Shown here piece after piece: positions 1-64,000 of a DNA stretch of 64,000 nt; position 1 is the first letter of the stretch, and each line of letters starts with the position of its first letter. The position numbers were made by a program, and so were the translations under genes. The notes below the pieces were generated by a model that made no database searches, was not told where the DNA came from, and worked only from the letters and a program-made list of their open reading frames with translations. The stretch comes from Methylobacterium sp. (GTDB lineage: Bacteria > Pseudomonadota > Alphaproteobacteria > Rhizobiales > Beijerinckiaceae): positions 48,227-112,226 of the forward strand of contig PNLY01000007.1 of the NCBI GenBank assembly GCA_013823325.1, read 5' to 3'.

Positions 1-10
1 TGATGCACTT

Positions 11-15
11 CCTCC
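11..15 (-). promoter_or_regulatory. Ribosome binding site of a gene just off the left edge
   Basis: On the minus strand the first bases read GGGAGGAAGTGCATCA, a strong Shine-Dalgarno. It would sit 9 nt before an ATG if the base beyond the window edge continues as TG. The same GGGAGGAAG block precedes tctC. A minus-strand gene starting at or just past position 1 is inferred; its coding sequence is not in the window. Confidence 0.45.
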
Positions 16-95
16 CATGGAATTTTCTTTGCTGAGCGATCGTCGGGCTGGCCGTCTGCTTCGGCGCATTCGCTCGGTTGGATCTTGATTGGTAT

Positions 96-107
96 TTGGC
101 ATGCCAA
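96..107. promoter_or_regulatory. Putative GntR/FCD operator, perfect palindrome
   Basis: TTGGCATGCCAA is a perfect 12-bp palindrome. It matches the half-sites found between tctA and gntR at 3676-3692 and 3761-3770. FadR/FCD-type GntR regulators commonly bind short palindromes of this general kind. It probably controls the gene that starts off the left edge; this is inference. Confidence 0.5.
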
Positions 108-151
108 TACTCGTCGCTGTCAAGAGGCTATCGGCGTCCGGCCGTCTCAAT

Positions 152-170
152 TTGGCATTTTGCATGCCAA
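152..170. promoter_or_regulatory. Second putative GntR/FCD operator
   Basis: TTGGCAT, a 5-nt spacer and ATGCCAA form an inverted repeat. The right part (159-170) differs from the palindrome at 96-107 by one base. The arm-N5-arm spacing is the same as in the site at 3676-3692, which supports a common binding protein. Confidence 0.5.
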
Positions 171-292
171 TGACAGGTGGCGCCTAGGGCTCATCGATCG
201 GAGGCCCCGTCGATGCTGTTCATGCCGAAGGCGCAGAGCCGCGTAGGCCCGCCGACTGGCGAGAGGTCGTGAGATTTGCTCCGTTCGGCCCC

Positions 293-326
293 GGCCCTGC
301 GATCCATCTGCGCCGAGGGCAGGGCC
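293..326. terminator. Possible hairpin downstream of tctB
   Basis: GGCCCTGC at 293-300 and GCAGGGCC at 319-326 form an 8-bp stem just past the tctB stop codon on the minus strand. The loop is long (18 nt) and there is no T-run, so it is at best a weak or factor-assisted terminator. Apart from this hairpin and the operator sites, I see nothing in 176-344. Confidence 0.25.
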
Positions 327-344
327 TTCGATTTGGAGCGCGAG

Positions 345-857
345 TCAGTATCCGAGCGCGGTTTCCAGCGGTCCCTTGGGCAGCGGCACCAGGAACCAGA
401 CCTCGAACATCATGAAGTTGACGATCGCGATGCCGAGCGACACGGCCGCGGCCTTCCAGACCGGGAACTTGCCGAAGAACACCATGAATGCCCCGATATA
501 GATCGCGGCCGAGACGTAGATGCCAATATAGTTCGTCGCCAGCACGAAGACGACGGCGGGGACGAAGATCGCCGCCATGCGCTTGATGCCCGGAATGGTC
601 GTCGCAATCTTCTCGCCATCCGGCGTGTGCGGCAGGGCCTGAGCCAGATTGACGAGAGAGGCAAGGCCCATCGCCACGACGATGTAGAACGGGAACAGGC
701 CGGGCTGCGGCCCTTCGTTCGGCTTCCAGGCGATACCGAGCCGCAAGCTGTCGGTTATTACGATCGCCGCGACGACCAGGAAGAAGATCGCGACCGCGAT
801 GTCCAGGGTGCGATAGCTGACGAGCGGACGTTCTTCGGTTTCTTCGTTGCTGCTCAT
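345..857 (-). CDS. tctB: Tripartite tricarboxylate transporter small membrane subunit TctB
   Basis: Small integral membrane subunit of a TTT-family secondary transporter, partnering TctA in the inner membrane. The 170-residue protein has four hydrophobic segments (about residues 18-35, 53-72, 92-112 and 120-155), the size and layout usual for TctB. The start is supported by AGGAG 7 nt upstream of the ATG. It is the last gene of a tctA-tctC-tctB operon, 97 nt after tctC. TctB sequences diverge strongly, so the assignment rests on topology and gene order as much as on sequence. The substrate cannot be read from this subunit; the divergent oxalate genes suggest oxalate or a related dicarboxylate. 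Confidence 0.88.
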   Translation of the reverse strand: MSSNEETEERPLVSYRTLDIAVAIFFLVVAAIVITDSLRLGIAWKPNEGPQPGLFPFYIVVAMGLASLVNLAQALPHTPDGEKIATTIPGIKRMAAIFVPAVVFVLATNYIGIYVSAAIYIGAFMVFFGKFPVWKAAAVSLGIAIVNFMMFEVWFLVPLPKGPLETALGY

Positions 858-954
858 TGTCTTGCTCCTGGCTGGCTCCCGCTCCCGGCGCCAGCTCCGC
901 GATGGTTGGGCGATCGGAGCGCGATCGCTTGCGCCGCGCTCCGTGCTGTCGGGC

Positions 955-1977
955 TCACTGGGTCGCGAGGAAGCCGGCGTTCTTCATCAGGTCGGAATGC
1001 AGAGTCTCGGCACTGGTGAGCCATTTCTCGAACTCAGGGCCGCTCATGAAGGTCTGGTTGAAGGCTCCCTTCTCCATGAACTCTTTCCAATCCGGCGTCG
1101 CCATCACCTTCTTCAGCAGGTCGACATAGAAGGCGATCTGCTCGGGCTTGGTATTCTTGGTGGTGAAGATGCCGCGCAGCATCTGGTACTCGACCGGCAG
1201 GCCCGATTCCTTGCAGGTCGGGATGTCGCTCCAGGCTTCCTTCTCGGTGACCTTGGCGGTGTAGGTCGAGCGCTGTGCATCGAAGATGCAGAGCGGGCGC
1301 AACTGCCCGGCTCGCCATTGGCCGACGGCCTCGATCGGATTATTCACGGTCGAGTCGACATGATTGCCGACGAGTTGCACGGCGACCTGGCCGCCGCCGG
1401 CATAGGGCACATAGGTGAACTTCTTGCCGCCCGTCTGCAGCTCGACCGCCGCCGTTACGATCTGGTCTTCCTGCTTCGAGCCGGTGCCACCCATCTTGAA
1501 CTGGCGGTCATCGCCGGCTTTCACCGCATCGATGTAATCCTTCGCCGTCTTGTAGGGCTTCTCGCTGTTCGTCCAGAGGATGAACTGGTCGAGCGCCAGC
1601 ATCGCGACCGGTTTCATGTCCTTCCAGTTGAAGGGCGAACCGGTTCCGAGCGGGGTCGTGAACAGGTTCGACAGGGTGATCGCGATCTTGTGCGGATCGT
1701 TGGCGCTGGCCTTCATCTCCAGGAAGCCTTCGGCGCCCGCGCCGCCGGCCTTGTTGATCACGATCAGCGGCTGCTTCATCAGATTGTGCTTCTGGACGAC
1801 GCCCTGGATGAAGCGCGCCATCTGATCGGCACCGCCACCGGTGCCTGCCGGGATAACCAGCGTCACGGGCTTGCTCGGTTCCCACTTCTGCTGCGCCCAG
1901 GCTGGCGAGGTCAGGCAGGCGCTCGCCGCCAGCGTTGCCGCAATTGTCCTGGTCTTGGACACTCCCGTCCGGATCAT
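955..1977 (-). CDS. tctC: Tripartite tricarboxylate transporter substrate-binding protein TctC
   Basis: Periplasmic binding protein of the TTT system (Bug/TctC family), which captures a carboxylate and delivers it to TctAB. The start at 1977 is preferred because GGGAGG lies 7 nt upstream and the product then begins with a normal signal peptide (positive MIRTGVSKTR, hydrophobic core, AWA-Q cleavage site near residue 28). An upstream in-frame start at 2025 would add 16 residues with no purpose. The mature part shows the family pattern PVTLVIPAGTGGGADQMAR near its N-terminus, a phosphate/carboxylate-binding loop region, and the usual length (340 aa). It sits between tctA and tctB. Specificity is unknown; oxalate is inferred from the neighbouring oxc-frc genes. 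Confidence 0.9.
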   Translation of the reverse strand: MIRTGVSKTRTIAATLAASACLTSPAWAQQKWEPSKPVTLVIPAGTGGGADQMARFIQGVVQKHNLMKQPLIVINKAGGAGAEGFLEMKASANDPHKIAITLSNLFTTPLGTGSPFNWKDMKPVAMLALDQFILWTNSEKPYKTAKDYIDAVKAGDDRQFKMGGTGSKQEDQIVTAAVELQTGGKKFTYVPYAGGGQVAVQLVGNHVDSTVNNPIEAVGQWRAGQLRPLCIFDAQRSTYTAKVTEKEAWSDIPTCKESGLPVEYQMLRGIFTTKNTKPEQIAFYVDLLKKVMATPDWKEFMEKGAFNQTFMSGPEFEKWLTSAETLHSDLMKNAGFLATQ

Positions 1978-2062
1978 CACGCTTCCTCCCTTGAGGCGGC
2001 TTTGTTGCCGCGTTGGTAAAGTCATGAAGGCGACTATGTTGCGGGAACCGGCCCGCGCGGCT

Positions 2063-3577
2063 TCAGGCAGCGCGGGCGACGGCGTGGTTGCTCGAGAGTT
2101 TCGCGCGCAGCGCCTGCAGGGCCGGCCAGAAGGCCATCACCAGGCCGAGCGTCATGATCCCGCCGCAGAGCCAGTTCGACCAGAACACGCCGACATTGCC
2201 CTGCGAGACCAGCATGGCCTGGCGGAAGGAGCTCTCGGCCTGGTCGCCGAGCACGAGCGCCAGCACCAGCGGCGGCAGCGGGTAGCGCAGCTTGTTGAAG
2301 AGATAGCCGAGCACGCCGAAGACCAGCATCATCCAGACATCGAACATCGCGTTGTTCACGGTGAAGGCACCGATGGCACAGACGAAGACGATGGCCGGCG
2401 CGATGATCGAGAAAGGTACACGCAGGATCGCGGCGAAGAAGGGCACGCAGGTCAGCACCATGATCAGGCCGACGACGTTGCCGAGATACATCGAGGCGAT
2501 CAGGCCCCAGACGAAGTCCTTCTGCTCGACAAAGAGCAGCGGGCCGGGCTGCAGGCCCCAGATCAGCAAGCCGCCAAGCAGCACCGCTGCGGTCGGCGAG
2601 CCCGGGATGCCGAGCGTCAGCATCGGCAGCAGGGCGGCGGTGCCGGCGGCGTGGGCGGCCGTCTCCGGCGCCACCACGCCCTCGAGCTCGCCCTTGCCGA
2701 AATTGTCGCCCCGCTTCGACAGGCGCTTGGCGATGCCATAGCCCATGAAGGAGGCCGGTGTCGCCCCACCCGGGGTGATGCCCATCCAGCAGCCGACGAT
2801 GCAGCTGCGCAGAAAGGTCAGCCACATTCCGGGCAGCTGTTTCCAGGTGCGGATGACAGCGTCCATGCGCAGCTTGGCGGCGGCGCCGTTGAATTTCAGC
2901 CCGTCCTCCATCGAGCAGAGGATCTCGCCGATGCCGAACAGGCCGATGACGGCGACGAGGAACTTGAAGCCGTTCAGCAGCTCGTCCTGCCCGAAGGTCA
3001 TCCTGAGCGTGCCGGTGACGCCGTCCAGGCCGACGGAGGCGAGCGCGAAGCCGAGGCACATCGAGGCGATCGTCTTGAACGGTGAGCCCCGACCCATGCC
3101 GATGAAGCTGGCGAAGGTGAGGAATTGCACCGCGAAGAACTCGGCAGGACCGAACTTCAAGGCGAATTTCGCGACCACCGGCGCGAGGAAGGTGATCAGG
3201 CAGACCGCGAAGATCGCGCCGACGAAGGAGGCCGTGAAGGCGCCGACCAGCGCCTCGTCCGCCTTGCCGTTTTGCGCCATCGGATGCCCGTCGAAAGTCG
3301 TCGCCACCGACCAAGGCTCGCCGGGAATATTGAAGAGGATCGAGGTGATGGCGCCACCGAACAGCGCGCCCCAATAGATGCTGGTCAATAGGATGATCGC
3401 CGAGGTCGGCGGCATGGTGAAGGTCAGGGGCAAGAGAATGGCCACGCCATTGGCGCCGCCGAGGCCTGGCAGAACACCGATGACGACACCAAGCGTGATG
3501 CCGATGACCATGAGCAGGATGTGGTAGGCGCTGAGAGCGACGGCGAATCCGCCGAACAGGGCGTTCAGTTCATCCAT
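2063..3577 (-). CDS. tctA: Tripartite tricarboxylate transporter large permease TctA
   Basis: Large membrane subunit with about 12 transmembrane segments that moves the substrate into the cytoplasm, presumably driven by an ion gradient. The start at 3577 (MDELNALFGGF) gives 504 residues, the family norm. A longer open frame to 3844 would add 89 non-homologous residues running into the gntR promoter. Conserved TctA features are visible: the glycine-rich GVLPGLGGANGVAILLPLTF stretch near residue 40, and GITPGGATPASFMGYGIAKR with TLGIPGSPTAAVLLGG in the second half, two loops typical of this family. It is the first gene of tctACB and is transcribed divergently from gntR-oxc-frc across a 266-nt region holding palindromic operators. 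Confidence 0.93.
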   Translation of the reverse strand: MDELNALFGGFAVALSAYHILLMVIGITLGVVIGVLPGLGGANGVAILLPLTFTMPPTSAIILLTSIYWGALFGGAITSILFNIPGEPWSVATTFDGHPMAQNGKADEALVGAFTASFVGAIFAVCLITFLAPVVAKFALKFGPAEFFAVQFLTFASFIGMGRGSPFKTIASMCLGFALASVGLDGVTGTLRMTFGQDELLNGFKFLVAVIGLFGIGEILCSMEDGLKFNGAAAKLRMDAVIRTWKQLPGMWLTFLRSCIVGCWMGITPGGATPASFMGYGIAKRLSKRGDNFGKGELEGVVAPETAAHAAGTAALLPMLTLGIPGSPTAAVLLGGLLIWGLQPGPLLFVEQKDFVWGLIASMYLGNVVGLIMVLTCVPFFAAILRVPFSIIAPAIVFVCAIGAFTVNNAMFDVWMMLVFGVLGYLFNKLRYPLPPLVLALVLGDQAESSFRQAMLVSQGNVGVFWSNWLCGGIMTLGLVMAFWPALQALRAKLSSNHAVARAA

Positions 3578-3675
3578 AGCGCTTCGTCCCCATAAAATGG
3601 CCTTGTTCAGGGACCGCGCAATGACCAACGCAGAGCTGACTGGCCTTGTTTGAGTTAGCCTAGGATGAAACTTTG

Positions 3676-3692
3676 TGGCATGCAATATGCCA
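3676..3692. promoter_or_regulatory. Putative operator in the tctA/gntR divergent promoter
   Basis: TGGCAT-N5-ATGCCA is an inverted repeat with the same spacing as the site at 152-170. It lies between the divergent starts of tctA (3577) and gntR (3844), where one bound regulator could control both directions. The likely ligand-responsive regulator is the GntR protein encoded next to it (inference). Confidence 0.5.
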
Positions 3693-3760
3693 TATTTGGA
3701 TGCGCTGCAGCATAGTAATTGCTTGGTTTCGGCCGTTGCGTGGTCATTTCTTTCGTTATA

Positions 3761-3770
3761 TGGTATGCCA
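3761..3770. promoter_or_regulatory. Second putative operator in the tctA/gntR region
   Basis: TGGTATGCCA is a 10-bp near-palindrome with one mismatch. It closely matches the core of the sites at 96-107, 152-170 and 3676-3692, and lies 74 nt before the gntR start, fitting autoregulation. Confidence 0.45.
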
Positions 3771-3843
3771 GAAACCACCACCCTGTGACGCGTGCTGCGG
3801 ACGGGCGGATCTCGGACAAGGCAAAACGGAAATCGACGTCGCA

Positions 3844-4530
3844 ATGATCAAGGCACAGCTTGAAATTCAGCCGATCGAGGAGGTTCAGAGCCTCAAGAGC
3901 CGTACCTACGAGGCGCTGAAGGTCGCGATCGGCGCGATGAAGATTTACGATGCGGGCGCAGAGCTTCGGCTCGACGAACGTGCGCTGTCGCTTCAGTTCG
4001 GTGTCAGCCGCACGCCGTTGCGCGAGGCCCTCGCCCAGCTCGAGCAGGAGGGGCTGGTCAGGATCGCACCGCGCCGCGGCATCTTCATCGTGCGCAAGAC
4101 CAAGGCTGAGATTCTCGAGATGATCACGGTCTGGGCCGCGCTCGAGAGCATGGCTGCCCGGCTCGCCACCGAAGTCGCTTCCGATGCCGAGATCGCCAGG
4201 CTGCACGGCCTCGTCGACACCTTCGACAGTGACGCGATCGAAGAGCATATGGGCGAGTATTCCGACGCCAATATCCGCTTCCACGCGGCGATCATCGCGC
4301 TCTCTGGCTGCAAGCTCATCGCCGAGATCACCAACGGCCTGTTCACGCATGTGCGCGGCATTCGCCAGCGCACGATCTTCGAGAGGGATCGGGCCCGCCG
4401 TTCGATCGTCGATCACAAGGAGATCATCGAGGCCCTGGAGACCCGCAACGGTGAACGCGCCGAGCGCCTGGTGCGCGAGCATACGCTCAAGCTGCGCCAG
4501 CACGTCGAGCAATTCGTCCAGCTCGACTGA
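3844..4530 (+). CDS. GntR-family regulator (FCD/FadR type), probably of oxalate genes
   Basis: Transcription factor with an N-terminal winged helix (about residues 17-80, with the recognition-helix pattern LDERALSLQFGVSRTPLREAL) and a C-terminal all-helical FCD ligand-binding domain (about 90-215). Several His, Asp and Asn residues there (for example YSDANIRFHAAI and the later HKEII) could coordinate a metal and carboxylate, as in other FCD regulators. I chose the ATG at 3844 (228 aa, normal length) over an upstream ATG at 3673, which would add 57 atypical Cys-rich residues; the Shine-Dalgarno is weak. It leads the gntR-oxc-frc operon and is divergent from tctACB. It probably acts as an oxalate- or CoA-ester-responsive repressor binding the nearby TGGCAT/ATGCCA palindromes (inference). 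Confidence 0.9.
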   Translation: MIKAQLEIQPIEEVQSLKSRTYEALKVAIGAMKIYDAGAELRLDERALSLQFGVSRTPLREALAQLEQEGLVRIAPRRGIFIVRKTKAEILEMITVWAALESMAARLATEVASDAEIARLHGLVDTFDSDAIEEHMGEYSDANIRFHAAIIALSGCKLIAEITNGLFTHVRGIRQRTIFERDRARRSIVDHKEIIEALETRNGERAERLVREHTLKLRQHVEQFVQLD

Positions 4531-4592
4531 GCCGGACCAAGATCAACAGCAAAAAATTACCATAAGAAACAATCGACTAGGGAGAAAGCGGG

Positions 4593-6329
4593 ATGTCCGC
4601 AGTCGTACAAAGCATCTCTTCTGCCGCGCCCGAAACGGAGCGCGAACTGACCGACGGCTTCAACCTCATCATCGATGCGCTGAAGCTCAACGGTCTCGAT
4701 ACGATCTATGGCGTGCCGGGGATTCCGATCACCGACTTCGGCCGCATGGCCCAGGCGGCTGGCATCCGCGTGCTCTCGTTCCGCCACGAGCAGAACGCCG
4801 GCTATGCCGCCTCGATCGCCGGCTTCCTCACCAAGAAACCCGGTATCTGCCTCACCGTTTCGGCACCCGGCTTCCTCAATGGCCTGACCGCGCTCGCGCA
4901 TGCGACCACGAACTGCTTCCCGATGATCCTGATCTCGGGCTCGTCCGAGCGCGAGATCGTTGACCTGCAGCAGGGCGACTACGAGGAGATGGACCAGCTC
5001 GCCGTCGCCAAGCCCCTGTGCAAAGCGGCGTTCCGCATCCTGCATGCGCAGGACATCGGCATCGGCCTGGCGCGTGCGATCCGCGCCGCGGTCTCCGGCC
5101 GGCCCGGCGGCGTCTACCTCGATCTGCCGGCTAAGCTGTTCGGCCAGGTGATGGACGCCGAGGAAGGCCGCAAGTCGCTGGTCAAAGTGATCGACGCCGC
5201 GCCGGCGCAGCTTCCGGCGCCGGATGCGGTCCAGCGTGCGCTCGACGTTCTGAAGGGCGCGACGCGGCCGCTGATCATTCTCGGCAAGGGCGCCGCCTAC
5301 GCCCAGGCCGACGACGCGATCCGCCAGTTTGTCGAGAAGAGCGGCATCCCGTTCCTGCCGATGAGCATGGCCAAGGGCCTGCTGCCGGATCTCCACTCGC
5401 AATGCGCCGGCGCTGCGCGCTCGACGGTGCTGAAGGATTCCGACGTCGTCATGCTGATCGGCGCGCGGCTCAACTGGCTCCTCTCGCACGGCAAGGGCAA
5501 GAGCTGGGGCGACCAGCCTAAGAAGTTCATCCAGATCGACATCGAGCCGAAGGAGATGGACTCCAACGTCGAGATCGTCGCGCCCGTGGTGGGCGATATC
5601 GGCTCCTGCATCTCCGCCTTGCTGGCCGGCATGGGCAATGCATGGCCGGTGCCGCCGGCCGACTGGACATCGGCGGTCGCCAAGAAGCGCGACGAGAACG
5701 TCGCCAAGATGGCGCCGCGCCTGATGAACAACAACGTGCCGATGGATTATCACGGCGCGCTCGGCGTGCTGCGCACGATCATCGCGGAGCGGCCGGACGC
5801 CATCCTCATCAATGAAGGCGCCAACACGCTCGATCTCGCGCGCGGCGTCATCGACATGCATCAGCCGCGCAAGCGCCTCGACGTCGGCACCTGGGGCGTG
5901 ATGGGCATCGGCATGGGCTATGCCATCGCCGCCGCCGTCGAGACCGGCAAGCCCGTGCTCGCCGTCGAGGGCGACTCGGCCTTCGGCTTCTCCGGCATGG
6001 AGGTCGAGACGATCTGCCGATACAACCTGCCGGTCTGCGTCGTCATCTTCAACAATAACGGCATCTATCGCGGCACCGACGTCAACAGCGCCGGCGACGA
6101 TCCGGCCACGACCGTGTTCGTCAAGGATGCGCGCTACGACCGCATGATGGAGGCGTTCGGCGGCGTCGGCGTCAACGCGACCTCGCCCGACGAGCTGAAG
6201 CGCGCCGTCAACGCGGCGATGGACAGCCGCAAGCCGACCTTGATCAACGCGGTGATCGATCCGACCGCCGGCAGCGAAAGCGGCCGCATCGGCAATCTCA
6301 ATCCGCAAAGCGCACTCAAGAAGAAGTAA
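4593..6329 (+). CDS. oxc: Oxalyl-CoA decarboxylase
   Basis: Thiamine-diphosphate enzyme that converts oxalyl-CoA to formyl-CoA and CO2, the decarboxylating step of oxalate breakdown. At 578 aa it has the family length and the three ThDP-enzyme domains. The ThDP-activating Glu is in [11 protein letters not shown] (E66). The cofactor motif runs from GDSAFGFSG (460-468) to NNNGIYRG (487-494), where Y492 matches the active-site Tyr of Oxalobacter Oxc. The C-terminal [12 protein letters not shown] resembles the substrate-closing loop of that enzyme. GGGAGAAAG precedes the start. It lies 62 nt after gntR and 11 nt before frc, so the pair is cotranscribed. A general acetolactate-synthase role is unlikely given the C-terminal loop and the frc partner. 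Confidence 0.95.
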
Positions 6330-6340
6330 GGGAGGATTCA

Positions 6341-7615
6341 ATGAAAGCGCTCGAAGGCGTCAAGGTTCTCGACTTCACCCACGTCCAGTCGGGGCCGACC
6401 TGCACGCAGCTCCTCGCCTGGTTCGGCGCCGACGTGATCAAGGTCGAGCGCCCGGGTACCGGCGACATCACGCGCGGCCAGCTCTGCGACGTGCCGGATG
6501 CCGACAGCCTCTATTTCACGATGCTGAACCACAACAAGCGTTCGATCACGCTCGACACCAAGAATCCGAGGGGCATGGAAGTGCTCTGGGAGATGGTGAA
6601 GGTCTGCGATGTCATGGTCGAGAATTTCGCCCCCGGCGTGCTCGACCGCATGGGCCTGACCTGGGCAAAGGTCCATGAGGTCAATCCGCGCATGATCGTC
6701 GCCTCGATCAAGGGCTTCGGCGCGGGCCCCTACGAAGACTGCAAGGTCTACGAGAACGTCGCGCAATGCGCCGGCGGTGCCGCCTCGACCACCGGCTTCC
6801 GCGACGGCGTGCCGCTGGTCACCGGCGCGCAGATCGGCGATTCCGGCACCGGCCTGCATCTGGCGCTCGGCATCGTCACGGCGCTCTACCACCGCACCCA
6901 TTCCGGCCTCGGCCAGAAGGTCGATTGTGCGATGCAGGACGGCGTGCTCAATCTCTGCCGGGTCAAGCTGCGCGACCAGCAGCGCCTCGCTCACGGCCCT
7001 CTCAAGGAATACAGCCAGTTCGGCGAGGGCGTGCCGTTCGGCGACGCCGTGCCGCGCGCCGGCAACGATTCCGGCGGCGGCCAGCCTGGCCGCATTTTGA
7101 AGTGCAAGGGCTGGGAGACCGATCCGAACGCCTACATCTACTTCATCACCCAGGCACCGGTCTGGGAGAAGATCTGCGATGTCATCGGCGAGCCCGGCTG
7201 GAAGATCGATCCGAACTACGCCAAACCGCCGGCGCGCCTGCCCAGGCTGAACGAGATCTTCGGCCGGATCGAAGAGTGGACCATGACCAAGACCAAGTTC
7301 GAGGCCATGGACATCCTCAACGAATACGACATCCCCTGCGGGCCGATCCTCTCGATGAAGGAGATCGCCGAGGAGAAGTCCTTGCGCGAGACTGGCACGG
7401 TGGTCGAGGTCGACCATCCCAAGCGCGGCAAGTACCTCTCGGTCGGCAACCCGATCAAGCTGTCCAACAGCCCGTCCGAGGTCAGGCGCTCGCCGCTGCT
7501 CGGCGAGCACACCGACGAGGTGCTGCGCGACGTGCTGAAGCTCGACGAGGCCCGCATTGCGGCGATCGTCGAGTCCGGGGCTACCGGCGCAGTGACGCGG
7601 GCGGCGGCAGAGTAG
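6341..7615 (+). CDS. frc: Formyl-CoA:oxalate CoA-transferase
   Basis: Class III CoA-transferase that moves CoA from formyl-CoA to oxalate, giving oxalyl-CoA for Oxc and releasing formate. The 424-aa protein has the key Frc features: Q16 in THVQSGP, catalytic Asp D167 in [14 protein letters not shown], the glycine loop GGGQPG that gates the active site, and the CKGWETD block shared with Oxalobacter Frc. It is preceded by GGGAGG and follows oxc by 11 nt. With Oxc it forms the complete two-enzyme oxalate cycle. A second, more distant class III CoA-transferase lies at 10945-12168, but that protein lacks the GGGQPG loop and belongs to another pathway. Confidence 0.95.
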
Positions 7616-7643
7616 CTTCTCGGAGCGTCCAGCGACTCTTGGA

Positions 7644-7669
7644 GTGGCGCCTCGGCTAGGAAGCGCCAC
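7644..7669. terminator. Stem-loop between convergent frc and the CoA operon
   Basis: GTGGCGC (7644-7650) and GCGCCAC (7663-7669) form a GC-rich 7-bp stem with a 12-nt loop, 29 nt after the frc stop. The following bases are only moderately T-rich, so intrinsic termination is possible but not clear. Confidence 0.4.
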
Positions 7670-7776
7670 CCTTGTCTTGCCGGGGCGGGAGCCGGGTTAT
7701 CTCCTCGGAGGCCTCCTCAATCCGCGCGAGACACCCAGGCGTTCCGCACTGCGGGAGTTCCGGAAGGCGGGCGCGC

Positions 7777-7851
7777 CGGTTGCAGAAGGCCTTGATCGAT
7801 CAGGACGCCGTCTGGTGCGGCTTCTGCACGCCACACGGAAGCGCGGCGATC
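7777..7851 (+). pseudogene. Relic of a [2Fe-2S] molybdenum-hydroxylase small subunit
   Basis: A short stretch of one plus-strand frame reads LQKALIDQ followed by DAVWCGFCTPHGSAAI. This closely resembles the region of CoxS/YagT/isoquinoline-oxidoreductase small subunits where the second [2Fe-2S] cluster is bound (typically ALxxxGAVQCGFCTPG). Nothing recognisable flanks it: no N-terminal ferredoxin-like domain upstream, and the similarity fades before the oppositely oriented gene that ends at 7858. It is best read as a remnant of a deleted oxidoreductase gene. The call rests on about 25 residues, so chance similarity is not excluded. Confidence 0.45.
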
Positions 7852-7857
7852 AGAGCT

Positions 7858-8991
7858 TCACGGCGAGCGCGTCTCGTGGGCAATGCGATTGACGTTCTCG
7901 ACAATGCGCCCTGGTAGCGCCTTGTCGAGTAGCCCTTCCGCGATGCAGCGAGCGGCCTTGTCCTGGAAGTCCATATAGCCATCGTGCCGCGGCCTCAGCA
8001 TGGCGCCTTCGAGGGTCGCACGCGTCTGGCTGTAGAAGCCGTTGGCGGCCTCGTCGACGGCCGCGTCCAGCCAGGCGGCACCGTGCCCGGGCTGGCCGCC
8101 CGCTGCGGCATAGGGCCCGCGCTGCACCTCGGCGGAGGTGATCCAATATGCGAAGCCAAGGGCCGCCTCGCAGTGCCGCGATCTTGCCGAGACCGCCATG
8201 CCGGTTCCGCCGAGGACGGAACCGAGCGGGCCGCTCGAGCCCAAACAGGGGATGTCGGCGAAGGCGAGGCGATGAGGCCTGAAGCCGGGATGGGCATAGC
8301 TGACATATCCGTAGACGAGCGGACAGCAGGCGATGTCTTCGCTCTCCGCCATCATGTCGAGCGCCGCGATCGGATCGAAGGAGAAGCAGCGCTCGTCGAG
8401 GTGGCTGACCAGCGCGGCCAGCCGCCCGACCACCAGCTCACCGAGCGCATGCGGCATGAAGTCCTCGCCCCGGCCACCGGCTTGCCAGCCGAGATTGGCG
8501 GCTAGCGTCATCATGCACATCAGCGAATGGGGGGCGCGCAGGGGCAGGACCACCTTGCCGGCGCGGGCCAACGAGATGACCTCCTCCCATGTTTCGGGTG
8601 CGCTGCCGAGCAAGTCGGGCCGCCAGGCCTGTACCTGTGTCGCCGCGTCAAGCGGAAGCGCCCAGAGCCGGCCGCCGAAGACGTAGCTCTGATAGGACAG
8701 GCCGACCGAGCTCGCGAGCATGGAGCGCCGCTGAGCTGAGAAGCCAGGCTGATCGAGCGGGTAGAGACAGCCTTCGCGCGCGACCTGACCCGCATGCGGA
8801 TGGTCGATGACGATGAGATCGTATTGGCGCGCCAGCTCCTCGACCGGGAAGGATTCGAAATCCTGCAGCGAGCGCTTTTCCCAGCTGATCTCGACGCCTT
8901 CCTGTTCCTTGTAGAGCGCCGAGCAGGCGACGAGCGGGTCGTATCCGCGCGGATGATCCCAGGTCATGCCGCGCAGGCGAATGCTGGTCAT
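7858..8991 (-). CDS. Solute-binding-protein-like protein without signal peptide (second copy)
   Basis: The fold resembles family-1 ABC solute-binding proteins, but no signal peptide or lipobox is present, so it probably stays in the cytoplasm. It starts almost directly with GMTWDHPRG, a motif shared with the paralogue immediately upstream. Other shared blocks are DLIVIDHPHAGQVA, LPLDAATQVQAWRPDL, TLAANLGW, GGTGMAVSARSRHCEAA, GGQPG and LRPRHDGY. I prefer the ATG at 8991 because it aligns with the paralogue's start and has AAAGG upstream; an ATG at 9009 overlaps the previous stop as TGATG and is the alternative. It is the last gene of the dctQMP-iclR-CoA operon. The ligand and role are unknown; binding of a carboxylate or CoA-linked intermediate is conceivable, not shown. 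Confidence 0.75.
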   Translation of the reverse strand: MTSIRLRGMTWDHPRGYDPLVACSALYKEQEGVEISWEKRSLQDFESFPVEELARQYDLIVIDHPHAGQVAREGCLYPLDQPGFSAQRRSMLASSVGLSYQSYVFGGRLWALPLDAATQVQAWRPDLLGSAPETWEEVISLARAGKVVLPLRAPHSLMCMMTLAANLGWQAGGRGEDFMPHALGELVVGRLAALVSHLDERCFSFDPIAALDMMAESEDIACCPLVYGYVSYAHPGFRPHRLAFADIPCLGSSGPLGSVLGGTGMAVSARSRHCEAALGFAYWITSAEVQRGPYAAAGGQPGHGAAWLDAAVDEAANGFYSQTRATLEGAMLRPRHDGYMDFQDKAARCIAEGLLDKALPGRIVENVNRIAHETRSP

Positions 8992-9008
8992 GGTCGTCGT
9001 GCCTTTCA

Positions 9009-10169
9009 TCAGGCGTTGTCGACGGCGTCGGCGAAGGCGGCGTTGAACCAGTCGACAAGGCTCTCGGCACTGCCTTCACCACGTAGGAAGGCATTCGTCT
9101 TCAGCCCGGCCTCCTCGAAGAACGGCACATAGCCGGCGAAGCGCGGGCGCAGATAGGCCGAGCCGAGCGTGCGCAGCGTGCTGGAGAAGAAGCCGAGACT
9201 CTGTGCGTCGCAGGCAGGGTCGCTCCAGGCCTGCAGCATGCCGGGCTGGCCGCCATCGGTGAAGTAATGCGTGCGCTGGTAATCCGGAGAGCAGAGCCAC
9301 AAGCCGTAGCGCACTGCTTCCGCGACATGGCGGCAGCGGCTGGTGACCCCGAAGCCGGCGCCGCCCAGCAAGGTGCCCTGGCAGGCGAGATCGCCGGCCG
9401 CCACGATATCGGTGAAGCGCAGCGGCCTGGCTGCATCCGGGCGGCAATAATTGGTGTAGCCGAAGCTGTAGGGCACATAGGCGATCTCGTCGCTGCCGGC
9501 GGCTAGATCGAGCATCTGGATCGGATTCATCCGTACCGAATCCGGATGGCTCAGCGAGACGAGCGCCTTCAATCGCGCCAGCAGTGCGGTGCCGAAGTCG
9601 TGTTCGAGGAAGATGCCACGCTCGGTCGTCACCGGCCGGCCCAGATTGGCGGCGAGCGTCAGCACCATGCAGACGGCATCGATCGGACAGGCGGGAACGC
9701 CGACCCAGAGACCGTGCTGGCGCAAATCCTGCGCCAGCCGCAGCAACTGGTCGAAGGTGGCAGGCGGATGGCGCCCGGCCTTCTCCATCAGGTCGGGGCG
9801 ATAGGCGGTGACCTGCGCCGCGGCATCGATCGGCAAACCGTAGATCGCGCCCTTCCAGTGATAGGAGCGCCAGGATGGGCCGACCGCGCCGGCATCGAGC
9901 CAGGCCATCGCCTCAGCCGGAATATGTGGCGTCAGGTCGACGAGCAGCTTGCGCTTGGCCGCCTGACCGACGAAGGGATGGTCGAAGATGATGAGATCGA
10001 AGCGCTCGGCCAGCTCTTCCAACGGCAGTTCGCCGAAATCGCGCAGGCTGCGCGCGCGCCAGGAGATCGCGACCTCGGGCCGTTCGGCGCGATAGCGGGC
10101 GATGCTCTTCTCCAGGGGCGCGCGCCCGCGCGGATGATCCCAGGTGATACCTTCGAGGGCGATGCTCAC
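9009..10169 (-). CDS. Solute-binding-protein-like protein without signal peptide (first copy)
   Basis: A 386-residue paralogue of the downstream protein, with the same N-terminal EGITWDHPRG and the blocks DLIIFDHPFVGQAA, LPIDAAAQVTAYRPDL, TLAANLG, GGAGFGVTSRCRHVAEAV and GGQPG. It is read from a GTG start that overlaps the hydratase stop as GTGA, so translation is coupled and the N-terminus is well fixed; no export signal is possible upstream. Proteins of this type are usually auto-annotated as extracellular solute-binding proteins, which this N-terminus contradicts. Neighbouring genes encode a CoA-transferase and an enoyl-CoA hydratase, and the periplasmic binding role in this operon is already filled by DctP. 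Function unknown. Confidence 0.78.
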   Translation of the reverse strand: MSIALEGITWDHPRGRAPLEKSIARYRAERPEVAISWRARSLRDFGELPLEELAERFDLIIFDHPFVGQAAKRKLLVDLTPHIPAEAMAWLDAGAVGPSWRSYHWKGAIYGLPIDAAAQVTAYRPDLMEKAGRHPPATFDQLLRLAQDLRQHGLWVGVPACPIDAVCMVLTLAANLGRPVTTERGIFLEHDFGTALLARLKALVSLSHPDSVRMNPIQMLDLAAGSDEIAYVPYSFGYTNYCRPDAARPLRFTDIVAAGDLACQGTLLGGAGFGVTSRCRHVAEAVRYGLWLCSPDYQRTHYFTDGGQPGMLQAWSDPACDAQSLGFFSSTLRTLGSAYLRPRFAGYVPFFEEAGLKTNAFLRGEGSAESLVDWFNAAFADAVDNA

Positions 10170-10948
10170 GCCTTGGTCCCTTCAGTCTTCTTGCGTTCGG
10201 AGCGCGCGACGAAATCGCGGATGCGCTGCATGCCGTCGCCGGTGAGGAAGAGCGCGCAAACCGCGTCGCGCTCGGCATCGAGCCCGGCGCCGAGGCCGGT
10301 CTGCCAGGCGGCGAGGTTGAGGCGCTTGAGATCGGCGAGCGCGCCGGCGGGATGGCGCGCCATCTGCTCGGCCAACGCCAGCGCCTCGCCAAGCGTGTCC
10401 TCGGCGATGCGGTTGACCACGCCCCAGTTCGCCATCTCTTGCGCACTGGCGAAGCGGCCGGTCATCAGCAGTTCGGCGGCCCGATTGGGGCCGAGCTTGC
10501 GGGCGAGCCGCTGTGTCCCGCCGCCGCCCGGGACGAGCCCGAGTTTGACCTCGGGCAGGCCTAGCTTTGCGTCCGGATGCGCGACGATGAGGTCGGCCGA
10601 GAGTGCGATCTCGAAGCCGCCGCCGAGCGCGTAGCCCTCGATCGCCGCGATCACCGGCTTGGCCAGGCTTTCGAGCGCGCCGTAGATGCGGCCGGCGCTT
10701 TCCTGGAAATCGCGGAACGCCTCGGCTGATTGCTGCGCGTAGGCCTTGATGTCGGCCCCGGCCATGAAGTTGCCGCCGGCGCCGCGCAGCACGAGGGCTC
10801 GGGCTGTGTCGTCACGCTCGGTATTGGCGATCGCCGCCACGATCTCTTCGACCATGGCACCGCTCATGGCGTTGAGCTGGTCGGGTCGTGCGAAGGTGAG
10901 CAGCGCGACGGTACCGCGCCGCTCGACCGTGATCGAGCTCGTGGTCAT
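10166..10948 (-). CDS. Enoyl-CoA hydratase/isomerase (crotonase family)
   Basis: Crotonase-fold enzyme acting on CoA thioesters in the cytoplasm. Both catalytic glutamates of true hydratases are present: E113 in ALGGGFEIALSADL and E133 in GLPEVKLGLVPGGGG. The oxyanion-hole segment GNFMAGADIKAY lies at 60-70. The length of 260 aa is typical. The start at 10948 overlaps the upstream CoA-transferase stop as ATGA, and its own stop overlaps the next gene as GTGA, so all are translationally coupled. In this operon it most likely hydrates (or dehydrates) the CoA ester produced by the neighbouring class III CoA-transferase from a TRAP-imported acid. The exact substrate cannot be deduced. Confidence 0.9.
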   Translation of the reverse strand: MTTSSITVERRGTVALLTFARPDQLNAMSGAMVEEIVAAIANTERDDTARALVLRGAGGNFMAGADIKAYAQQSAEAFRDFQESAGRIYGALESLAKPVIAAIEGYALGGGFEIALSADLIVAHPDAKLGLPEVKLGLVPGGGGTQRLARKLGPNRAAELLMTGRFASAQEMANWGVVNRIAEDTLGEALALAEQMARHPAGALADLKRLNLAAWQTGLGAGLDAERDAVCALFLTGDGMQRIRDFVARSERKKTEGTKA

Positions 10949-12168
10949 GCCGCTGCCGCATCCGCCTTGGGGTGGACCCAGACCGCGCCGGAGGCGCGCA
11001 GCGCCGCGATGCGCTCGCCGTCGAAGCCGAGTTCGGCGAGGATCTCGACCGTGTGCTCGCCGACCATCGGCGCGTGGCGCTCGACCTTGCCGGGGGTCTC
11101 GGAGAGGGTGATCGGCACATTGACCGTCTTCACCTCGCCGATCACCGGATGCTGGTAGGAGGTGAAGGCGTCCATGTGCTTCACCTGCGGATCGTCCGGG
11201 ACCTCCTCCTGGCGCAGCACCTCGCCGCACCAGAGGTCGAAGGCAAGCAGCCGCTCCATCCAGGCCGCAGTCGTGCGCGTCTGCGTCACCGCCTCGATCG
11301 CTGCATGCGCCTCGTCACGCCGGTCGAACAGCGCCTCTGCATCGTCGAAGCGAGCAAGCTCAGGCGCTTCCAGCGCCTCGACCAGCTTGGCGAAGGGATT
11401 CATCGCGATGTTGAGGAAACCGTCCCTGGTCTGGTAGACGCCGAAAGGTGCCGGCATGCCGGGATGGGCGATGCCCGAACTTGGGCGTTCGAAGACGCGG
11501 CCGGTGTTGAGCGTCGTCACGAATTCCTGGGTCTGGTGCGCGATCAGCGCCCGGAACAGGTCGACCTCGACCTTCTGGCCGCGGCCGGTCTTCTCGCGAT
11601 GGTAGAGCGCGGCAAGGATGCCGTAGATCATGTGGTAGGAGCCGAGCTGGTCGGCGATGGCGACGCCGAGCGGCGTCGGCGAGACGCCGGCCCGGCCCGT
11701 CATCGACATGATGCCGGAGAGGCCCTGCAGCAGCAGGTCCTGGCCGGGGCGTTCGAGATAGGGGCCGCTCTCGCCATAGCCGGAGCCGGAGCAATAGATC
11801 AGCCGCGGATTGATGCGGGACAGTTCCTCATAGCCGAAGCCGAGCCGGTCGAGCACGCCCGGACGGAAGTTCTGGACGAAGACGTCGGCGGTGGCGGCGA
11901 TGTCCTGCAGCAACTTCTTGCCCTCGGGGTTCTTCAGATCGACCGCGAGCGAGCGCTTGTTGCGGTTCCAGGCGAGGAAGCTCGGATTCTCGAAGTCGCC
12001 GACCTTCCGATTGAAGAAGGGCGGCAGGTCCCGATAGAGGTCGCCACTGACCGGCCGCTCGACCTTGATCACGTCGGCGCCGAGATCGCCGAGCATCTGC
12101 GTGGCGAAGGGGCCGAACAGCAGGTGGCTGAAATCGAGGACGCGCAGTCCCGAGAGCGCTCCGCTCAT
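10945..12168 (-). CDS. Class III CoA-transferase (CaiB/BaiF family)
   Basis: Transfers CoA between an acyl-CoA donor and a carboxylic acid in the cytoplasm. At 407 aa it shows the class III features: N-terminal [55 protein letters not shown], and the catalytic Asp D173 in GVAIADQLGSYHMIYG. It lacks the GGGQPG loop of oxalate-specific Frc, so it is not a second oxalate enzyme. Its start overlaps the iclR stop as ATGA and its stop overlaps the hydratase start. The operon context (TRAP importer, IclR regulator, crotonase) points to activation of an imported organic acid, with succinyl-CoA or another acyl-CoA as donor (inference). Confidence 0.92.
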   Translation of the reverse strand: MSGALSGLRVLDFSHLLFGPFATQMLGDLGADVIKVERPVSGDLYRDLPPFFNRKVGDFENPSFLAWNRNKRSLAVDLKNPEGKKLLQDIAATADVFVQNFRPGVLDRLGFGYEELSRINPRLIYCSGSGYGESGPYLERPGQDLLLQGLSGIMSMTGRAGVSPTPLGVAIADQLGSYHMIYGILAALYHREKTGRGQKVEVDLFRALIAHQTQEFVTTLNTGRVFERPSSGIAHPGMPAPFGVYQTRDGFLNIAMNPFAKLVEALEAPELARFDDAEALFDRRDEAHAAIEAVTQTRTTAAWMERLLAFDLWCGEVLRQEEVPDDPQVKHMDAFTSYQHPVIGEVKTVNVPITLSETPGKVERHAPMVGEHTVEILAELGFDGERIAALRASGAVWVHPKADAAAA

Positions 12169-12971
12169 GCGGCTTCTCCTTCATTGTCGGTAGCCTGGCG
12201 CGGGTCGCGCCAGCCGAGCGCGGCCGAGATTCCGGCCGCCGTTGCGATGACGGCCCGTTCCGCCGCGTCGACATCGACGGAAAGGCCCTTCTGGGCGAGG
12301 AACGGGATGGTGAGGCAGGCGGCGATGACGCCGCGATGGTCGAAGACCGGCTGGCTGAGATTGGTCACGCCGGAGACGACGAGGCTCTCGCGGCGCTCGC
12401 CGCCTTCGGCGAGCACCTTCCGCGCGCGTTCGGGCAAGGTCTCGGCCAGCTCGGGGAAGGAAGCGATGCTCGCATCGAGCAGCGCCTGCCGGTGATGCTC
12501 CGGCTGATAGGCGAACAGCACTGCGCCGGAGCTCGTCTCGGCCAGCGGGAATTGCGCCCCGAGCCTGACCGCATAATGCATCGGCCGAGGCGCATCGACC
12601 TGGGCGACGATCAGGACGCGCGCGCCGCTGAGCACGGCGAGATGGCAGGATTGCTGGGCGTCGGCCGCGAGCTTCTCCATCAGCGGCAGCGCAACCGAGA
12701 GCAGCCGGTTGGTCGGCGGATTCTCGTGCGACAATTCGAAGAGCTTGAGTGTCAGGGCATACAGGTCGGAATCCTGGTCGCGCCGGATATAGCCGCGCGC
12801 CTCGAGCGCGAGCGCGATCCGGTAGATCTCGCCCATGGAGCGGCCGAGCGTGCTGGCGATCGTCGTCAGCGACATGCCGTTGGCCGAGCTCGCCAGGAGC
12901 TCGATGATGTCGAGCCCCTTTTCGAGCGCAGGGGCGCGGTAGCGGCTGGTGGCGTCATTGTCGTCTGTCAC
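12165..12971 (-). CDS. IclR-family transcriptional regulator
   Basis: A 268-residue regulator with an N-terminal winged helix (about residues 14-75; SLTTIASTLGRSMGEIYRIALALEARGYI) and a C-terminal GAF-like effector domain (about 90-255). It starts with GTG, preceded by GGAG at 7 nt. The gene lies inside the operon, 50 nt after dctP and overlapping the CoA-transferase start, so it is made together with the genes it presumably controls. The palindrome at 15831-15859 upstream of dctQ is the best candidate operator. The effector is probably the imported acid or its CoA-related product (inference). Confidence 0.92.
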   Translation of the reverse strand: MTDDNDATSRYRAPALEKGLDIIELLASSANGMSLTTIASTLGRSMGEIYRIALALEARGYIRRDQDSDLYALTLKLFELSHENPPTNRLLSVALPLMEKLAADAQQSCHLAVLSGARVLIVAQVDAPRPMHYAVRLGAQFPLAETSSGAVLFAYQPEHHRQALLDASIASFPELAETLPERARKVLAEGGERRESLVVSGVTNLSQPVFDHRGVIAACLTIPFLAQKGLSVDVDAAERAVIATAAGISAALGWRDPRQATDNEGEAA

Positions 12972-13021
12972 GATCGGGCTCCGTATTGGCCGGGCGCTTG
13001 AAGGCCCGGCCAGTCTTCGGC

Positions 13022-14014
13022 TCAGCGTCCGAGCTGCTTGCGGATATCGGCGACGAGATTGGGCGACCAGGCCGGAAAAGCCTTCTGGATCGACTCCGCC
13101 GATTTCTCGAAAGCGGTGCGGTCGACATCGGTCACGATGGTCATGCCGCGCTTCTCGAGCTCGGCGACGGAGCTGTCATAGACCTTGTTCGATTCCTCGG
13201 TCATCCAGTCACAGGCGGCGTTGGCCTCACTTTCCAGCGTCTTCTTCTGCTCGGCGTTCAGCGCGTTGAAGGCGCGCAGGCTCATCACCACCACCGACGC
13301 GTCGAGGATGTGGTTGGTCTTCATGTAGAACTTGGCCGCCTCGAAATGCTTCTGGTCTATGATCGCGTTCGGCGGCGCCTCGGCCGAGTCGATCACGCCC
13401 TGCGACAGGGCGCTGTAAACCTCCGGCCAGGGCATCGGCGTCGGTTGCCCGCCCATTGACTTGACCAGCTCTGTATAGATCGCGACCGGCTGGACGCGGA
13501 TCTTCAGGCCAGCGGAATCAGCTGGTGTCTTCACCGCCTTGTTGCGGGTGTAGAGATCGCGTGTGCCGAAGTTGAAGAAGCAGAGCGGCTTGATGTTGTG
13601 CTTGACGAGGTCCTTCTCCCAGCCCTTCACGAGCTCGGAATTCGCGACCTTCTTGACCTCGTCCCAGCTCTTGAACAGGAACGGGTGCACCATCACCGCA
13701 TAGTTCGGCACATATTGCGCGATCGTGCCGGGACCGACCTGGGTGATGATGTTGGAGCCGAGGGTGAGCTGCTCGAGCACCGCCGAGTTCTCGCCGAGCT
13801 GGGCGCTCGGGAACAGGTCGATCTGCACGCCTCCGCCGGATGCCTTCTCCATCGCCGCCTTCAGGCGCTGCCCACCGAGATTGACGATATGCGTCGGTGA
13901 ATTCATGTGGCCGTAGCGCAGCACCGGCGTCTTCTGCTGGGCCAGCACAGCTGGGGCGCCTGCGATCAGCAACCCGGCGAATGCGGCGGAGGCCGCGATC
14001 GTCTTGAGTATCAT
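13022..14014 (-). CDS. dctP: TRAP transporter substrate-binding protein DctP
   Basis: Periplasmic receptor of a TRAP transporter. The chosen start at 14014 has GGGAGGA upstream and gives a clean signal peptide ending APAVLA-QQ near residue 25; total length 330 aa. DctP-family features are seen: RYGHMNSPTHIVNLGG at the mature N-terminus, LFPSAQLGEN, and GLKIRVQPVAIY, which carries the conserved Arg that binds the substrate carboxylate, followed by the ALSQGVIDSAEAP block. It follows dctQ-dctM and precedes iclR by 50 nt. The ligand is a carboxylic acid processed by the downstream CoA-transferase and hydratase; identity unknown. Confidence 0.93.
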   Translation of the reverse strand: MILKTIAASAAFAGLLIAGAPAVLAQQKTPVLRYGHMNSPTHIVNLGGQRLKAAMEKASGGGVQIDLFPSAQLGENSAVLEQLTLGSNIITQVGPGTIAQYVPNYAVMVHPFLFKSWDEVKKVANSELVKGWEKDLVKHNIKPLCFFNFGTRDLYTRNKAVKTPADSAGLKIRVQPVAIYTELVKSMGGQPTPMPWPEVYSALSQGVIDSAEAPPNAIIDQKHFEAAKFYMKTNHILDASVVVMSLRAFNALNAEQKKTLESEANAACDWMTEESNKVYDSSVAELEKRGMTIVTDVDRTAFEKSAESIQKAFPAWSPNLVADIRKQLGR

Positions 14015-14049
14015 TGGTCTTCCTCCCGTTCTGTCGTTCTTGTGGTCGT

Positions 14050-15321
14050 TCAGAGATAGCCGAGCCAGGTTGCGGTGCCGGGGACGGCGGCGATCAGCGC
14101 CGCGATGCCGAGCAGCATCACGAGCCAGGGCAGCGATTCCCGGATGAAGTCCTGCAGCGGCACGCGCGTGATCGCGCAGGTCGTGAACATGATCGTTCCG
14201 ACCGGCGGCGTGATGCCGCCCAGATGGATCATGTAGACGAAGAAGATGCCGAAATGGACCGGGTCGACGTTCAGCTTGGCCGCCGCCGGCGCGAACATCG
14301 GCGCCAGGATCAGGATCAGCGCCGTGCCTTCGACGAACATGCCGGCGATCAGCAGCAGCACGGCGACAATCAGGAAGAGCGAGAGCTGGTTCGAGGAGCT
14401 GTCGACCAGCATCTCGGCGACCTTTTGCGGCAATTGCTCGAAGGACAGGGTCCAGCTCAGTGCCGCAGAGGCCGCCAGCACGATCATGATCACGCTGGTC
14501 GTCGAGGCCGTCGAAGCCAGCGCGTCGGCAAGGTCCTTCCAGCCGCATTCGCGATAGAGCACGCAGAAGATCAGCGAATAGACCACGGCGACGGCGCCGG
14601 CCTCCGAGGCGGTGAAGATGCCGCCACGGATGCCGAGCACGATGATGACGGGCATCAGCAGCGCCGGCACCGAGCCGAAGAAGGTGCGCCACATCTGTCC
14701 GCGGTCGACCGGTTCGCTGTCACGGCCATAGCCGCGGCGCTTGGCGACCCAGTGCGACATCGCCATCATCGCCACCGTCATGATCAGGCCGGGCAGGATG
14801 CCGGCCATGAAGAGCTGCCCGATCGAGGTGTCGGTGACGAAGCCGTAGAGGATGAGGCCGATGCCGGGCGGGATCATCGGCGCGATCAGGGCCGAGGCCG
14901 CGGTTACCACCGAGGCATAGGCCGGGCTGTAGCCGCGATTGACCATCTCGGGCACGAGGGTCTTGGCGTCCATCGCGGCATCGGCATTGGCCGAGCCCAT
15001 CATGCCGGCCTTCAGCGTCGACAGCACGATGTTCACCTGGGCGAGGCCGCCGATCATGTTCGCCGTCAGCGCCTGGGCGAAATCCATCAGCCGGCGGGTG
15101 ATGCCGGAGATGTTCATCAATTCGCCGGCGAGGATGAAGAGCGGGATCGCGATCAGCGGGAACGATTGCGTGCCGACGATGACGTTCTGGATATAGGCGA
15201 CCTCGAGGATGTCGGGGTCAGCCAGCGTCATCGCGATGCCGGTGCCGAGCAGTACGAAGGCGATCGGCAGGCCGATGACGGTGAGCGACAGGAAGACGCC
15301 AAGGAGTGCGCTCGGGCTCAT
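14050..15321 (-). CDS. dctM: TRAP transporter large permease DctM
   Basis: Large membrane subunit with about 12 transmembrane helices that performs sodium- or proton-coupled uptake of the DctP ligand. At 423 aa it has the DctM signature regions: AIPLFILAGELMNISGI near residue 58, GGLAQVNIVLSTLKAGMMGS, SALIAPMIPPGIGLILYG, and HLGGITPPVGTIMF near the C-terminus. The start overlaps the dctQ stop as ATGA. The spacing to dctP is 35 nt. Confidence 0.95.
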   Translation of the reverse strand: MSPSALLGVFLSLTVIGLPIAFVLLGTGIAMTLADPDILEVAYIQNVIVGTQSFPLIAIPLFILAGELMNISGITRRLMDFAQALTANMIGGLAQVNIVLSTLKAGMMGSANADAAMDAKTLVPEMVNRGYSPAYASVVTAASALIAPMIPPGIGLILYGFVTDTSIGQLFMAGILPGLIMTVAMMAMSHWVAKRRGYGRDSEPVDRGQMWRTFFGSVPALLMPVIIVLGIRGGIFTASEAGAVAVVYSLIFCVLYRECGWKDLADALASTASTTSVIMIVLAASAALSWTLSFEQLPQKVAEMLVDSSSNQLSLFLIVAVLLLIAGMFVEGTALILILAPMFAPAAAKLNVDPVHFGIFFVYMIHLGGITPPVGTIMFTTCAITRVPLQDFIRESLPWLVMLLGIAALIAAVPGTATWLGYL

Positions 15322-15788
15322 GGCGCATGCCTCCCGACCGAGCGGCCGAGTGCGCTCATCGCCAGCGCCCAGGCCTCGTAGGCCGCGAAGACGGCAAAGC
15401 CGACCGGCATCGCCATGTAGACCCAGATCATCGAGATCCGCATCGAGGCGATCTCCATGCGGGTGCGCATGGCAAGATCCCAGGAATGGCGGATCAGGAA
15501 CAAGGCGATGGCGATCATCAGCAGTCGCACGATCACCGCCAGCGCCTTGGCGATCCCCTCCGGCAGCATGGCGGTGAAGAGATCGACCGCCATGTGCGAG
15601 CCTTCATGCGCCGCCGGCGCGAGCCCGAGGAAGACCAGCCAGACGAACAGGATCGTCGCCAGGTCGAAGCTGAAGATCAGCGGCGTGTTGAGCACATAGC
15701 GGAAGATGACCGCGATCGCGACGATCGCGACGATAAGCGCCACGAGCGCGATCAGCAGCGCCCGATAGGTGGTGGCGAGGATATGCAA
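15318..15788 (-). CDS. dctQ: TRAP transporter small permease DctQ
   Basis: Small membrane subunit of the TRAP transporter, 156 aa with four transmembrane segments (about 8-28, 43-62, 82-100 and 122-144). The DctQ pattern RYVLNTPLIFSFDLATILFVWLVFLGLAPAAHEGSHM holds the conserved amphipathic region between helices 1 and 2. It is the first gene of the eight-gene operon and lies 42 nt downstream of a strong palindrome likely to be its operator. Confidence 0.92.
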   Translation of the reverse strand: MHILATTYRALLIALVALIVAIVAIAVIFRYVLNTPLIFSFDLATILFVWLVFLGLAPAAHEGSHMAVDLFTAMLPEGIAKALAVIVRLLMIAIALFLIRHSWDLAMRTRMEIASMRISMIWVYMAMPVGFAVFAAYEAWALAMSALGRSVGRHAP

Positions 15789-15830
15789 GGGCGCCTCCGA
15801 TTGGGACGCCGTTCTCGTCGAGCGCCTCTC

Positions 15831-15859
15831 TCGTATATGAAATCAATTTTCATATACGA
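15831..15859. promoter_or_regulatory. Strong inverted repeat upstream of dctQ, putative IclR operator
   Basis: TCGTATATGAAA (15831-15842) and TTTCATATACGA (15848-15859) are perfect 12-bp arms around a 5-nt spacer in an otherwise GC-rich region. The right arm extends into TTTCATATACGAAA, itself nearly palindromic. The position 42 nt before the dctQ start and the A/T-rich character fit a regulator binding site, most simply for the IclR protein encoded in the operon. Confidence 0.6.
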
Positions 15860-16098
15860 AATCAAGTCAGTTTTTTCCGAACCCATGACGGTCCTGTTGT
15901 CGCCTCGCCATTGACCTAGGGTGCGGTCGCGTATTGCGGCTGGAGCGGCAGCACCTGGCCGGGGATCGTGCACCCGATGCGGCCGACGACCCGGCCATGC
16001 TCGATCACGCCGCCGCCGATCCCTCATGGGCGCAGGAGCGGATGCTGGTTGACTAACCGTTCAGACCACTCGGATCATGCGCTGATCGCTTCCGCTCG

Positions 16099-16965
16099 TC
16101 AGCGCGATCGCGAGCGAGGATCCGAGGCATCGCGCAGGGCATCGCCGAGCAGGTTCAGCGCCAGCACCGTGACGAGGATGGCGAGGCTCGGGAAGACCGC
16201 GAGCCACCAGGCGTCGAGAATGTTCTCAAACCCCTCGCGGATCATGGCGCCCCAGGTCGGCGCCGGCGGCGGCACGCCGAGGCCGATGAAGCTGAGCGAG
16301 GCCTCGGTGCGGATCGCCGAGGCCAGCCAGAGGGAGCTCATCACCACCACGTCCGAGATCATGTTCGGCAGGATATGCCGCGTCATGATCCGGAAGGGAC
16401 CGCAGCCATAGGAGCGGCTGGCCTCGACGAAATCGCGTTGGCGCAGCGTGATCGTCGGCGCGCGGGCGACGCGGGCGAAGGGCGCGACCTCGGTCACCGC
16501 GATCGCGATGATCAGGTTCTCCAGGCTGGCGCCCAGCATCGCGGCGATCATCAGGCCAAGCAGCAGTGTCGGGAAGGCGAGCAGCACGTCGAGCACGCCC
16601 ATGACGAGCTGGTCGAAGACGCCGCCGATATAGCCGGCGAGCACGCCGATCGCGGTGCCGACCAGCATCGCGATCAGGATCGCGACGAAGCCGACGAAGA
16701 GTGAGATGCGTGCGCCGTAGATCAGGCGCGAGAGCACGTCGCGGCCATAGGAATCGGTGCCGAGCCAGAACTCGGCCGAGGGCGGCTCGAGCCGTGCGAC
16801 GATGTTCTGCTCGAGCGGGTCATAGGGCGCGAGCCAGGGCGCGAACAGCGCGATGCTGACGATCAGCGCGAGCAGGACGAGCCCGACCCAGGCGAGCCGG
16901 TTCTGCGTGAAGGCGAGCCAGAGCCCGCCGGGCTGGATCGCGACGGGGGCGTCGGCCGTGCTCAT
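16099..16965 (-). CDS. ABC transporter permease, dipeptide/oligopeptide type (DppC-like)
   Basis: Inner-membrane permease of the DppC/OppC group, 288 aa with six predicted helices. The N-terminal helix is followed by LAPYDPLEQN and FWLGTDSYGRDVLSRLIYGARISL, hallmarks of the DppC subgroup. The EAA loop reads EASRSYGCGPFRIMTRHILPNM. Its start overlaps the DppB-like stop as ATGA. It is the last recognisable gene of the dehydrogenase/ABC operon; no ABC ATPase gene follows. 15916-16098 downstream is non-coding as far as I can tell. Confidence 0.93.
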   Translation of the reverse strand: MSTADAPVAIQPGGLWLAFTQNRLAWVGLVLLALIVSIALFAPWLAPYDPLEQNIVARLEPPSAEFWLGTDSYGRDVLSRLIYGARISLFVGFVAILIAMLVGTAIGVLAGYIGGVFDQLVMGVLDVLLAFPTLLLGLMIAAMLGASLENLIIAIAVTEVAPFARVARAPTITLRQRDFVEASRSYGCGPFRIMTRHILPNMISDVVVMSSLWLASAIRTEASLSFIGLGVPPPAPTWGAMIREGFENILDAWWLAVFPSLAILVTVLALNLLGDALRDASDPRSRSR

Positions 16966-17906
16966 GAGTATTTCACCCTGGGGTCGACGAGGCCGTAGGC
17001 AAGGTCCGTCAGCGTGTTCACGACGATCACGCAGATCGCGAAGATGATCATCAGCCCCTGCAGCAGGGTGTAGTCGCGGGCGTTGAGCGCGCCGATGATC
17101 AGCTTGCCGAGGCCGGGACGGTTGAAGATGATCTCGGTCAGCACGGAATTGCCGATCAGCGTGCCGAAATAGAGCCCGACCACGGTGATGATCGGGATCA
17201 GCCCGTTGCGCAGGGCATGGGTCACGACGAGCTGGGTCGGGCCGACGCCCTTGGCGCGGGCGGTGCGGATATAGTCCTCGGTCAGCACGCCGAGCATCGC
17301 GGCGCGGGTCACCCGCATCACATAGGCGGTCATGATAATGCCGAGGTTGAGGGCGGGCAGGGCCAGCGCCCGCATCCGCTCACTGATGCTGCCGGAGCCG
17401 CTGGTGTTGCCGAGCACCGGGAACCAGCTCAGCTGGATCGCGAAGACGATCAGCATCAGGATGCCGGAGACGAAGGCCGGAAAGGACAGGCCGACCAGCG
17501 AGACGACGCGCGAGACATAGTCGACCCAGCCATTGCGGGCGAGCGCGGCGGCGACGCCGAGCGGCAGGCCGAAGAGCAGACCGATCGTGATGGCGGCGAC
17601 GGTGAGCTCGATCGTCGAGGGCAGGACGAGCAGCACCTCGCGGATGACGCTGCGCCCGCTCGACAGTGACTCGCCGAAATCGCCGGTGAGGATCTTGCCG
17701 AGGAAGGCGAGATACTGGACGTGGACCGGCTGGTCGAGGCCAAGCTTTTCCCTGAGCGCGGCGAGCGAGGCGGCGCTGGCCTGATCGCCGAGGATAACCG
17801 AGGCGGCATCGCCCGGCACGAGACGGACCAGCACGAAGATCGCGGTCAGCATCACGAACAAAGTGGGAATGGCGAGCAGAATGCGCCGGACCAGATAGCC
17901 GATCAT
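16962..17906 (-). CDS. ABC transporter permease, dipeptide/oligopeptide type (DppB-like)
   Basis: Permease of the DppB group, 314 aa, beginning MIGYLVRRILLAIPTLFVM as usual for this family, followed by RLVPGDAASVILG. The EAA loop is DYIRTARAKGVGPTQLVVTHALRNG, and GLYFGTLIGNSVLTEIIFNRPGLG is a conserved membrane block. The start at 17906 overlaps the upstream oxidoreductase stop as ATGA. With the DppC-like partner it forms the membrane channel; the binding protein is probably the family-5 protein at 22999-24549. The ATPases needed for transport must come from elsewhere. Confidence 0.93.
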   Translation of the reverse strand: MIGYLVRRILLAIPTLFVMLTAIFVLVRLVPGDAASVILGDQASAASLAALREKLGLDQPVHVQYLAFLGKILTGDFGESLSSGRSVIREVLLVLPSTIELTVAAITIGLLFGLPLGVAAALARNGWVDYVSRVVSLVGLSFPAFVSGILMLIVFAIQLSWFPVLGNTSGSGSISERMRALALPALNLGIIMTAYVMRVTRAAMLGVLTEDYIRTARAKGVGPTQLVVTHALRNGLIPIITVVGLYFGTLIGNSVLTEIIFNRPGLGKLIIGALNARDYTLLQGLMIIFAICVIVVNTLTDLAYGLVDPRVKYS

Positions 17907-19036
17907 GCAACCGCTCTTTCCTGCATTAATCGCCCGGGAGCGAAGGCGGCGATCTCGCGGCGCGTCCGGCCCTCGGTGACGAGTTCGGCCAGGATGGAGC
18001 CGACCACCGGGACGAGCTGGAAGCCATGGCCGGAGAAGCCGAAGGCGTGGACGAGGCCGGGCGCATTCGGCGAGAGGCCGATGACCGGTATGTGGTCGCG
18101 GGTTTCCGCCTCGATGCCGGTCCAGCAGCGGGCGATGCGCACGCCCTGCACGGCCGGGAAGAGATCGCTGGCGGCGCGCGCACCCCTGGCCAGCTGGCGG
18201 AAGTCGACGCTGCTGCGCTCGTGGTCGAGATCGGCCGAGCCCTGCAGGCCGCCGCCGATCACCAACGTGCCCTGGGCCGCCTGCTTGAAGGAGAGGGCGC
18301 GGCCGACGACGCTGACGACGGGGTCGAGCATGGGCGCGAGCCGCTCGGTCACGATCATCATCGAGGCGCGCACGCCGAGCGGGATCGCATCGCCGAACAA
18401 AGCGGCGAGCCGGCCGGCCCAGGCGCCGGCGGCGTTGACGACGTAAGGCGCGCGAAAGCCTCTGGTACCGCAGATCAGCAACCAGTCGCCGCCGTGCCGG
18501 TCGACCGTCTCGACGCCGCAGCCCTCGGCGATAACGACGCCTTCGGCGTCGCAGGCGCGGCGGAAGGCGGCGATGGTGCGGTGCGGGTCGGCGGCGCCGT
18601 CGCGCCGCGCCACCAGCGCGCCGACGCAATGCGGGCTCAGCGCCGGCACGAGGCGGCGCAGCTCGGCGGCGTCGATCAATTCCTCATGGCTGTAGCCGAG
18701 GGCGCTTGTGCGCGCCTGCCGCTCGATCAGCGCCGGCATATGCTCTGCCTTTTCGGCGACGCGCAGCTGGCCATGGGCGTGAAAGCCGCAGCTGTCGCCG
18801 ACGATCGTCTCGATCCGGTGCCACATCGCCATGGCTTCGAGCGAGATCGGAATCTCGGCGATGTCGCGGCCAAGGGTGCGCACGCCCGCCGCCGTAGCAC
18901 CGGAGGCGTGGCGGCCGGTCCAGCGCCGCTCGACCAGCGCGACCTTGCGGCCGGCGCGGGCGAGGTGAAGTGCGGCGGACAGGCCGTGCAGACCGCCGCC
19001 GACCACGATGACGTCGAATGCGGCGGCCTCGCTCAT
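17903..19036 (-). CDS. FAD-dependent oxidoreductase subunit, HcnC/OoxB-like
   Basis: D-amino-acid-oxidase-fold flavoprotein, 377 aa. The FAD dinucleotide motif VIVVGGGLHGLSAALHLARAG is at residues 9-29, followed by LVERRWTGRHASGATAAG, and the C-terminal GFSGHGFQLVPVVG binds the flavin. With the two preceding genes it matches the architecture of HCN synthase (HcnC), opine oxidase (OoxB) and D-hydroxyproline dehydrogenase complexes, in which this subunit oxidises the C-N bond of an amino acid or opine. ATGA overlaps on both sides imply a complex made in fixed proportion. The substrate is unknown. Confidence 0.85.
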   Translation of the reverse strand: MSEAAAFDVIVVGGGLHGLSAALHLARAGRKVALVERRWTGRHASGATAAGVRTLGRDIAEIPISLEAMAMWHRIETIVGDSCGFHAHGQLRVAEKAEHMPALIERQARTSALGYSHEELIDAAELRRLVPALSPHCVGALVARRDGAADPHRTIAAFRRACDAEGVVIAEGCGVETVDRHGGDWLLICGTRGFRAPYVVNAAGAWAGRLAALFGDAIPLGVRASMMIVTERLAPMLDPVVSVVGRALSFKQAAQGTLVIGGGLQGSADLDHERSSVDFRQLARGARAASDLFPAVQGVRIARCWTGIEAETRDHIPVIGLSPNAPGLVHAFGFSGHGFQLVPVVGSILAELVTEGRTRREIAAFAPGRLMQERAVA

Positions 19037-20433
19037 GCCGCCGTTTCCTGCTCGTCGAGGCTGGCGAGCTCGCCCAGCGTCACCGGCTTCAGCGGCGGCC
19101 TGATCCGGTAGAAGCCGACCTCCTCGACCGGGCGGTTCTGCGCGGCAGCGATGATATGGGCCATGCTGTAACCGCATTGCCGGCCCTGGCAGGGACCCAT
19201 GCCGGCGCGGGTGAAGGCCTTGAGCTGGTTGGGACCGGGCCGGCCCTCGACCGCACGAGCGCGCAGTTCGCCGGCCGTGACCTCCTCGCAGCGGCAGACC
19301 AGCGTCTCGTCAGGCGGAGCATAAAGTTGCGGGCGCGGCGCATAGAGCGCATCGAGGAAGGGGCGCAGGGCGAGCGCGCTGGCAAGGGCGCTTCGCTCGG
19401 GCGCGGCGGCGGTTTCGGCAGTGGCTTCATCGAGCCGGCCAAGCTTCGCCGCGACCCGCAATGCCGCGAGCCGCCCACGCGGCTCGGCCGCCTCGGCCCC
19501 GCCGATGCCGGCACCGTCGCCGGCGACGAAGATATTGGCCTGCGAGCTCTCGCCCCAGGCGTCGAGCACCGGGACATAGCACTGCTGGCCGGCATGCCAG
19601 CGCACGGCGCAGCCGAGGGCGAGGGGCGCATGGATGTTCGGCACCACGCCCTCATGGACGAGCAGCACCTCGGCGGGAACCTCGGCCTCGCGGTCGTCTT
19701 CCGTGAGGTAGCGCAGACGCTGGAGGCGGCCCTCGCCTTCGGCGCGCAGCTCGGTGACATGGCGGATGATCGGGAAACCTGCACGACGCAAGGCCAGTGA
19801 CCAGGACAGGCCCTTGATTAGATCGCCGAGGCGGCTGAGCCCCTGCGGCAGATGGCGCAGCGCCGCTCCGAGGCGTCCGCGCGGCGTGGTGTCGAGGAAG
19901 CCGGCGATGCAGCCGCCCGCGGCCAGAAGCTGGGTCATGTAGAGCAGCGGCAGCGGCCCGCAGCCGGCGATCCAGACCGGCTTCTCCGGCACTGAGTCCG
20001 CGGTCTTGAGCAGGATTTGCGCCGCACCGACCGTCAGCACGCCTGGCAATGTCCAGCCCGGGAAGGGCATGGGCCGCTCCTGCGCACCGGTGGCAAGGAT
20101 AACCGCCTGCGCCGTCACGATGCGGGCCTTACCGCCTCGCGTGACGAAGGCACGGAAGCCGGGCTCGATCTGCCAGAGCTGGCTTTCCGGCTCGTAGAGG
20201 GCGCCGCAACTGCGGAAGGCTGCGGCGCGTTCGGCGCCGGAAAGGTAACTCTCGCCGAGCCGCTTGGCGCGCGGCGTCGCGGCGACGGTCTCGATGCCGC
20301 GCCAGATCTGGCCGCCGGGTGCCGGCTGGTCATCGACGACGCGGACGGAGAGGCCATGGCGGCGGGCGGTGACGGCGGCGGCCATGCCGGCCGGGCCGGC
20401 GCCGACGATCAGGAGATCGCTGTGCTCGCTCAT
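19033..20433 (-). CDS. FAD/NAD(P)-binding oxidoreductase subunit with Cys cluster, HcnB/OoxA-like
   Basis: A 466-aa subunit of the same complex. The Rossmann motif GAGPAG is at 11-16 and ATGAQERPMPFPGWTLPG at 115-131 is typical of OoxA/HcnB and sarcosine oxidase alpha chains. A second nucleotide site is seen near 155-160, followed by VAGDGAGIGGAEAA. The C-terminal BFD-like domain has C380, C382, C415 and C420 (CRC and PCQGRQC), suited to an Fe-S cluster. Start and stop overlap the neighbouring subunits by 4 nt. It probably passes electrons between the FAD oxidase subunit and an acceptor. Confidence 0.88.
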   Translation of the reverse strand: MSEHSDLLIVGAGPAGMAAAVTARRHGLSVRVVDDQPAPGGQIWRGIETVAATPRAKRLGESYLSGAERAAAFRSCGALYEPESQLWQIEPGFRAFVTRGGKARIVTAQAVILATGAQERPMPFPGWTLPGVLTVGAAQILLKTADSVPEKPVWIAGCGPLPLLYMTQLLAAGGCIAGFLDTTPRGRLGAALRHLPQGLSRLGDLIKGLSWSLALRRAGFPIIRHVTELRAEGEGRLQRLRYLTEDDREAEVPAEVLLVHEGVVPNIHAPLALGCAVRWHAGQQCYVPVLDAWGESSQANIFVAGDGAGIGGAEAAEPRGRLAALRVAAKLGRLDEATAETAAAPERSALASALALRPFLDALYAPRPQLYAPPDETLVCRCEEVTAGELRARAVEGRPGPNQLKAFTRAGMGPCQGRQCGYSMAHIIAAAQNRPVEEVGFYRIRPPLKPVTLGELASLDEQETAA

Positions 20434-20726
20434 GCCGACAGGCTCCGGCGGCCCTGTTGGCGGGCGATGCGCATGCCGTCGGCGACCGGGGTCAGGCAGC
20501 TCTGGACCGAGCCCTGATCGTCGATCTCGACCAGGCATTCGAAGCAGACGCCCATCATGCAATAGGGCGCGCGCCGGCTCTGCGAGACCGGCGTGGTCCG
20601 GCTCCAGCCTTCCTGCTGGCGCAGCAACACCGCGGCGACGCTCTCGCCCAGCTCGGCGGTGACGGGGCGCCCGTCGATGAAGATGGTGACCGCCTGCGGC
20701 CCCGGATCATGCAGCTTGCGGAACAT
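20430..20726 (-). CDS. Small (2Fe-2S) subunit, HcnA-like
   Basis: A 98-residue ferredoxin-fold protein. It opens with a beta-grasp-like stretch (VTIFIDGRPVTAELGESVAAVLL), then the cysteines C56, C61, C64 and C77 in YCMMGVCFECLV and QSCLTP, the spacing seen in HcnA and the N-terminal domain of sarcosine oxidase alpha. It is the gamma-type subunit of the HcnABC/OoxAB-like dehydrogenase. It overlaps the stop of the upstream FAD oxidase by 20 nt and the start of the HcnB-like gene by 4 nt. Confidence 0.88.
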   Translation of the reverse strand: MFRKLHDPGPQAVTIFIDGRPVTAELGESVAAVLLRQQEGWSRTTPVSQSRRAPYCMMGVCFECLVEIDDQGSVQSCLTPVADGMRIARQQGRRSLSA

Positions 20727-21825
20727 CGAATCGACTCTGGTGGAAGGGAGAAAAGCGCTCGGACAAACTGCCCGCGGCGATGGCCGAGGCGAGGTCCTCG
20801 GCGTGGAAGGCGGCGAGCGTCACGCCGGAATGGCAGAGCGCAACGAAGGCGCCGGGATGGCTCTGCGACTGCGCATAGATCGGGTAGCTGTCCGGCGTCA
20901 TGATGCGCAGGCCGGCCCATTGCCTGACGAGGCCGACCTGCGCGAGCGCAGGAACGATCTGCACCGTCTTGCGGCTGAGCCGCGCCGCTGCTTCGCCCGT
21001 AGTGGAGACGTCGAAGCCGGGGTCGTCCTTGGTCGCTCCGATCATCACCGTGCCTTCGCCGGTCTGGCGCAGGCCGCTCGCCGGCAGCGGCAGGAAGGGT
21101 TCGACCCGCTCGGTGACGAGGACCTGGCCGCGCTCGGGCCGCAAGGGGACGTCTAGCCCGACCTGACGCGCCAGCTCCGGCGAGCCGAGCCCGGCGGCGA
21201 TGACGATCCGCGGCGCTACAAGCATCTCGCCATCGAGCAAGAGCCTGAAGTCGTTGCCGGCGCGTTCGATCCGCTGCACTTGGGCGCGATGGCGCAGCGC
21301 GCCGCCATGGCGCAGGACGCCGGCATGCAGCGCAGCCAGCAGCCGCAGCGGATTGGCGTGCCCGTCGCGCCGGCCGAAGCTGGCGCCGGCGACATCAGGC
21401 CCGAGCGTCACCTTGGGGAGCAGCCGCTGCAGCGCCGGGCGGTCGAGCATCTCCCAATCCGGCTCGCCGTCGCCGCGCTGGTTATGGAGGCGCAGCAGGT
21501 CGAGCTTGCGCTTCTCATAGGCGTCTTCACCCAGGCAGAAGGCGAGGCCGCCAGTCTGCTCATAGGCGAGGTCGATCGCCGTCTCGGCTTCGAGCTGGTC
21601 GGTCAGGCCGCGCCAGAGCGCGATGCTGTCGCGGGTCAGGGCCTGATAGGCCGGCATCCCCAGGCCCTTGCCCTGGAGCCAGACCAGTCCGAAATTCGCC
21701 CGCGCCGCGCGGAAATCGCCGTCGTCCCCGTCGAGCAGCAGCACCTTCTCCTGCCTGCGGGCAAGGCCGTAGGCGATGGCAGCGCCGACCGTTCCCCCTC
21801 CAATGACGACGATGTCCGGCCGCAT
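20707..21825 (-). CDS. FAD-dependent amino-acid/amine oxidoreductase (DAO family)
   Basis: A second DAO-fold flavoprotein, 372 aa, with the FAD motif IVVIGGGTVGAAIAYGLARRQ at residues 5-25, an acidic LLLDGDDGD following strand 2, and the flavin-contact region GLRIMTPDSYPIY near the C-terminus. AAGGGGA precedes the start. It is the first gene of the dehydrogenase operon and is divergent from the LysR gene. It is a separate sequence from the HcnC-like subunit, so it probably catalyses another oxidation in the same pathway, for example of an amino acid released from an opine (inference). Confidence 0.85.
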   Translation of the reverse strand: MRPDIVVIGGGTVGAAIAYGLARRQEKVLLLDGDDGDFRAARANFGLVWLQGKGLGMPAYQALTRDSIALWRGLTDQLEAETAIDLAYEQTGGLAFCLGEDAYEKRKLDLLRLHNQRGDGEPDWEMLDRPALQRLLPKVTLGPDVAGASFGRRDGHANPLRLLAALHAGVLRHGGALRHRAQVQRIERAGNDFRLLLDGEMLVAPRIVIAAGLGSPELARQVGLDVPLRPERGQVLVTERVEPFLPLPASGLRQTGEGTVMIGATKDDPGFDVSTTGEAAARLSRKTVQIVPALAQVGLVRQWAGLRIMTPDSYPIYAQSQSHPGAFVALCHSGVTLAAFHAEDLASAIAAGSLSERFSPFHQSRFDVPQAA

Positions 21826-21842
21826 GAAATTCCCCTTCGCCC

Positions 21843-21877
21843 TTTGACGTTAGGGAGCGACATTGTATTTCGTCAAA
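21843..21877. promoter_or_regulatory. Inverted repeat in the oxidase/LysR divergent promoter
   Basis: TTTGACG (21843-21849) and CGTCAAA (21871-21877) are perfect 7-bp arms 21 nt apart in the 90-nt gap between the divergent starts. LysR regulators usually bind long-spaced dyads here, so this is a plausible binding site. The repeat is short enough that chance is not excluded. Confidence 0.4.
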
Positions 21878-21915
21878 GTCGTTTTTCTCTGCACTCTATT
21901 CCCTGAGGTTATGCC

Positions 21916-22839
21916 ATGGTGAGGCGGCTCAACCTGCGCCAGGTCGAGGCCTTCAAGGCCGTGATCGAATACGGCACCGTCAGCCGCGCGGCGGAGATGA
22001 TGAACGTCTCGCAGCCGGCGATGAGCAAGTTGATCGCCCATCTCGAGGAGGATACGGCCCTGCGCCTGTTCGACCGGGTCAAGGGCCGGCTGGTGGCGAC
22101 GCGGCGCGGCATGCGGCTCTATGAGGAGATCGACCGGATTTTTGCCGGCGTGCGCCAGGTCGAGAACGCGGTCGAGGCGATCCGGCGCGACGAGCAGAGC
22201 CGCCTGCTGATCGGCGTGATGCCGGCGCTCTCCGGCTCCTTCATCCAGGAGGCGACCTCGCGCTTCCTCGCGCGGCAGCCCGGCGTGTTCTGCTCGGTGC
22301 AGTCGCGCAGCTCGCAATGGATCTCTGACGCGCTGGTCACGCACAGGCTCGATGTCGGCCTGATTATCGCCCCGGTCGACAACCCTTATGTCGCGGCCGA
22401 GCCGATGATGGGCCATCCGGTGGTCTGCATCCTGCCGCTCGGCCATAAGCTGACGGAAAAGGAGGTGATCACGCCGCGCGACCTCGCCGGCGTGCCCTTC
22501 ATCTCCTTCGACCCGGAGAGTCACACCCATCGCAGCATCAGCCGGGTGCTGGAAGGCCATGGTGTCACGCCGGAGGTCGTCATGGTCGCGAACGTCTCGC
22601 CGACCCTCTGTGAGTTCGTTGCGGCCGGCGTCGGCGTCTCGCTGGTGCATCCGCTGATCGTCGGTGGCCTGCGCGACAAGATCGCGATCCGCCGCTTTGA
22701 GCCGGAATTCCAGCTCGACTTCCAGCTCTGCCGCAACCGCGACAGCCGCAATGCCAGGCTGGTCGCGGCCTTCCTCGAAAGCGCGCGCGAGGCGGCGGCG
22801 GAGATCTCGCGGACGATCCTGATGCCGAATCCAGCCTGA
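21916..22839 (+). CDS. LysR-family transcriptional regulator
   Basis: A 307-aa LysR-type regulator. The N-terminal helix-turn-helix is typical (LRQVEAFKAVIEYGTVSRAAEMMNVSQPAMSKLI, residues 7-40), followed by the linker helix and two periplasmic-binding-like effector subdomains (about 95-295). It is transcribed divergently from the oxidoreductase/ABC operon and faces the family-5 binding protein gene tail to tail. By family habit it activates the divergent operon in response to its substrate and represses itself. Confidence 0.93.
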   Translation: MVRRLNLRQVEAFKAVIEYGTVSRAAEMMNVSQPAMSKLIAHLEEDTALRLFDRVKGRLVATRRGMRLYEEIDRIFAGVRQVENAVEAIRRDEQSRLLIGVMPALSGSFIQEATSRFLARQPGVFCSVQSRSSQWISDALVTHRLDVGLIIAPVDNPYVAAEPMMGHPVVCILPLGHKLTEKEVITPRDLAGVPFISFDPESHTHRSISRVLEGHGVTPEVVMVANVSPTLCEFVAAGVGVSLVHPLIVGGLRDKIAIRRFEPEFQLDFQLCRNRDSRNARLVAAFLESAREAAAEISRTILMPNPA

Positions 22840-22873
22840 CCGTCGCGCTTGACCGCTATCCGATCAGGCCAAA

Positions 22874-22964
22874 CCGTCATTGCGAGCAAAGCGAAGCAAT
22901 CCAGGGGGGCGTGGAGTGCTGCCGCCCCTGGATTGCTTCGTCGCTTCGCTCCTCGCAATGACGG
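22874..22964. repeat. Intergenic palindromic repeat (CGTCATTGCGAG type)
   Basis: The two ends are long inverted copies: CCGTCATTGCGAG... with GCGAAGCAATCCAGG on the left and the reverse complement on the right, flanking a short GC-rich loop. A further partial half-copy (TTGCGAGCAAAGCAATCGAG) follows at 22967-22986. Elements of this type are scattered in alphaproteobacterial genomes. It lies between the convergent lysR and binding-protein genes and could fold as a strong hairpin that stops transcription. Confidence 0.75.
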
Positions 22965-22998
22965 CCTTGCGAGCAAAGCAATCGAGAATGCTCCAGCC

Positions 22999-24549
22999 TC
23001 ACCGCGCCTTCAGCGTGGTCTTCTCCGTGATCGGCGGGGCGAGGTTGAGCGCGCCCTTCAGCTCGTAGCCGAAGTCTAGCTTGTCGCTGCGGGCCCAGAC
23101 CTGGCGCAGCTCGAACAGGGGGATCGCGCAGACATCGTCCATGATTTTGCGCTGCGCTTCCTTCCACAGCGCCTTCTGCGCATCCGCGTTCGGCGCGACC
23201 CTGGCCTCCTCGATCTCCTTGTCGGCGATGGCGCAGTGCGAGAAGTTCGTCGCTGCGGTCGGGGTGCCCACCGTCGCGCGCGAGTGGAAGAACTCACTGA
23301 GATAGGTGTCGGCGATCGGGAAGCGCGCCGCGCCGTAGAAGACGAGCCCGCTCAGGTCCTTGCGGCTCTGGCTCTGATAGGTCGCGTGGTCGACGACCTG
23401 CATTTCCAGCTTGATCCCGGCCTTGGCCAGCTGCGCCTGAATGATCTCCATGAAGGGCTGCTGCGCCGAGATGTTGGAGACGATCGCCTTGATGGTGATG
23501 CCGTCCTTGTGGCCGGCCTCGGCCAGCAGGGCCTTGGCCTTGGCGAGGTCGAAGCCATAGCGGATGGAGCAGTCCTCGCCGAGATAGCCGGGAGGGACGA
23601 TCGAGCAGCCCTTGGGGCCGACATCCTTGCCGACGAAGCGCACGAGATCGTCGACATTGACGGCGGCGGCGATGGCGCGGCGCACGCGGATGTCGTCGAG
23701 CGGCGGCTGGCTGCGGTTGATGTGCAGCAGCCGGTATTCGCCGGGCTGGAAGATCTCGACATTGAAGCCGGGACGCTTGCGGGCGGAATCGACCCAGCGC
23801 TGCTCGCGCTTGGCGTAGAACAGGTCGAGCTCGCCGGAGGTGAAGGCGAGCTCGCGAGCGCTGTCGGAGGGGATGGCGCGCATCATGATCGTGTCGATCT
23901 TGGGCTTGCCGCGGAAATAATCGGGGTTGGCGGCGAGCTTCACATATTGCTGGGTCACCTGCTCGACGAAGGTGAAGGGCCCGGTGCCGACCGGCTGGGC
24001 GCCGTAGCGGTCGCCGAGCTCCTCGCCGGCCTTGCGGCTGACGATGTTGCCGCCATGGTAGTTGGAGACACGGCCGAGGAAATTGACGTCCGGGTATTTC
24101 AGGGTGACGCGGACGGTGAGGTCGTCGACCTTCTCGACCTTGTCGATCGCCGAGAAGTCCGAGGAGAAGGTCGAGCGCTTCGGATCGCCGGCGCGCTGCA
24201 GGGAATAGACGACGTCGTCGGCAGCGAGCGTGCCCCAGTCGCCATGGAATTTGACGCCCTTGCGCAAATGGAAGGTCCAAACCTTGCCGTCCGGCGAGGT
24301 TTCCCAGCGCTCGGCGAGATCGGGTTCCAGGTCTTTGGGATCGGCGCTGCCGGGCTTGAAGCGGACGAGCCCGTTGTAGAGCCAGCCGACCAGCGCCTTG
24401 TCGTCGGTCGCGCTTGCGCGATGGGCGTCGAGGGTCGAGACATTGCTGGCGCCGGAGCTGACCCTGAGGACCGTTTCCTCGGCTCGGGCCTGTCCCTGCA
24501 GGCCGGCAACCAGCATCAGGCCCGCAAGCCCGGCGGCATGCATCTTCAT
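22999..24549 (-). CDS. ABC transporter substrate-binding protein, family 5 (DppA-like)
   Basis: A 516-aa periplasmic binding protein with a signal peptide (MKMHAAGLAGLMLVAGLQGQARA-EE, cleavage near 23). SBP family-5 features are present: LEPDLAERWETSPDGKVWTFHLRKGVKFHGDWG, where peptide/opine/nickel binders share the pattern, and GTGPFTFVE. It lies upstream of the lysR/oxidoreductase block in the same orientation as the DppBC-like permeases, but the LysR gene intervenes on the other strand. It probably delivers the amine or opine-like substrate to those permeases (inference from context). Confidence 0.9.
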   Translation of the reverse strand: MKMHAAGLAGLMLVAGLQGQARAEETVLRVSSGASNVSTLDAHRASATDDKALVGWLYNGLVRFKPGSADPKDLEPDLAERWETSPDGKVWTFHLRKGVKFHGDWGTLAADDVVYSLQRAGDPKRSTFSSDFSAIDKVEKVDDLTVRVTLKYPDVNFLGRVSNYHGGNIVSRKAGEELGDRYGAQPVGTGPFTFVEQVTQQYVKLAANPDYFRGKPKIDTIMMRAIPSDSARELAFTSGELDLFYAKREQRWVDSARKRPGFNVEIFQPGEYRLLHINRSQPPLDDIRVRRAIAAAVNVDDLVRFVGKDVGPKGCSIVPPGYLGEDCSIRYGFDLAKAKALLAEAGHKDGITIKAIVSNISAQQPFMEIIQAQLAKAGIKLEMQVVDHATYQSQSRKDLSGLVFYGAARFPIADTYLSEFFHSRATVGTPTAATNFSHCAIADKEIEEARVAPNADAQKALWKEAQRKIMDDVCAIPLFELRQVWARSDKLDFGYELKGALNLAPPITEKTTLKAR

Positions 24550-24694
24550 CGCCTCATCCCCTCGTTGCTTGTTGGAGCGATAGTGGGGACGGTCAGCCCA
24601 GTCTGTCCAAGTCGAAATCGGGGATAGGGTATTCTTCGCGGTTATGACGAAGCCCGCGCTGGCTGCGTCATCGAGCGGCCGTGGGCAGGCTGGC

Positions 24695-26872
24695 TCAGTA
24701 GCGGTTGCGCTGGGTGATGTCGCGGATCGCGGTCAGGCCGGACATCGCCTGTGGCGAGCCGTTGGCGCGATAAAGCGCCTGGAAGACCTGTGCCGCATCG
24801 TCGAAGCGGCCGAGATTGAAATAGGACCAGCCGCGCATCAGCATCAGATCGGTGCTCTCGGAGGCATAGCGCGCCCGTTCGCCGAGCGTGATCAGAGCGC
24901 TGTTATAGTCCTTGGCGTCGTACTGGGCGTAAAAGCGCTCCGACAGCAGCAGGGCCTGCAGTTCCTTGCGGCGCGCCGGGGGCAGGTTGGCGCTGGCGGC
25001 CGCGGCGCCGGCCTCGGCCGTCAGCCCCTGCTGGATCTTCGCATAGGTCTTGCCCGCGGCGGCGTCGGCCGCGACCTGCGCGTCGCCGCTGCGCATCGCA
25101 GCCGCGAAGGCCTCCGCGGCTGCCGCGGGGCGCTTCAGGTTGAGCAGGCACCAGCCGCGCTGGAGTGCGGCCGCCGCGCTCGTGCCCGCACTGCAGGATC
25201 CGCTCCGCGGGCGCTCGGGTGCCGGACGGCGCGCTGCCACAGCCGGAGCTTCATCATAGCTACTCGGGAGGACCGGCTCGGCTCGGATCGCGCGTCGCGG
25301 CGGCCGCTCTGCCCGCTCGATCGGTTCGGGGGGTGGAACGGTCCGATCGGTCGGGGAGGGCTCAGGCAAACGCCGCGTTTCCCGCATCGCGGTCCGTCCG
25401 CGTGCCGGGTTCAGGAGATCGGCGATGCGCGGCGAGCGATTGCGCCATTCGGCGATGATGGCGCGCAAGCCCGCCTGGTCGCGCAGGCGCTGATGCACCA
25501 AGGCGAGGCCGTAGGCGGCCGGCTCGTAGTTGCGATCCCAGGCGAGGGCGGTCTCGAACCAGGTTTCGGCCGGGGCGATCTGTCCGGAGTTATAGGCGTA
25601 CCAGCCGAGCGCGGCGCCGCCGGGAGCATAGCGGTCGACGCCGACCGTCCTGGCGATACGCTCGATGACGGCGCGTTCGAGCCGCGGCGCCGGCTCCTGG
25701 GCGATCAGCGCGGTCGCGACGTCGAGATAGGCCTTGCGGTTCGCCGGACCGGCTTCGAGCCATTGCGCTCCAAGCGTCTCGGCCTCCTGGTATTTCTGCT
25801 GCGCCCCGAGCGCGAGCACGGCGCCTTCAGCCGCCTTGGCGCCGCCATTGCGCGCCAGCGCGGTCTGGAACCAGGTCACGGCCCTGGCCGCATCGTTGTG
25901 GCGGAAGCTGTAGAAACCGAGCAGGATCGCGTCGTCCGGCGTCGTGGCGGCGTTGGCGAGCGCCTCGATGCGCCGAAGCTCCTCGGGCGTCGCGGTCAGG
26001 GTCGGCTCTTCCGCCGCCTTGCCGATATGGCGGCGGGCGATCTCGTCGCGAATGCTGGAGAATTCGCTCTGCTTCTCCTGCGCCAGCAATGGGTTGACCA
26101 GCGCTTCCGGCAAGCTGGCGAGCGCCTTCTGCATGGTGCCGACCCGCTCGGCCGGGTTGGTGCAGTTGGTCAGCACATAGGCATAGGCGTCGCGCGCCCG
26201 CTCCGGCGCGCCGGTCTGGACGAAGGCCTCGGCCACGCGCCAGAGCGCGTCGACATTGGCGCAGGTCAGCAGCGCCGGCGTCTCGGTGCCGATCCGGATC
26301 ACCTGCTCCCATTGCTTGGCATTGGAGGCGTTGACCAGGCGCAGGCCGGCCTCGGCCCGGTCGAGCTGGGCGGTGAGATCGGCCGGGGCCTGCCAGGTCG
26401 GATCGGCGCTGCTGCGCTGGGCGATCGCGGCGCGCGCCTCTCCGAACTTGCCCTCGGCGAACAGCTTCCAGACCCGTTCCAGCTCGGGATCACCGGTCGG
26501 CAGCGCCGCGCTCAGATCGGTCGGCGGCTTCCATTCCGGATAGAGCGCGCGCAACCGGGCGAGCTCGGCTTCATAGCGGCGGGTGTCGCCTTGGGCAGCG
26601 AAATAGCGCAGCGCCGTCTCGTCGACCCTCTGCGGTGGCCCCGGCGCTGGCGCCGGCCGTCCCTGCGCCGTGGGAGCCTGGGCCAGTTCGGCTTCTGCTT
26701 GCCCGGCCGCGGGCAGGGCGGGTTGGCTGGGATCGGGATGCGTCTCGGCCTGTGCCTGCTGCACGGCCGGCACCGGCGCCTGCGGCCAATCGAGATCATG
26801 GCCATAGCGGCCCAGCGCATAGAAGGCGGCACCGGAGGCCGCGACGGCGATCAGCGCGGATTTCACATGCAT
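24695..26872 (-). CDS. TPR-repeat protein of the cellulose operon (BcsK-like)
   Basis: A 725-aa protein with an N-terminal hydrophobic segment (residues 5-22, signal anchor or signal peptide), a Pro/Gln/Ala-rich linker (about 28-85) and a long run of helical tetratricopeptide-like repeats (about 220-520 and 570-720), separated by a Pro/Arg-rich stretch (about 525-575). It lacks the C-terminal beta-barrel of BcsC and fits the BcsK-type TPR proteins of alphaproteobacterial type III cellulose operons. Its start overlaps the bcsZ end by 10 nt and it is the last gene. Probable role: periplasmic scaffold guiding cellulose to the surface. The symbol is not firm, so I leave it blank. Confidence 0.78.
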   Translation of the reverse strand: MHVKSALIAVAASGAAFYALGRYGHDLDWPQAPVPAVQQAQAETHPDPSQPALPAAGQAEAELAQAPTAQGRPAPAPGPPQRVDETALRYFAAQGDTRRYEAELARLRALYPEWKPPTDLSAALPTGDPELERVWKLFAEGKFGEARAAIAQRSSADPTWQAPADLTAQLDRAEAGLRLVNASNAKQWEQVIRIGTETPALLTCANVDALWRVAEAFVQTGAPERARDAYAYVLTNCTNPAERVGTMQKALASLPEALVNPLLAQEKQSEFSSIRDEIARRHIGKAAEEPTLTATPEELRRIEALANAATTPDDAILLGFYSFRHNDAARAVTWFQTALARNGGAKAAEGAVLALGAQQKYQEAETLGAQWLEAGPANRKAYLDVATALIAQEPAPRLERAVIERIARTVGVDRYAPGGAALGWYAYNSGQIAPAETWFETALAWDRNYEPAAYGLALVHQRLRDQAGLRAIIAEWRNRSPRIADLLNPARGRTAMRETRRLPEPSPTDRTVPPPEPIERAERPPRRAIRAEPVLPSSYDEAPAVAARRPAPERPRSGSCSAGTSAAAALQRGWCLLNLKRPAAAAEAFAAAMRSGDAQVAADAAAGKTYAKIQQGLTAEAGAAAASANLPPARRKELQALLLSERFYAQYDAKDYNSALITLGERARYASESTDLMLMRGWSYFNLGRFDDAAQVFQALYRANGSPQAMSGLTAIRDITQRNRY

Positions 26873-27882
26873 TGCGGATACCTCTCGCTCAGCATGGAGA
26901 GGGCGAGCAGATGCAGCGTCGACGGGTAATAGAGCGTAGGCTCGAAGCTCTTCAGCTCGGCCGGGACCGGCGTGCGGTCGAGCGCGCAGGCCATGGCGGC
27001 GTTCAGGATGCGATAGCCGGCGTCCGGCAGCGGCTCGCCCGGCTTGCCGTTCGTCACGTCGATCACCGCGGTGCCATTGGCCCAGGCCTGGCGGAAGGGA
27101 TCGAGGCGCTGCTTGTCGGCGAGGCCGGCGCGCAGGAGATAAAGCGGAATGCGCAGCGCGTTGTAGCCGAACTGCGGCGGGAAGCCTTCGGCCGGCTTCG
27201 GCTCGCCCCTGATCGAGAGCCAGTCGGCAGCCGGCGTCCTGCGCCTGGCGAGGTCGTCGAACAGCTTCAGCCCGCTGGCCTGCACCTCCATCCAGCTCTG
27301 ATCGCCGGTGAGCTTGGCGAGCACGGGGAAGGTCTCGAACACCCAATAGGACGGGTTGACCACCGGCCCGTCCGGTCGGTCCTGCTCCGAGAACCCCTTC
27401 GCCGCCGGCATCAGCCAGGTCTGGCCTCCGCGCTTCAGCAGGGCGACCTTGGCGAGCGAGCGGGCGATCTGGCGGGCCGCCGTGGTGTAGGCCGGCATCG
27501 ACCAGCGTGTCCCGGCGCAGGCGAGGGCTTCCGCGATCAGGAGGTCGCCGTCGCTGGCGTTGTTGATGTCGCTGACGCGCGGCGTGGCCTTCGGGTCCCA
27601 GCGCCAGGCGGCGAGCCCGTCGTCGCGGATCAGGAGCTCGGTCCGGGTGAAGGAGAGGATGCTGGCGAAGCTGCCGCGGTCGCCGGCGAGGCAGGCCAGC
27701 AGCAACCCGTAGCCCTGGCTCTCGCTATGACTGATGCCGCCATTGGCATCGTCGACGACGCGTCCCTCGGCGGTGACGAACTTCTGCCGGTAAAGCTCCC
27801 AGGCGCCGGCCGGAAGGCCCGCCTGCGCAGCAGGGGCGAGGCCCAGCAGCATCGCGGCCAGGGTTGCGCGCAGCCGTCTCAT
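26863..27882 (-). CDS. bcsZ: Cellulose-operon endoglucanase, glycosyl hydrolase family 8
   Basis: Periplasmic beta-1,4-glucanase that trims nascent cellulose, 339 aa with signal peptide (cleavage near AAQA-G, residue 21). The general acid is E54 in SHSESQGYGLLL, and the GH8 signature SDGDLLIAEAL is at 110-120. Oddly, the position that aligns with the catalytic base Asp of E. coli BcsZ (D243, in a Y-D-A-x-R context) is Asn here: GYNALRIPLYL, N241, with an AAC codon. This could lower or abolish hydrolysis unless another Asp substitutes. The start at 27882 overlaps the bcsB stop as ATGA. Confidence 0.9.
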   Translation of the reverse strand: MRRLRATLAAMLLGLAPAAQAGLPAGAWELYRQKFVTAEGRVVDDANGGISHSESQGYGLLLACLAGDRGSFASILSFTRTELLIRDDGLAAWRWDPKATPRVSDINNASDGDLLIAEALACAGTRWSMPAYTTAARQIARSLAKVALLKRGGQTWLMPAAKGFSEQDRPDGPVVNPSYWVFETFPVLAKLTGDQSWMEVQASGLKLFDDLARRRTPAADWLSIRGEPKPAEGFPPQFGYNALRIPLYLLRAGLADKQRLDPFRQAWANGTAVIDVTNGKPGEPLPDAGYRILNAAMACALDRTPVPAELKSFEPTLYYPSTLHLLALSMLSERYPQCM

Positions 27883-30332
27883 GAGCGCCTCCCCAGGCGG
27901 CCGAGCATCAGGGAGGTGCCGATGCCGAGGGCGATGCAGGCCCCCAGCAGGGTCAGCGCATAGATGCCGATATTGCTCGACATCCAGTTGGCGAAGACGA
28001 GGCGCATATTGGTCAGGCTGAACGCCCGGGTCATGACGAAGGAGGTGCTGTCCGCCGAGATGACGTGATTGTCCTGCCCGCTGCGGAACGTCGTGACCTT
28101 GCCCGCCATGCCGGCCCAGTTGCCGGGGGTGACGAGCCTGTCCACGGCCTTCTCCAGGCTTTCCTCCTGGCGCGCGACGAAGGCGGTCCAGACCTGGCGC
28201 GTATCGGGATCGACCGCCTGGGCGGCGATCAGCTCGGCGCCCTCGGCCGGCTCGTAGAGCGTCGGGGCGCGCGTTGGCGTGCGCAGCTGCGCGAATGAGA
28301 GGTCGAAAGTTCGCTGCAGCCACTGGTCGAAGCCGATGAAGTAGCGGGCGAAGGGGCCGCCGAACGAGCCGCGCCAACGGTCGCGGATCGCTTCGGTCGT
28401 CGGCGCGCCGCCGCCGGAATCCTCCGGCGTCGTCTGCCGGCCCTGGAAGCGGTTGATCACCGCGTCGAACACGGCGGTGCCCTCGGTTTCCGGCACGACG
28501 ACGACAGCGTCCGCACGCTGTGGCCAGATGTTGCGGACATTGTCGGCGATGCCGACGCGCGGCAGCAATCCGGCAGGCAATTGTCCGGCGGCGCCGACGA
28601 TCAGGGCAGGGCGGCCGCCGATGGTCGCAGCGCTGCCGACGAGGTCGATCGGCAGCGGCCGGTCGGCGCGCTGGGCCAGCCGCGCCAGCAGGGTCGCGGC
28701 CGCGCCGAGATTGGGCAGGTCCTGCCGGCCGACGATCAGGCCGACATGCGCGGCGATCGAATAGGGAAAGCCGGTGCCGGCCACGGCGGCGAGATTGGGG
28801 CTGACGCCGATCTTGGCGAAGTCCGGAATCGCCAGCGTGGTCGTGTCGAACAGCGCGAAGCGGTTCTTGCCCGGCAAGGTCGCGCCCGGTCCGCAGGCGA
28901 GATCGGACCGCGCCAGCGTGACCGCCTCGAACCAGATCTCGTTGATTCCCGGCCGGAAGTGCCGCAGCGGGATCGGGATCGGCGATTGCTGGAAGAGCCC
29001 GCCATTGGCGCCGTTGAGCGGCACGGTCGCCGCGACATTGCCGTTGACGAAGATCTCGACGCGGCTGGCGCCGGGCAGGACCTCCTCCGAATAGGCGCCG
29101 TCGAGATAGAGCGTCGCCTCGCCATAGGCATTGGCGTAGAAGTCGCCGGGCATGGCGATGACGGCGCGCACGCGCATGCGCCGTCCCGAAGATTCCTGCG
29201 TGGAAACCCCGAGCTCCGAGAAGCGAAGCATCTGCCGATCGGAGATGAAGGGCGCGTCGGGCACATGCCAGCTCGACGTGTCCATCGTCTTGCGGTTGAT
29301 GTTGGTCGGTCGCGAGACCGGTCCGGTCAGGAGCTTGGCGACGATCGCCTCGAGATCGGGCCAGGTCTCGCCGGTGACGAGCAGGGTCGCCGGTCCGAGC
29401 CTGGGATTGGCGATGAAGCCGAGGAAGCTGCCGGCTCCCGCCTCGGTCGGCAAGCTCCCCAGCAGCTCGCGCACTTCCTTGGTCGTGCCGAGCAGGACGG
29501 TCAGCACGCCCGGCCGGATCCGTTCCGGCAAGCGCTCGGAAACCCTGACAGCGGCTTGGCTGTAGCGGCCGCGCAGCGCCACACCTTGCGCCACGGCGAG
29601 GATGCTGTTGGCCGCGACGGCGCGTGTCGCGCCTGGCGCGACGATGTGGATCGTCGTCTGCCCGCTCTCGTCGCCGCCGACGGCGGGCAGGTCGTCGAGG
29701 CTGCGCAGGCGCGATCGCTGCGCCGGATTCCGGAAGGAGAGCCGGGTGCCGGCGCCGTCGATGCGCGTCCACAATTCATAGGTCGAGGCGATCGTGCAGT
29801 CGGTGCGATGGCGCTGCACGGCCTCGAAGCGGATCGTGTTCTGGCCGGGCCTGAGCAGGCCCTTGCGGATCGCGGTGGAGGTCCGCTTCAGCCGGTCGGC
29901 GGAGGCGATCGGGGCTTCCATCACCCGTTCGCCGTTGATGCGCACCGTCAGGCGCGAGACCTCCGGCATCACTACCAGCGCGTTCTGGAAGGCGACGTCG
30001 AGATTGAGATCGGCGCCGGCCTCATCCTGGGTCAGGTGGAAAGCCCAGCTGCGCGCATCGCTCTCCCCTTCGAGCGCGACGCGGGCGGCCGGCAGCAGCG
30101 GCTTGAAGCCGAAGCTGGCGGGAATGGCGGGGGCTGCCGGTGTCGCCGCCGCCGCTGGCTTGGGCTCGACCGGGCGAGAGGGCGGCGGTTGCTGTGCCGG
30201 CGGCGCGATCATGAAAGGCGCCGGCTCTGAAGGCGGCGTCGCCGGGGTCTCCTGGGCCCGTAGATTGGAGCTCAGGCTCCCGACCGGAAGGATCGCGGCG
30301 GCGGCGAGGATAGGGAGGAGGCGCGCTCTCAT
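27879..30332 (-). CDS. bcsB: Cellulose synthase regulatory/periplasmic subunit BcsB
   Basis: Periplasmic partner of BcsA, 817 aa, that receives and guides the glucan. It has a signal peptide (about residues 1-26), a Pro/Ala-rich linker (about 28-72), alternating carbohydrate-binding and flavodoxin-like domains (about 75-740), and a C-terminal membrane anchor (IGIYALTLLGACIALGIGTS) that docks on BcsA. Family blocks such as RHRTDCTIASTYELWTRIDGAGT and NQISL-equivalent INEIWFEAVTL are visible. The start overlaps the bcsA stop by 4 nt (ATGA). Confidence 0.94.
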   Translation of the reverse strand: MRARLLPILAAAAILPVGSLSSNLRAQETPATPPSEPAPFMIAPPAQQPPPSRPVEPKPAAAATPAAPAIPASFGFKPLLPAARVALEGESDARSWAFHLTQDEAGADLNLDVAFQNALVVMPEVSRLTVRINGERVMEAPIASADRLKRTSTAIRKGLLRPGQNTIRFEAVQRHRTDCTIASTYELWTRIDGAGTRLSFRNPAQRSRLRSLDDLPAVGGDESGQTTIHIVAPGATRAVAANSILAVAQGVALRGRYSQAAVRVSERLPERIRPGVLTVLLGTTKEVRELLGSLPTEAGAGSFLGFIANPRLGPATLLVTGETWPDLEAIVAKLLTGPVSRPTNINRKTMDTSSWHVPDAPFISDRQMLRFSELGVSTQESSGRRMRVRAVIAMPGDFYANAYGEATLYLDGAYSEEVLPGASRVEIFVNGNVAATVPLNGANGGLFQQSPIPIPLRHFRPGINEIWFEAVTLARSDLACGPGATLPGKNRFALFDTTTLAIPDFAKIGVSPNLAAVAGTGFPYSIAAHVGLIVGRQDLPNLGAAATLLARLAQRADRPLPIDLVGSAATIGGRPALIVGAAGQLPAGLLPRVGIADNVRNIWPQRADAVVVVPETEGTAVFDAVINRFQGRQTTPEDSGGGAPTTEAIRDRWRGSFGGPFARYFIGFDQWLQRTFDLSFAQLRTPTRAPTLYEPAEGAELIAAQAVDPDTRQVWTAFVARQEESLEKAVDRLVTPGNWAGMAGKVTTFRSGQDNHVISADSTSFVMTRAFSLTNMRLVFANWMSSNIGIYALTLLGACIALGIGTSLMLGRLGRRS

Positions 30333-32512
30333 TCCACCGCCTTCCGCGCAGGATTGGAACGAGCGAAGCGGTAGAGGCCGAAAAAATAGGACAGGCCGCG
30401 GCTGGTCTGGAACACGGCGATGCGCAGGAAGCGCAAGGTGCCGTAGACGACGCCCATGTTCTGGCGCCGGGCCTTCTGGAAATCGCTCCAGATTCCGGCA
30501 TCGGAGAAGCAGAGGTCGGCGATGATGCGGCTGTGCAGCGGCTCGCTCGGCTCGTAGCGGCAGCCAAGCACCAGGCCCTTCTCGTCGGAGGCCTGGCGCA
30601 CGATGCGCACGGGCAGTGCCCCGGAGGGCATCGCGATCGAGGTCTGGAAGGCGATCTCGCCCTTGCTGTTCAGCGGTAGCGTGTCGAAGCCCTTGGACAG
30701 GACCCGGACGGCGACGCCGTCGACGGAGACGTTCTCGGTGACGATCGGCGCGGTGCGGCCGTCAATGCTGATCTCGCCGCGGCGCTTCACCGGGAAGCGC
30801 CGGGCGCCGCGCCCTTCCGGCCGCTCGGAGACCACGCCGAGCGCGCAGCCCGCCATTAGGAGGTTGAGGATGTTCCAGAGCCCGACCACGAGGGTGGTGT
30901 CGGCGTTGTAGGGCTGGGCGATGGTGCGCCAATAGGTGGCGACGACGCCGAGCGCCAGCACGGCGAAGATGATGAAGAAAGGCAGGCCGAGCTCGGAGAT
31001 TCGCCGCGTCCCGAGCTCCTCGCTCTTGGCGGTGACCTTGAATGTCGGCTTGCCCGGGTTGAGCAGCACCGAGACCACCGCCGGCAGCAGGTAGACCGAC
31101 TGGATGAACTCGTAGAGCTCGGAGATCCACGGCCAGCGATAGCGGCCATAGAGATAGTTCTGCATCATCAGGTTCACCGCCATGTAGCTGAAGACATAGG
31201 CGATGAACTCGGCGCCCGAAGCGGTGAAGATCTCCAGTCCGAAGAACAGGTAGAACAGCGGCGCCACCAGGAAGGTCAGGCGCACGAAGGGGAAGAGCCA
31301 GAACAGGGCCGAGGACGAGTAGCACAGGCGCTGCGGCAGCGAGAGGCCGCTCTTCAGCATCGGGCGATGGTAGATCAGGATCTGCATCATGCCCTGCGCC
31401 CAGCGCGAGCGCTGGCCGATGAAGCTCGCGAAGGTCGCGGGCTGGAGCCCGGCGATCAGCGGCTTGTCGACATAGATGCTGTTCCACCCGGTGGCGTGCA
31501 GCGTGATCGCGGTCTCGGCATCCTCGGTGATGCTGCGGCCGGAGAAGCCGTTCGTCGTCTGCAGCGCCGTGCGGCGCAGCACCGCGGCCGAGCCGCAGAA
31601 GAACGAGGCGTTCCACTTGTCGAGGCCGCGCTGGATGATGCCGTAGAACATCTCGTTCTCGGACGGCATCGCCTTGAAGGTCTTGAGATTGCGCTCCAGC
31701 GGGTCGGGATTGATGAAGAAATGCGGCGTCTGGACAAGGAACAGCTTCGGATCCCTGTCGAAATAGCCGACCGTCTCGGTCAGGAAGTTGCGCGCCGGCG
31801 CATGGTCCGCATCGAAGACGACGACGAGGTCGCCGCTGGAGTTGGCGAGACCGTTGTTGAGGTTGCCGGCCTTGGCGCTGATGTTGCGCTCGCGCGTCAG
31901 ATAGGTGACGCCGAGCCCCTCGCAGAGCGTCTGCAAGGCGGCGCGCCGCTCCCGCGCGGCGCTGGCGGCGACGAAATTGTCGACATTGCACTTCTCGTCG
32001 GTGCCGCCGTCGTCGAGCAGGTAGACGCTCAGCCGGCCGGCCGGATAGTCCATGGCGAGCGCCGCCGAAAGCGTCGTCGCCAGGAGCTCCGGCTCCTCGT
32101 TGTAGGAGGGCACGAAGACGTCGACGGTCGGGGCCTCGGCCGGGATCGGCGGTGCGCTCTTGCGCCGCGGCAGCGGCATCGCCACCACGAACAGGCTGAG
32201 GAACAGCATGCCGATATTGTAGAGCTCGGCCAGATAGAGGATCAGCCCGGGGATGAAGTCCTCGAGCTGGTTGACCGGCGGAAGCGTGCTTGTCGTTCGC
32301 CAATAGACATAACGCAGCACGATTGCCGTGCCGAGGCCGAGCGCGATCAGGCGCCAGACGCCGTAGGGCCGCAGGAATTTGAGCAGGATCATCGCCCCGA
32401 CCACGATCGTCCCTGCGATCAGATGCGCCTGCAGGCTGATCGGCAGCGAGATCAGCGCGACCACGATGGCCGTGGCGATCGCCCAGAAGATGACGTAGCT
32501 CGCGGTTCGCAT
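30329..32512 (-). CDS. bcsA: Cellulose synthase catalytic subunit BcsA (UDP-forming)
   Basis: Inner-membrane GT2 processive synthase that polymerises UDP-glucose into beta-1,4-glucan, 727 aa. Transmembrane helices flank the catalytic domain (about residues 128-380). Motifs: DDGG (167-170), DADH (234-237), TED (329-331, catalytic base), QRSRW (367-371), and the gating-loop FKVTAK (491-496). The C-terminal PilZ domain has a candidate RxxxR at 568-572 and NVSVDG (594-599), consistent with activation by cyclic di-GMP. It lies between bcsN and bcsB with a 4-nt overlap downstream. Confidence 0.96.
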   Translation of the reverse strand: MRTASYVIFWAIATAIVVALISLPISLQAHLIAGTIVVGAMILLKFLRPYGVWRLIALGLGTAIVLRYVYWRTTSTLPPVNQLEDFIPGLILYLAELYNIGMLFLSLFVVAMPLPRRKSAPPIPAEAPTVDVFVPSYNEEPELLATTLSAALAMDYPAGRLSVYLLDDGGTDEKCNVDNFVAASAARERRAALQTLCEGLGVTYLTRERNISAKAGNLNNGLANSSGDLVVVFDADHAPARNFLTETVGYFDRDPKLFLVQTPHFFINPDPLERNLKTFKAMPSENEMFYGIIQRGLDKWNASFFCGSAAVLRRTALQTTNGFSGRSITEDAETAITLHATGWNSIYVDKPLIAGLQPATFASFIGQRSRWAQGMMQILIYHRPMLKSGLSLPQRLCYSSSALFWLFPFVRLTFLVAPLFYLFFGLEIFTASGAEFIAYVFSYMAVNLMMQNYLYGRYRWPWISELYEFIQSVYLLPAVVSVLLNPGKPTFKVTAKSEELGTRRISELGLPFFIIFAVLALGVVATYWRTIAQPYNADTTLVVGLWNILNLLMAGCALGVVSERPEGRGARRFPVKRRGEISIDGRTAPIVTENVSVDGVAVRVLSKGFDTLPLNSKGEIAFQTSIAMPSGALPVRIVRQASDEKGLVLGCRYEPSEPLHSRIIADLCFSDAGIWSDFQKARRQNMGVVYGTLRFLRIAVFQTSRGLSYFFGLYRFARSNPARKAVE

Positions 32513-32536
32513 CGGCTCTCGGGGCGCTTCGCTCTC

Positions 32537-33457
32537 TCAGGGTGTCGTGGGGGGCGGGGGAACGGTCGGATATCCGGCCAGCGGCCTGTCCGGGATGGGT
32601 TGCGCGTCCCGGGCGTGATCGGCCTCGATCTGCGGCTCCCGTATCGGTCGCGGCCGGGCGGCACGCCGGGGCTTCGGCACCTCCTCGGCCGAAGCCGGCG
32701 GCAGCGGGTAGATCGGCGCGCCGGCCTGGCCGAGCCCCGGCGCAGGCGCCGGTGCGTCCCCGGCGGGGCTCCAGCCGCTGCGTCGCAAGGAGGCGTTGAG
32801 CGAATACTCGTAGGCGAGGCGCAGCAGCGAGGCTTCCGTTGCCTTGGGGTCGCAGATGCGCATGCGGACCGAGACAGCCCCCGATCGCGGTCGGAAGACG
32901 CTGTCGCCGTCGGCGATGCGCTGCCAGGCGTAGAGGCAGGCCTCGCCGCCGGTGCCGCGGCCGAAAGCGTAGCCGAACGGCCCGTATTTGTTCTGGACGA
33001 AGACGGCTGAGGGCGCCATGGCGACACCCGGCAGGCGCTCCTCCATGTCCTGCGCCACGGCGAAGTCGTCGATCCCCGGCAGTTTCAGCAGGTTGCCCTC
33101 GACGCCGGTGCTCTCCGGCAGGTCGGCCGCGGTGAAGAAGGCGACCTGGATCGTGTTCTCGCCGGGCGTGCGGCCGCGCGTCGCCAGCGAGATCGTCTGC
33201 GCGATCGCGTTCTCGTAGCCGCGCTGGGTGACGCCGATGATCGGGGGGCTGCCGGGCGGCAGGGCGATCATCGCCCGGCCCGGTTCGACCGAGAGCCAGC
33301 GCGTCGCCGTCACCAGTTCCGTTTCGGAAAGTCGCTGCTCGCCGCACCCGGCCATAGCCACGCTCAGGCAGCAGGCCGCGACTGATATCGCTGTCCGCCT
33401 CTGCGCCGGGTGGCGCCGTGCGGAACGTATGGCTGGACGCTGCCCTGCGACGTTCAT
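32537..33457 (-). CDS. bcsN: Cellulose biosynthesis protein BcsN, lipoprotein
   Basis: A 306-aa protein with a lipoprotein signal (hydrophobic segment about 22-36 and lipobox AMAG-C, C38). The middle contains LSVEPGRAMIALPPGSPPIIGVTQRGYENAI and GEACLYAWQRI, resembling BcsN proteins encoded ahead of bcsA in Hyphomicrobiales. The C-terminal third (about 230-306) is Pro/Ala/Arg-rich and looks disordered. It is the first gene of the bcs operon, 24 nt before bcsA. Its biochemical role is not known; it is an accessory of this cellulose operon type. Confidence 0.85.
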   Translation of the reverse strand: MNVAGQRPAIRSARRHPAQRRTAISVAACCLSVAMAGCGEQRLSETELVTATRWLSVEPGRAMIALPPGSPPIIGVTQRGYENAIAQTISLATRGRTPGENTIQVAFFTAADLPESTGVEGNLLKLPGIDDFAVAQDMEERLPGVAMAPSAVFVQNKYGPFGYAFGRGTGGEACLYAWQRIADGDSVFRPRSGAVSVRMRICDPKATEASLLRLAYEYSLNASLRRSGWSPAGDAPAPAPGLGQAGAPIYPLPPASAEEVPKPRRAARPRPIREPQIEADHARDAQPIPDRPLAGYPTVPPPPTTP

Positions 33458-33774
33458 CGGCGCGCCGGTCCGTATCTGGTCGGCATCGTCATCTGTTGAC
33501 CATCGATTAATAAAGGTTAACGCGACCTTACTGTCTCGCTAACTGCCGGAGATCTGGCCCGAGCACCCGATTCCCGGCCAATACAGATGATTCGCACAGT
33601 TATTCCAACTGTCGATCATGCCGGCGCGATGGGCATCGGCCGGTCGATTGTCGCTGGATCGAGGCGAATCAGTACCCCCCACGGCCTTGAATCGGGGCTT
33701 ATCCCAAGGAGATCGGGCAGTCGGTAGAGCTGGCGAACCGCGGTTTCGAGCTCCACCAGGATTGCTGTGGAACG
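33458..33774. other. Upstream region of the cellulose operon
   Basis: This 317-nt stretch holds no convincing gene. About 33490-33545 is unusually A/T-rich for the window (GTTGACCATCGATTAATAAA) and probably carries the bcs promoter on the minus strand. The part nearest dsbB contains the hairpin listed at 33723-33757. Confidence 0.4.
33723..33757. terminator. Imperfect hairpin downstream of dsbB
   Basis: A 35-nt palindrome, GGTAGAGCT...AGCTCCACC, pairs over most of its length with three mismatches, 18 nt past the dsbB stop codon. There is no clear T-run, so terminator function is tentative. Confidence 0.3.
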
Positions 33775-34305
33775 TCAGCCCGGGGAGGACGCCGGGCGCT
33801 GCGAGGCGCTCCGCAGCCCGAGCAGGGCGACGACCAGCAGGCCGAGCGAGGCGAGCGCGTTCCAGCCCGCGAGCGAGAGGCCGAGGAAGCGCCAGGCGGC
33901 TTCCGTGCAGGAGACGATCCTGGTTGTCTGCAACTGCTTCATCAGGTCCTGGACGCCGGCGGCTGCCGGGGCAGGCGTGCCGCCGCAATCATTGGGGCCG
34001 GCGAAAATCCCCCACTCCACGCCGGAGTGGTAGACGCCGAGCCCGGTGCTCCAGGCCATCAGCAAGGCGAGGACGATCAGCGCGGCGATCTGCAGCCGGC
34101 GCGAGCGGGCGAAGAGCAGGGCGAGCGTCGTCAGGCCGATTGCGGCGTAATGCGGAGCCCGCTGCTCGAGGCAGAGCTTGCAGGGCCGCAAATGCAGGAC
34201 GAGTTCGAAGAACCAGGCGCCGCCGATCAAGGCAAGGCTCACGAGCCCGATCAGGGCGATCAGGCGGCGGGGGTCGGCGAGGAGGCGCGAGGCAGGGCCG
34301 GTCAT
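33775..34305 (-). CDS. dsbB: Disulfide bond formation protein B (DsbB family)
   Basis: Four-helix inner-membrane quinone-linked oxidase that regenerates the periplasmic thiol oxidase, 176 aa. The first periplasmic loop has C42-K-L-C45 (PCKLCLEQR) and the second has C107 and C133, the full set of four essential cysteines. Transmembrane segments lie at about 14-34, 53-68, 72-90 and 140-165. It starts 8 nt after yqaA ends and is likely cotranscribed with it. No dsbA is in the window. Confidence 0.9.
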   Translation of the reverse strand: MTGPASRLLADPRRLIALIGLVSLALIGGAWFFELVLHLRPCKLCLEQRAPHYAAIGLTTLALLFARSRRLQIAALIVLALLMAWSTGLGVYHSGVEWGIFAGPNDCGGTPAPAAAGVQDLMKQLQTTRIVSCTEAAWRFLGLSLAGWNALASLGLLVVALLGLRSASQRPASSPG

Positions 34306-34313
34306 GGCGACAC

Positions 34314-34925
34314 TCAGCAGGAGAGGAACTGGCCCGAGCCTGTCAGCAGCTTGAGGCCGAAATAGAGCAGGATCAGCAGGGCGGCGCCGCCGAGCGCGAT
34401 CAGTTTCAGCCGCTTCTCGATGAAGTGGCGGATCGTCTCGCCATAGCGGCGCAGCAGGAAGGCGAGGGCGAAGAAGCGGGCGCCGCGCGCCAGAATGCAG
34501 GACAGCACGAAGAAGCCGAGCCCGATATGGACGGCGCCGGCCAGGATCGTCACAACCTTGATCGGCGGCAGATGCGCCAGGCCCGAAGTGGTCAAAAGCA
34601 GCAGCGTCGTGTCCGGCCCGGCGCAGGCGCGCAACTGCTCGAAGGCGTCGAGCTTGCCATAGAAGGCGAGCACTGGCCGCGCCAGCGCATCGAAGGCGTA
34701 GTAACCGAGCGCGTAGCCGGCGATGCCGCCGAGCGTCGAGAAGATCGTCGCGATCAAGGCGAGGCGATAGGCCCGCTCGGGCTTGGCCAGCGCCATCGGC
34801 ACGAACAGCACGTCGGCCGGGATCAGGAAGAAGGAACTCTCGACGAAGGCGACGACGGCGAGCCAGAGCTGCGCGCTGCGGCGCGCGGCGAGCGAGAGCG
34901 TCCAGAGATAGAGGCGTTCGAACAT
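34314..34925 (-). CDS. YqaA/DedA-type membrane protein (VTT domain)
   Basis: A 203-aa integral membrane protein with a SNARE-associated/VTT-type domain. The N-terminal half has re-entrant-loop-like segments (AVVAFVESSFFLIPADVLFVPMALAKP) and the glycine-rich STLGGIAGYALGYYAFD, both typical of YqaA proteins. The C-terminal helix is hydrophobic (LIALGGAALLILLYFGLKLL). Members of this superfamily are linked to lipid scrambling or membrane homeostasis; the precise role is unknown. It is paired with dsbB 8 nt downstream. Confidence 0.85.
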   Translation of the reverse strand: MFERLYLWTLSLAARRSAQLWLAVVAFVESSFFLIPADVLFVPMALAKPERAYRLALIATIFSTLGGIAGYALGYYAFDALARPVLAFYGKLDAFEQLRACAGPDTTLLLLTTSGLAHLPPIKVVTILAGAVHIGLGFFVLSCILARGARFFALAFLLRRYGETIRHFIEKRLKLIALGGAALLILLYFGLKLLTGSGQFLSC

Positions 34926-34939
34926 CGCCGGCCCTTAGA

Positions 34940-34986
34940 GCATCGGACCGAAAAGTGGAAACCACTTTTCGGAGGCAATCCGATGC
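34940..34986. repeat. Short palindromic intergenic repeat (GCATCGGACCGAAAAGTGG type)
   Basis: GCATCGG at 34940 pairs with CCGATGC at 34986, and the centre CCGAAAAGTGG-AAA-CCACTTTTCGG is a perfect 11-bp stem. Elements with this core are common between genes in Hyphomicrobiales. It lies in the upstream region of the yqaA-dsbB pair. Confidence 0.75.
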
Positions 34987-35144
34987 CTGACAAAGTGACA
35001 GATAGCCATTTGGCGTCCGAAAGGACGCACGGCGATCTAGCGGGCGCGGGGCCTTCCGTCCATGGCTGCAACGTCACGGGAAAAGCCGATCACGCGAGAT
35101 TGACCAGCCTTCGCCGATCGCTATAGTCCGCCGCGCCCGAAAGG

Positions 35145-35229
35145 GCCCCTGTGGCGGAATTGGTAGACGCGCTCGACTCAAAATCGAGTTCCGCAAGGAG
35201 TGCTGGTTCGATCCCGGCCAGGGGCACCA
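35145..35229 (+). tRNA. tRNA-Leu (anticodon CAA)
   Basis: An 85-nt tRNA with acceptor arms GCCCCTG/CAGGGGC and an encoded ACCA end. The D-arm region is GGCGGAATTGGTAGACGC. The anticodon stem CTCGA/TCGAG holds the loop CTCAAAA, giving anticodon CAA, which reads leucine UUG. The variable arm is long, as expected for a class II tRNA, and the T-arm contains GGTTCGATCC. Confidence 0.96.
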
Positions 35230-35339
35230 TTCCTCACGGCATCCGTCGTCCGTCGGGCCCGCCGCCCTAAAATCGCCTTTCGCTCCCGCTCTGTCTTGCC
35301 CTCGAATCGATCCTGACGGGCAGCCGAGGAGACGTGAGC

Positions 35340-35834
35340 ATGAGGACAGTCGCCATCGCCGTCGCAGCCAGCGTTCTCGGGGCCGTTCCGGCTTTTGCCG
35401 AGGAACTTCCACAACGCAAACCAGGCCTCTGGGAGAGCAAGTCGACGAGCGCCGAGGGCGAGACGAGCGCCAAGCAATGCGTCGGTCCCGGCACCGACCG
35501 CGCCATGGTCGGCGGCATGGCTGGCGCCGCCTGCTCGAAGATGGAGGTGACGAAGACCGCGACTGGCTATTCCGTCGCGACCGAGTGCGCGATCGGCCAG
35601 ATCAAGGCGGTGGGCAATAGCGTGGTCACTGGCGATTTCCAGACGAGCGTGCGCACCGAGGGGACCACCAAGCTCACCGGCGTGCCCGGCCAGGCCGGGG
35701 AGGTCGAGCGCAAGCTCGTGGTCGAGGCCAGGCGCGTCGGCGATTGCGGGCCGGGCCAGAAGCCCGGCGACATCATCATGCCCGATGGCAAGGTGATTTC
35801 GATGCCGGGAGCGGCCGGCGCGCCGAAGCAGTAA
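35340..35834 (+). CDS. Exported DUF3617-family protein
   Basis: A 164-aa protein with a signal peptide (MRTVAIAVAASVLGAVPAFA-EE, cleavage near 20). The mature part opens with RKPGLWESKS and carries two Cys pairs (QCVGP, AACSKM and ATECAIG, DCGPG), the pattern of DUF3617 proteins, whose function is unknown. I chose the ATG at 35340 because AGGAG lies 8 nt upstream; a GTG 6 nt earlier is too close to it. The gene stands alone between the tRNA and the convergent fucU-like gene. Confidence 0.8.
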   Translation: MRTVAIAVAASVLGAVPAFAEELPQRKPGLWESKSTSAEGETSAKQCVGPGTDRAMVGGMAGAACSKMEVTKTATGYSVATECAIGQIKAVGNSVVTGDFQTSVRTEGTTKLTGVPGQAGEVERKLVVEARRVGDCGPGQKPGDIIMPDGKVISMPGAAGAPKQ

Positions 35835-35838
35835 CTGC

Positions 35839-36294
35839 TCAGCCGGGCGCGCCGGCGATCACGCCCTTGCGGAACAGGAAGCAGCCATAGGGGCGGGGAT
35901 CGCCGACCTGCACCACGGCGAAGGCCTGCTTGGCCGCTTCGTAGAAGGCGAAGCGCTCGATGCCGGCCAGCGGCTCCGAGCGGCCGAGCGCCCGGTCGAG
36001 TTCGGCCTGGACCTGGCGCTGCACGTCAGGAATTTCGGCGGGATCGCCGACGACCAGCATGCGCCGTGCCGGCTGCGCTTCGAAATCGTCGATCGGCAAG
36101 ACCGACAGGATGGCGCGGGCCGCACGCGCCATGGCGAGGCCGGGCAGGCGCACCAGCCGGCCGCTCGTCGTCGCGCGGGCGATCTTTTCAGCCGGATGAT
36201 TGGCGTCGACGAGCGCGAGATCGTCGCCATGGCCCATGGCGGCGAGCACCCAGAGCATGTCGGCGGAGAGGACGGGGTCGATATCTTTCAGCAT
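35839..36294 (-). CDS. fucU: L-fucose mutarotase, RbsD/FucU family
   Basis: A 151-aa cytoplasmic protein that interconverts sugar anomers before oxidation. The family block MLWVLAAMGHGDDLALVDANHPAEKIA (residues 13-39) has H22 and D30, equivalent to the catalytic and sugar-binding residues of FucU/RbsD, and the C-terminal YGCFLFRKG closes the site. I chose the start at 36294 over upstream Met codons because it gives the exact family N-terminus (MLKDIDP). It begins just after the lactonase stop. Fucose rather than ribose is inferred from the adjacent lactonase and dehydrogenase. Confidence 0.85.
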   Translation of the reverse strand: MLKDIDPVLSADMLWVLAAMGHGDDLALVDANHPAEKIARATTSGRLVRLPGLAMARAARAILSVLPIDDFEAQPARRMLVVGDPAEIPDVQRQVQAELDRALGRSEPLAGIERFAFYEAAKQAFAVVQVGDPRPYGCFLFRKGVIAGAPG

Positions 36295-36295
36295 G

Positions 36296-37135
36296 TCAGC
36301 TGCGTCCGCGCTGCGAGAGATAGAGTTTTTGGGCATTGCCTCCGAAGACGGCGGCACGCTGTGTCTCGCTGAGACCTGCGAGGAGTGCTTCGGCAGCTCC
36401 GATCCACTGTGCATAGGAGGCGCGCAGCATCACGACCGGCCAGTCGCTGCCGAAGATCAAGCGCTCCGGACCGAAGCAGGCGAGGAGGTGTCCGACGACC
36501 GGCTGGAGCGTCTCCAGCGTCCAGTCGGGGCCGGCCTCCGTGACGAGTCCGGAGAGCTTGCAGGTGAGGCCGGGGTGTCTGGCGAGGGCGCTGATGCCGT
36601 CGCGCCAGGCGGCGAGATCACCGAATACGAGATCGGGCTTGGCGCCGTGGTCGATGACGCAGGCGAGATCGGGATGCCGCTCCAGCACGGTGAGCATCGC
36701 CGGGATATGACGCGGTTTCAGCAGTGCGTCGAAGACGAGGCCATGAGCGGTCATCGCTTCGAAGGCCGGCGCCAGTTCGGTGCGCGCCAGCCAGTTGTCG
36801 TCGATGATGTCCTGGACCATCGGGCGCAGGCCGATGAGCAGCGGGTCGGCCGCCAGGGTAGCGATGCGCTCCGCTACATCAGGCGCATCGAAATCGGTCC
36901 AGCCGACGACGCCGGCGACGAAGGGCGTCTTCGCGGCGATGTCGAGCAGATAGGCGGTCTCGGCCTCGGTAGGCGCGGCCTGGACCAGGATGGTTCGTTC
37001 GATACCGTGAGCGGCGAGCAGCGGCGCCAGATCGGCGGGACCGAAATCGCGATGGATGACGCCCAGCGCCGGCGTCAGCCAGCCATAGTCGCCGCGGGCG
37101 AGGCTCCAGAAATGCTGATGGCCGTCGATGCGCAT
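36296..37135 (-). CDS. Amidohydrolase-family sugar lactonase, probable L-fuconolactonase
   Basis: A TIM-barrel metal hydrolase of the amidohydrolase_2 type, 279 aa. It begins MRIDGHQHFW with metal ligands H6 and H8; H163 in VIDHGAKPD and D231 in FGSDWPVVM complete the site, and H157-region residues are consistent. Closest by pattern to L-fuconolactone/L-rhamnonolactone hydrolases (COG3618). The start at 37135 is preferred over 37159 because it gives the family N-terminus and avoids overlap with the upstream gene. It hydrolyses the lactone formed by the aldo/keto reductase in the same operon. Confidence 0.85.
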   Translation of the reverse strand: MRIDGHQHFWSLARGDYGWLTPALGVIHRDFGPADLAPLLAAHGIERTILVQAAPTEAETAYLLDIAAKTPFVAGVVGWTDFDAPDVAERIATLAADPLLIGLRPMVQDIIDDNWLARTELAPAFEAMTAHGLVFDALLKPRHIPAMLTVLERHPDLACVIDHGAKPDLVFGDLAAWRDGISALARHPGLTCKLSGLVTEAGPDWTLETLQPVVGHLLACFGPERLIFGSDWPVVMLRASYAQWIGAAEALLAGLSETQRAAVFGGNAQKLYLSQRGRS

Positions 37136-37139
37136 GGCG

Positions 37140-38162
37140 CTAAACCGGAACCGGGACATCGGCGCCGAGCAGGCCTTCGGCTTTCAGCTCTGTCCAGAGA
37201 GCGGCCGGGATCGGAGCCGAGAGCTCGGCGACCTGATCGGCGACCTCTTCCGGCTTGACCGCGCCCATGACCAGGCTCGCCACGGCTGGATGGCCGAGCG
37301 GGAACTGCAGGGCGGCCCGGCGCAGCGGCACGCCATGGCGGGCGCAGACCGCCTCGATCGCCGCCACGCGCGCGAGGATGGCGGGCGGCGCCGGCTGGTA
37401 GTTATATTTGGCGCCTGCGACAGGACCGGTGGCGAGGATGCCGGAATTGAAGACGCCGCCGAGCATCAGGTCGATGCCCTTCTGCTGCGCCAGCGGCATG
37501 AAGGAGGCGAGCCCCGGCTGCTCCAGCAGGGAATAGCGCCCGGCCAGCAGCATGGTGTCGAAATCGCCGGCTCGGGCGAAACGCTCGCACATCTCAGCTT
37601 CATTGACGCCGACGCCGATCGCCTTGACCGCACCGGCAGCGCGCAGCGTTTCGAGAGCGCGATAAGCCCCATTCATCGCTTCGGCGAAACGCTGCTCGAT
37701 CATGTCGGCGCCATGCGTCCAGACATCGACATCGTGGATCAGCACGACGTCGATCCGGTCGACGCCGAGGCGCAGGGCCGACTGCTCCAGCGAGCGCATG
37801 GCGCCATCATAGGAATAGTCGAAGCGCAGGCCATGCGGCAGGCCGCCGAGATAGCCGGAACCGTTGCCGCGACCCGCAAAGGGCTCGGCGACGCGGCCGA
37901 CCTTGGTCGAGATCACCACGTCCTTTCGGCCGGAGCGCCGCAGCGCAGCGCCGATCCGGTGCTCGGAGAGGCCGTGGCCATAGAGCGGTGAGGTGTCGAC
38001 CAGATTGATGCCGGAGGCGAGCGCCGTCTCGACCGTCTCGACCGCGCTGGCCTCGTCGATATGGGCGTAGAGATCGCCGAGTGGCGCGCCGCCGAAACCG
38101 AGCGTCGTGACCTTCAGGCCGGAGCGGCCGAGGGGGCGAACGGGAAGCGCAGGAGTCGTCAT
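37140..38162 (-). CDS. Aldo/keto reductase, probable L-fucose (D-threo-aldose) 1-dehydrogenase
   Basis: A 340-aa NAD(P)-dependent aldose dehydrogenase of the AKR fold. The catalytic tetrad is present as D56, Y61, K87 and H143 (NLVDTSPLYGHG, STKVGR, LIHDVD). The N-terminal RPLGRSGLKVTTLGFGGAPLGDLY and the YSYDGAMRSLEQSALRLG block match D-threo-aldose/L-fucose dehydrogenases and the related pyridoxal 4-dehydrogenases. It leads the minus-strand trio dehydrogenase-lactonase-mutarotase and is divergent from the ABC/aldolase genes. Confidence 0.88.
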   Translation of the reverse strand: MTTPALPVRPLGRSGLKVTTLGFGGAPLGDLYAHIDEASAVETVETALASGINLVDTSPLYGHGLSEHRIGAALRRSGRKDVVISTKVGRVAEPFAGRGNGSGYLGGLPHGLRFDYSYDGAMRSLEQSALRLGVDRIDVVLIHDVDVWTHGADMIEQRFAEAMNGAYRALETLRAAGAVKAIGVGVNEAEMCERFARAGDFDTMLLAGRYSLLEQPGLASFMPLAQQKGIDLMLGGVFNSGILATGPVAGAKYNYQPAPPAILARVAAIEAVCARHGVPLRRAALQFPLGHPAVASLVMGAVKPEEVADQVAELSAPIPAALWTELKAEGLLGADVPVPV

Positions 38163-38184
38163 CGGCAGCCGGGTGCTCGGTCGT

Positions 38185-38224
38185 GTTGCATCACTATGTG
38201 CACGTCAACATGTTAGCTTGCAAC
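38185..38224. promoter_or_regulatory. Palindrome-rich divergent control region
   Basis: Between the divergent dehydrogenase (38162) and binding-protein (38345) starts lie GTTGCA (38185-38190) with TGCAAC (38219-38224), GTGCAC (38198-38203) and AACATGTT (38207-38214). These nested dyads suit control by the GntR protein encoded at 42534-43208 (inference). Confidence 0.35.
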
Positions 38225-38344
38225 CGCCTTCGTTCCGGACTAGCGTGCGCACCATTCCGGTAGGCGTGGCCATGCTGAGCCCATCTGCCGGAACGGATCA
38301 AGACGGCCCGCAATGGCCGCATATCTGTCCAGGGGAGGACATCC

Positions 38345-39694
38345 ATGACCGAGATCTTGAAGCCGACGCGGCGTGGCCTGCTGCGTGGCGCCGCCGCGCT
38401 CGGCGCGACCGGCGCCATCGCCTCGCCGCTGGTCCTGCGCGAGGCGCGCGCCCAGGCCGCCTTCAACTGGAAGCGCTTCTCCGGCCAGTCGATCGACGTA
38501 CTGCTCGTCAAGAACCCGCGCTCGGACCTGTTCCAGGCCGCCGAGAAGGAGTTCACCGAGCTTACCGGCATCAAGGTCTCCTCCGAGCAGGTGCCGGAGC
38601 AGCAGCAGCGCCAGAAGGCGGTGATCGAGTTCGCCTCGGGCAAGCCGAGCTTCGACGTCAGCGCGATCTCGCTACATGTGCAGAAGCGCATGGCGGCCAA
38701 GGGCAAATGGTTCGCCGACCTCTCGCCGATGATCAAGGATGCCTCGCTGACCTCGCCCGACTTCAACTTCGAGGATTTCGGCGCCGGCGCCGTGGCCTAT
38801 GCCCGCCAGGCCGATGGGGCGCTCGATACGCTGCCCTACTTCGTCGACTACTGGATGCTCTACTACAACAAGGAACTGTTCGACGCGAAGGGCGTCGCCT
38901 ATCCCAAGAGCATGGACGAGATGGCGGTTGCCGCCGCCAAGCTGCACGATCCGGCCAAGGGCGTTGCTGGCTTTGTCTCTCGCGGCTTGAAGAATGCCAA
39001 TGTGCCGGTCTGGGCCTGCCTGGTGCTCGGCCAGGGCATCGAGACCACCTCGGCCGAGGGCAAGCTCCTGACCGATACGCCCGAGGCGATCTGGGCCGCC
39101 GAGCTCTACAAGAAGCTCAACAAGGACACCGGGCCGGTCGGCTCCGTCGGCTTCAACTGGAACGAATGCCAGACGACCTTCATGCAGGGCCGCGCCGCGA
39201 TGTGGCTCGACGGCATCGGCTTCGCGACCCCGCTGGAAGATCCCAGCAAATCGCGCATCGTCGGCAAGGTCGGCTATGGCGTCACCCCGCCCGGGCCGAA
39301 GGCGCATCATGCCGGCATGTTCGGCGACGGCATCGGCATCTCGCGCGGCTCCGCCAAGAAGGAGGCGGCCTGGCTCTACATCCAGTTCATCACCAACAAG
39401 GCGCAGCAGCTGGCGATGCTCAAGGCGGGCGCCGGCGCCCCGGCGCGCTCCTCGGCCTATCTCGACACCGCGACGATCGAGGCGTCGAAGTTCGGCAAGC
39501 AGTATTTCGACTGCCTGCTCAACTCGGCCAAGATCGCCCGCGCCGCGCTGCCGCAGATCGTCCCGGTCACCGAGTTCCGCGATGTCTTCGGGGTGGCGTT
39601 GACCAATGCGATCGGCGGCGCTGATGTCGCGGCGGAGCTGAAGAAGGCGACGGAAGCCTTCGCGCCAGTGCTGGCCAAGAGCGAGCAGGGCTGA
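38345..39694 (+). CDS. Sugar ABC transporter substrate-binding protein (CUT1, family 1)
   Basis: A 449-aa periplasmic binding protein with a Tat-like signal (TRRGLLRGAAALGATGAIA, cleavage around residue 36, ARA-QA). Family-1 features include FTELTGIKVSSEQV, LPYFVDYWMLYYNKELFD and the MQGRAAMWLDG block. It is the first gene of the plus-strand operon, before two permeases and a DapA-type aldolase. The context suggests uptake of a fucose-type deoxy sugar or aldonate. No ATPase gene is present in this operon. Confidence 0.9.
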   Translation: MTEILKPTRRGLLRGAAALGATGAIASPLVLREARAQAAFNWKRFSGQSIDVLLVKNPRSDLFQAAEKEFTELTGIKVSSEQVPEQQQRQKAVIEFASGKPSFDVSAISLHVQKRMAAKGKWFADLSPMIKDASLTSPDFNFEDFGAGAVAYARQADGALDTLPYFVDYWMLYYNKELFDAKGVAYPKSMDEMAVAAAKLHDPAKGVAGFVSRGLKNANVPVWACLVLGQGIETTSAEGKLLTDTPEAIWAAELYKKLNKDTGPVGSVGFNWNECQTTFMQGRAAMWLDGIGFATPLEDPSKSRIVGKVGYGVTPPGPKAHHAGMFGDGIGISRGSAKKEAAWLYIQFITNKAQQLAMLKAGAGAPARSSAYLDTATIEASKFGKQYFDCLLNSAKIARAALPQIVPVTEFRDVFGVALTNAIGGADVAAELKKATEAFAPVLAKSEQG

Positions 39695-39708
39695 AGCTAG
39701 TCGTTACG

Positions 39709-39790
39709 CGTCATGGCCGGGCCTGACCCGGCCGTCTCGTGACCAGAATGCATTTTCCAAGAGATGCTCGGGTCAAGCCCGAGCATGACG
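39709..39790. repeat. Intergenic repeat made of two palindromes (CGTCATGGCCGGG type)
   Basis: CGTCATG at 39709 is mirrored by CATGACG ending at 39790. Inside are two smaller palindromes, GGCCGGGCCTGACCCGGCC and GATGCTCGGGTCAAGCCCGAGCAT. It fills nearly the whole gap between the binding-protein gene and the first permease and may lower read-through or stabilise the upstream mRNA, giving more binding protein than permease. Confidence 0.75.
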
Positions 39791-39800
39791 GTTCCAACAT

Positions 39801-40730
39801 ATGACCAGCACCACCCTGCCAGCCAGCAGCCTTACAAGCCCGGCGCCGTCCAAGGCGGCGGACTCGCGGGATTTCACGCCGCGCTACTGGCTGTTCTCGC
39901 TCCCGGCGGTGCTGATCATCGCCGGCGTGATCGTCTTCCCTTGGCTGTTCACGCTCTACATGTCGACGCAGGACTGGAAGATCGGCGGCGGGCCGGAATT
40001 TGTCGGCCTGCAGAACTTCGCCGAGCTCTTCCGCGATGCGCGCTTCATCGAGTCGATGGGGCACACCTTCTACTACACGGTGCTCGCGGTGGTGCTGCCG
40101 ATCCTGTTCGGCACGGCGGCAGCGCTGGTCTTCCATCGCGAATTCCCGTTCCGCGGCCTGCTGCGCACCATCTTCGTCATGCCGATGATGGCGACGCCGG
40201 TCGCGGTCGCACTGGTCTGGACGATGATGTTCCATCCCCAGCTCGGCGTGCTCAATTATCTGCTTTCGCTGGTCGGCATCGGCCCGCAGGCCTGGGTCTA
40301 TTCGCCGGGTACGGTGATCCCGACGCTGATCATGGTCGAAGTCTGGCACTGGACGCCGCTGGTCATGCTGATCGTGCTCGGCGGCCTCGCGGGCCTGCCG
40401 CGGGAACCTTATGAATCCGCGCTGATCGACGGCGCCAATGCCTGGCACATGTTCCGGCACATCACGCTGCCGCTGGTCTGGCCCTTCATCATGGTCGCGA
40501 TCGTGATCCGCACCATCGACGCGCTGAAGGCCTTCGACACGATCTTCGTGATCACCCAGGGCGGGCCGGGCACGGCGTCCGAAACGCTCAACATCTTCCT
40601 CTATCTGCAGGCCTTCCAGTTCTACAAGATCGGCTACGCCTCGGCAGTCGTGGTGATCTTCTTCGTGATCATCATCATGCTGTCGCTGCTGCTGCTCTAT
40701 GCGCGCCAGAAGTCGAAGTGGAACGCGTGA
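39801..40730 (+). CDS. Sugar ABC transporter permease (MalF/UgpA-like)
   Basis: Inner-membrane permease, 309 aa with six main helices. The N-terminal SLPAVLIIAGVIVFPWLFTLYMS helix and the EAA loop ESALIDGANAWHMFRHITLPLVWP are typical of CUT1 MalF-type subunits. Its stop overlaps the second permease start as TGATG, so the two are translated together. Confidence 0.93.
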   Translation: MTSTTLPASSLTSPAPSKAADSRDFTPRYWLFSLPAVLIIAGVIVFPWLFTLYMSTQDWKIGGGPEFVGLQNFAELFRDARFIESMGHTFYYTVLAVVLPILFGTAAALVFHREFPFRGLLRTIFVMPMMATPVAVALVWTMMFHPQLGVLNYLLSLVGIGPQAWVYSPGTVIPTLIMVEVWHWTPLVMLIVLGGLAGLPREPYESALIDGANAWHMFRHITLPLVWPFIMVAIVIRTIDALKAFDTIFVITQGGPGTASETLNIFLYLQAFQFYKIGYASAVVVIFFVIIIMLSLLLLYARQKSKWNA

Positions 40731-41548
40731 TGAAGCGGCTCCTCTCGAAATTCGGCTTCTACGCCTCGGTCTTCGTGCTGGTCTCGCCGGCGGTGCTGGT
40801 CTTCCTCTGGATGATCTCGCTCTCGCTCAAGAACGAGCTCGACAACACCGCCTTCCCGCCGGTGTTCATCCCGAGCCCGCCGACCTTCGCCAACTATCTC
40901 GACGTGTTCGAGAAGAACAATTTCGCGCTCTATCTCTGGAATTCGATCCTCGTCACCGGCGGGGCCGTGCTGGTCGGCCTGGCTGTCGGCGTGCCTGCCG
41001 GCTACGGCATCGCCCGCGGCAAGGCCCATAAATTCGCGATCCTGATCCTGGTCGCCAGGATGACGCCGGCGCTGTCCTACCTGATCCCGCTCTTCCTGCT
41101 CTTCCAGATCACCGGCCTCGTCGGCACGGTGACGGCGCTGGTGATCACTCATCTCGTCATCACCATCCCGATCATCGTCTGGATCATGATCGGGTATTTC
41201 GAGAACGTGCCGATGGAGCTGGAGGATGCCGCCCGCATCGACGGCGCCACGACCTGGCAGGCCTTCCGCCATGTCGCGCTGCCCCTGGCCCGGCCCGGCA
41301 TCGTCGTAGGCGGCATCCTCGCCTTCATCTTCTCCTGGAACAACTTCATCTTCTCGGTGGTGCTCGGCGGCAAGGCCAGCCGCACGCTGCCCTCTGCCGT
41401 CTACAACTCGCTGACCTTCGAGCAGATTTCCTGGGGCCCGCTCGCGGCCGCCGCCTTGCTCGTGACCTTGCCCGTCCTGCTGCTGACCGTCCTCGCCCAG
41501 CGCGAGATCGTCGCCGGCCTCTCCGCCGGAGGGCTGAAGGATGGCTGA
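40730..41548 (+). CDS. Sugar ABC transporter permease (MalG/UgpE-like)
   Basis: Partner permease, 272 aa, with the EAA loop LEDAARIDGATTWQAFRHVALPLARPG and the C-terminal REIVAGLSAGGLKDG tail that contacts the ATPase in MalG-type subunits. The ATG at 40730 overlaps the preceding stop (TGATG); a GTG 12 nt earlier is less likely. The ATPase is not encoded here; the UgpC/MsmX-like gene at 48382-49449 is the nearest candidate. Confidence 0.93.
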   Translation: MKRLLSKFGFYASVFVLVSPAVLVFLWMISLSLKNELDNTAFPPVFIPSPPTFANYLDVFEKNNFALYLWNSILVTGGAVLVGLAVGVPAGYGIARGKAHKFAILILVARMTPALSYLIPLFLLFQITGLVGTVTALVITHLVITIPIIVWIMIGYFENVPMELEDAARIDGATTWQAFRHVALPLARPGIVVGGILAFIFSWNNFIFSVVLGGKASRTLPSAVYNSLTFEQISWGPLAAAALLVTLPVLLLTVLAQREIVAGLSAGGLKDG

Positions 41549-41626
41549 TATCGCTGGCGCTGATCTTGCTGCGCGCCCGACCTCTCCAACGCCTCAACTG
41601 GACATCTCACGGAAAGACGCTTCGCA

Positions 41627-42523
41627 ATGGCTCTGAATCCCAACCGCTTCGGCCTATCCTGCGCCATCACCACGCCGATGCAGGAAGGCGGCGCCGTCGA
41701 CCTGCCGCGGCTCGTCCACCACGCCAAGCATGTGCTCGCCAATGGCTGCGACTCGGTCACGCTGTTCGGCACGACCGGCGAGGGCGCGGCGCTCGGCAGC
41801 CCGGCCCGCACCGCCATGCTCGGTGCTTTGATCGGCGCCGGCATCGACCCGGCAAAGCAGATCTACGCCGGCGTCGCCGCCGCCTCGCTGCACGAGGCCG
41901 TCGATCAGGCGCAGACCGCGCTCAATGTCGGTGCCAAGGGCCTGCTGGTCGCGCCGCCCTTCTACTTCAAGGGCGTCGGCGACGAGGGGCTCTATGCCTG
42001 GTTCTCGCAGTTCTTCGAGAAGCTCGGCGCTTCCGCCCGCAACACCATCCTCTACCACATCCCCTCGGTGACCGCGGTCGACATCTCCGTCGGGCTGGTC
42101 GAGCGGCTGAAGAAGGCCTTTCCGGGCGTCGTCACCGGCGTCAAGGATTCCTCCTGCGACTACCCGACGACCGAGGCTTTCCTGAAGGCGCATGGCGAGC
42201 TCGCCATCCTGGTCGGCGACGAGCGCCTGCTCGGCCGAGCCGTTCGCGCTGGCGCTGAGGGCTCGATCTGCGGCGCTGCCAACCTCGTGCCGCATCTGCT
42301 GCGTCCGGTCGTCTATGAAGGCGCCGAGGACGCCACCGTGAACGCGCTCGTCGACGAGATCTGCTCCTATCCGGTGCTGCCGGCGGTCAAGGCGCTGGTC
42401 GGCCATCTCCATGGCGATGCCGGCTATGGCCCGATGCGGGCGCCGCTGGTCGCGCTCGACGAGGGCCAGCGCAAGGCGCTGTTCGCCGCCTTCGACCGGA
42501 TCACCCGCGCCAAGGCGGCCTGA
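41627..42523 (+). CDS. DapA/NAL-family aldolase, probable 2-keto-3-deoxy-sugar-acid aldolase
   Basis: A 298-aa Schiff-base lyase of the dihydrodipicolinate synthase/N-acetylneuraminate lyase family. Visible residues are GTTGEG (48-53), Y143 in ILYHIPSVT and the Schiff-base lysine K173 in GVKDSS. True DapA is unlikely because the gene lies among sugar-uptake genes and a GntR regulator. In the Campylobacter fucose locus a DapA-like protein serves as 2-keto-3-deoxy-L-fuconate aldolase; here the same role (pyruvate plus L-lactaldehyde) is inferred from the fucose-type enzymes on the other strand. Confidence 0.85.
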   Translation: MALNPNRFGLSCAITTPMQEGGAVDLPRLVHHAKHVLANGCDSVTLFGTTGEGAALGSPARTAMLGALIGAGIDPAKQIYAGVAAASLHEAVDQAQTALNVGAKGLLVAPPFYFKGVGDEGLYAWFSQFFEKLGASARNTILYHIPSVTAVDISVGLVERLKKAFPGVVTGVKDSSCDYPTTEAFLKAHGELAILVGDERLLGRAVRAGAEGSICGAANLVPHLLRPVVYEGAEDATVNALVDEICSYPVLPAVKALVGHLHGDAGYGPMRAPLVALDEGQRKALFAAFDRITRAKAA

Positions 42524-42533
42524 GGAGGACGCG

Positions 42534-43208
42534 ATGAGCCAGCCCGATCCGGAGCGCGACGGCGAGCCTCTGAAGCTCAGGGAGCGGGCCTATGCCAGCT
42601 TCACCGAGCGGCTGCTCGCGCGCGAGATCCGGCCGGGCCAGTTCGTCACCCAGCGCGAGCTCGTCGCCATGACGGGCTACCCGCTCGGCGCCATCCGCGA
42701 GCTGATCCCGCGGCTCGAGGCGGAAGGGCTGATCAAGACCGTGCCGCAGCGCGGCATGCAGGTCGCCCATGTCGACCTCAATTTGATCCGCAACGCCTTC
42801 CAGTTCCGGCTCTTCCTCGAGAAGGAAGCGACCGCCGCCTATACGAGGACCGCGACCGACGAGGAGATCGCCGAGCAGCGCCAGCGGCATGAGGCGATCA
42901 TCCGCCGCGCCGAGGCCGGCGGCGACGAGACGCTGATCGAGGATGCGGAGAACGTCGACCGGCTGATGCACGAGATGATCATCGACCATCTCGACAACGA
43001 CATCGTCAGCCAGGCCTTCCGCGTCACCTGGCTGAAGATCAGGCTGATCCGGCAATACGAGACGCGAATCCAGAACCACATCCTCATCCCGGTGATGCAG
43101 GACCATCTCAAGATCATCGCCGCGATCGAGTCGCGCGATCCCGAGGCGGCTGCCGCCGAGATGAGCGCGCATATCAACAACGCCCGGACGAGGGCGATGA
43201 GCTACTGA
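42534..43208 (+). CDS. GntR-family transcriptional regulator (FCD type)
   Basis: A 224-aa regulator with an N-terminal winged helix (about 15-75; TQRELVAMTGYPLGAIRELIPRLEAEGLI) and a helical FCD domain (about 85-215). The start has GAGGAGGA upstream and follows the aldolase by 10 nt, so it is cotranscribed with it. It is the likely controller of the fucose-type genes and of the TRAP genes that follow; its ligand is probably the sugar acid intermediate. Confidence 0.9.
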   Translation: MSQPDPERDGEPLKLRERAYASFTERLLAREIRPGQFVTQRELVAMTGYPLGAIRELIPRLEAEGLIKTVPQRGMQVAHVDLNLIRNAFQFRLFLEKEATAAYTRTATDEEIAEQRQRHEAIIRRAEAGGDETLIEDAENVDRLMHEMIIDHLDNDIVSQAFRVTWLKIRLIRQYETRIQNHILIPVMQDHLKIIAAIESRDPEAAAAEMSAHINNARTRAMSY

Positions 43209-43265
43209 ATATCAAACAACCAGACCGGGAAACGGCTGTTTCTAGGGAGAAGACCGAAGCGCTTA

Positions 43266-43391
43266 CCTACAGCCCTCATCCTGAGGAGCCGCGTCAGCGG
43301 CGTCTCGAAGGGTGCTTCAGGAGGCTCCAGAACCGTCCGGAACATCCTTCGAGACGCGATCTGCGATCGCTCCTCAGGATGAGGGCTGTAG
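43266..43391. repeat. Long intergenic inverted repeat (CCTCATCCTGAGGAGC type)
   Basis: CCTACAGCCCTCATCCTGAGGAGC at the left end has its reverse complement at the right end, with a partly paired centre containing CGTCTCGAAGG and CCTTCGAGACG. The whole could fold as one long hairpin between gntR and dctP. Similar CCTCATCCTGAGGAGC elements are common in alphaproteobacteria. Confidence 0.75.
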
Positions 43392-43427
43392 GGGAGGCGC
43401 CGAGGTCACAACGGGAGGAGAACGACG

Positions 43428-44420
43428 ATGACCAAACTGACGAAACGCGCCTTTCTCGCCGGTTCCGCCGCGGCCGGCACGATGATCGCGATGCCGACCG
43501 TGCTGCGCGCTCAGGCGACCGTGCTGCGCTGGGGCGAGATGCTGCCGGTGACCCATCCGCAGGTGCAGATGGTCGACCGCATCGCCAATGAGGTGAAGGA
43601 GAAAACCTCCGGCCGCGTCGACATCCAGTCCTTCCCGGCCGGCCAGCTCGGCTCCGGCAAGGACATGATGGAATCGGTCGCCTCTGGCGCGCTGACCATG
43701 ACGACGGACGGCGCTGCCGCGCTCGGCTCCTTCCTGCCGCAGCTTTCGGTGGTCGAGGCGCCCTATCTCTGGCGCGACCCCGCCCATATGGCCAAGGTCG
43801 CCAAGGCGCCGGTGTTCGCCCAGATGAACGAGGAGCTGATCAAGAAGCGCGGCATGCGCATGGCGGCCGTGACCTATTATGGCAAGCGCCACCTCACCAC
43901 CGGCTCGAAGGCGGTGAAGAGCGCTGCCGACGTGGCCGGCCTGAAGCTGCGCGTGCCGCCGGTCGACACCTTCCGCGCCATGGTCGAGGCCTGGGGCGCC
44001 AAGGCGACGCCGGTCAACTTCAACGAACTCTACCTCGCGCTGAGCCAGGGCGCGGTCGACGGCCAGGAGAACCCGCTGCCGACGATCCATAGCGCCAAAC
44101 TGCAGGAGGTGCAGAAGCACCTGATCCTGACCGGCCACATCATCACGCCGCGCCTGATCATCGTGAACCAGGACTTCTGGAAGGGGCTGAAGGACGCCGA
44201 CCGGACGATCCTGGAGGCGGCCATCGCCAACGGCGTCGCCTGGCAGGACGCCGAGCTCGCCAGCCAGGAAGGCAGCCTCGTCGCGACGCTGAAGGCGGCC
44301 GGGATGAGCGTCACCGAGCCCGACCTCGAAAGCTTCAGCAAGCCGGTGCTGGCGAGCCTGCCCAAGCAGTTCGAAAGCAAATGGGGCAAGGGCACCTGGG
44401 ACGCGCTCGCGGCCCTGTGA
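43428..44420 (+). CDS. dctP: TRAP transporter substrate-binding protein DctP
   Basis: A 330-aa periplasmic receptor with a signal peptide (TKRAFLAGSAAAGTMIAM, cleavage near LRA-Q, residue 26; a Tat-like KR start). DctP features: VLRWGEMLPVTHPQVQM, FPAGQLGSGKDMMESV, GLKLRVPPVDTF with the carboxylate-binding Arg, and LALSQGAVDGQENPL. GGGAGGAGAA precedes the start. It belongs with dctQ and dctM downstream but is separated from them by a 193-nt gap holding a large hairpin repeat. The ligand is probably a sugar acid related to the aldolase pathway (inference). Confidence 0.93.
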   Translation: MTKLTKRAFLAGSAAAGTMIAMPTVLRAQATVLRWGEMLPVTHPQVQMVDRIANEVKEKTSGRVDIQSFPAGQLGSGKDMMESVASGALTMTTDGAAALGSFLPQLSVVEAPYLWRDPAHMAKVAKAPVFAQMNEELIKKRGMRMAAVTYYGKRHLTTGSKAVKSAADVAGLKLRVPPVDTFRAMVEAWGAKATPVNFNELYLALSQGAVDGQENPLPTIHSAKLQEVQKHLILTGHIITPRLIIVNQDFWKGLKDADRTILEAAIANGVAWQDAELASQEGSLVATLKAAGMSVTEPDLESFSKPVLASLPKQFESKWGKGTWDALAAL

Positions 44421-44446
44421 CGGGCAAATTCGTAAGTGAGTCTGGC

Positions 44447-44600
44447 GCGGGGAACCCTCTCCTGGAAGGAGAGGGTAGGGTGAGGTGTAGGCGGTTCGAC
44501 CAGCGCCGCGAGCCCTCGCCGCGCCCTTCGGTTCACGCCAACGTTTCCGCTCCGAGCACCTCACCCCTGCCCCTCTCCTTCCAGGAGAGGGGTGCCCCGC
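44447..44600. repeat. Large hairpin repeat, copy 1 (CCCTCTCCT...AGGAGAGGG type)
   Basis: The ends (GCGGGG, CCCTCTCCTGGAAGGAGAGGG, and the mirrored CCCTCTCCTTCCAGGAGAGGGG, CCCCGC) pair over a long stretch around a loop with GTTCGACCAG and GCCAACGTTTCC. A homologous copy in the other orientation lies at 59765-59911. It separates dctP from dctQM. Confidence 0.8.
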
Positions 44601-44613
44601 GGTTCAAGGTCCA

Positions 44614-45117
44614 ATGGCTATGAAATCCGTCGTCGCCCTCACCGACCGTCTCGTCCGCGCCGCCGCCGTCGGCCTGCTGCTGGCGTTGCTGGTCGCGGTC
44701 CTGCTCGGCGTCGGCTCGCGCCAGCTCAACGCCCCGCTCGCCTGGACCGATGAGCTGGCGCAATACCTGCTGGTCTGGACCGGCTTCGTCGGCTGGATCA
44801 TCGCGGCTCGCCGACGCTCGCATATCCGCATCACCGTCTTTGCCGATCTCCTGCCCAAGTCGGCCGGGCGCCTGCTGGAGATCGTGACGCAGGCCGCGAT
44901 CATCCTCTTCGCCGCGATCCTGATCCGCTACTCCTTCGGGCTGATCGAGCGGACCTGGGATGTCGAATCGATCGCGCTGCCCGTATCGAGCGCAGCCCTC
45001 TACGTGGTGATGCCGCTGGCAGGCCTCGCTTTGATCCTGCAGGCGCTGGCCGAGATCGGCGACGTGCTCGCCGGCCGCAAGGTCGACACCGCCGAGCCGG
45101 GGACGCAGCCGCTATGA
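44614..45117 (+). CDS. dctQ: TRAP transporter small permease DctQ
   Basis: A 167-aa four-helix membrane subunit. It has the DctQ block RQLNAPLAWTDELAQYLLVWTGFVGWIIAARRRSHI (about residues 35-70) and hydrophobic segments near 10-30, 46-66, 85-105 and 125-148. Its stop overlaps the dctM start as ATGA. It lies just after the hairpin repeat, so its expression may be uncoupled from that of dctP. Confidence 0.92.
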   Translation: MAMKSVVALTDRLVRAAAVGLLLALLVAVLLGVGSRQLNAPLAWTDELAQYLLVWTGFVGWIIAARRRSHIRITVFADLLPKSAGRLLEIVTQAAIILFAAILIRYSFGLIERTWDVESIALPVSSAALYVVMPLAGLALILQALAEIGDVLAGRKVDTAEPGTQPL

Positions 45118-46400
45118 GCACGCTGATGCTGCAGATCCTGCCGGTCTGGTTCGCCGCGTTGCTGCTGGGCGTGCCGCTCTTCGTCTCGATGGGGCTGGCG
45201 GCGATAGCCTTCGCCTTCTTCGGTGGCTTCCCGCTCGGCATCGTCCCGCAGAAGATCGCGCAATCCGCCAACTCGTTCCCGCTGCTGGCGGCGCCGCTCT
45301 TTATCCTGATGGGCAACATCATGAATTCGGCGGGGATCACCGACCGGATCTTCGCCTTTGCCACGGCCTGCGTCGGCTGGCTGCGCGGCGGGCTCTGCCA
45401 CGCCAACATCCTCGCCAGCGTGATTTTCGCGGGAATGTCGGGCTCGGCGGTGGCTGATGCCGGAGGCGTCGGCACGCTCGAGATCAAGGCGATGCAGGAC
45501 GAGGGCTACGATCCCGAGACGGCGGCGGCGATCACGGCGGCTTCGGCGACGATCGGGCCGATCATCCCGCCTTCGCTGCCAATGGTGATCTACGGCGTTT
45601 CCGCCGACGTCTCGATCGGCGGGCTCTTCCTCGCCGGCGTCATCCCCGGCCTGCTGATGGCCGGCGCGCTGATGGCGATGGTGGTCTATGTCGCGAAGAA
45701 GCGCGATCTGCCGCGCCATCCCTTCCCCGGCGCGGCCCAGCTCTGGGTCGCCTATAAGGAGGCGCACTGGGCGCTGATGACCCCGGTCATCCTGTTCGGC
45801 GGGATGATGCTGGGCATCTTTACGCCGACGGAGGCGGCTGCGGTCGCGACCGCCTATGCGATCGTGCTCGGCCTCTTCGTCTACAAGAGCTTCTCGCTGA
45901 ACGATCTGCCGGAACTGGTGGTGCAGACCGTCGAGACCACCGGTGTCGTGCTGGCGCTGGTGATGGCGGCGGCGGCGCTCGGCTGGTGCCTGTCGATTTC
46001 GCGCATCCCGCAGACGGTCGGCCCGATGCTGGTCGACCTCGCCGGCAACCCGCTGATCTTCCTCCTGATCGTCAACCTGCTGCTGCTCTTCGTCGGCTGC
46101 TTCATGGAAGCGCTGGCGGCGATGCTGATCCTGATCCCGATTCTGACGCCTGCCGCGGCGCAGTTCGGCATCGATCCGGTCCAGTTCGGGCTGATTTTCG
46201 TGCTCAACCTGATGATCGGCACGATCACGCCGCCGGTGGGCGTCGTGCTCTTCGTCACCTCGAAGATCGCCAAGATCTCGTTCGAGGCGATGTCGCGGGC
46301 GATCGTGCCCTGGCTCCTGCCGCTGCTCGCCGTGCTCGCCGCGATCACGCTCTGGCCACCGCTGACGACCTGGCTGCCGAACCTCGTGCTCGGCAAATGA
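45114..46400 (+). CDS. dctM: TRAP transporter large permease DctM
   Basis: A 428-aa, about 12-helix permease. Signature regions: AAPLFILMGNIMNSAGI, FAGMSGSAVADAGGVGT, ASATIGPIIPPSLPMVIYG, FTPTEAAAVATAYA and GTITPPVGVVLF. It overlaps dctQ by 4 nt and ends 7 nt before the convergent SIS gene, leaving no room for a separate terminator. Confidence 0.95.
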   Translation: MSTLMLQILPVWFAALLLGVPLFVSMGLAAIAFAFFGGFPLGIVPQKIAQSANSFPLLAAPLFILMGNIMNSAGITDRIFAFATACVGWLRGGLCHANILASVIFAGMSGSAVADAGGVGTLEIKAMQDEGYDPETAAAITAASATIGPIIPPSLPMVIYGVSADVSIGGLFLAGVIPGLLMAGALMAMVVYVAKKRDLPRHPFPGAAQLWVAYKEAHWALMTPVILFGGMMLGIFTPTEAAAVATAYAIVLGLFVYKSFSLNDLPELVVQTVETTGVVLALVMAAAALGWCLSISRIPQTVGPMLVDLAGNPLIFLLIVNLLLLFVGCFMEALAAMLILIPILTPAAAQFGIDPVQFGLIFVLNLMIGTITPPVGVVLFVTSKIAKISFEAMSRAIVPWLLPLLAVLAAITLWPPLTTWLPNLVLGK

Positions 46401-46407
46401 GATTGGC

Positions 46408-47433
46408 TCAGACCGTCCGCGTCACCTTGGAGAGGTGGGGCGGGCGGTCCGGATCGAGACCGCGGCTTTGCGCGAGCGTCGCGAGCGCGCCATAGAAGGC
46501 GCGGGCCTGCGCCAGCGGCAGCAGGGCAGCCGGCAGATCGGGCGGAAGTGGCAAACTCTCTCCGACGCCGGGACTACCGCCGGCATAGCGCAGATCGGCG
46601 CCGAGGCCAGCGAACGCTGTGGCGGCAGCGCTCACGCTCTCGCTGCCCTCGTCGCCCGGATCGAGCGCCAGCGCCGGAAAGCCCGGGCCGACCAGCGCGA
46701 GCGGGCCGTGCAGCACCTCGGCGGCGCTGAAGGCCTCGGCATGGATGCGGCAGGTCTCCTTGAATTTGAGCGCGATCTCCTGGGCGATGCCGAAGGACAG
46801 CCCGCGCCCGATCACATAGAGGCTGCTGGCCTCGCGCCAGGAGAGCAGGGCCGGTGTCCAGTCGCAACGCCCGGCGGCGTCGAATGCCTCGGGCGCCTGC
46901 GCCAGCGCGGCGGACAGGGCCTCGTCCTGCGCCCACTCGGCCGTCAGCTGCAGGAAGGCGAGGCAGGTGGCGAGGAAGCTCTTGGTCGCGGCGACGCTCT
47001 TCTCTGCCCCCGCCCGCAGCGGCACGAGCACGTCGACCATGGCGGCGAGGGGCGAGCCCTCGTCATTGACGAAGCCGACCACCAGTGCCCCGGCCCGCCT
47101 CGCAGCTTCGGTCAGCAGCAGCGCGTCGGGGCTGCGGCCGGATTGCGAGGCGGCGATGAACACGGCGCGCGACAGATCGAGCTCGCCGCCATAGACCGAG
47201 GCGAGGCTCGGGCCGAGCGAGGCGACCGGCAGGCCGAGGGTGCGTTCGATCAGGTATTTGCCATAGGTCGCGGCATGGTCGGAGGAGCCGCGCGCGCAGG
47301 TTGCGACGAAGGCCGGCCGCTTGATCCGCAGGCGTTCGACGAGATCGGCGATGGCCGCGCCGTTCTCGCTGCGCTGGCGGCGCGCGACGGTGGCGGCCTC
47401 GGCCGCCTCACGAGTGAGCAGGGCTTCAACCAT
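46408..47433 (-). CDS. SIS-domain sugar-phosphate isomerase/deaminase or deglycase
   Basis: A 341-aa protein equal to the isomerase half of glucosamine-6-phosphate synthase without the glutaminase half. It has two SIS domains: TCARGSSDHAA (45-55) with AASQSGRSPDALL (95-107) bind the phosphosugar, and KFKETCRIHAEAFSAAEVLHGPLALV carries E226 and H242, matching E488 and H504 of E. coli GlmS. The C-terminal HLSK retains the lysine of the GlmS tail. This set fits type II glucosamine-6-phosphate deaminase or fructosamine-6-phosphate deglycase (FrlB type). It overlaps the PfkB gene by 8 nt and is the last gene of the operon. Confidence 0.85.
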   Translation of the reverse strand: MVEALLTREAAEAATVARRQRSENGAAIADLVERLRIKRPAFVATCARGSSDHAATYGKYLIERTLGLPVASLGPSLASVYGGELDLSRAVFIAASQSGRSPDALLLTEAARRAGALVVGFVNDEGSPLAAMVDVLVPLRAGAEKSVAATKSFLATCLAFLQLTAEWAQDEALSAALAQAPEAFDAAGRCDWTPALLSWREASSLYVIGRGLSFGIAQEIALKFKETCRIHAEAFSAAEVLHGPLALVGPGFPALALDPGDEGSESVSAAATAFAGLGADLRYAGGSPGVGESLPLPPDLPAALLPLAQARAFYGALATLAQSRGLDPDRPPHLSKVTRTV

Positions 47434-48385
47434 GGCAGCGCAAGGGCTCTTCGAGCAATCGGTCGGCGATGTCGGCAACCTGACGTGGATCGATCCCCCG
47501 GCCGGCGCCGCCGACACTCTGGACCGAGAGCGTACCACAGGCGATGCCTTCGGCGAGGGCGCGTTCGGCGGGGCTCTCACGGAGCCAGGCGGCAAGGAAG
47601 CCGGCGTTGAAGGCATCGCCCGCGCCGGTGGTGTCGAGCACGCCCTGGCAGGGCGCGGCGGGGAGCGCGAGGCTCTCCTGCCCGTGATAGAGGCGGGCGC
47701 CGTTACCACCATCCTTGATCACCACCAGCGAAAAATTCCGGGCAAGCCGCCGTCCGGCTGTATCGAGATCGTCGCTATCGGCGATCGCGCGCGCTTCTGC
47801 TGCGTTCGGCAGGAAGATGTCGACGCCATTGCACAGGGCGATGAGATCGGGCGAGCGGATCAGGGCATCGTCCCAGCTCGGGTCGAGCGAGACGGTGAGG
47901 CCGTGATGTTTGGCGTCGGTCACCAGATGCGGGATCTCGGCCAGCGTCGCGAATTCGGCGATGTGGAGATGGGCCGCGCGGACATCGCCGAGCGCGGCGG
48001 GCAGCGTCGCCGGGCGGGCTGGCCCGGCACGGCGGGAGAGGAAGGCGCGCTCGCCATCCTGCACCATCGCGACGGTGAGCTGCGGGCCGGCGTCGGGCGC
48101 GCGCTCCAAAAAGCCTAGCTCGACGCCGCTGCGGTCGAGAGCCGGCAGCAGCGATTGCGCAAGCGGGTCCTCGCCGAGGCGCGCGAGCAAGGCGGCGGGG
48201 CGCCCCAGGCCGACGAGATGGGCCGCGGTGATGAAGCCGCCGCCGCCGGGCACGATCGTGAGGTCCTCGGCGAAGCGCTCCTCGCCGAGGCGCGGCATCG
48301 CCTTGAGCCCGCGGAAGACGAGGTCGCAATAGAGCCGGCCGGTGCTGAGCACGAGCCCGTCCGGCCGTGGCTGCCGGGCCGTCAC
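47426..48385 (-). CDS. PfkB-family carbohydrate kinase
   Basis: A 319-aa ribokinase-fold kinase. The N-terminal GGGGFITAAHLVGLG (47-61) binds the sugar, and the C-terminal DTTGAGDAF (251-259) carries the catalytic base D257 and anion hole. NAAEARA at 194-200 is the usual NxxE-type region. Paired with the SIS protein it probably phosphorylates an amino sugar or a sugar-amine adduct before deamination, as FrlD does before FrlB. It overlaps the ATPase gene by 4 nt. Confidence 0.88.
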   Translation of the reverse strand: MTARQPRPDGLVLSTGRLYCDLVFRGLKAMPRLGEERFAEDLTIVPGGGGFITAAHLVGLGRPAALLARLGEDPLAQSLLPALDRSGVELGFLERAPDAGPQLTVAMVQDGERAFLSRRAGPARPATLPAALGDVRAAHLHIAEFATLAEIPHLVTDAKHHGLTVSLDPSWDDALIRSPDLIALCNGVDIFLPNAAEARAIADSDDLDTAGRRLARNFSLVVIKDGGNGARLYHGQESLALPAAPCQGVLDTTGAGDAFNAGFLAAWLRESPAERALAEGIACGTLSVQSVGGAGRGIDPRQVADIADRLLEEPLRCHG

Positions 48386-49449
48386 AGGGCGCGCTCGCTC
48401 TGGGCGTCGAACAGGCGCAAGCCCGAGGCCGCGGCGCCGAGCTGGACGGCGCTGCCGACGGCGGGCGGGTTCTTGGCAGGAGCCGAGGCGAGCAGCAAAC
48501 CGCCTGCGGCCTCGACATGGACGAAGGTCTCCGGCCCCAGCGGCTCGACCACGGCGACCGTGCCGGAGAGGATGAGGTCGGCGGCTTCGCCCTGATCCAG
48601 CACGCGCAGTTCCTGCGGCCGGACGCCGATGAGGACATCGCTCGGGAGCGCGGTGGGCCAGGCGAGCGGCGCTTCGCCTAGGCGCAGCGTGCTACGGCCG
48701 GCCTCCGCCACCGCTTTCGCCGGCATGATGTTCATCGTCGGCGAGCCGATGAAGCGGGCGGTGAAGACGTCGGCCGGCTTCTCATAGAGCTCCATCGGTG
48801 CGCCGACCTGGAGGATATGGCCGTCGCGCATCACCACGATCCGGTCGGCAAGGGTCATCGCCTCGACCTGGTCATGGGTGACGAAGACGATGGTGGTTCC
48901 CAGCCTCTGGTGCAGGCGCTTGATCTCGAGCCGCATCTGCGCGCGCAATTGCGCATCGAGATTGGAGAGCGGCTCGTCGAACAGGAAGACGGCGGGGTCG
49001 CGCACCATGGCGCGGCCGATAGCGACGCGCTGGCGCTGGCCGCCGGAGAGGGCGGACGGGCGGCGCTCCAAGAGCGGCGTCAGGCCGAGCACCTCGGCGA
49101 CCTCCTCGACCCGCTTGCGCTTGGCTGCCTTGTCGAGCCCGGAGGTGTAGAGGCCGAAGGCGATGTTCTCGGCGACGCTCATATGCGGGTAGATCGCATA
49201 GTTCTGGAACACCATGGCGATGTTCCGCTCTTTCGGCTCGAGCCGGTTCACCACCCGACCGCCGATCGAAATCGTGCCGTCGTTGATCTCCTCCAGCCCG
49301 GCGACCATGCGCAGGGTCGTCGACTTGCCGCAGCCGGACGGGCCGACGAAGACGACGAATTCGCCATCCTGGATGTCGAGGTCGATGCCATGCACGACCT
49401 GCGTCGGGCCATAGCGCTTGACCAGTCTCTCGATCGCGATCCCGGCCAT
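48382..49449 (-). CDS. Sugar ABC transporter ATP-binding protein (UgpC/MsmX type)
   Basis: A 355-aa ATPase of the CUT1 class. Walker A is GPSGCGKST (36-44), the Q-loop FQNYAIYPHM, the signature LSGGQ (134-138) and Walker B FLFDEP (155-160); the H-loop is in FVTHDQVEAM. The C-terminal TOBE/OB region (about 240-350) is present, as in regulatory or multi-system ATPases. It is the only ABC ATPase in the window and may also serve the permeases at 39801-41548. The start overlaps the lyase stop by 1 nt. Confidence 0.94.
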   Translation of the reverse strand: MAGIAIERLVKRYGPTQVVHGIDLDIQDGEFVVFVGPSGCGKSTTLRMVAGLEEINDGTISIGGRVVNRLEPKERNIAMVFQNYAIYPHMSVAENIAFGLYTSGLDKAAKRKRVEEVAEVLGLTPLLERRPSALSGGQRQRVAIGRAMVRDPAVFLFDEPLSNLDAQLRAQMRLEIKRLHQRLGTTIVFVTHDQVEAMTLADRIVVMRDGHILQVGAPMELYEKPADVFTARFIGSPTMNIMPAKAVAEAGRSTLRLGEAPLAWPTALPSDVLIGVRPQELRVLDQGEAADLILSGTVAVVEPLGPETFVHVEAAGGLLLASAPAKNPPAVGSAVQLGAAASGLRLFDAQSERAL

Positions 49450-50966
49450 CAGGCGGCTCCTGCAAGGGCGGTGAAGGCTGCGTCGAGCTCGCGGCGTGCG
49501 GCGTCTTCGCGTTTGGCGGTCGCAGCGGCTGCGTCTTCAGCTGCCGTGAGCTCGCCGCGATAGGCGGCGAGCGCTTCGCCGAGCGCCGTCGGGCCCGGCC
49601 CGCCGAAGCGCTCGCGCAGAGCGACGAAGTTCTCCGGCGAGACCGCGGTGGCGAAATCCTCGCGGCTGAGCTGCGGCTCGCGGCCCGCAGCGTGGCGGAA
49701 GGCGGCGGCGAAAGGCGCGTAGCCGTCGCGCGGCAGGTCGCCGTCCTTGGCGACGACCGCGCGCGCGACCGCTGCCGCGATCTCATGCGCCGCGCGGAAG
49801 GAAAGCCCTTCCTGGCGCACCAGCGTATCGGCGAGTTCGGTGACGGTGATGCAGGAGCGCCGGATCGTCTCGGCGACGCGGCGGCTGTCGACGCTGAGCG
49901 CCGGCAGCAGCGCGGCCAGCAGGTCGAGCACGCGCCCGCCGCTCTCGAAGGTCTGGTAGCCGGCGTCCTGCGTCTCGCCTTCGCTGTCGTTCATGTCGGT
50001 GAACGGCGTGTTGTGGACGATGTCGCGGACCATGCGGGCGCGGCTCATCGTCTGCGAGGCGAGATGGCGCAAATGCTCGATCGGCACCGGATTGCGCTTC
50101 TGCGGCATGATCGAGGAGATCTGCACGAAGGCGTTGGGGACGTAGATCTGGCCGACCTCGAAGGCGGTCCAGAACTGCAGGTCCTGGATCAGCCGGCCGA
50201 GATGCAGGAAGACCAGCTCGATCGCGCTGAATACGGCGGTCGTGTAGTCGACCGCGGCGATGCAGCCATAGGAATTCCGCAACGGCGCCTCGAAGCCGAG
50301 CAGATGGGCGGTGCGATGGCGGTCGAGCGGGAAGCCGGAGGTCGTGATCGCGGCTGCCCCGAGCGGGCAAAGGTCGAGCAACTCGCGCGCCTGCATCAGG
50401 CGCCGATGGTCGCGCAGCATCACCTCGATCGCGGCGGAAAGGTAATGGCCGAGCGTCGAGGGCTGGGCCGGCTGACCATGGGTGTAGGCGACGATCAGCG
50501 TCGCCTTCTCGCGCTCGGCCAGCGTCAACGCCGCGGCGATCAGGGCGCGCAGCTGGCCGGCAAGCTTGTCGAGTCGCGGCTTCAGCGCCAGCTTGAACAA
50601 GGTGTGGTCGATGTCGTTGCGTGAGCGGCCCGTGTGCAGGCGGCCATTGTCGTCGGGTTGCAGCCGCTTGCGCAGCTCGGCCTCGACCAGGAAGAAATAA
50701 TCCTCGACCTCGCCGGTATAGGTCAGCGCCGCTGGCTCGATCTCTTTCTCGACCGCAATCAGGGCTCGGGCGATGCGCGAGGCGGTCTCCCGCGGGAGAA
50801 TCCCCGTCTCGGCCAGCATGACGAGATGGGCGCGGTCGATGGCGCGGAAGCCGTCGACATGATGCGTCCTGGCCCCGTCGAAGAGCGGGCGCAGCACCGT
50901 CTCCTTGTAGACCGGGTTCGGAAAGACGGAGTTATCGCTGACGCGCGGGTCGGCGGGTTCGATCAT
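49449..50966 (-). CDS. Argininosuccinate-lyase-like C-N lyase (aspartase/fumarase superfamily)
   Basis: A 505-aa member of the superfamily that eliminates fumarate from N-substituted aspartates. Signature regions are HTGRSRND (111-118), YTHGQPAQP (161-169) and the flexible catalytic loop SSIMPQKRNP (284-293). A GSS-type serine is kept, but THGQ replaces the THLQ common in ArgH. An ordinary arginine-biosynthesis role is doubtful because the gene lies between sugar ABC permease and ATPase genes (6-nt gap before it, 1-nt overlap after it). EDDS lyases are ArgH-like enzymes acting on other N-succinyl compounds, so a glycated or N-sugar aspartate is a reasonable substrate guess (inference). Confidence 0.82.
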   Translation of the reverse strand: MIEPADPRVSDNSVFPNPVYKETVLRPLFDGARTHHVDGFRAIDRAHLVMLAETGILPRETASRIARALIAVEKEIEPAALTYTGEVEDYFFLVEAELRKRLQPDDNGRLHTGRSRNDIDHTLFKLALKPRLDKLAGQLRALIAAALTLAEREKATLIVAYTHGQPAQPSTLGHYLSAAIEVMLRDHRRLMQARELLDLCPLGAAAITTSGFPLDRHRTAHLLGFEAPLRNSYGCIAAVDYTTAVFSAIELVFLHLGRLIQDLQFWTAFEVGQIYVPNAFVQISSIMPQKRNPVPIEHLRHLASQTMSRARMVRDIVHNTPFTDMNDSEGETQDAGYQTFESGGRVLDLLAALLPALSVDSRRVAETIRRSCITVTELADTLVRQEGLSFRAAHEIAAAVARAVVAKDGDLPRDGYAPFAAAFRHAAGREPQLSREDFATAVSPENFVALRERFGGPGPTALGEALAAYRGELTAAEDAAAATAKREDAARRELDAAFTALAGAA

Positions 50967-50971
50967 CGAAC

Positions 50972-51814
50972 TTATCCCTTCAGCCCGGCGAGCACGACGC
51001 CGCGGACGATGTAGCGCTGCAGCAGCAGGAAGACGGTGAGCGTCGGCAGGGTCGCCAGCGCCGCGCCCGTCATGATCAGCTCCCACTGGACTTGTGCCTC
51101 GACGGCGTAGCTCGTGAGGCCGACGGGCAGGGTGTAGAGTTCCTTGCTGGTCGTCACGATCAGCGGCCAGATGAAGGCCGTCCAGTTGCTGAGGAAGGTG
51201 AAGATCGCCAGCGCCGAGAGCGCCGGCGTGACCAGAGGCAAGGCGATGCGCCAGAAGATCGCGAACTCGTTGAGGCCGTCGACGCGTGCTGCCTCGAGGA
51301 AATCGTTCGGCACCGTCTCGAAGAACTGCTTCATCAGGAAGGTGCCGAAGGCGGTCATCATGCCGGGGAACATGATGCCCCAATAGCTGTCGAGCCAGCC
51401 GAAGTTCTTGGCCATGACGTACCAGGGGATGACCAGCATCTCGGTCGGAATCATCAGCGTCGACAGGATCGCGACGAAGACGAGGTAACGGCCGCGGAAC
51501 TGGAATTTCGCCAGGGTGTAGCCGACCAGGCTGTCGAAGAAGACGTTGGAGAGCGTCACCGCCGTGGCGATGCCGAAGGAATTGGCGAACCAGCGCAGGA
51601 AGCGGCCGTCGGACAGCACCGTCACGTAGTTCTCGAGCGTCGGATGCGCCGGGAAGAAGGCGAGATCGTAGATCTCGGAGGAATCCTTCAGCGAGGTCGC
51701 GAACATGAAGGCGAGCGGCGTCACCATCAGCAGGCCGCCGCCGAAAAGCAGCAGCCAGGTCAGGATGCGGCCGGGCTCGATCCGGCCGGAGACGGGGGAG
51801 GCGATGGCGCTCAT
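50972..51814 (-). CDS. Sugar ABC transporter permease (MalG/UgpE-like)
   Basis: A 280-aa CUT1 permease with six helices, including ILTWLLLFGGGLLMVTPLAFMFATSLK at the N-terminus and the EAA loop LEAARVDGLNEFAIFWRIALPLVTP. The C-terminal YIVRGVVLAGLKG tail is MalG-like. The start overlaps the partner permease stop as TGATG. Confidence 0.93.
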   Translation of the reverse strand: MSAIASPVSGRIEPGRILTWLLLFGGGLLMVTPLAFMFATSLKDSSEIYDLAFFPAHPTLENYVTVLSDGRFLRWFANSFGIATAVTLSNVFFDSLVGYTLAKFQFRGRYLVFVAILSTLMIPTEMLVIPWYVMAKNFGWLDSYWGIMFPGMMTAFGTFLMKQFFETVPNDFLEAARVDGLNEFAIFWRIALPLVTPALSALAIFTFLSNWTAFIWPLIVTTSKELYTLPVGLTSYAVEAQVQWELIMTGAALATLPTLTVFLLLQRYIVRGVVLAGLKG

Positions 51815-52749
51815 CAGCGGTCCCTCAGCAGGCGCAGCTGCAGCAGCGAGATGCAGAGCAGCACGAGGAAGAGCACGACGGTCTGCGCCGCGGCATAGCC
51901 CATGTCGAAGGAGGAGAAGGCGGTCTGGTAGATCATCAGCACGAGCGGCTTGGTCGCGTTCAGCGGCCCGCCGGGATCGCTGCTCGTCTGGCTGGTCATG
52001 TTGTAGACCTGATCGAAGATTCGCAGGAACCCGATCGAGGAGAAGACGACGAGGAAGATGATCGTCGGCTTGAGCAGAGGCAGCGTGATCTTCCTGAGGA
52101 TCGCGAGATCTGGGAGCCCGTCGATCCGCGCCGCCTCGTAATAGGTGGTGGGGATGGCGCGCAGGCCTGCGAGGAAGATCACCACCTGGAAGCCGAGCCC
52201 GGCCCAGATCGCCGGCGCCAGCACGGCCGGCAGCGCCTGGGTGGTCGAGCGCAGGAAGGGCTGCTGGGCGATGCCGAGCCCGGCGAGCAGGTTGTTGAAC
52301 AGCCCGATCGGCACCGGCTGGTAGAACCAGCGCCAGACCCAGGCCATCGCCGCGGCCGTGGTCAGGAAGGGCAGGAAGTACAGCGCCCGGATGAAGCCGT
52401 GCATGAAGCGGATGCGGTCGAGATGGTAGGCGATCACGAAGGCGAGGATCAGGCTGAGCGGCGTGCCGATGACGAGGTAGAGGAAGGTGTTGCCGAACAC
52501 CTTCCAGAACACCGGATCGGCGAGCAGCCGCTCGAAATTCGCCAGCCCGACGAAGCTGGGCGGCGTCATCAGGTTCCACTTCGTGGTCGAGATCACGAAG
52601 GCCTCGACCGTCGGGTAGAAGCGGATCAGCCCGTAGAACAGGATCGGCACGGCGAGGAATGCCCAGGCCCAGACCACCTGCTTCTGCTGCAGGCTGAGGC
52701 CCTGCCAGAGGCGCCCGCCGGAGCGGGCGACATCGGTGTCGGTGGTCAT
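51814..52749 (-). CDS. Sugar ABC transporter permease (MalF/UgpA-like)
   Basis: A 311-aa CUT1 permease. The N-terminal region has QQKQVVWAWAFLAVPILFYGLIRFYPTVEAF, and the EAA loop reads YEAARIDGLPDLAILRKITLPLLKP. It follows the binding-protein gene by 37 nt and overlaps the second permease. With the ATPase at 48382-49449 the transporter is complete. Confidence 0.93.
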   Translation of the reverse strand: MTTDTDVARSGGRLWQGLSLQQKQVVWAWAFLAVPILFYGLIRFYPTVEAFVISTTKWNLMTPPSFVGLANFERLLADPVFWKVFGNTFLYLVIGTPLSLILAFVIAYHLDRIRFMHGFIRALYFLPFLTTAAAMAWVWRWFYQPVPIGLFNNLLAGLGIAQQPFLRSTTQALPAVLAPAIWAGLGFQVVIFLAGLRAIPTTYYEAARIDGLPDLAILRKITLPLLKPTIIFLVVFSSIGFLRIFDQVYNMTSQTSSDPGGPLNATKPLVLMIYQTAFSSFDMGYAAAQTVVLFLVLLCISLLQLRLLRDR

Positions 52750-52786
52750 GCGCGTCCTGTCCTGACGTCTGCTTAGACGATCGCCG

Positions 52787-54046
52787 TCACTTCTTGTAGA
52801 AACGGTCGAGGATCGCCTGCTCGGCCTTGGCCGCCTCGGCGAGCGCCGCCTTCGGCTCCTGGTTCTGCAGCAGGACGCGATTGGCCATGTCGAGGATGAC
52901 TTGGCGCTGCGGCAGCTCGTCGACGAACACGGTCGCCTGCGAATAGTTCAGCGCCTTCAGGAACGGGCCGTAGATGGGGTGGGCGAGGTTCTTCTCGGTC
53001 TCCGCCGCAGCCTTGCGCGCCGGCAGCTCGCCGACCGTCTCCAGCCAGAGCTGCATCGCCTCGGGCGAGGTGACGAAGGCCATGAACTTCTTGGCCGCTT
53101 CCAGCTTCTCGCCAGTCGGCTTTGTGGTGATGGCGTTGACCCAGTAGCTGGCGAAGTTCGACTTGGTCCCGTCCGGGCCAGCCGGCAATTCGGCGACGCC
53201 CCATTCGAAGTTCTTGATGCCGCCGAAGGCACCGAGGCGGAAGGAGCCGTCGATCGTCATCGCCGCGCGCCCGGCGCGGAAGGCGGCCTGGCCCTCGTCC
53301 ATGAAGCCGGCGAGGCCGACCTTGTGGGTGCGCTGGAGATCGGCGTACCAGGCGAGCGACTTGGCGCCGGCCTCGCTGGCATAGGTCACGGTCTTGTTGT
53401 CGTCGGAATAAGGCTTGCCGCCCATCTGGCGCAGCAGCACCTCGCGCCACCAATGGTAGTCCTGGCCGGGCATGTCGAGCGTCACGCCGGCCTGCAGCAT
53501 GTTGCCGGCGCCATCGCGCTTCGTCGTCTTCTTGGCTGCGTCCAGGAATTCGTCGAGGGTCTTCGGCGGCTTGCTGGGATCGAGCCCGGCCTCCTGGAAG
53601 ATCTTCTTGTTGTAGAACAGCGCCAGCGAGCGCACCGCCGTCGGCAGGGCGTAGTACTCGCCCTCGCGCTTCATCGCCGAGACGATTGGATAGAACTCTT
53701 TCTCGATCATCTCCGGCGGGAAGGCGTCGCGCGGCAGGGGGCGGATGACCTTGCCGGCGATGAAGTTGTCGACCCAGCCATAGAAGAGCTGGACCACGTC
53801 CGGGCCCTGGCCGGCGGGTGCGGCGGCGACGATCTTGGTCTGGTAGTCGGCATAGGGGAAGGTCGTGTGCTTGACCTTGATGGTCGGGTTGGCGGCCTCG
53901 AAGCGCTTGATCAGCTCGTTCATCGCCTTGATTCGGGCGTCGAATACATATTGCCAGTACTCGATCTCGACCGCCTGGGCGCGAGCTCCGGCGATCGCGC
54001 CGACCGACATCGCGATACCCAGCAACAATCCGCGAAAGCCGCGCAT
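52787..54046 (-). CDS. Sugar ABC transporter substrate-binding protein (CUT1, family 1)
   Basis: A 419-aa periplasmic binding protein. I chose the start at 54046 because GGGAGGACAAG precedes it and a proper signal peptide follows (MRGFRGLLLGIAMSVGAIAGARA-QA). Family features: FEAANPTIKVKHTTFPYADYQTKI, LPTAVRSLALFYNKKIFQEAG and FRAGRAAMTIDGSFRLGAFG. It is the first gene of the seven-gene operon and is divergent from the ROK regulator. Confidence 0.92.
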   Translation of the reverse strand: MRGFRGLLLGIAMSVGAIAGARAQAVEIEYWQYVFDARIKAMNELIKRFEAANPTIKVKHTTFPYADYQTKIVAAAPAGQGPDVVQLFYGWVDNFIAGKVIRPLPRDAFPPEMIEKEFYPIVSAMKREGEYYALPTAVRSLALFYNKKIFQEAGLDPSKPPKTLDEFLDAAKKTTKRDGAGNMLQAGVTLDMPGQDYHWWREVLLRQMGGKPYSDDNKTVTYASEAGAKSLAWYADLQRTHKVGLAGFMDEGQAAFRAGRAAMTIDGSFRLGAFGGIKNFEWGVAELPAGPDGTKSNFASYWVNAITTKPTGEKLEAAKKFMAFVTSPEAMQLWLETVGELPARKAAAETEKNLAHPIYGPFLKALNYSQATVFVDELPQRQVILDMANRVLLQNQEPKAALAEAAKAEQAILDRFYKK

Positions 54047-54152
54047 GGTCTTGTCCTCCCCGATCTGGTTGCGATGCTCGCCTGCATCGGCTCCCGGCCG
54101 GCGAGGCATCCAAGCCGCCATGCTTTTACAGCCGCCTGCTCGCTGTCAACCG

Positions 54153-54177
54153 ATTAATTCACTTGAGTTGGATTAAT
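54153..54177. promoter_or_regulatory. Candidate ROK operator in the divergent promoter
   Basis: ATTAAT (54153-54158) and ATTAAT (54172-54177) flank the dyad ACT-TG-AGT (54161-54168), an A/T-rich near-symmetric block in a GC-rich region. It lies between the ROK gene start (54217) and the binding-protein start (54046). NagC/Mlc-type ROK repressors bind A/T-rich dyads of about this size. Confidence 0.4.
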
Positions 54178-54216
54178 GGCCGTCGCAGCTTGTGCAGGCA
54201 AGGAAGGCCGACCCAG

Positions 54217-55467
54217 ATGCCGCATCGCAAGCCGCCCGCCGCTCACAGCGCCGCCCTCGGTACGAACCCCGAGCGGGCGCGCCGCCACAACCGGCGGGTC
54301 GTGCTGGAAACCTTGCGCCAGCACGGCCGGCTCGGCCGCTCCGACATCGCCAACCTGACCCGGCTGACGGCACAGGCCGTCTCGAACATCGTCGCCGAAT
54401 TGCTGGAGGAGGGCTTCCTGATCGAGCTCGGCCGCCGGCGCACGGCGCGCGGCCAGCCGCCGGTCGAGTTCGCCCTCAATGCCGATGGCGGCGTCACTGC
54501 CGGCATGGAGATCGCGGCGGATCACATCACCACCGTGCTGGTCGACCTCGCCGGCGAGGTCAGGGCGCGGCGCGTCGCCCCCTTGCCGGACCTGGCGGTC
54601 GAGGCGGTGCAGGCGCTGGCGGCGGGCGAGCTCGCCCGGGCGCGGGCAGCGAAAGGTATGCCGGAGCGCCTGCTCGGCTGCGGGGTGGTGATGCCCGGCC
54701 CCTTCGATTTCGAGGGCACGCTCACCGTCGGCTCGACTGCGCTGCCGGGCTGGACAGGGCAGGATGTGACGGCGCTGATGAGTGCCGCTCTCGGCGCGCC
54801 GGTGACCATTGAGAACGATGCCACGGCGGCCGCGGTTGGAGAGCATCTCTACGGCGTCGGCCGCAATCTCCGCCATTTCTGCCTGGTCTATTTCGGGCTC
54901 GGCCTCGGTCTCGGCCTGATGCTCGGCGGCGAGCCCTATCGCGGCGCTCAAGGCAATGCCGGCGAGATCGGCCACCTCCCGGCTGTGCCGCAGGGGTTGC
55001 CTTGCGTCTGTGGCCGCGAAGGCTGCCTCGAACGCTATGTCTCGCCGCCGGCGCTGCAGGAGGCCTTGCGCGCGGCTGGAACTGGACCGGTCGATGCCGC
55101 CGGAATCGCCCGGCTTCAGGTCGAGGGCCATCCTGCCATCGTCGGCTGGATCGCGCAGGCCGGGAAACAGCTCTCGCCGGTGCTCGCCATGCTGGAGAGC
55201 TTGTTCGACCCGGAGACGATCGTGCTGGGCGGCTCCCTGCCGGACAGCGTCATCGATGCGCTGATCCTCGCAGCCGAACCATTGCCGCTTTCGCTCGCAC
55301 GGCGCGGCGACCGCGCAATTCCGCGCGTCCAGCGCGGCACCACCGGCCAGTTCACGGCCGCGCTCGGGGCCGCGGCACTGCCGCTGCTCGATGCGACAGC
55401 GCCGCGTCTGGTGCGCAATCCGTCGGCGAGCGAGCCGGCTGCCCCTGATCAGGTTGCTGTTGCTTAA
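54217..55467 (+). CDS. ROK-family transcriptional regulator
   Basis: A 416-aa regulator with an N-terminal winged helix (about 25-75; GRLGRSDIANLTRLTAQAVSNIVAELLEEGFL) fused to a ROK sugar-binding domain. ROK features: ENDATAAAVGEHLYG, GEIGHLPAVPQGLPCVCGREGCLE with the zinc-binding pattern CxCGxxGCxE, and a preceding ancestral kinase motif. The start at 54217 has AAGGAAGG upstream. It is divergent from the amino-sugar-type operon and probably represses it until a sugar ligand binds. Confidence 0.92.
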   Translation: MPHRKPPAAHSAALGTNPERARRHNRRVVLETLRQHGRLGRSDIANLTRLTAQAVSNIVAELLEEGFLIELGRRRTARGQPPVEFALNADGGVTAGMEIAADHITTVLVDLAGEVRARRVAPLPDLAVEAVQALAAGELARARAAKGMPERLLGCGVVMPGPFDFEGTLTVGSTALPGWTGQDVTALMSAALGAPVTIENDATAAAVGEHLYGVGRNLRHFCLVYFGLGLGLGLMLGGEPYRGAQGNAGEIGHLPAVPQGLPCVCGREGCLERYVSPPALQEALRAAGTGPVDAAGIARLQVEGHPAIVGWIAQAGKQLSPVLAMLESLFDPETIVLGGSLPDSVIDALILAAEPLPLSLARRGDRAIPRVQRGTTGQFTAALGAAALPLLDATAPRLVRNPSASEPAAPDQVAVA

Positions 55468-55491
55468 CGCTTCCCGGCTCTCGCAGCCGCC

Positions 55492-57036
55492 TCACAATTG
55501 CGATTCGATCGGCAGGAGGCGGACCAGCGCCGCCGTGAGACGGCGGCCGAAACCGGCCACAGGCTCCTGCCGCAAATGGCCATGGCGCCGCGTTCCTTCG
55601 TGCCAGCAGAGACGGTCATGGTCGAGGCTGAGCCGGAACGAGCAATGCGGCGAGGTCTCCCGAGCAAAGATCTCCCGCATCTCGGCTACGAGGCCGTCAT
55701 CGACGATGATCACGCCCATTTCCGTGTTCAACGAGACCGAGCGCGGGTCGAAATTGAAGGAGCCGATGAAACCGGTGTGCCGATCGACCGTGAAGGCCTT
55801 GGTGTGGAGGCTTGCGCCCTTCGAGCCGAAGAGCGAGGCGCCGGCGGGCATGAGTTCCGGGCGCAGCTCGAACAGTCCGATGCCTTTTCGCAGCAGCCGC
55901 TTGCGATAGCTGGCATAGGCGCCATGGACCGCGACCACATCGGTGGCGGCAAGCGAGTTCGTGAGCACCGTGACCTTGGCGCCGCGTGCGACGAGGGCGG
56001 AGAGCGCCTGCAAACCGCGTTCGCCGGGGATGAAATAGGGTGAGGTGATCTGCAATTCGGTTCGCGTCTCGGCGATCGCCCGGTAGAGCCGGCGCGCGAG
56101 CCAGCCTTCCTCGCCGGAGCCGATTGCCTTCTCCGGCGGATCCGAGAGGACCTGGACCTGTGCAATCCAGCGAAGCTGCTTCAGCAGTCCAGCCAGGGTG
56201 GGGCCGGCGTCGAGCGTTTCGACCACGCGCAGCAATGCCTCGACATTGGCGCGGCTGGCCTGCGGCGGCATCGGCAGACTCGGCAGGCGCCGGGCGAGGG
56301 GGCGGCTGAGCGAGGCGATCGGCACAGCGGTCGGGCTGTTCCAGAACCGGTCGAAGATCGTCTCCGCCTGCGTCACGGCCTCGCCGGCGACGAGCAGGTC
56401 GAGATCGTGGAAATTGCTGGCTTGCGCCGCGTTGAAATAGGCGTTCCCGATATTCCTGCCCCCGATGATGGCAAGCCGCCCATCGGCGATCCAGGCCTTG
56501 TTGTGCATCCGGCGGGTCACGCGGAACACGCGGAAGGCGAGCTCCAGCCCGCGGCGGACACCGTTGGCGCGGTTGCGGCTCGGATTGAACAGCCTGACCT
56601 CGATATTGGGATGGGCGTCGAGCGCAAGATAGATCGAATCGTTGCCGCGGGCGTTGATGTCGTCGATCAGCAGGCGGACGCGTACGCCGCGATCGGCGGC
56701 GGCGACGATCTCGCGCATGAGCAGGCGTCCGGCAGTGTCCTTGCGCCAGTAATAATATTGCAGGTCGAGGCTTCTGCCGGCGCTCCGTGCGGTCAGGACG
56801 CGCGCGGCGAAGGCTTGCGCTCCCTCTGTCAGCAGGATGACGCCATTGAGCCCTGGATGGGCGGTCAGCAGCGGGACGAGTGCACGGTCGATCGGCGTCG
56901 CAGCCTCTGTCGGAGGCAGCGCGTGGGAGGGCGCAGCGCTGGTGCGGCGGGCGAGGCGGCCATAGGAATAGGCGGCCGTCACCGCGGTCAGCGCGATCAA
57001 AACAAGGGTCGCGATCAAGACTTCGAGAAATGACAT
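55492..57036 (-). CDS. Phospholipase D/cardiolipin synthase-like protein (two HKD motifs)
   Basis: A 514-aa membrane-anchored protein: an N-terminal helix (residues 4-24) followed by two PLD domains. The first HKD motif is H178-x-K180-x4-D185 (HNKAWIAD...GGRNIGNAYF) and the second H411-x-K413-x4-D418 (HTKAFTVD...GSFNFDPRS). The layout resembles ClsC/YmdC-type cardiolipin synthases and related phospholipases. It is transcribed divergently from an EEP-family hydrolase, a pairing that suggests a joint role in phospholipid turnover (inference). Confidence 0.88.
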   Translation of the reverse strand: MSFLEVLIATLVLIALTAVTAAYSYGRLARRTSAAPSHALPPTEAATPIDRALVPLLTAHPGLNGVILLTEGAQAFAARVLTARSAGRSLDLQYYYWRKDTAGRLLMREIVAAADRGVRVRLLIDDINARGNDSIYLALDAHPNIEVRLFNPSRNRANGVRRGLELAFRVFRVTRRMHNKAWIADGRLAIIGGRNIGNAYFNAAQASNFHDLDLLVAGEAVTQAETIFDRFWNSPTAVPIASLSRPLARRLPSLPMPPQASRANVEALLRVVETLDAGPTLAGLLKQLRWIAQVQVLSDPPEKAIGSGEEGWLARRLYRAIAETRTELQITSPYFIPGERGLQALSALVARGAKVTVLTNSLAATDVVAVHGAYASYRKRLLRKGIGLFELRPELMPAGASLFGSKGASLHTKAFTVDRHTGFIGSFNFDPRSVSLNTEMGVIIVDDGLVAEMREIFARETSPHCSFRLSLDHDRLCWHEGTRRHGHLRQEPVAGFGRRLTAALVRLLPIESQL

Positions 57037-57205
57037 TCAGCGGCTGCCGGAACTCCGTTTTTCCTATAACCACTATCCTCGCGAGTCGTTTCGTTCGGCG
57101 CCGATCGAACCCTTGCCGCTTTGGGGAATTGATCATGGCAAGGCTCTTGCTAAGAGCCTCGGCTAAAAGCCCCGTGAGCGAGTGTGTCTTGGAGATGCCG
57201 GCCGG

Positions 57206-58042
57206 ATGCTAGAGTTCGAAGGGCGCGGCTTGCGCCGGATCAGGGTGCTGCGCCCGCCGCAGATGTCGAGCTGGACGCGTGATATCGCTGGACAGCAGGC
57301 GCTCGCCAGCACGCCGCCGGCGACCGAGCTCAGGATCGCCTCCTACAATATCCACAAGGCCGTCGGCCGCGACCGCCGCTTCGATCCCGACCGGATCATC
57401 GAGGTGATCCGCCAGATCGACGCCGACGTGGTGGCGTTGCAGGAAGCCGATCAGCGCTTCGGCGAGCGCGCCGGCCTGCTCGACCTCGGCCGCCTCGAGC
57501 GTCGCACCGGGCTGAAGCCGGTGCCGGTGCAGAGCGCCTGGCAAGGCCATGGCTGGCACGGCAATGTCGTGCTTTTCCGCGATGGCGCCGTCACCGCGAC
57601 GCGCCAACTCGTCCTGCCCGGCGTCGAGCCGCGCGGGGCACTGATCGCCGACCTCACCGTCTGCGGCGCGCCGATCCGGGTGGTCGCGGCCCATCTCGGT
57701 CTGCTCCGCCATTCGCGCTCGCGCCAGGTCGAGACGCTGATCGCCGCCTCCAAGCCGGCCGATGGGCGCCCGATCTTCCTGATGGGCGATCTCAACGAAT
57801 GGCGGGTCGGCAAAAAGTCTTCGCTGCACGGGCTCGCCCCGAAATTCGGGCCGCTGCAGGCCGCGATCCCGAGCTTTCCCGCGCGGTTCCCGATCTGGGC
57901 GCTCGACCGCATCGTCGCCTATCCCGCCGAAACGATCACGCAGGTCCAGCTGCACGACACCGACTTGTCGCGGCTGGCGTCCGATCACCTGCCGATCAAG
58001 GCGGTCGTGCACCTGCCCGGCGAGGACCGCCAGGCGCATTGA
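57206..58042 (+). CDS. Endonuclease/exonuclease/phosphatase-family hydrolase
   Basis: A 278-aa EEP-fold metal-dependent phosphodiesterase. Motifs: ASYNIHKAVG (Asn), ALQEAD (Glu metal ligand), AAHLGLLRHSR (His), MGDLNEW (Asp and Asn) and ASDHLPIKA (Asp-His). The start is uncertain; 57206 has GGAG about 11 nt upstream, while an internal ATG at 57263 would drop 19 variable residues. No signal peptide is seen. It is divergent from the PLD gene. Its substrate could be a phospholipid head group or nucleic acid; sequence alone does not decide. Confidence 0.82.
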   Translation: MLEFEGRGLRRIRVLRPPQMSSWTRDIAGQQALASTPPATELRIASYNIHKAVGRDRRFDPDRIIEVIRQIDADVVALQEADQRFGERAGLLDLGRLERRTGLKPVPVQSAWQGHGWHGNVVLFRDGAVTATRQLVLPGVEPRGALIADLTVCGAPIRVVAAHLGLLRHSRSRQVETLIAASKPADGRPIFLMGDLNEWRVGKKSSLHGLAPKFGPLQAAIPSFPARFPIWALDRIVAYPAETITQVQLHDTDLSRLASDHLPIKAVVHLPGEDRQAH

Positions 58043-58140
58043 GGCGCGCCAGTTGCGGGGCAGGGCCGAGCGTTCCTCAAGTGACGCTCCCGCGGGGGCG
58101 TGCCACGATGGCGGTCCCCATCGAGACCGGACCCTGCCCA

Positions 58141-59742
58141 ATGACGACCGAGCCGAGCCGCGCGAAGGCCTACCGTACCCAGAACTGGAGCCTGGCAAAG
58201 CCTTTGGGCCGCGGGCGCAAGGGCGTCGTCGTCTCGCAGAACCATGAGGCGGCTGCAGCCGGAGCGGCGATCCTTGAAGCCGGCGGCAATGCCGCGGACG
58301 CCGCGGTTGCGACCGCTTTCGCATTGGCCGCGGTCGAGCCCTGGAACAGCGGGCTCGGCGGCATCGGCTTCGGCGTCGTGCTCAAGGCCGGCGAGAGCAG
58401 GGCGCAGGTCGTCGATTTCGGCCCGGTCGCGCCGCGACGGGCCGATCCGGCCGACTATCCGCTGACCGGGGAGATGAAGCTCGATTTCTTCGCCTGGCCG
58501 GGCGTGGTCGGCGATCGCAACATCCACGGACCGCTTTCCTTCTGCATCCCGTCTTCGGTCTCCGGTTACGCAACCCTGAAGGAGCGCTTCGGCACGAGCA
58601 TGCCGGTCTCCGACCTGCTCGCGCCGGCAATCGGATTGGCGAAGCGCGGCCTGGCGCAGGACTGGTACACGACGCTGAAGATCGCCTCCTCGGCCTCGGT
58701 GCTCCGGCTCTACGAGGAAAGCGCCCGCATCTACCTGCCGGACGGTCTGCCGCCGGTGCCGCCCTATCAGGGTGTGCCGGGCTTCCGCACGCTCGGCAAT
58801 CTCGGCGGGACGCTGGAGCATCTCGCCAAGGCCGGGCTCGACGATTTCTATCGCGGCGATCTCGCCAGGCGATTGGCAGCCGACATCGCCGCGGTTGGCG
58901 GCGTGGTCGATGCCCAGGATCTCGCCGATTGCCGCGCGACCGTCCGGGAGGCGCCGATGATCGACTGGCGCGGCACGCATCGCATCCACACCGCGGGTGG
59001 CTTGACCGCGGCGCCGACCCTGCAGGCGGTGGTCGAAGGCATGGCGGCAAACCCGCCGCCGGAGGGCGGGCCGGACTCGGCCTGGTTCGCCAGGCTTTCG
59101 CAGGTGATGCGCGAGGCCTATGCCAACCGGCTCGAAGGGCTCGGTGCCGCACAGATGGCGAGGGAGCCGGGCGAGACCTGCACCACGCATCTCACCGTCG
59201 TCGACGGCGAGGGCACCATCGTCGCCCTCACGACGACCTTGCTCTCCTCGATGGGCAGCCGTCTCGTCCTGCCCGAGACCGGCGTGCTGATGAACAACGG
59301 CATCATGTGGTTCGACCCGCGCCCGGGCAGCGCCAATGCCATCGCGCCGGGAGCCCGGCCTTTGTGCAATATGTGTCCGGTGGTGGTGACCCCTGCCGAT
59401 GGCGGCTATCCGCGCTATGGCGCCGGCGCCTCCGGCGGGCGGCGCATCCTTGCCAGCGTCTACCAGATGCTGGCCTTCACCCTCGACAGCGGCATGAGCC
59501 TGGAGGATGCGGCGCACCAGCCGCGCATCGACGTCTCCGGTCCCGACGGCACCAGCGCCGATGCCCGCCTGCCGGACGGCACGCTCGATGCGCTGGCCGC
59601 AGCCGGACCGCTGACGGTGGTCGAGCACGGGGTGCTGCCGCTCAATTTCGCCTGCCCGAACATGGTGCGGACCGGACAGGACGGGCAGGAAGGCATCAGC
59701 GACGCGGCCTCGCCCTGGTCGGCGGCGGTGGCGGCGAATTGA
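58141..59742 (+). CDS. Gamma-glutamyltransferase-family protein
   Basis: A 533-aa Ntn-hydrolase-type protein. The likely self-cleavage nucleophile is T348 in CTTHLTVVDGEGTIVALTTTL, followed by LLSSMGSRL, VLMNNGIMWFDPRPG and GASGGRRILASVYQM, matching the small subunit of GGTs. No signal peptide is visible, so it is probably cytoplasmic like YwrD-type proteins. An ATG at 58108 would add 11 residues and is the alternative start. Substrates are gamma-glutamyl compounds or related amides. It is followed by a hairpin repeat and convergent genes. Confidence 0.88.
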   Translation: MTTEPSRAKAYRTQNWSLAKPLGRGRKGVVVSQNHEAAAAGAAILEAGGNAADAAVATAFALAAVEPWNSGLGGIGFGVVLKAGESRAQVVDFGPVAPRRADPADYPLTGEMKLDFFAWPGVVGDRNIHGPLSFCIPSSVSGYATLKERFGTSMPVSDLLAPAIGLAKRGLAQDWYTTLKIASSASVLRLYEESARIYLPDGLPPVPPYQGVPGFRTLGNLGGTLEHLAKAGLDDFYRGDLARRLAADIAAVGGVVDAQDLADCRATVREAPMIDWRGTHRIHTAGGLTAAPTLQAVVEGMAANPPPEGGPDSAWFARLSQVMREAYANRLEGLGAAQMAREPGETCTTHLTVVDGEGTIVALTTTLLSSMGSRLVLPETGVLMNNGIMWFDPRPGSANAIAPGARPLCNMCPVVVTPADGGYPRYGAGASGGRRILASVYQMLAFTLDSGMSLEDAAHQPRIDVSGPDGTSADARLPDGTLDALAAAGPLTVVEHGVLPLNFACPNMVRTGQDGQEGISDAASPWSAAVAAN

Positions 59743-59764
59743 GGCGTTCGAACCGCGTGGGCAG

Positions 59765-59911
59765 AACCCCTCTCCTGTAAGGAGAGGGGCAGGGGAGAGG
59801 TGTTCGGACTGGAAACGTTGGCCTGAACCCAACCGCGCGGTCAGGCTGCGCGGAACTGGTCGAACGGCCTACACCTCACCCTACCCTACCCTCTCCTTAC
59901 AGGAGAGGGTT
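59765..59911. repeat. Large hairpin repeat, copy 2
   Basis: In reverse complement this matches copy 1 at 44447-44600: CCCTCTCCTGTAAGGAGAGGG, GTGAGGTGTAGGC, GTTCGACCAG, GCCAACGTTTCC and the closing CCCCTCTCCTTACAGGAGAGGGG. It has an extra TAGGG unit. It lies between the convergent GGT and binding-protein genes. Confidence 0.8.
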
Positions 59912-59944
59912 CCCGCGCTTTGCTGGTGGGAGCGCTGAGTTGCC

Positions 59945-61531
59945 TCACCCCCGCTTCAGCCCCCACGGATAAGGCGCCGAGCCCGGCAGCATGCCGGTGA
60001 GGCCCTTGCGATAGGCCGTCTTGATGACGAACTGGCCGAGCGGGATGGTGGCGCATTCCTCGAGCGCCAACCGCCCGAGTGCGACCGCGACCTGCTTCTG
60101 TTTGGCCTCGTCCGGCGCATAGAGCCATTCCTCAGCCATCTCCTCGGCCTTGGCGTTTGTCCACCAGCCGAACCAGCCCTTGTCGCCGGGGCCGCGTACG
60201 AGATTGGACAGGGCCGGATTGCCCCAGCCGACGGCCGCGCCCGTGGTGTGGAAGATGCTCCAGCCGCCCTTCTCGACCGGCTCGCGGCTGTTGCGACGCT
60301 GGATCACGGTGCCCCAGTCGCTCGCCGCCATCTCGACATTCATGCCCATCGACTTCAGCAACTCGTAGGTGACGTCGCCGAGCGGGCCGATATCGGGGAA
60401 GTCGGTCGGGTTGATGATGACGACCTTCTCGCCGTTGTAGCCGGACTCCTTCAGCGCCGCCTTGGCCTTGTCGAGGCTCTGCGGCATCAGGTCCTCGAGC
60501 TCGCCGGTGTAGTAGGGTGTGCCACGCCACCACAGGTTCCGGCAGACCTGCCAGGCGGTGGTGTCGTCGCCCTGCGACGCCCGCATGTAGTCCTCCTGGT
60601 TGACGCCCAGGCGGACTGCGGCGCGCACCTTCGGGTTGTTGAAGGGCGGCTGGAGATGGTTCAGCCGCATGATCGAGCCGCGGCCGTTCTTGTCGATGAC
60701 CTCGCGGACGATATCGGGGCTTTTCGCCAGCAAGGGCTGGAGATCGGCGAGCGGGCGCTCCCACCAGTCGATCTCGCCCTTGGTCAGCGCGGCGGCGGCG
60801 GTCGCCGGGTCGGGCAGGATCGGCCATTCGACGCGCTTGAAATGCGCGACCTTGCCGCCGGCATTGCGGCTCGGCGGCTCGCTGCGCGGCTTGTAGGCCT
60901 CGTTCTTCTCGTAGACGACGCGGCTGCCCGAGACATATTCGGCGGCGACGAACTTGTAGGGGCCCGAGCCGGTCATCTCGGTGACCTGCTTGGTCGCCTC
61001 GGTCTTGGCCAGGCGCTCCGGCATGATGAAGGGCGGGTTGTCGGCCTTGGCCATGCAGTCGAGCATCATCGGGAAGGGGCGGGTCAGCTTGATCTCGATA
61101 GTGCGCTCGTCGGGGGCGCCCCAGGCCTCGACGGCCTTGATCAGGAGCTGGCCGTAGGGGTCGCGCTGGCACCAGCGCTTCAGGCTCTCGATGCAGTCGA
61201 TCGAGCGCACCGGCTGGCCGTCATGGAAGGCGAGGCCCTCGCGCAGCTTGATCCTCCAGACCTTGCCGTCGGCCGAGATCTCGTGGCCCTCGGCCATTTG
61301 CGGCTGCGGCTTCAGGTCGAGATCGCTGCCATAGAGCGTGTCGAAGACGTAATAGCCGTGATTGTTGGTGACGGTCGCGGTCGTCCAGATCGGATCGAGC
61401 GAGGTGAGATTGGCCTGCGGCGCCATCTTGAGCACGGTCGGGTTCGGCGCTTGCGCCATCGCTTCCCGGGCGAGTGCTGGAGCGAACAGGGCGGCGGCTG
61501 CCGTGCCCTGCAGGAACTGACGACGCTTCAT
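59945..61531 (-). CDS. ABC transporter substrate-binding protein, family 5
   Basis: A 528-aa periplasmic binding protein with a Tat-like signal (MKRRQFLQGTAAAALFAPALA, cleavage near AMA-Q, residue 27). Family-5 blocks: LKPQPQMAEGHEISADGKVWRIKLREGLAFHDGQPV and TGSGPYKFV. It follows the amidase by 85 nt, so the two may be cotranscribed. No permease or ATPase gene is next to it; the neighbouring amidase and GGT-like enzyme suggest a peptide- or amide-type ligand (inference). Confidence 0.92.
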   Translation of the reverse strand: MKRRQFLQGTAAAALFAPALAREAMAQAPNPTVLKMAPQANLTSLDPIWTTATVTNNHGYYVFDTLYGSDLDLKPQPQMAEGHEISADGKVWRIKLREGLAFHDGQPVRSIDCIESLKRWCQRDPYGQLLIKAVEAWGAPDERTIEIKLTRPFPMMLDCMAKADNPPFIMPERLAKTEATKQVTEMTGSGPYKFVAAEYVSGSRVVYEKNEAYKPRSEPPSRNAGGKVAHFKRVEWPILPDPATAAAALTKGEIDWWERPLADLQPLLAKSPDIVREVIDKNGRGSIMRLNHLQPPFNNPKVRAAVRLGVNQEDYMRASQGDDTTAWQVCRNLWWRGTPYYTGELEDLMPQSLDKAKAALKESGYNGEKVVIINPTDFPDIGPLGDVTYELLKSMGMNVEMAASDWGTVIQRRNSREPVEKGGWSIFHTTGAAVGWGNPALSNLVRGPGDKGWFGWWTNAKAEEMAEEWLYAPDEAKQKQVAVALGRLALEECATIPLGQFVIKTAYRKGLTGMLPGSAPYPWGLKRG

Positions 61532-61616
61532 TGGTCTCTCCCCTTTTTTGATTGGATCGTGCGGCTACAAACTCTGTTCGTCCTGCTGTCGTGGCTTGGA
61601 GGGCGGGATGCCCCGG

Positions 61617-63110
61617 CTAGTCGAAGCCGAGGAAATTCGGGCTGTCCGCGAGCTTCGGCGCGGCCTTCAGCTTGGCGATGTCGGGCTTGGGCCGCGCCGT
61701 CAGGGGATCGCCCGCCAAGAGTGACTCGAGTGCCGCTGCAACGGCAAGCACCTTGGCGTCGCCGCCGCGCGGGCCGACGATCTGCAGTCCGAAGGGCATG
61801 CCGTTGCGGTCGAGCCCGACCGGCAGCGAGATCGCGGGATGGCCGACGATCGTCACCGCATAGGCGTTCGCCAGCCAGTGGAAATAGGTGCGGGTCGGCT
61901 TGCCGTCGATCTCGGCCGGATAGAGCTCCGACCAGGGCCGCGGCGAGAGCGTGATCGCGGGCGAGAGGATGACGTCGTAGCGTTCGAAGAAGCGCTGCCA
62001 CTCATGATAGAGGACGGTCTGCTGCTTCAGCGCCCGGGTGACGTCGAGTGCGCTGTAACGCAGGCCTTCCTCGACATTGGCGCGGACATTGGGGCCGACC
62101 TTGTCGGGCGTCTTGATCGAGCGCTCGTGATGGCTGGCGAGGAAGGAGACGGCGCGCAGCACCTCGAAGCTCTCGTCGGTCCCGCTGCAGTCGGGCGTCG
62201 CCTCGTCGGCCCGGCCGAAGACCTTGCTGAAGCGGCCGACCTTGTCGGCGAAGACCTCGCGGATGTGTTTTTCAGTGGGCGTGAAGCCGAAATCGGGAGT
62301 GATCGCGACTCTCAGCGAGGCGAGATCGCAATGCTCCGGCCGGGCGAAGTCTGCCGCATGCCGGACCTGCTTGCCGTGGATCGTCGTCGCGAGCGGGTCG
62401 GCGGCATCGTCGCTCACCATGGCCGAGAGCAGCAGGCAGAGATCCGGCACGGTGCGTGCCATTGGCCCGAGCACCGGCAGCGGGTTCCAGCCGAGCGGGC
62501 GCTTGTCGCTAGGCACCAGCCCCGGCGTCGGGCGGAAGCCGACGATGCCGTTGAAGGCGGCCGGGTTGCGCAGCGAACCGCCGGTGTCCGAACCGGTGGC
62601 GATCGGCACCATATTGGTCGCGAGCACGACGCCCGAGCCGCCGGAGGAGCCGGCGGCCGAGCGCGAGGGATCGAACGGATTGCCGGTGACGCCGTAGACG
62701 GCGTTGCGAGTGTTGGCGCCGGCGCCCCATTCGGGCGTGTTGGTCTTGCCAGCGATGACGGCGCCGGCCTTGCGCACGGAGGCGACGATGCCCTGGTCCT
62801 GCGTCGGGACATGGTTGGCGAAGAGCGGGCTGCCATAGGTGGTGCGCAGGCCGGCAACGTCCTCCAGGTCCTTGATGCCGATCGGCAGGCCGTGCAGCGC
62901 CGGCAGGTCGTCGCCGCGCATGGTGGCGGCGTCTGCCGCCTTCGCCGTCGCCCGCGCTCGTTCGTCGTCGCGGGCCACCATGGCGTTGACCGCATGGTCC
63001 ACCGCATCGATCCGGGCGAGGCAGCTTTCGAGCAGCTCGGTCGCCGAGAGCTTCTTCTCGCCGATCAGGCGGCGGGCGGTGACGGCATCGAGATCGCAGG
63101 GTTCGGTCAC
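61617..63110 (-). CDS. Amidase (amidase-signature family)
   Basis: A 497-aa amidase-signature hydrolase. The Ser-cisSer-Lys triad is K80 (PIGIKDLEDVAGL), S155 (GSSGGSGVVLATN) and S179 (GSDTGGSLRNPAAFNG). Its length and C-terminal LPVGLDRNGMPFGLQIVGPRGGD are typical. It is a general amidase rather than GatA, because it stands next to an ABC binding protein and no gatB/gatC is near. It probably hydrolyses an imported amide. Confidence 0.92.
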   Translation of the reverse strand: MTEPCDLDAVTARRLIGEKKLSATELLESCLARIDAVDHAVNAMVARDDERARATAKAADAATMRGDDLPALHGLPIGIKDLEDVAGLRTTYGSPLFANHVPTQDQGIVASVRKAGAVIAGKTNTPEWGAGANTRNAVYGVTGNPFDPSRSAAGSSGGSGVVLATNMVPIATGSDTGGSLRNPAAFNGIVGFRPTPGLVPSDKRPLGWNPLPVLGPMARTVPDLCLLLSAMVSDDAADPLATTIHGKQVRHAADFARPEHCDLASLRVAITPDFGFTPTEKHIREVFADKVGRFSKVFGRADEATPDCSGTDESFEVLRAVSFLASHHERSIKTPDKVGPNVRANVEEGLRYSALDVTRALKQQTVLYHEWQRFFERYDVILSPAITLSPRPWSELYPAEIDGKPTRTYFHWLANAYAVTIVGHPAISLPVGLDRNGMPFGLQIVGPRGGDAKVLAVAAALESLLAGDPLTARPKPDIAKLKAAPKLADSPNFLGFD

Positions 63111-63159
63111 GGCAGGAAGCTCCGGCAGTCAGGGCGGGTCCGTCCTGACCCGTCCTGCC
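63111..63159. terminator. Hairpin between lpd and amidase
   Basis: GGCAGGA (63111-63117) pairs with TCCTGCC (63153-63159) and an inner GTCAGG/CCTGAC pairs within it. It lies downstream of the minus-strand lpd stop codon and immediately before the amidase start. It may end lpd transcription; no T-run is seen. Confidence 0.35.
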
Positions 63160-63222
63160 AGTCGAAGCGGCCTCAGCCGCTACGTCAACCCTCGCCGGGT
63201 TGAGTGCCGGCCTGCGTTCCCC

Positions 63223-64000
63223 TCAGATGTGCAAGGCGTGGCCGAGCGCCTTCAGCGCCGACTCCTGGAAGGCCTCGCCCAAGGTCGGGTGGGCGTGGAT
63301 GGTGCCGGCGACGTCTTCAAGCCGCGCGCCCATCTCGATGGCGAGGCCGAAGGCGGCGGAGAGCTCAGAAACGCCTTGTCCGACCGCCTGGATGCCGAGG
63401 ACGAGATGGTTGTCAGCCCGCGCGACGATGCGGACGAAGCCGGCCTCGCCATGGCGGGTCATGGCGCGGCCATTGGCCTGGAAGGGGAACAGGCCGATCT
63501 TGATCTCGAAGCCGGCGGCCTTGGCTTCGCTCGGCGACAGGCCTGCCGAGACGATCTCTGGATCGGTGAAGCAGATCGCCGGGATGCAGGCCTTGTCCCA
63601 GATGCGCGGCTCGCCGGCGACGATCTCGGCGACCATCTCGCCCTGCGCCATGGCACGATGGGCCAGCATCGGCTCGCCGGTGACGTCGCCGATGGCGTAG
63701 ATGCCGCGCATCGAGGTCTCGCAGCGCTCGCCGATGCGGATGAAGCGGCCGTCCATGTCGAGCACCAGCTCGTCGAGGCCGAGCCTGGCCGTCGCAGGCG
63801 CGCGGCCGACAGTCACAAGAATCTTGTCCGCCGGCAGCTCGCGCTCCTTGCCGTCTGACGTCTCGATGCGCAGGCCGTCGCCCTTGGCGGTCTGGCCGAG
63901 CGCCTTGGCGCCGAGCAGGACTTCGACGCCGAGTGCCGACAGGCTCTTGGCGACCGGCGCGGTCAGTTCGGCATCATAGAGCGGCAGGATCTTGTCCTGA
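63223..64000 (-). CDS. lpdA: Dihydrolipoyl dehydrogenase, C-terminal part (runs off the right edge)
   Basis: The frame is open to the window edge, giving about 258 C-terminal residues of an E3 flavoprotein. Seen are the NAD-domain end (LPADKILVTVGRAPA), the FAD-contacting GIYAIGDVTGEPMLAHRAMAQGE, the dimerisation domain CFTDPEIVSAGLS, and the active-site base region HAHPTLGEAF (His and Glu of the HxxxxxxE relay). The N-terminal redox disulfide is outside the window. It serves as E3 of a 2-oxoacid dehydrogenase complex; the partner E2 is not visible here. Confidence 0.93.
   Translation of the reverse strand, partial: QDKILPLYDAELTAPVAKSLSALGVEVLLGAKALGQTAKGDGLRIETSDGKERELPADKILVTVGRAPATARLGLDELVLDMDGRFIRIGERCETSMRGIYAIGDVTGEPMLAHRAMAQGEMVAEIVAGEPRIWDKACIPAICFTDPEIVSAGLSPSEAKAAGFEIKIGLFPFQANGRAMTRHGEAGFVRIVARADNHLVLGIQAVGQGVSELSAAFGLAIEMGARLEDVAGTIHAHPTLGEAFQESALKALGHALHI

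Follow-up and report, generated by a model that had tools for sequence, protein, structure and literature searches.

A conserved operon encoding an ArgH-like lyase, a CUT1 transporter, a PfkB-family kinase and a NagB-II-like SIS protein may serve the breakdown of a glucosamine conjugate

Introduction

The frl and fra pathways for fructosamines are built from a transporter, a PfkB-family kinase and an SIS enzyme. Here we describe an operon of the soil-type bacterium Methylobacterium sp., found in a window of 64,000 nucleotides (the whole stretch of DNA that was analysed), that has the same trio, but whose SIS protein lies outside the deglycase family (24 bits) and to which a lyase, and usually a PIG-L amidase, has been added. 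With ArgH (TIGR00838) this lyase shares the fold, the catalytic Ser/His/Lys frame and the ASL_C2 domain (277 bits), but it scores just below the cut-off, forms a clade of its own and carries V294 and D324 where ArgH has a pocket Asp and Tyr; moreover, the operon is without arginine genes, and a separate, true argH is present in the genome. The best structural match of the lyase model is the EDDS lyase of Chelativorans (PDB 6g3d; E-value 3.8 × 10−22, TM 0.82), a fumarate-forming relative of ArgH, which nevertheless shares 26 % identity, stands apart in the tree and differs from the window lyase at its Q159, D290 and Y320. The SIS protein aligns with NagB-II (NF046059; PDB 8eol) over 338 residues that include GlmS-type motifs, but at 314.7 bits it is below the cut-off of 430, and it is encoded in a lyase operon. 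Finally, bacillithiol metabolism (BshA, BshB, BshC and Bca), as far as it is set out in two articles (PMC4101496, PMC4360819), includes PIG-L amidases and a GlcN-malate core that would fit the enzyme set; in contrast, the PIG-L proteins that we scanned are distant from BshB2, and BshC was not found in the genome from which the window derives.

Organization of the operon and its divergent regulator

A single operon, comprising the CUT1 transporter, the ArgH-like lyase, the PfkB kinase and the SIS enzyme, occupies positions 54049–46408 of the minus strand, with a ROK regulator transcribed divergently. The features are as follows.

52787..54049, minus strand: extracellular solute-binding protein (SBP), UgpB/CUT1 type; NCBIfam UgpB 94.6 bits, below the cut-off of 411; same place in 87/91 loci
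51814..52749, minus strand: CUT1 permease 1, UgpA-like; UgpA 99 bits, below cut-off
50972..51814, minus strand: CUT1 permease 2, UgpE-like; UgpE 140 bits, below cut-off
49449..50966, minus strand: ArgH-like lyase of the aspartase/fumarase superfamily, 505 aa; Pfam Lyase_1 141 bits, ASL_C2 41 bits
48382..49449, minus strand: ABC transporter ATPase, UgpC/MalK type; NCBIfam UgpC 474.7 bits, above the cut-off of 432
47426..48385, minus strand: PfkB-family sugar kinase, putative glucosamine kinase; Pfam PfkB 130 bits, no NCBIfam equivalog above cut-off
46408..47433, minus strand: SIS protein of NagB-II type (GlmS-like; candidate glucosamine-6-phosphate deaminase); Pfam SIS 92 bits, NF046059 314.7 bits (cut-off 430)
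54153..54177, no strand: imperfect palindrome ATTAATTCACTTGAGTTGGATTAAT (inverted repeat) between the divergent genes, candidate ROK operator
54217..55467, plus strand: divergent ROK-family transcriptional regulator; Pfam ROK 150 bits with a weak HTH, NagC 103 and Mlc 96 bits, both below cut-offs

The SBP gene is separated from the first permease gene by 37 bases, and from the permeases onward adjacent genes overlap by 1–8 bases or sit 5 bases apart. The regulator likely starts at ATG 54217 in place of TTG 54163, the start of the listed ORF. Apart from the window, the pattern of the palindrome recurs in each of the seven Bosea/Alsobacter loci scanned, against only three of the other 75 regions. 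No Rfam family scored over threshold between 40 and 58 kb. GntR and TRAP-type genes at 42.4–46.4 kb were rejected as members of the system, as clusters of other ORFs (at least 100 aa) reach no more than seven of the 91 homologous loci compared below.

Conservation across related loci

Genome-contig loci were taken as the best 80 of 572 confirmed matches, and are hence close relatives by choice; 11 loci were drawn from the 27 plasmid records with a lyase at ≥ 52 % identity, and six Deinococcus loci were examined out of eight records matched. Of 91 homologous loci, 87 preserve the order SBP–permease–permease–lyase–ATPase, and the operon association is therefore not a matter of chance; in three of the four exceptions the contig ends inside this block, whilst in L047 the SBP gene is inverted. 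A kinase-type gene is found in 84/91 loci (a recognised kinase being absent from the other seven), with a ROK-family protein taking the place of PfkB in some relatives. In one lyase carrier, G225, no CUT1 genes were detected within ∼6 kb of the lyase. Three of the 91 loci (L038, L041 and L087) have a classical NagB gene in the vicinity.

An earlier note, made from the letters of the window, had listed the CUT1, ArgH-like lyase, PfkB, SIS and divergent ROK genes, all of which are present at the positions given above. Its premise that the lyase is not biosynthetic ArgH is borne out by what follows: neither a lack of another argH in the genome nor a tree position within ArgH, both named there as counter-evidence, was observed.

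Family and active site of the lyase

Membership of the aspartase/fumarase superfamily is evident from the Lyase_1 score, the superfamily fold and the SSxMPxKxN signature, which is present as SSIMPQKRNP. Amongst PDB chains, the top sequence match is Thermus ArgH (2e9f), and ArgH is also matched by the structural model. Against TIGR00838 the lyase scores 277.1–277.2 bits, a narrow miss of the cut-off of 279.5; the true argH elsewhere in the same genome scores 600 bits. In the tree the window lyase falls in its own clade (support 100/100) outside the ArgH clade (100/99), with long branches elsewhere in the tree. A biosynthetic ArgH identity was rejected on these two grounds, the separate argH and the placement. 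The clade is common in Alphaproteobacteria, and in public records, including many of the plasmid matches, argH is a frequent name for its members.

The residues reported to lie near the substrate in EDDS lyase, R112, N113, Q159, N288, D290 and Y320 (PMC12363623), map to R116, N117, H163, N292, V294 and D324 of the window lyase. S284, H163, R116, N117, K290 and N292 are kept in 92/92 aligned rows, as are V294 and D324, which replace the Asp and Tyr of ArgH and EDDS lyase and are also found in the six Deinococcus lyases aligned. None of 14 other lyase rows combines V294 with D324, and each residue turns up alone in a single, more distant lyase (L133, L135). As read from these alignments, the catalytic frame is retained whilst the amine pocket is altered. 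Within a segment that is otherwise conserved, the Deinococcus lyases have Arg for H111 and Leu for R114 of the window clade, and the same substrate is therefore not assured for them.

The SIS protein and the kinase

By sequence the SIS protein is of the kind of NagB-II glucosamine-6-phosphate deaminase, not of fructoselysine deglycase: the 314.7 bits to NF046059 compare with 23.9 bits to the fructoselysine-6-phosphate deglycase model (cut-off 430). It also matches 8eol, a chain deposited as glucosamine-6-phosphate deaminase, with 226 bits, and alignments to 7kqa, 3fj1 and 8eol contain the GlmS-type KFKE, HGP and C-terminal HLxKVT segments. The NF046059 cut-off of 430 was passed by 0/23 lyase carriers and 0/199 genomes searched. 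The kinase is below every kinase cut-off, including that for fructoselysine 6-kinase (48.9 bits; cut-off 247). Given a NagB-II-like SIS protein here and NagB close to three of the related loci, glucosamine-6-phosphate is indicated as the intermediate.

A search of 297 genomes of the order gave 24 lyase carriers, of which 23 were considered further (omitting G026, a 67 %-complete genome). All 23 have a deaminase-family gene, which is NagB-II at E ≤ 1 × 10−50 in 18 and NagB of 232–297 bits in the other five, one of these (G154, 231.9 bits) falling below the NagB cut-off of 236.9. In a 199-genome sample of the order, taken as part of the same draw and with carriers as in the larger search, such a gene was present in 17/17 carriers versus 55/182 others (Fisher 8 × 10−9, uncorrected for kinship).

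PIG-L amidases beside related operons

A large PIG-L amidase adjoins the operon in 70 of the 91 related loci, L051 being counted without one although its upstream side falls outside the compared sequence. The large PIG-L was found in 15 of the 297 genomes, all 15 being amongst the 24 lyase carriers (uncorrected for kinship), and in 13 of these it shares a contig with the lyase, the match starts lying 6.0–7.1 kb apart. Likewise, a near-full-length PIG-L was found in 21 plasmid records, every one of them amongst the 27 lyase records. In four of the six Deinococcus loci the lyase and CUT1 genes occur together with a small PIG-L and PfkB; the remaining two show lyase and transporter only. No PIG-L adjoins the window operon, and the genome is without the large kind, containing one short PIG-L away from the operon. 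An SIS gene and a PIG-L gene never occur in the same locus (0/91), but strict mutual exclusion was dropped as an explanation, as tree-corrected pairs gave no significance for the alternation.

According to a 2014 review, N-acetyl- or N-acylglucosamine cores are what the LmbE/PIG-L enzymes known by then act upon; the review also describes a contact between BshB Arg109 and GlcNAc-Mal (PMC4101496). This arginine is not kept in the PIG-L proteins beside the lyase: when the sequences are lined up by eye with the numbering given for BshB in that review, the position before HxxH is Q159, invariant in alignments of 6 and 16 rows. The alphaproteobacterial PIG-L proteins scanned score 19–22 bits against BshB2 (cut-off 195), and by eye no signal peptide is evident in them. 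In Deinococcus L048 the PIG-L protein has NEW3 and CBM9-like domains, and a Nonomuraea locus encodes a long PIG-L protein similar to it. A cysteine dioxygenase gene lies beside the lyase operon in L043, alone amongst the 91 loci, and was dropped as support for a cysteine-bearing substrate.

Discussion

We propose that the operon imports and degrades a glucosamine conjugate bearing a C4 dicarboxylate, a reading that we regard as plausible, if somewhat short of probable. Under control of the ROK regulator, the CUT1 transporter would take up the conjugate, whose L-malyl or L-aspartyl group the ArgH-like lyase would cleave by elimination, so that the C4 unit departs as fumarate and the sugar remains. 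Phosphorylation by the PfkB kinase, replaced by a ROK-family protein in some relatives, would then yield glucosamine-6-phosphate, which the NagB-II SIS protein (NagB in some relatives) would convert to fructose-6-phosphate and ammonia; in most relatives, the PIG-L amidase would strip an acyl group from the glucosamine nitrogen. The basis in sequence covers gene content, families, conservation, active-site changes and co-occurrence; the substrate, the order of steps, the specificity of the kinase and fumarate as the product are what we infer. The earlier note had already suggested that the lyase may free fumarate and pass an amino sugar on to the kinase and the SIS protein, and this part we keep as the best reading. 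Its analogy with the frl operon falls, the SIS protein being NagB-II-like, and its N-linked C4 unit is less favoured than an O-malyl link in view of the PIG-L amidase beside most homologues, which the note did not consider.

The O-malyl glycoside is favoured over an N-linked aspartate because PIG-L implies an acylated sugar nitrogen in the natural compound, so that the C4 unit would sit on oxygen, as malate. With such a link, bacillithiol (Cys-GlcN-malate) or its GlcN-malate core becomes the boldest candidate. Its catabolism would combine a fumarase-superfamily elimination of the sugar from malate (C–O, not C–N), a glucosamine kinase, a glucosamine-6-phosphate deaminase and, in most carriers, a PIG-L that removes cysteine or acetate. 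We treat bacillithiol as a minority bet, possible but doubtful, because the substrate is deduced, the window operon has no adjoining PIG-L and the PIG-L proteins lack the BshB arginine. A pathway for bacillithiol breakdown was not found among the open-licence papers listed, nor was one that combines ArgH with PIG-L, or fumarate with Heyns compounds and a deglycase.

An N-(1,2-dicarboxyethyl) amino sugar, such as a Heyns-type fructose–aspartate adduct, could instead be cleaved to fumarate and glucosamine, followed by the kinase and NagB-II. The closest folds, ArgH and EDDS lyase, are C–N lyases, and in the window the SIS protein completes such a path with no need of PIG-L; however, the orthologous lyase, with the same active-site residues, adjoins PIG-L in 70/91 loci, and a natural occurrence of this type of molecule is not known to us. 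We hold this route to be unlikely. Next in line, and improbable to us, is a non-sugar N-substituted aspartate (argininosuccinate, iminodisuccinate or EDDS-like) as the substrate of the lyase, the kinase and SIS protein serving another compound that this transporter imports. The structural and sequence matches to EDDS lyase and Thermus ArgH, the seven loci without a recognised kinase and the two Deinococcus loci with lyase and transporter only are consistent with this; set against it are the kinase-type gene in 84/91 loci, the kinase and PIG-L in the other four Deinococcus loci and the replacement of both EDDS amine-pocket residues.

There is a slimmer chance that the substrate is an N-acetylglucosamine that carries a malyl-type ether and is set free from a polysaccharide or glycan outside the cell before it is taken up. 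The L048 and Nonomuraea PIG-L proteins do look like secreted glycan enzymes, but no glycoside hydrolase recurs amongst the clustered neighbour genes, and a signal peptide is not evident in the alphaproteobacterial PIG-L. Lastly, an Amadori pathway of the frl/fra kind, as in the earlier note, with the kinase acting on a fructosyl amino acid, the SIS protein as deglycase and the lyase handling released or bound aspartate, agrees with the operon in outline and in the 49 bits to fructoselysine 6-kinase, but is rejected as very improbable on the family scores of the kinase and of the SIS protein (24 versus 315 bits), the replacement of SIS and PfkB by NagB and ROK-family kinases in some relatives, and the PIG-L that it leaves unexplained.

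If the operon does degrade a glucosamine conjugate with a C4 dicarboxylate, a widespread gene often recorded as argH would be a lyase that releases glucosamine from a C4 acid, its annotations would need correction, and this branch of the ArgH relatives would gain a new leaving group. The operon would also offer candidates for the genes with which a redox thiol of bacteria, or an amino-sugar conjugate related to it, is used as food. According to its title, one paper (PMC6282198) holds that bacillithiol derivatives appear to be the most widespread bacterial thiols, and what becomes of them in soil and sea is therefore a question that this operon would make testable.

Operon organization and relationship of the lyase to ArgH

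The earlier note described an operon with a CUT1 sugar ABC transporter, an ArgH-like lyase, a PfkB kinase and a SIS gene, divergent from a ROK regulator, and this arrangement was confirmed in the draft genome (6.03 Mb) as follows.

Features of the operon and its regulator
54049-52787, minus strand: solute-binding protein (SBP), operon member
52749-51814, minus strand: CUT1 permease 1, operon member
51814-50972, minus strand: CUT1 permease 2, operon member
50966-49449, minus strand: lyase, 505 aa, operon member
49449-48382, minus strand: ATPase, operon member
48385-47426, minus strand: PfkB kinase, operon member
47433-46408, minus strand: SIS protein, operon member
End at 55467, plus strand: ROK regulator, divergent from the operon
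54153-54177: imperfect palindrome between the divergent genes

The palindrome pattern was found in 11 of 83 regions (the window, seven scanned Bosea/Alsobacter loci and three others), where base shuffles expect 0.65; among the best 80 of 572 lyase matches, the closest named lyases were those of Bosea and Alsobacter (80-83 % identical). A GntR-type regulator and genes read from sequence as a TRAP-type transporter (42411-46400) converge on the SIS gene, a cluster that did not recur in relatives.

That the lyase is distinct from biosynthetic ArgH, as the earlier note supposed, was borne out: the true argH of the same genome (600 bits) lies on a different contig, and in a maximum-likelihood tree of 38 rows the window lyase fell inside a clade of 16 (100/100), with ArgH forming a separate clade (100/99). 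Biosynthetic identity was rejected on this basis; the lyase missed the ArgH model cut-off narrowly (277.1 versus 279.5 bits). A third ArgH-like gene of this genome, L003 (G000:C137:7506-8795), scored 168 bits and had a very long branch. Six Deinococcus lyases formed a third clade, joined only weakly to that of the window (88/48) in a region carrying a long-branch warning. Identity among lyase homologues broke sharply from 52 to 36 % (60 plasmid records listed). In a Rhizobium locus (L140, 7884-9462), an ArgH-like lyase annotated as two overlapping pieces belongs to another CUT1 operon, near mandelate-racemase-family genes.

In the alignment the catalytic frame (H111, T112, R116, N117, T162, H163, S284, K290 and N292) was kept, each residue in 91 or 92 of 92 rows, and the AlphaFold model (mean pLDDT 87.6) best matched EDDS lyase and ArgH. 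The substrate-proximal residues of EDDS lyase include R112, N113, Q159, N288, D290 and Y320 (PMC12363623). Of these, D290 and Y320 align with V294 and D324 of the window lyase, each present in 92/92 rows and in all six Deinococcus rows, whereas ArgH rows have Asp and Tyr there; two further loci have one without the other (V294 in L133, D324 in L135). Four further motifs are common to the window and Deinococcus clades (∼35 % identity): EDxFF, Y(T/S)HxQPAQP, MPQKRNPVxxEHxR and HNxPFxD. On these residues, the leaving part in the elimination is likely similar in the two clades and unlike arginine, although in Deinococcus H111 is replaced by Arg and R114 by Leu, which speaks against full equivalence.

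Deaminases and kinases accompanying the lyase

The SIS protein scored 315 bits to NagB-II, 142 to GlmS and 24 to fructoselysine-6-phosphate deglycase. From the pathway proposed in the earlier note, a lyase that would release fumarate and leave an amino sugar is still the best reading, whilst the Amadori reading, modelled on the Bacillus frl operon, failed. The protein aligned over its full length with 8eol, a chain deposited as glucosamine-6-phosphate deaminase. Neither it nor any genome searched in the order reached the equivalog cut-off for NagB-II (430).

Across 91 homologous loci, chosen largely as close relatives, a SIS gene followed the operon in 11 (seven Bosea/Alsobacter, three Brucella, one Roseomonas), requiring three changes on the 91-lyase tree, and NagB was nearby in three. 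In three genomes (G100, G183 and G245) the strand opposite the lyase carries a NagB-II gene ∼4 kb away. The kinase was PfkB in 73 loci and a ROK-family protein, assigned by similarity, in 11; the remaining seven had no recognised kinase. ROK proteins of L046 and L099 start directly with the ROK domain, whilst others have N-terminal extensions; the one tested at the kinase position of G056 has a helix-turn-helix and is a regulator.

All 23 lyase carriers tested possessed a deaminase-family gene: NagB-II at E ≤ 1e-50 in 18 and NagB (232-297 bits, one under the NagB cut-off) in the other five. Of 199 genomes from the order, each at least 90 % complete, 72 had NagB-II or NagB when thresholds of E ≤ 1e-50 and E ≤ 1e-60 were applied, comprising 17/17 carriers versus 55/182 others (Fisher 8e-9, uncorrected for kinship).

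A PIG-L amidase adjoining the operon in most relatives

Behind the ROK regulator most loci encode a protein of ∼800 residues, matched in 70/91, whose N-terminal domain is PIG-L. According to a 2014 review, the LmbE/PIG-L enzymes identified up to then have N-acetyl- or N-acylglucosamine cores as their substrates (PMC4101496). Its model (pLDDT 83.4) matched LnmX, MshB, diacetylchitobiose deacetylases and BshB (2ixd), with a weak ThuA-like match. This large PIG-L (E ≤ 1e-40) was present in 15 of 297 order genomes, all within the 24 lyase carriers (hypergeometric 2e-19, uncorrected for kinship). In 13 it shares a contig with the lyase (match starts 6.0-7.1 kb apart); in two the genes are on separate contigs, one copy having an in-frame stop. 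All 21 near-full-length copies in 72,556 plasmid records were within lyase records. No PIG-L adjoins the window's own operon, and none of the large kind was found in its genome, which has one short PIG-L on another contig.

In four of six Deinococcus loci a short PIG-L gene is set between CUT1 and PfkB, the other two having lyase and CUT1 only; the short PIG-L of L048 reached 160 bits with the MshB model and 116 bits with that of Mca, both under cut-offs, and a PIG-L protein of this locus with NEW3 and CBM9 domains resembles a glycan enzyme. BshB Arg109 contacts GlcNAc-malate (PMC4101496); the position aligned with it by eye is Gln in the large PIG-L, which may therefore come later than the lyase in the pathway or handle a different compound.

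An EamA transporter adjoins PIG-L in 50/91 loci. No cysteine gene recurred among the clustered neighbours; the gene at 333-986 of L043, which carries a cysteine dioxygenase family annotation and lies two genes away from PIG-L, was matched in that locus only. Some lineages lacking PIG-L have an MBL-fold hydrolase upstream, next to the transporter (L047, 6214-7062; L161, 11787-12632; L159, upstream of the SBP), possibly as its stand-in. Second large-PIG-L copies, ∼42-47 % identical, lie near the operon in L126 (18-2045), L163 (16.5-18.9 kb) and G259:C86:135874-138273. A Nonomuraea gerenzanensis cluster (L139, 2085-11691) with CUT1, PfkB, a long PIG-L and, by sequence reading, a GH4-like protein had no lyase match and is perhaps a variation on this scheme directed at a mycothiol-type compound.

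Proposed substrate

A glucosamine-conjugate pathway is the explanation that best fits the operon, and we advance it tentatively. The presence of PIG-L points to an N-acylglucosamine, and that of the lyase to a C4 dicarboxylate, which the enzyme would free from the conjugate as fumarate; the kinase would yield glucosamine-6-phosphate, on which NagB or NagB-II would act. If the glucosamine nitrogen is acylated, the C4 unit would most simply sit on oxygen, as malate. The leaving group in the aspartase/fumarase superfamily is water, in the case of malate, or an amine, in the case of aspartate; we know of no member with a sugar in this role, which would be new. We found no description of such a pathway in open-licence literature on bacillithiol breakdown, ArgH/PIG-L, or fumarate/Heyns/deglycase combinations.

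Bacillithiol is Cys-GlcN-malate (PMC4360819). This molecule, or its precursors, is a known compound with exactly the parts implied by PIG-L, lyase, kinase and deaminase. Its malate is the L form, like natural fumarase substrates. Several observations weigh against this reading: the window's operon has no PIG-L beside it, the large PIG-L has Gln at the position of BshB Arg109, the NEW3/CBM9 protein of Deinococcus resembles a glycan enzyme, and cysteine genes do not recur among the neighbours. That bacillithiol or GlcN-malate is the actual substrate is the boldest reading left, and we consider it rather unlikely; as no BshC is present in the window's genome, the organism would then be a consumer of bacillithiol and not a maker.
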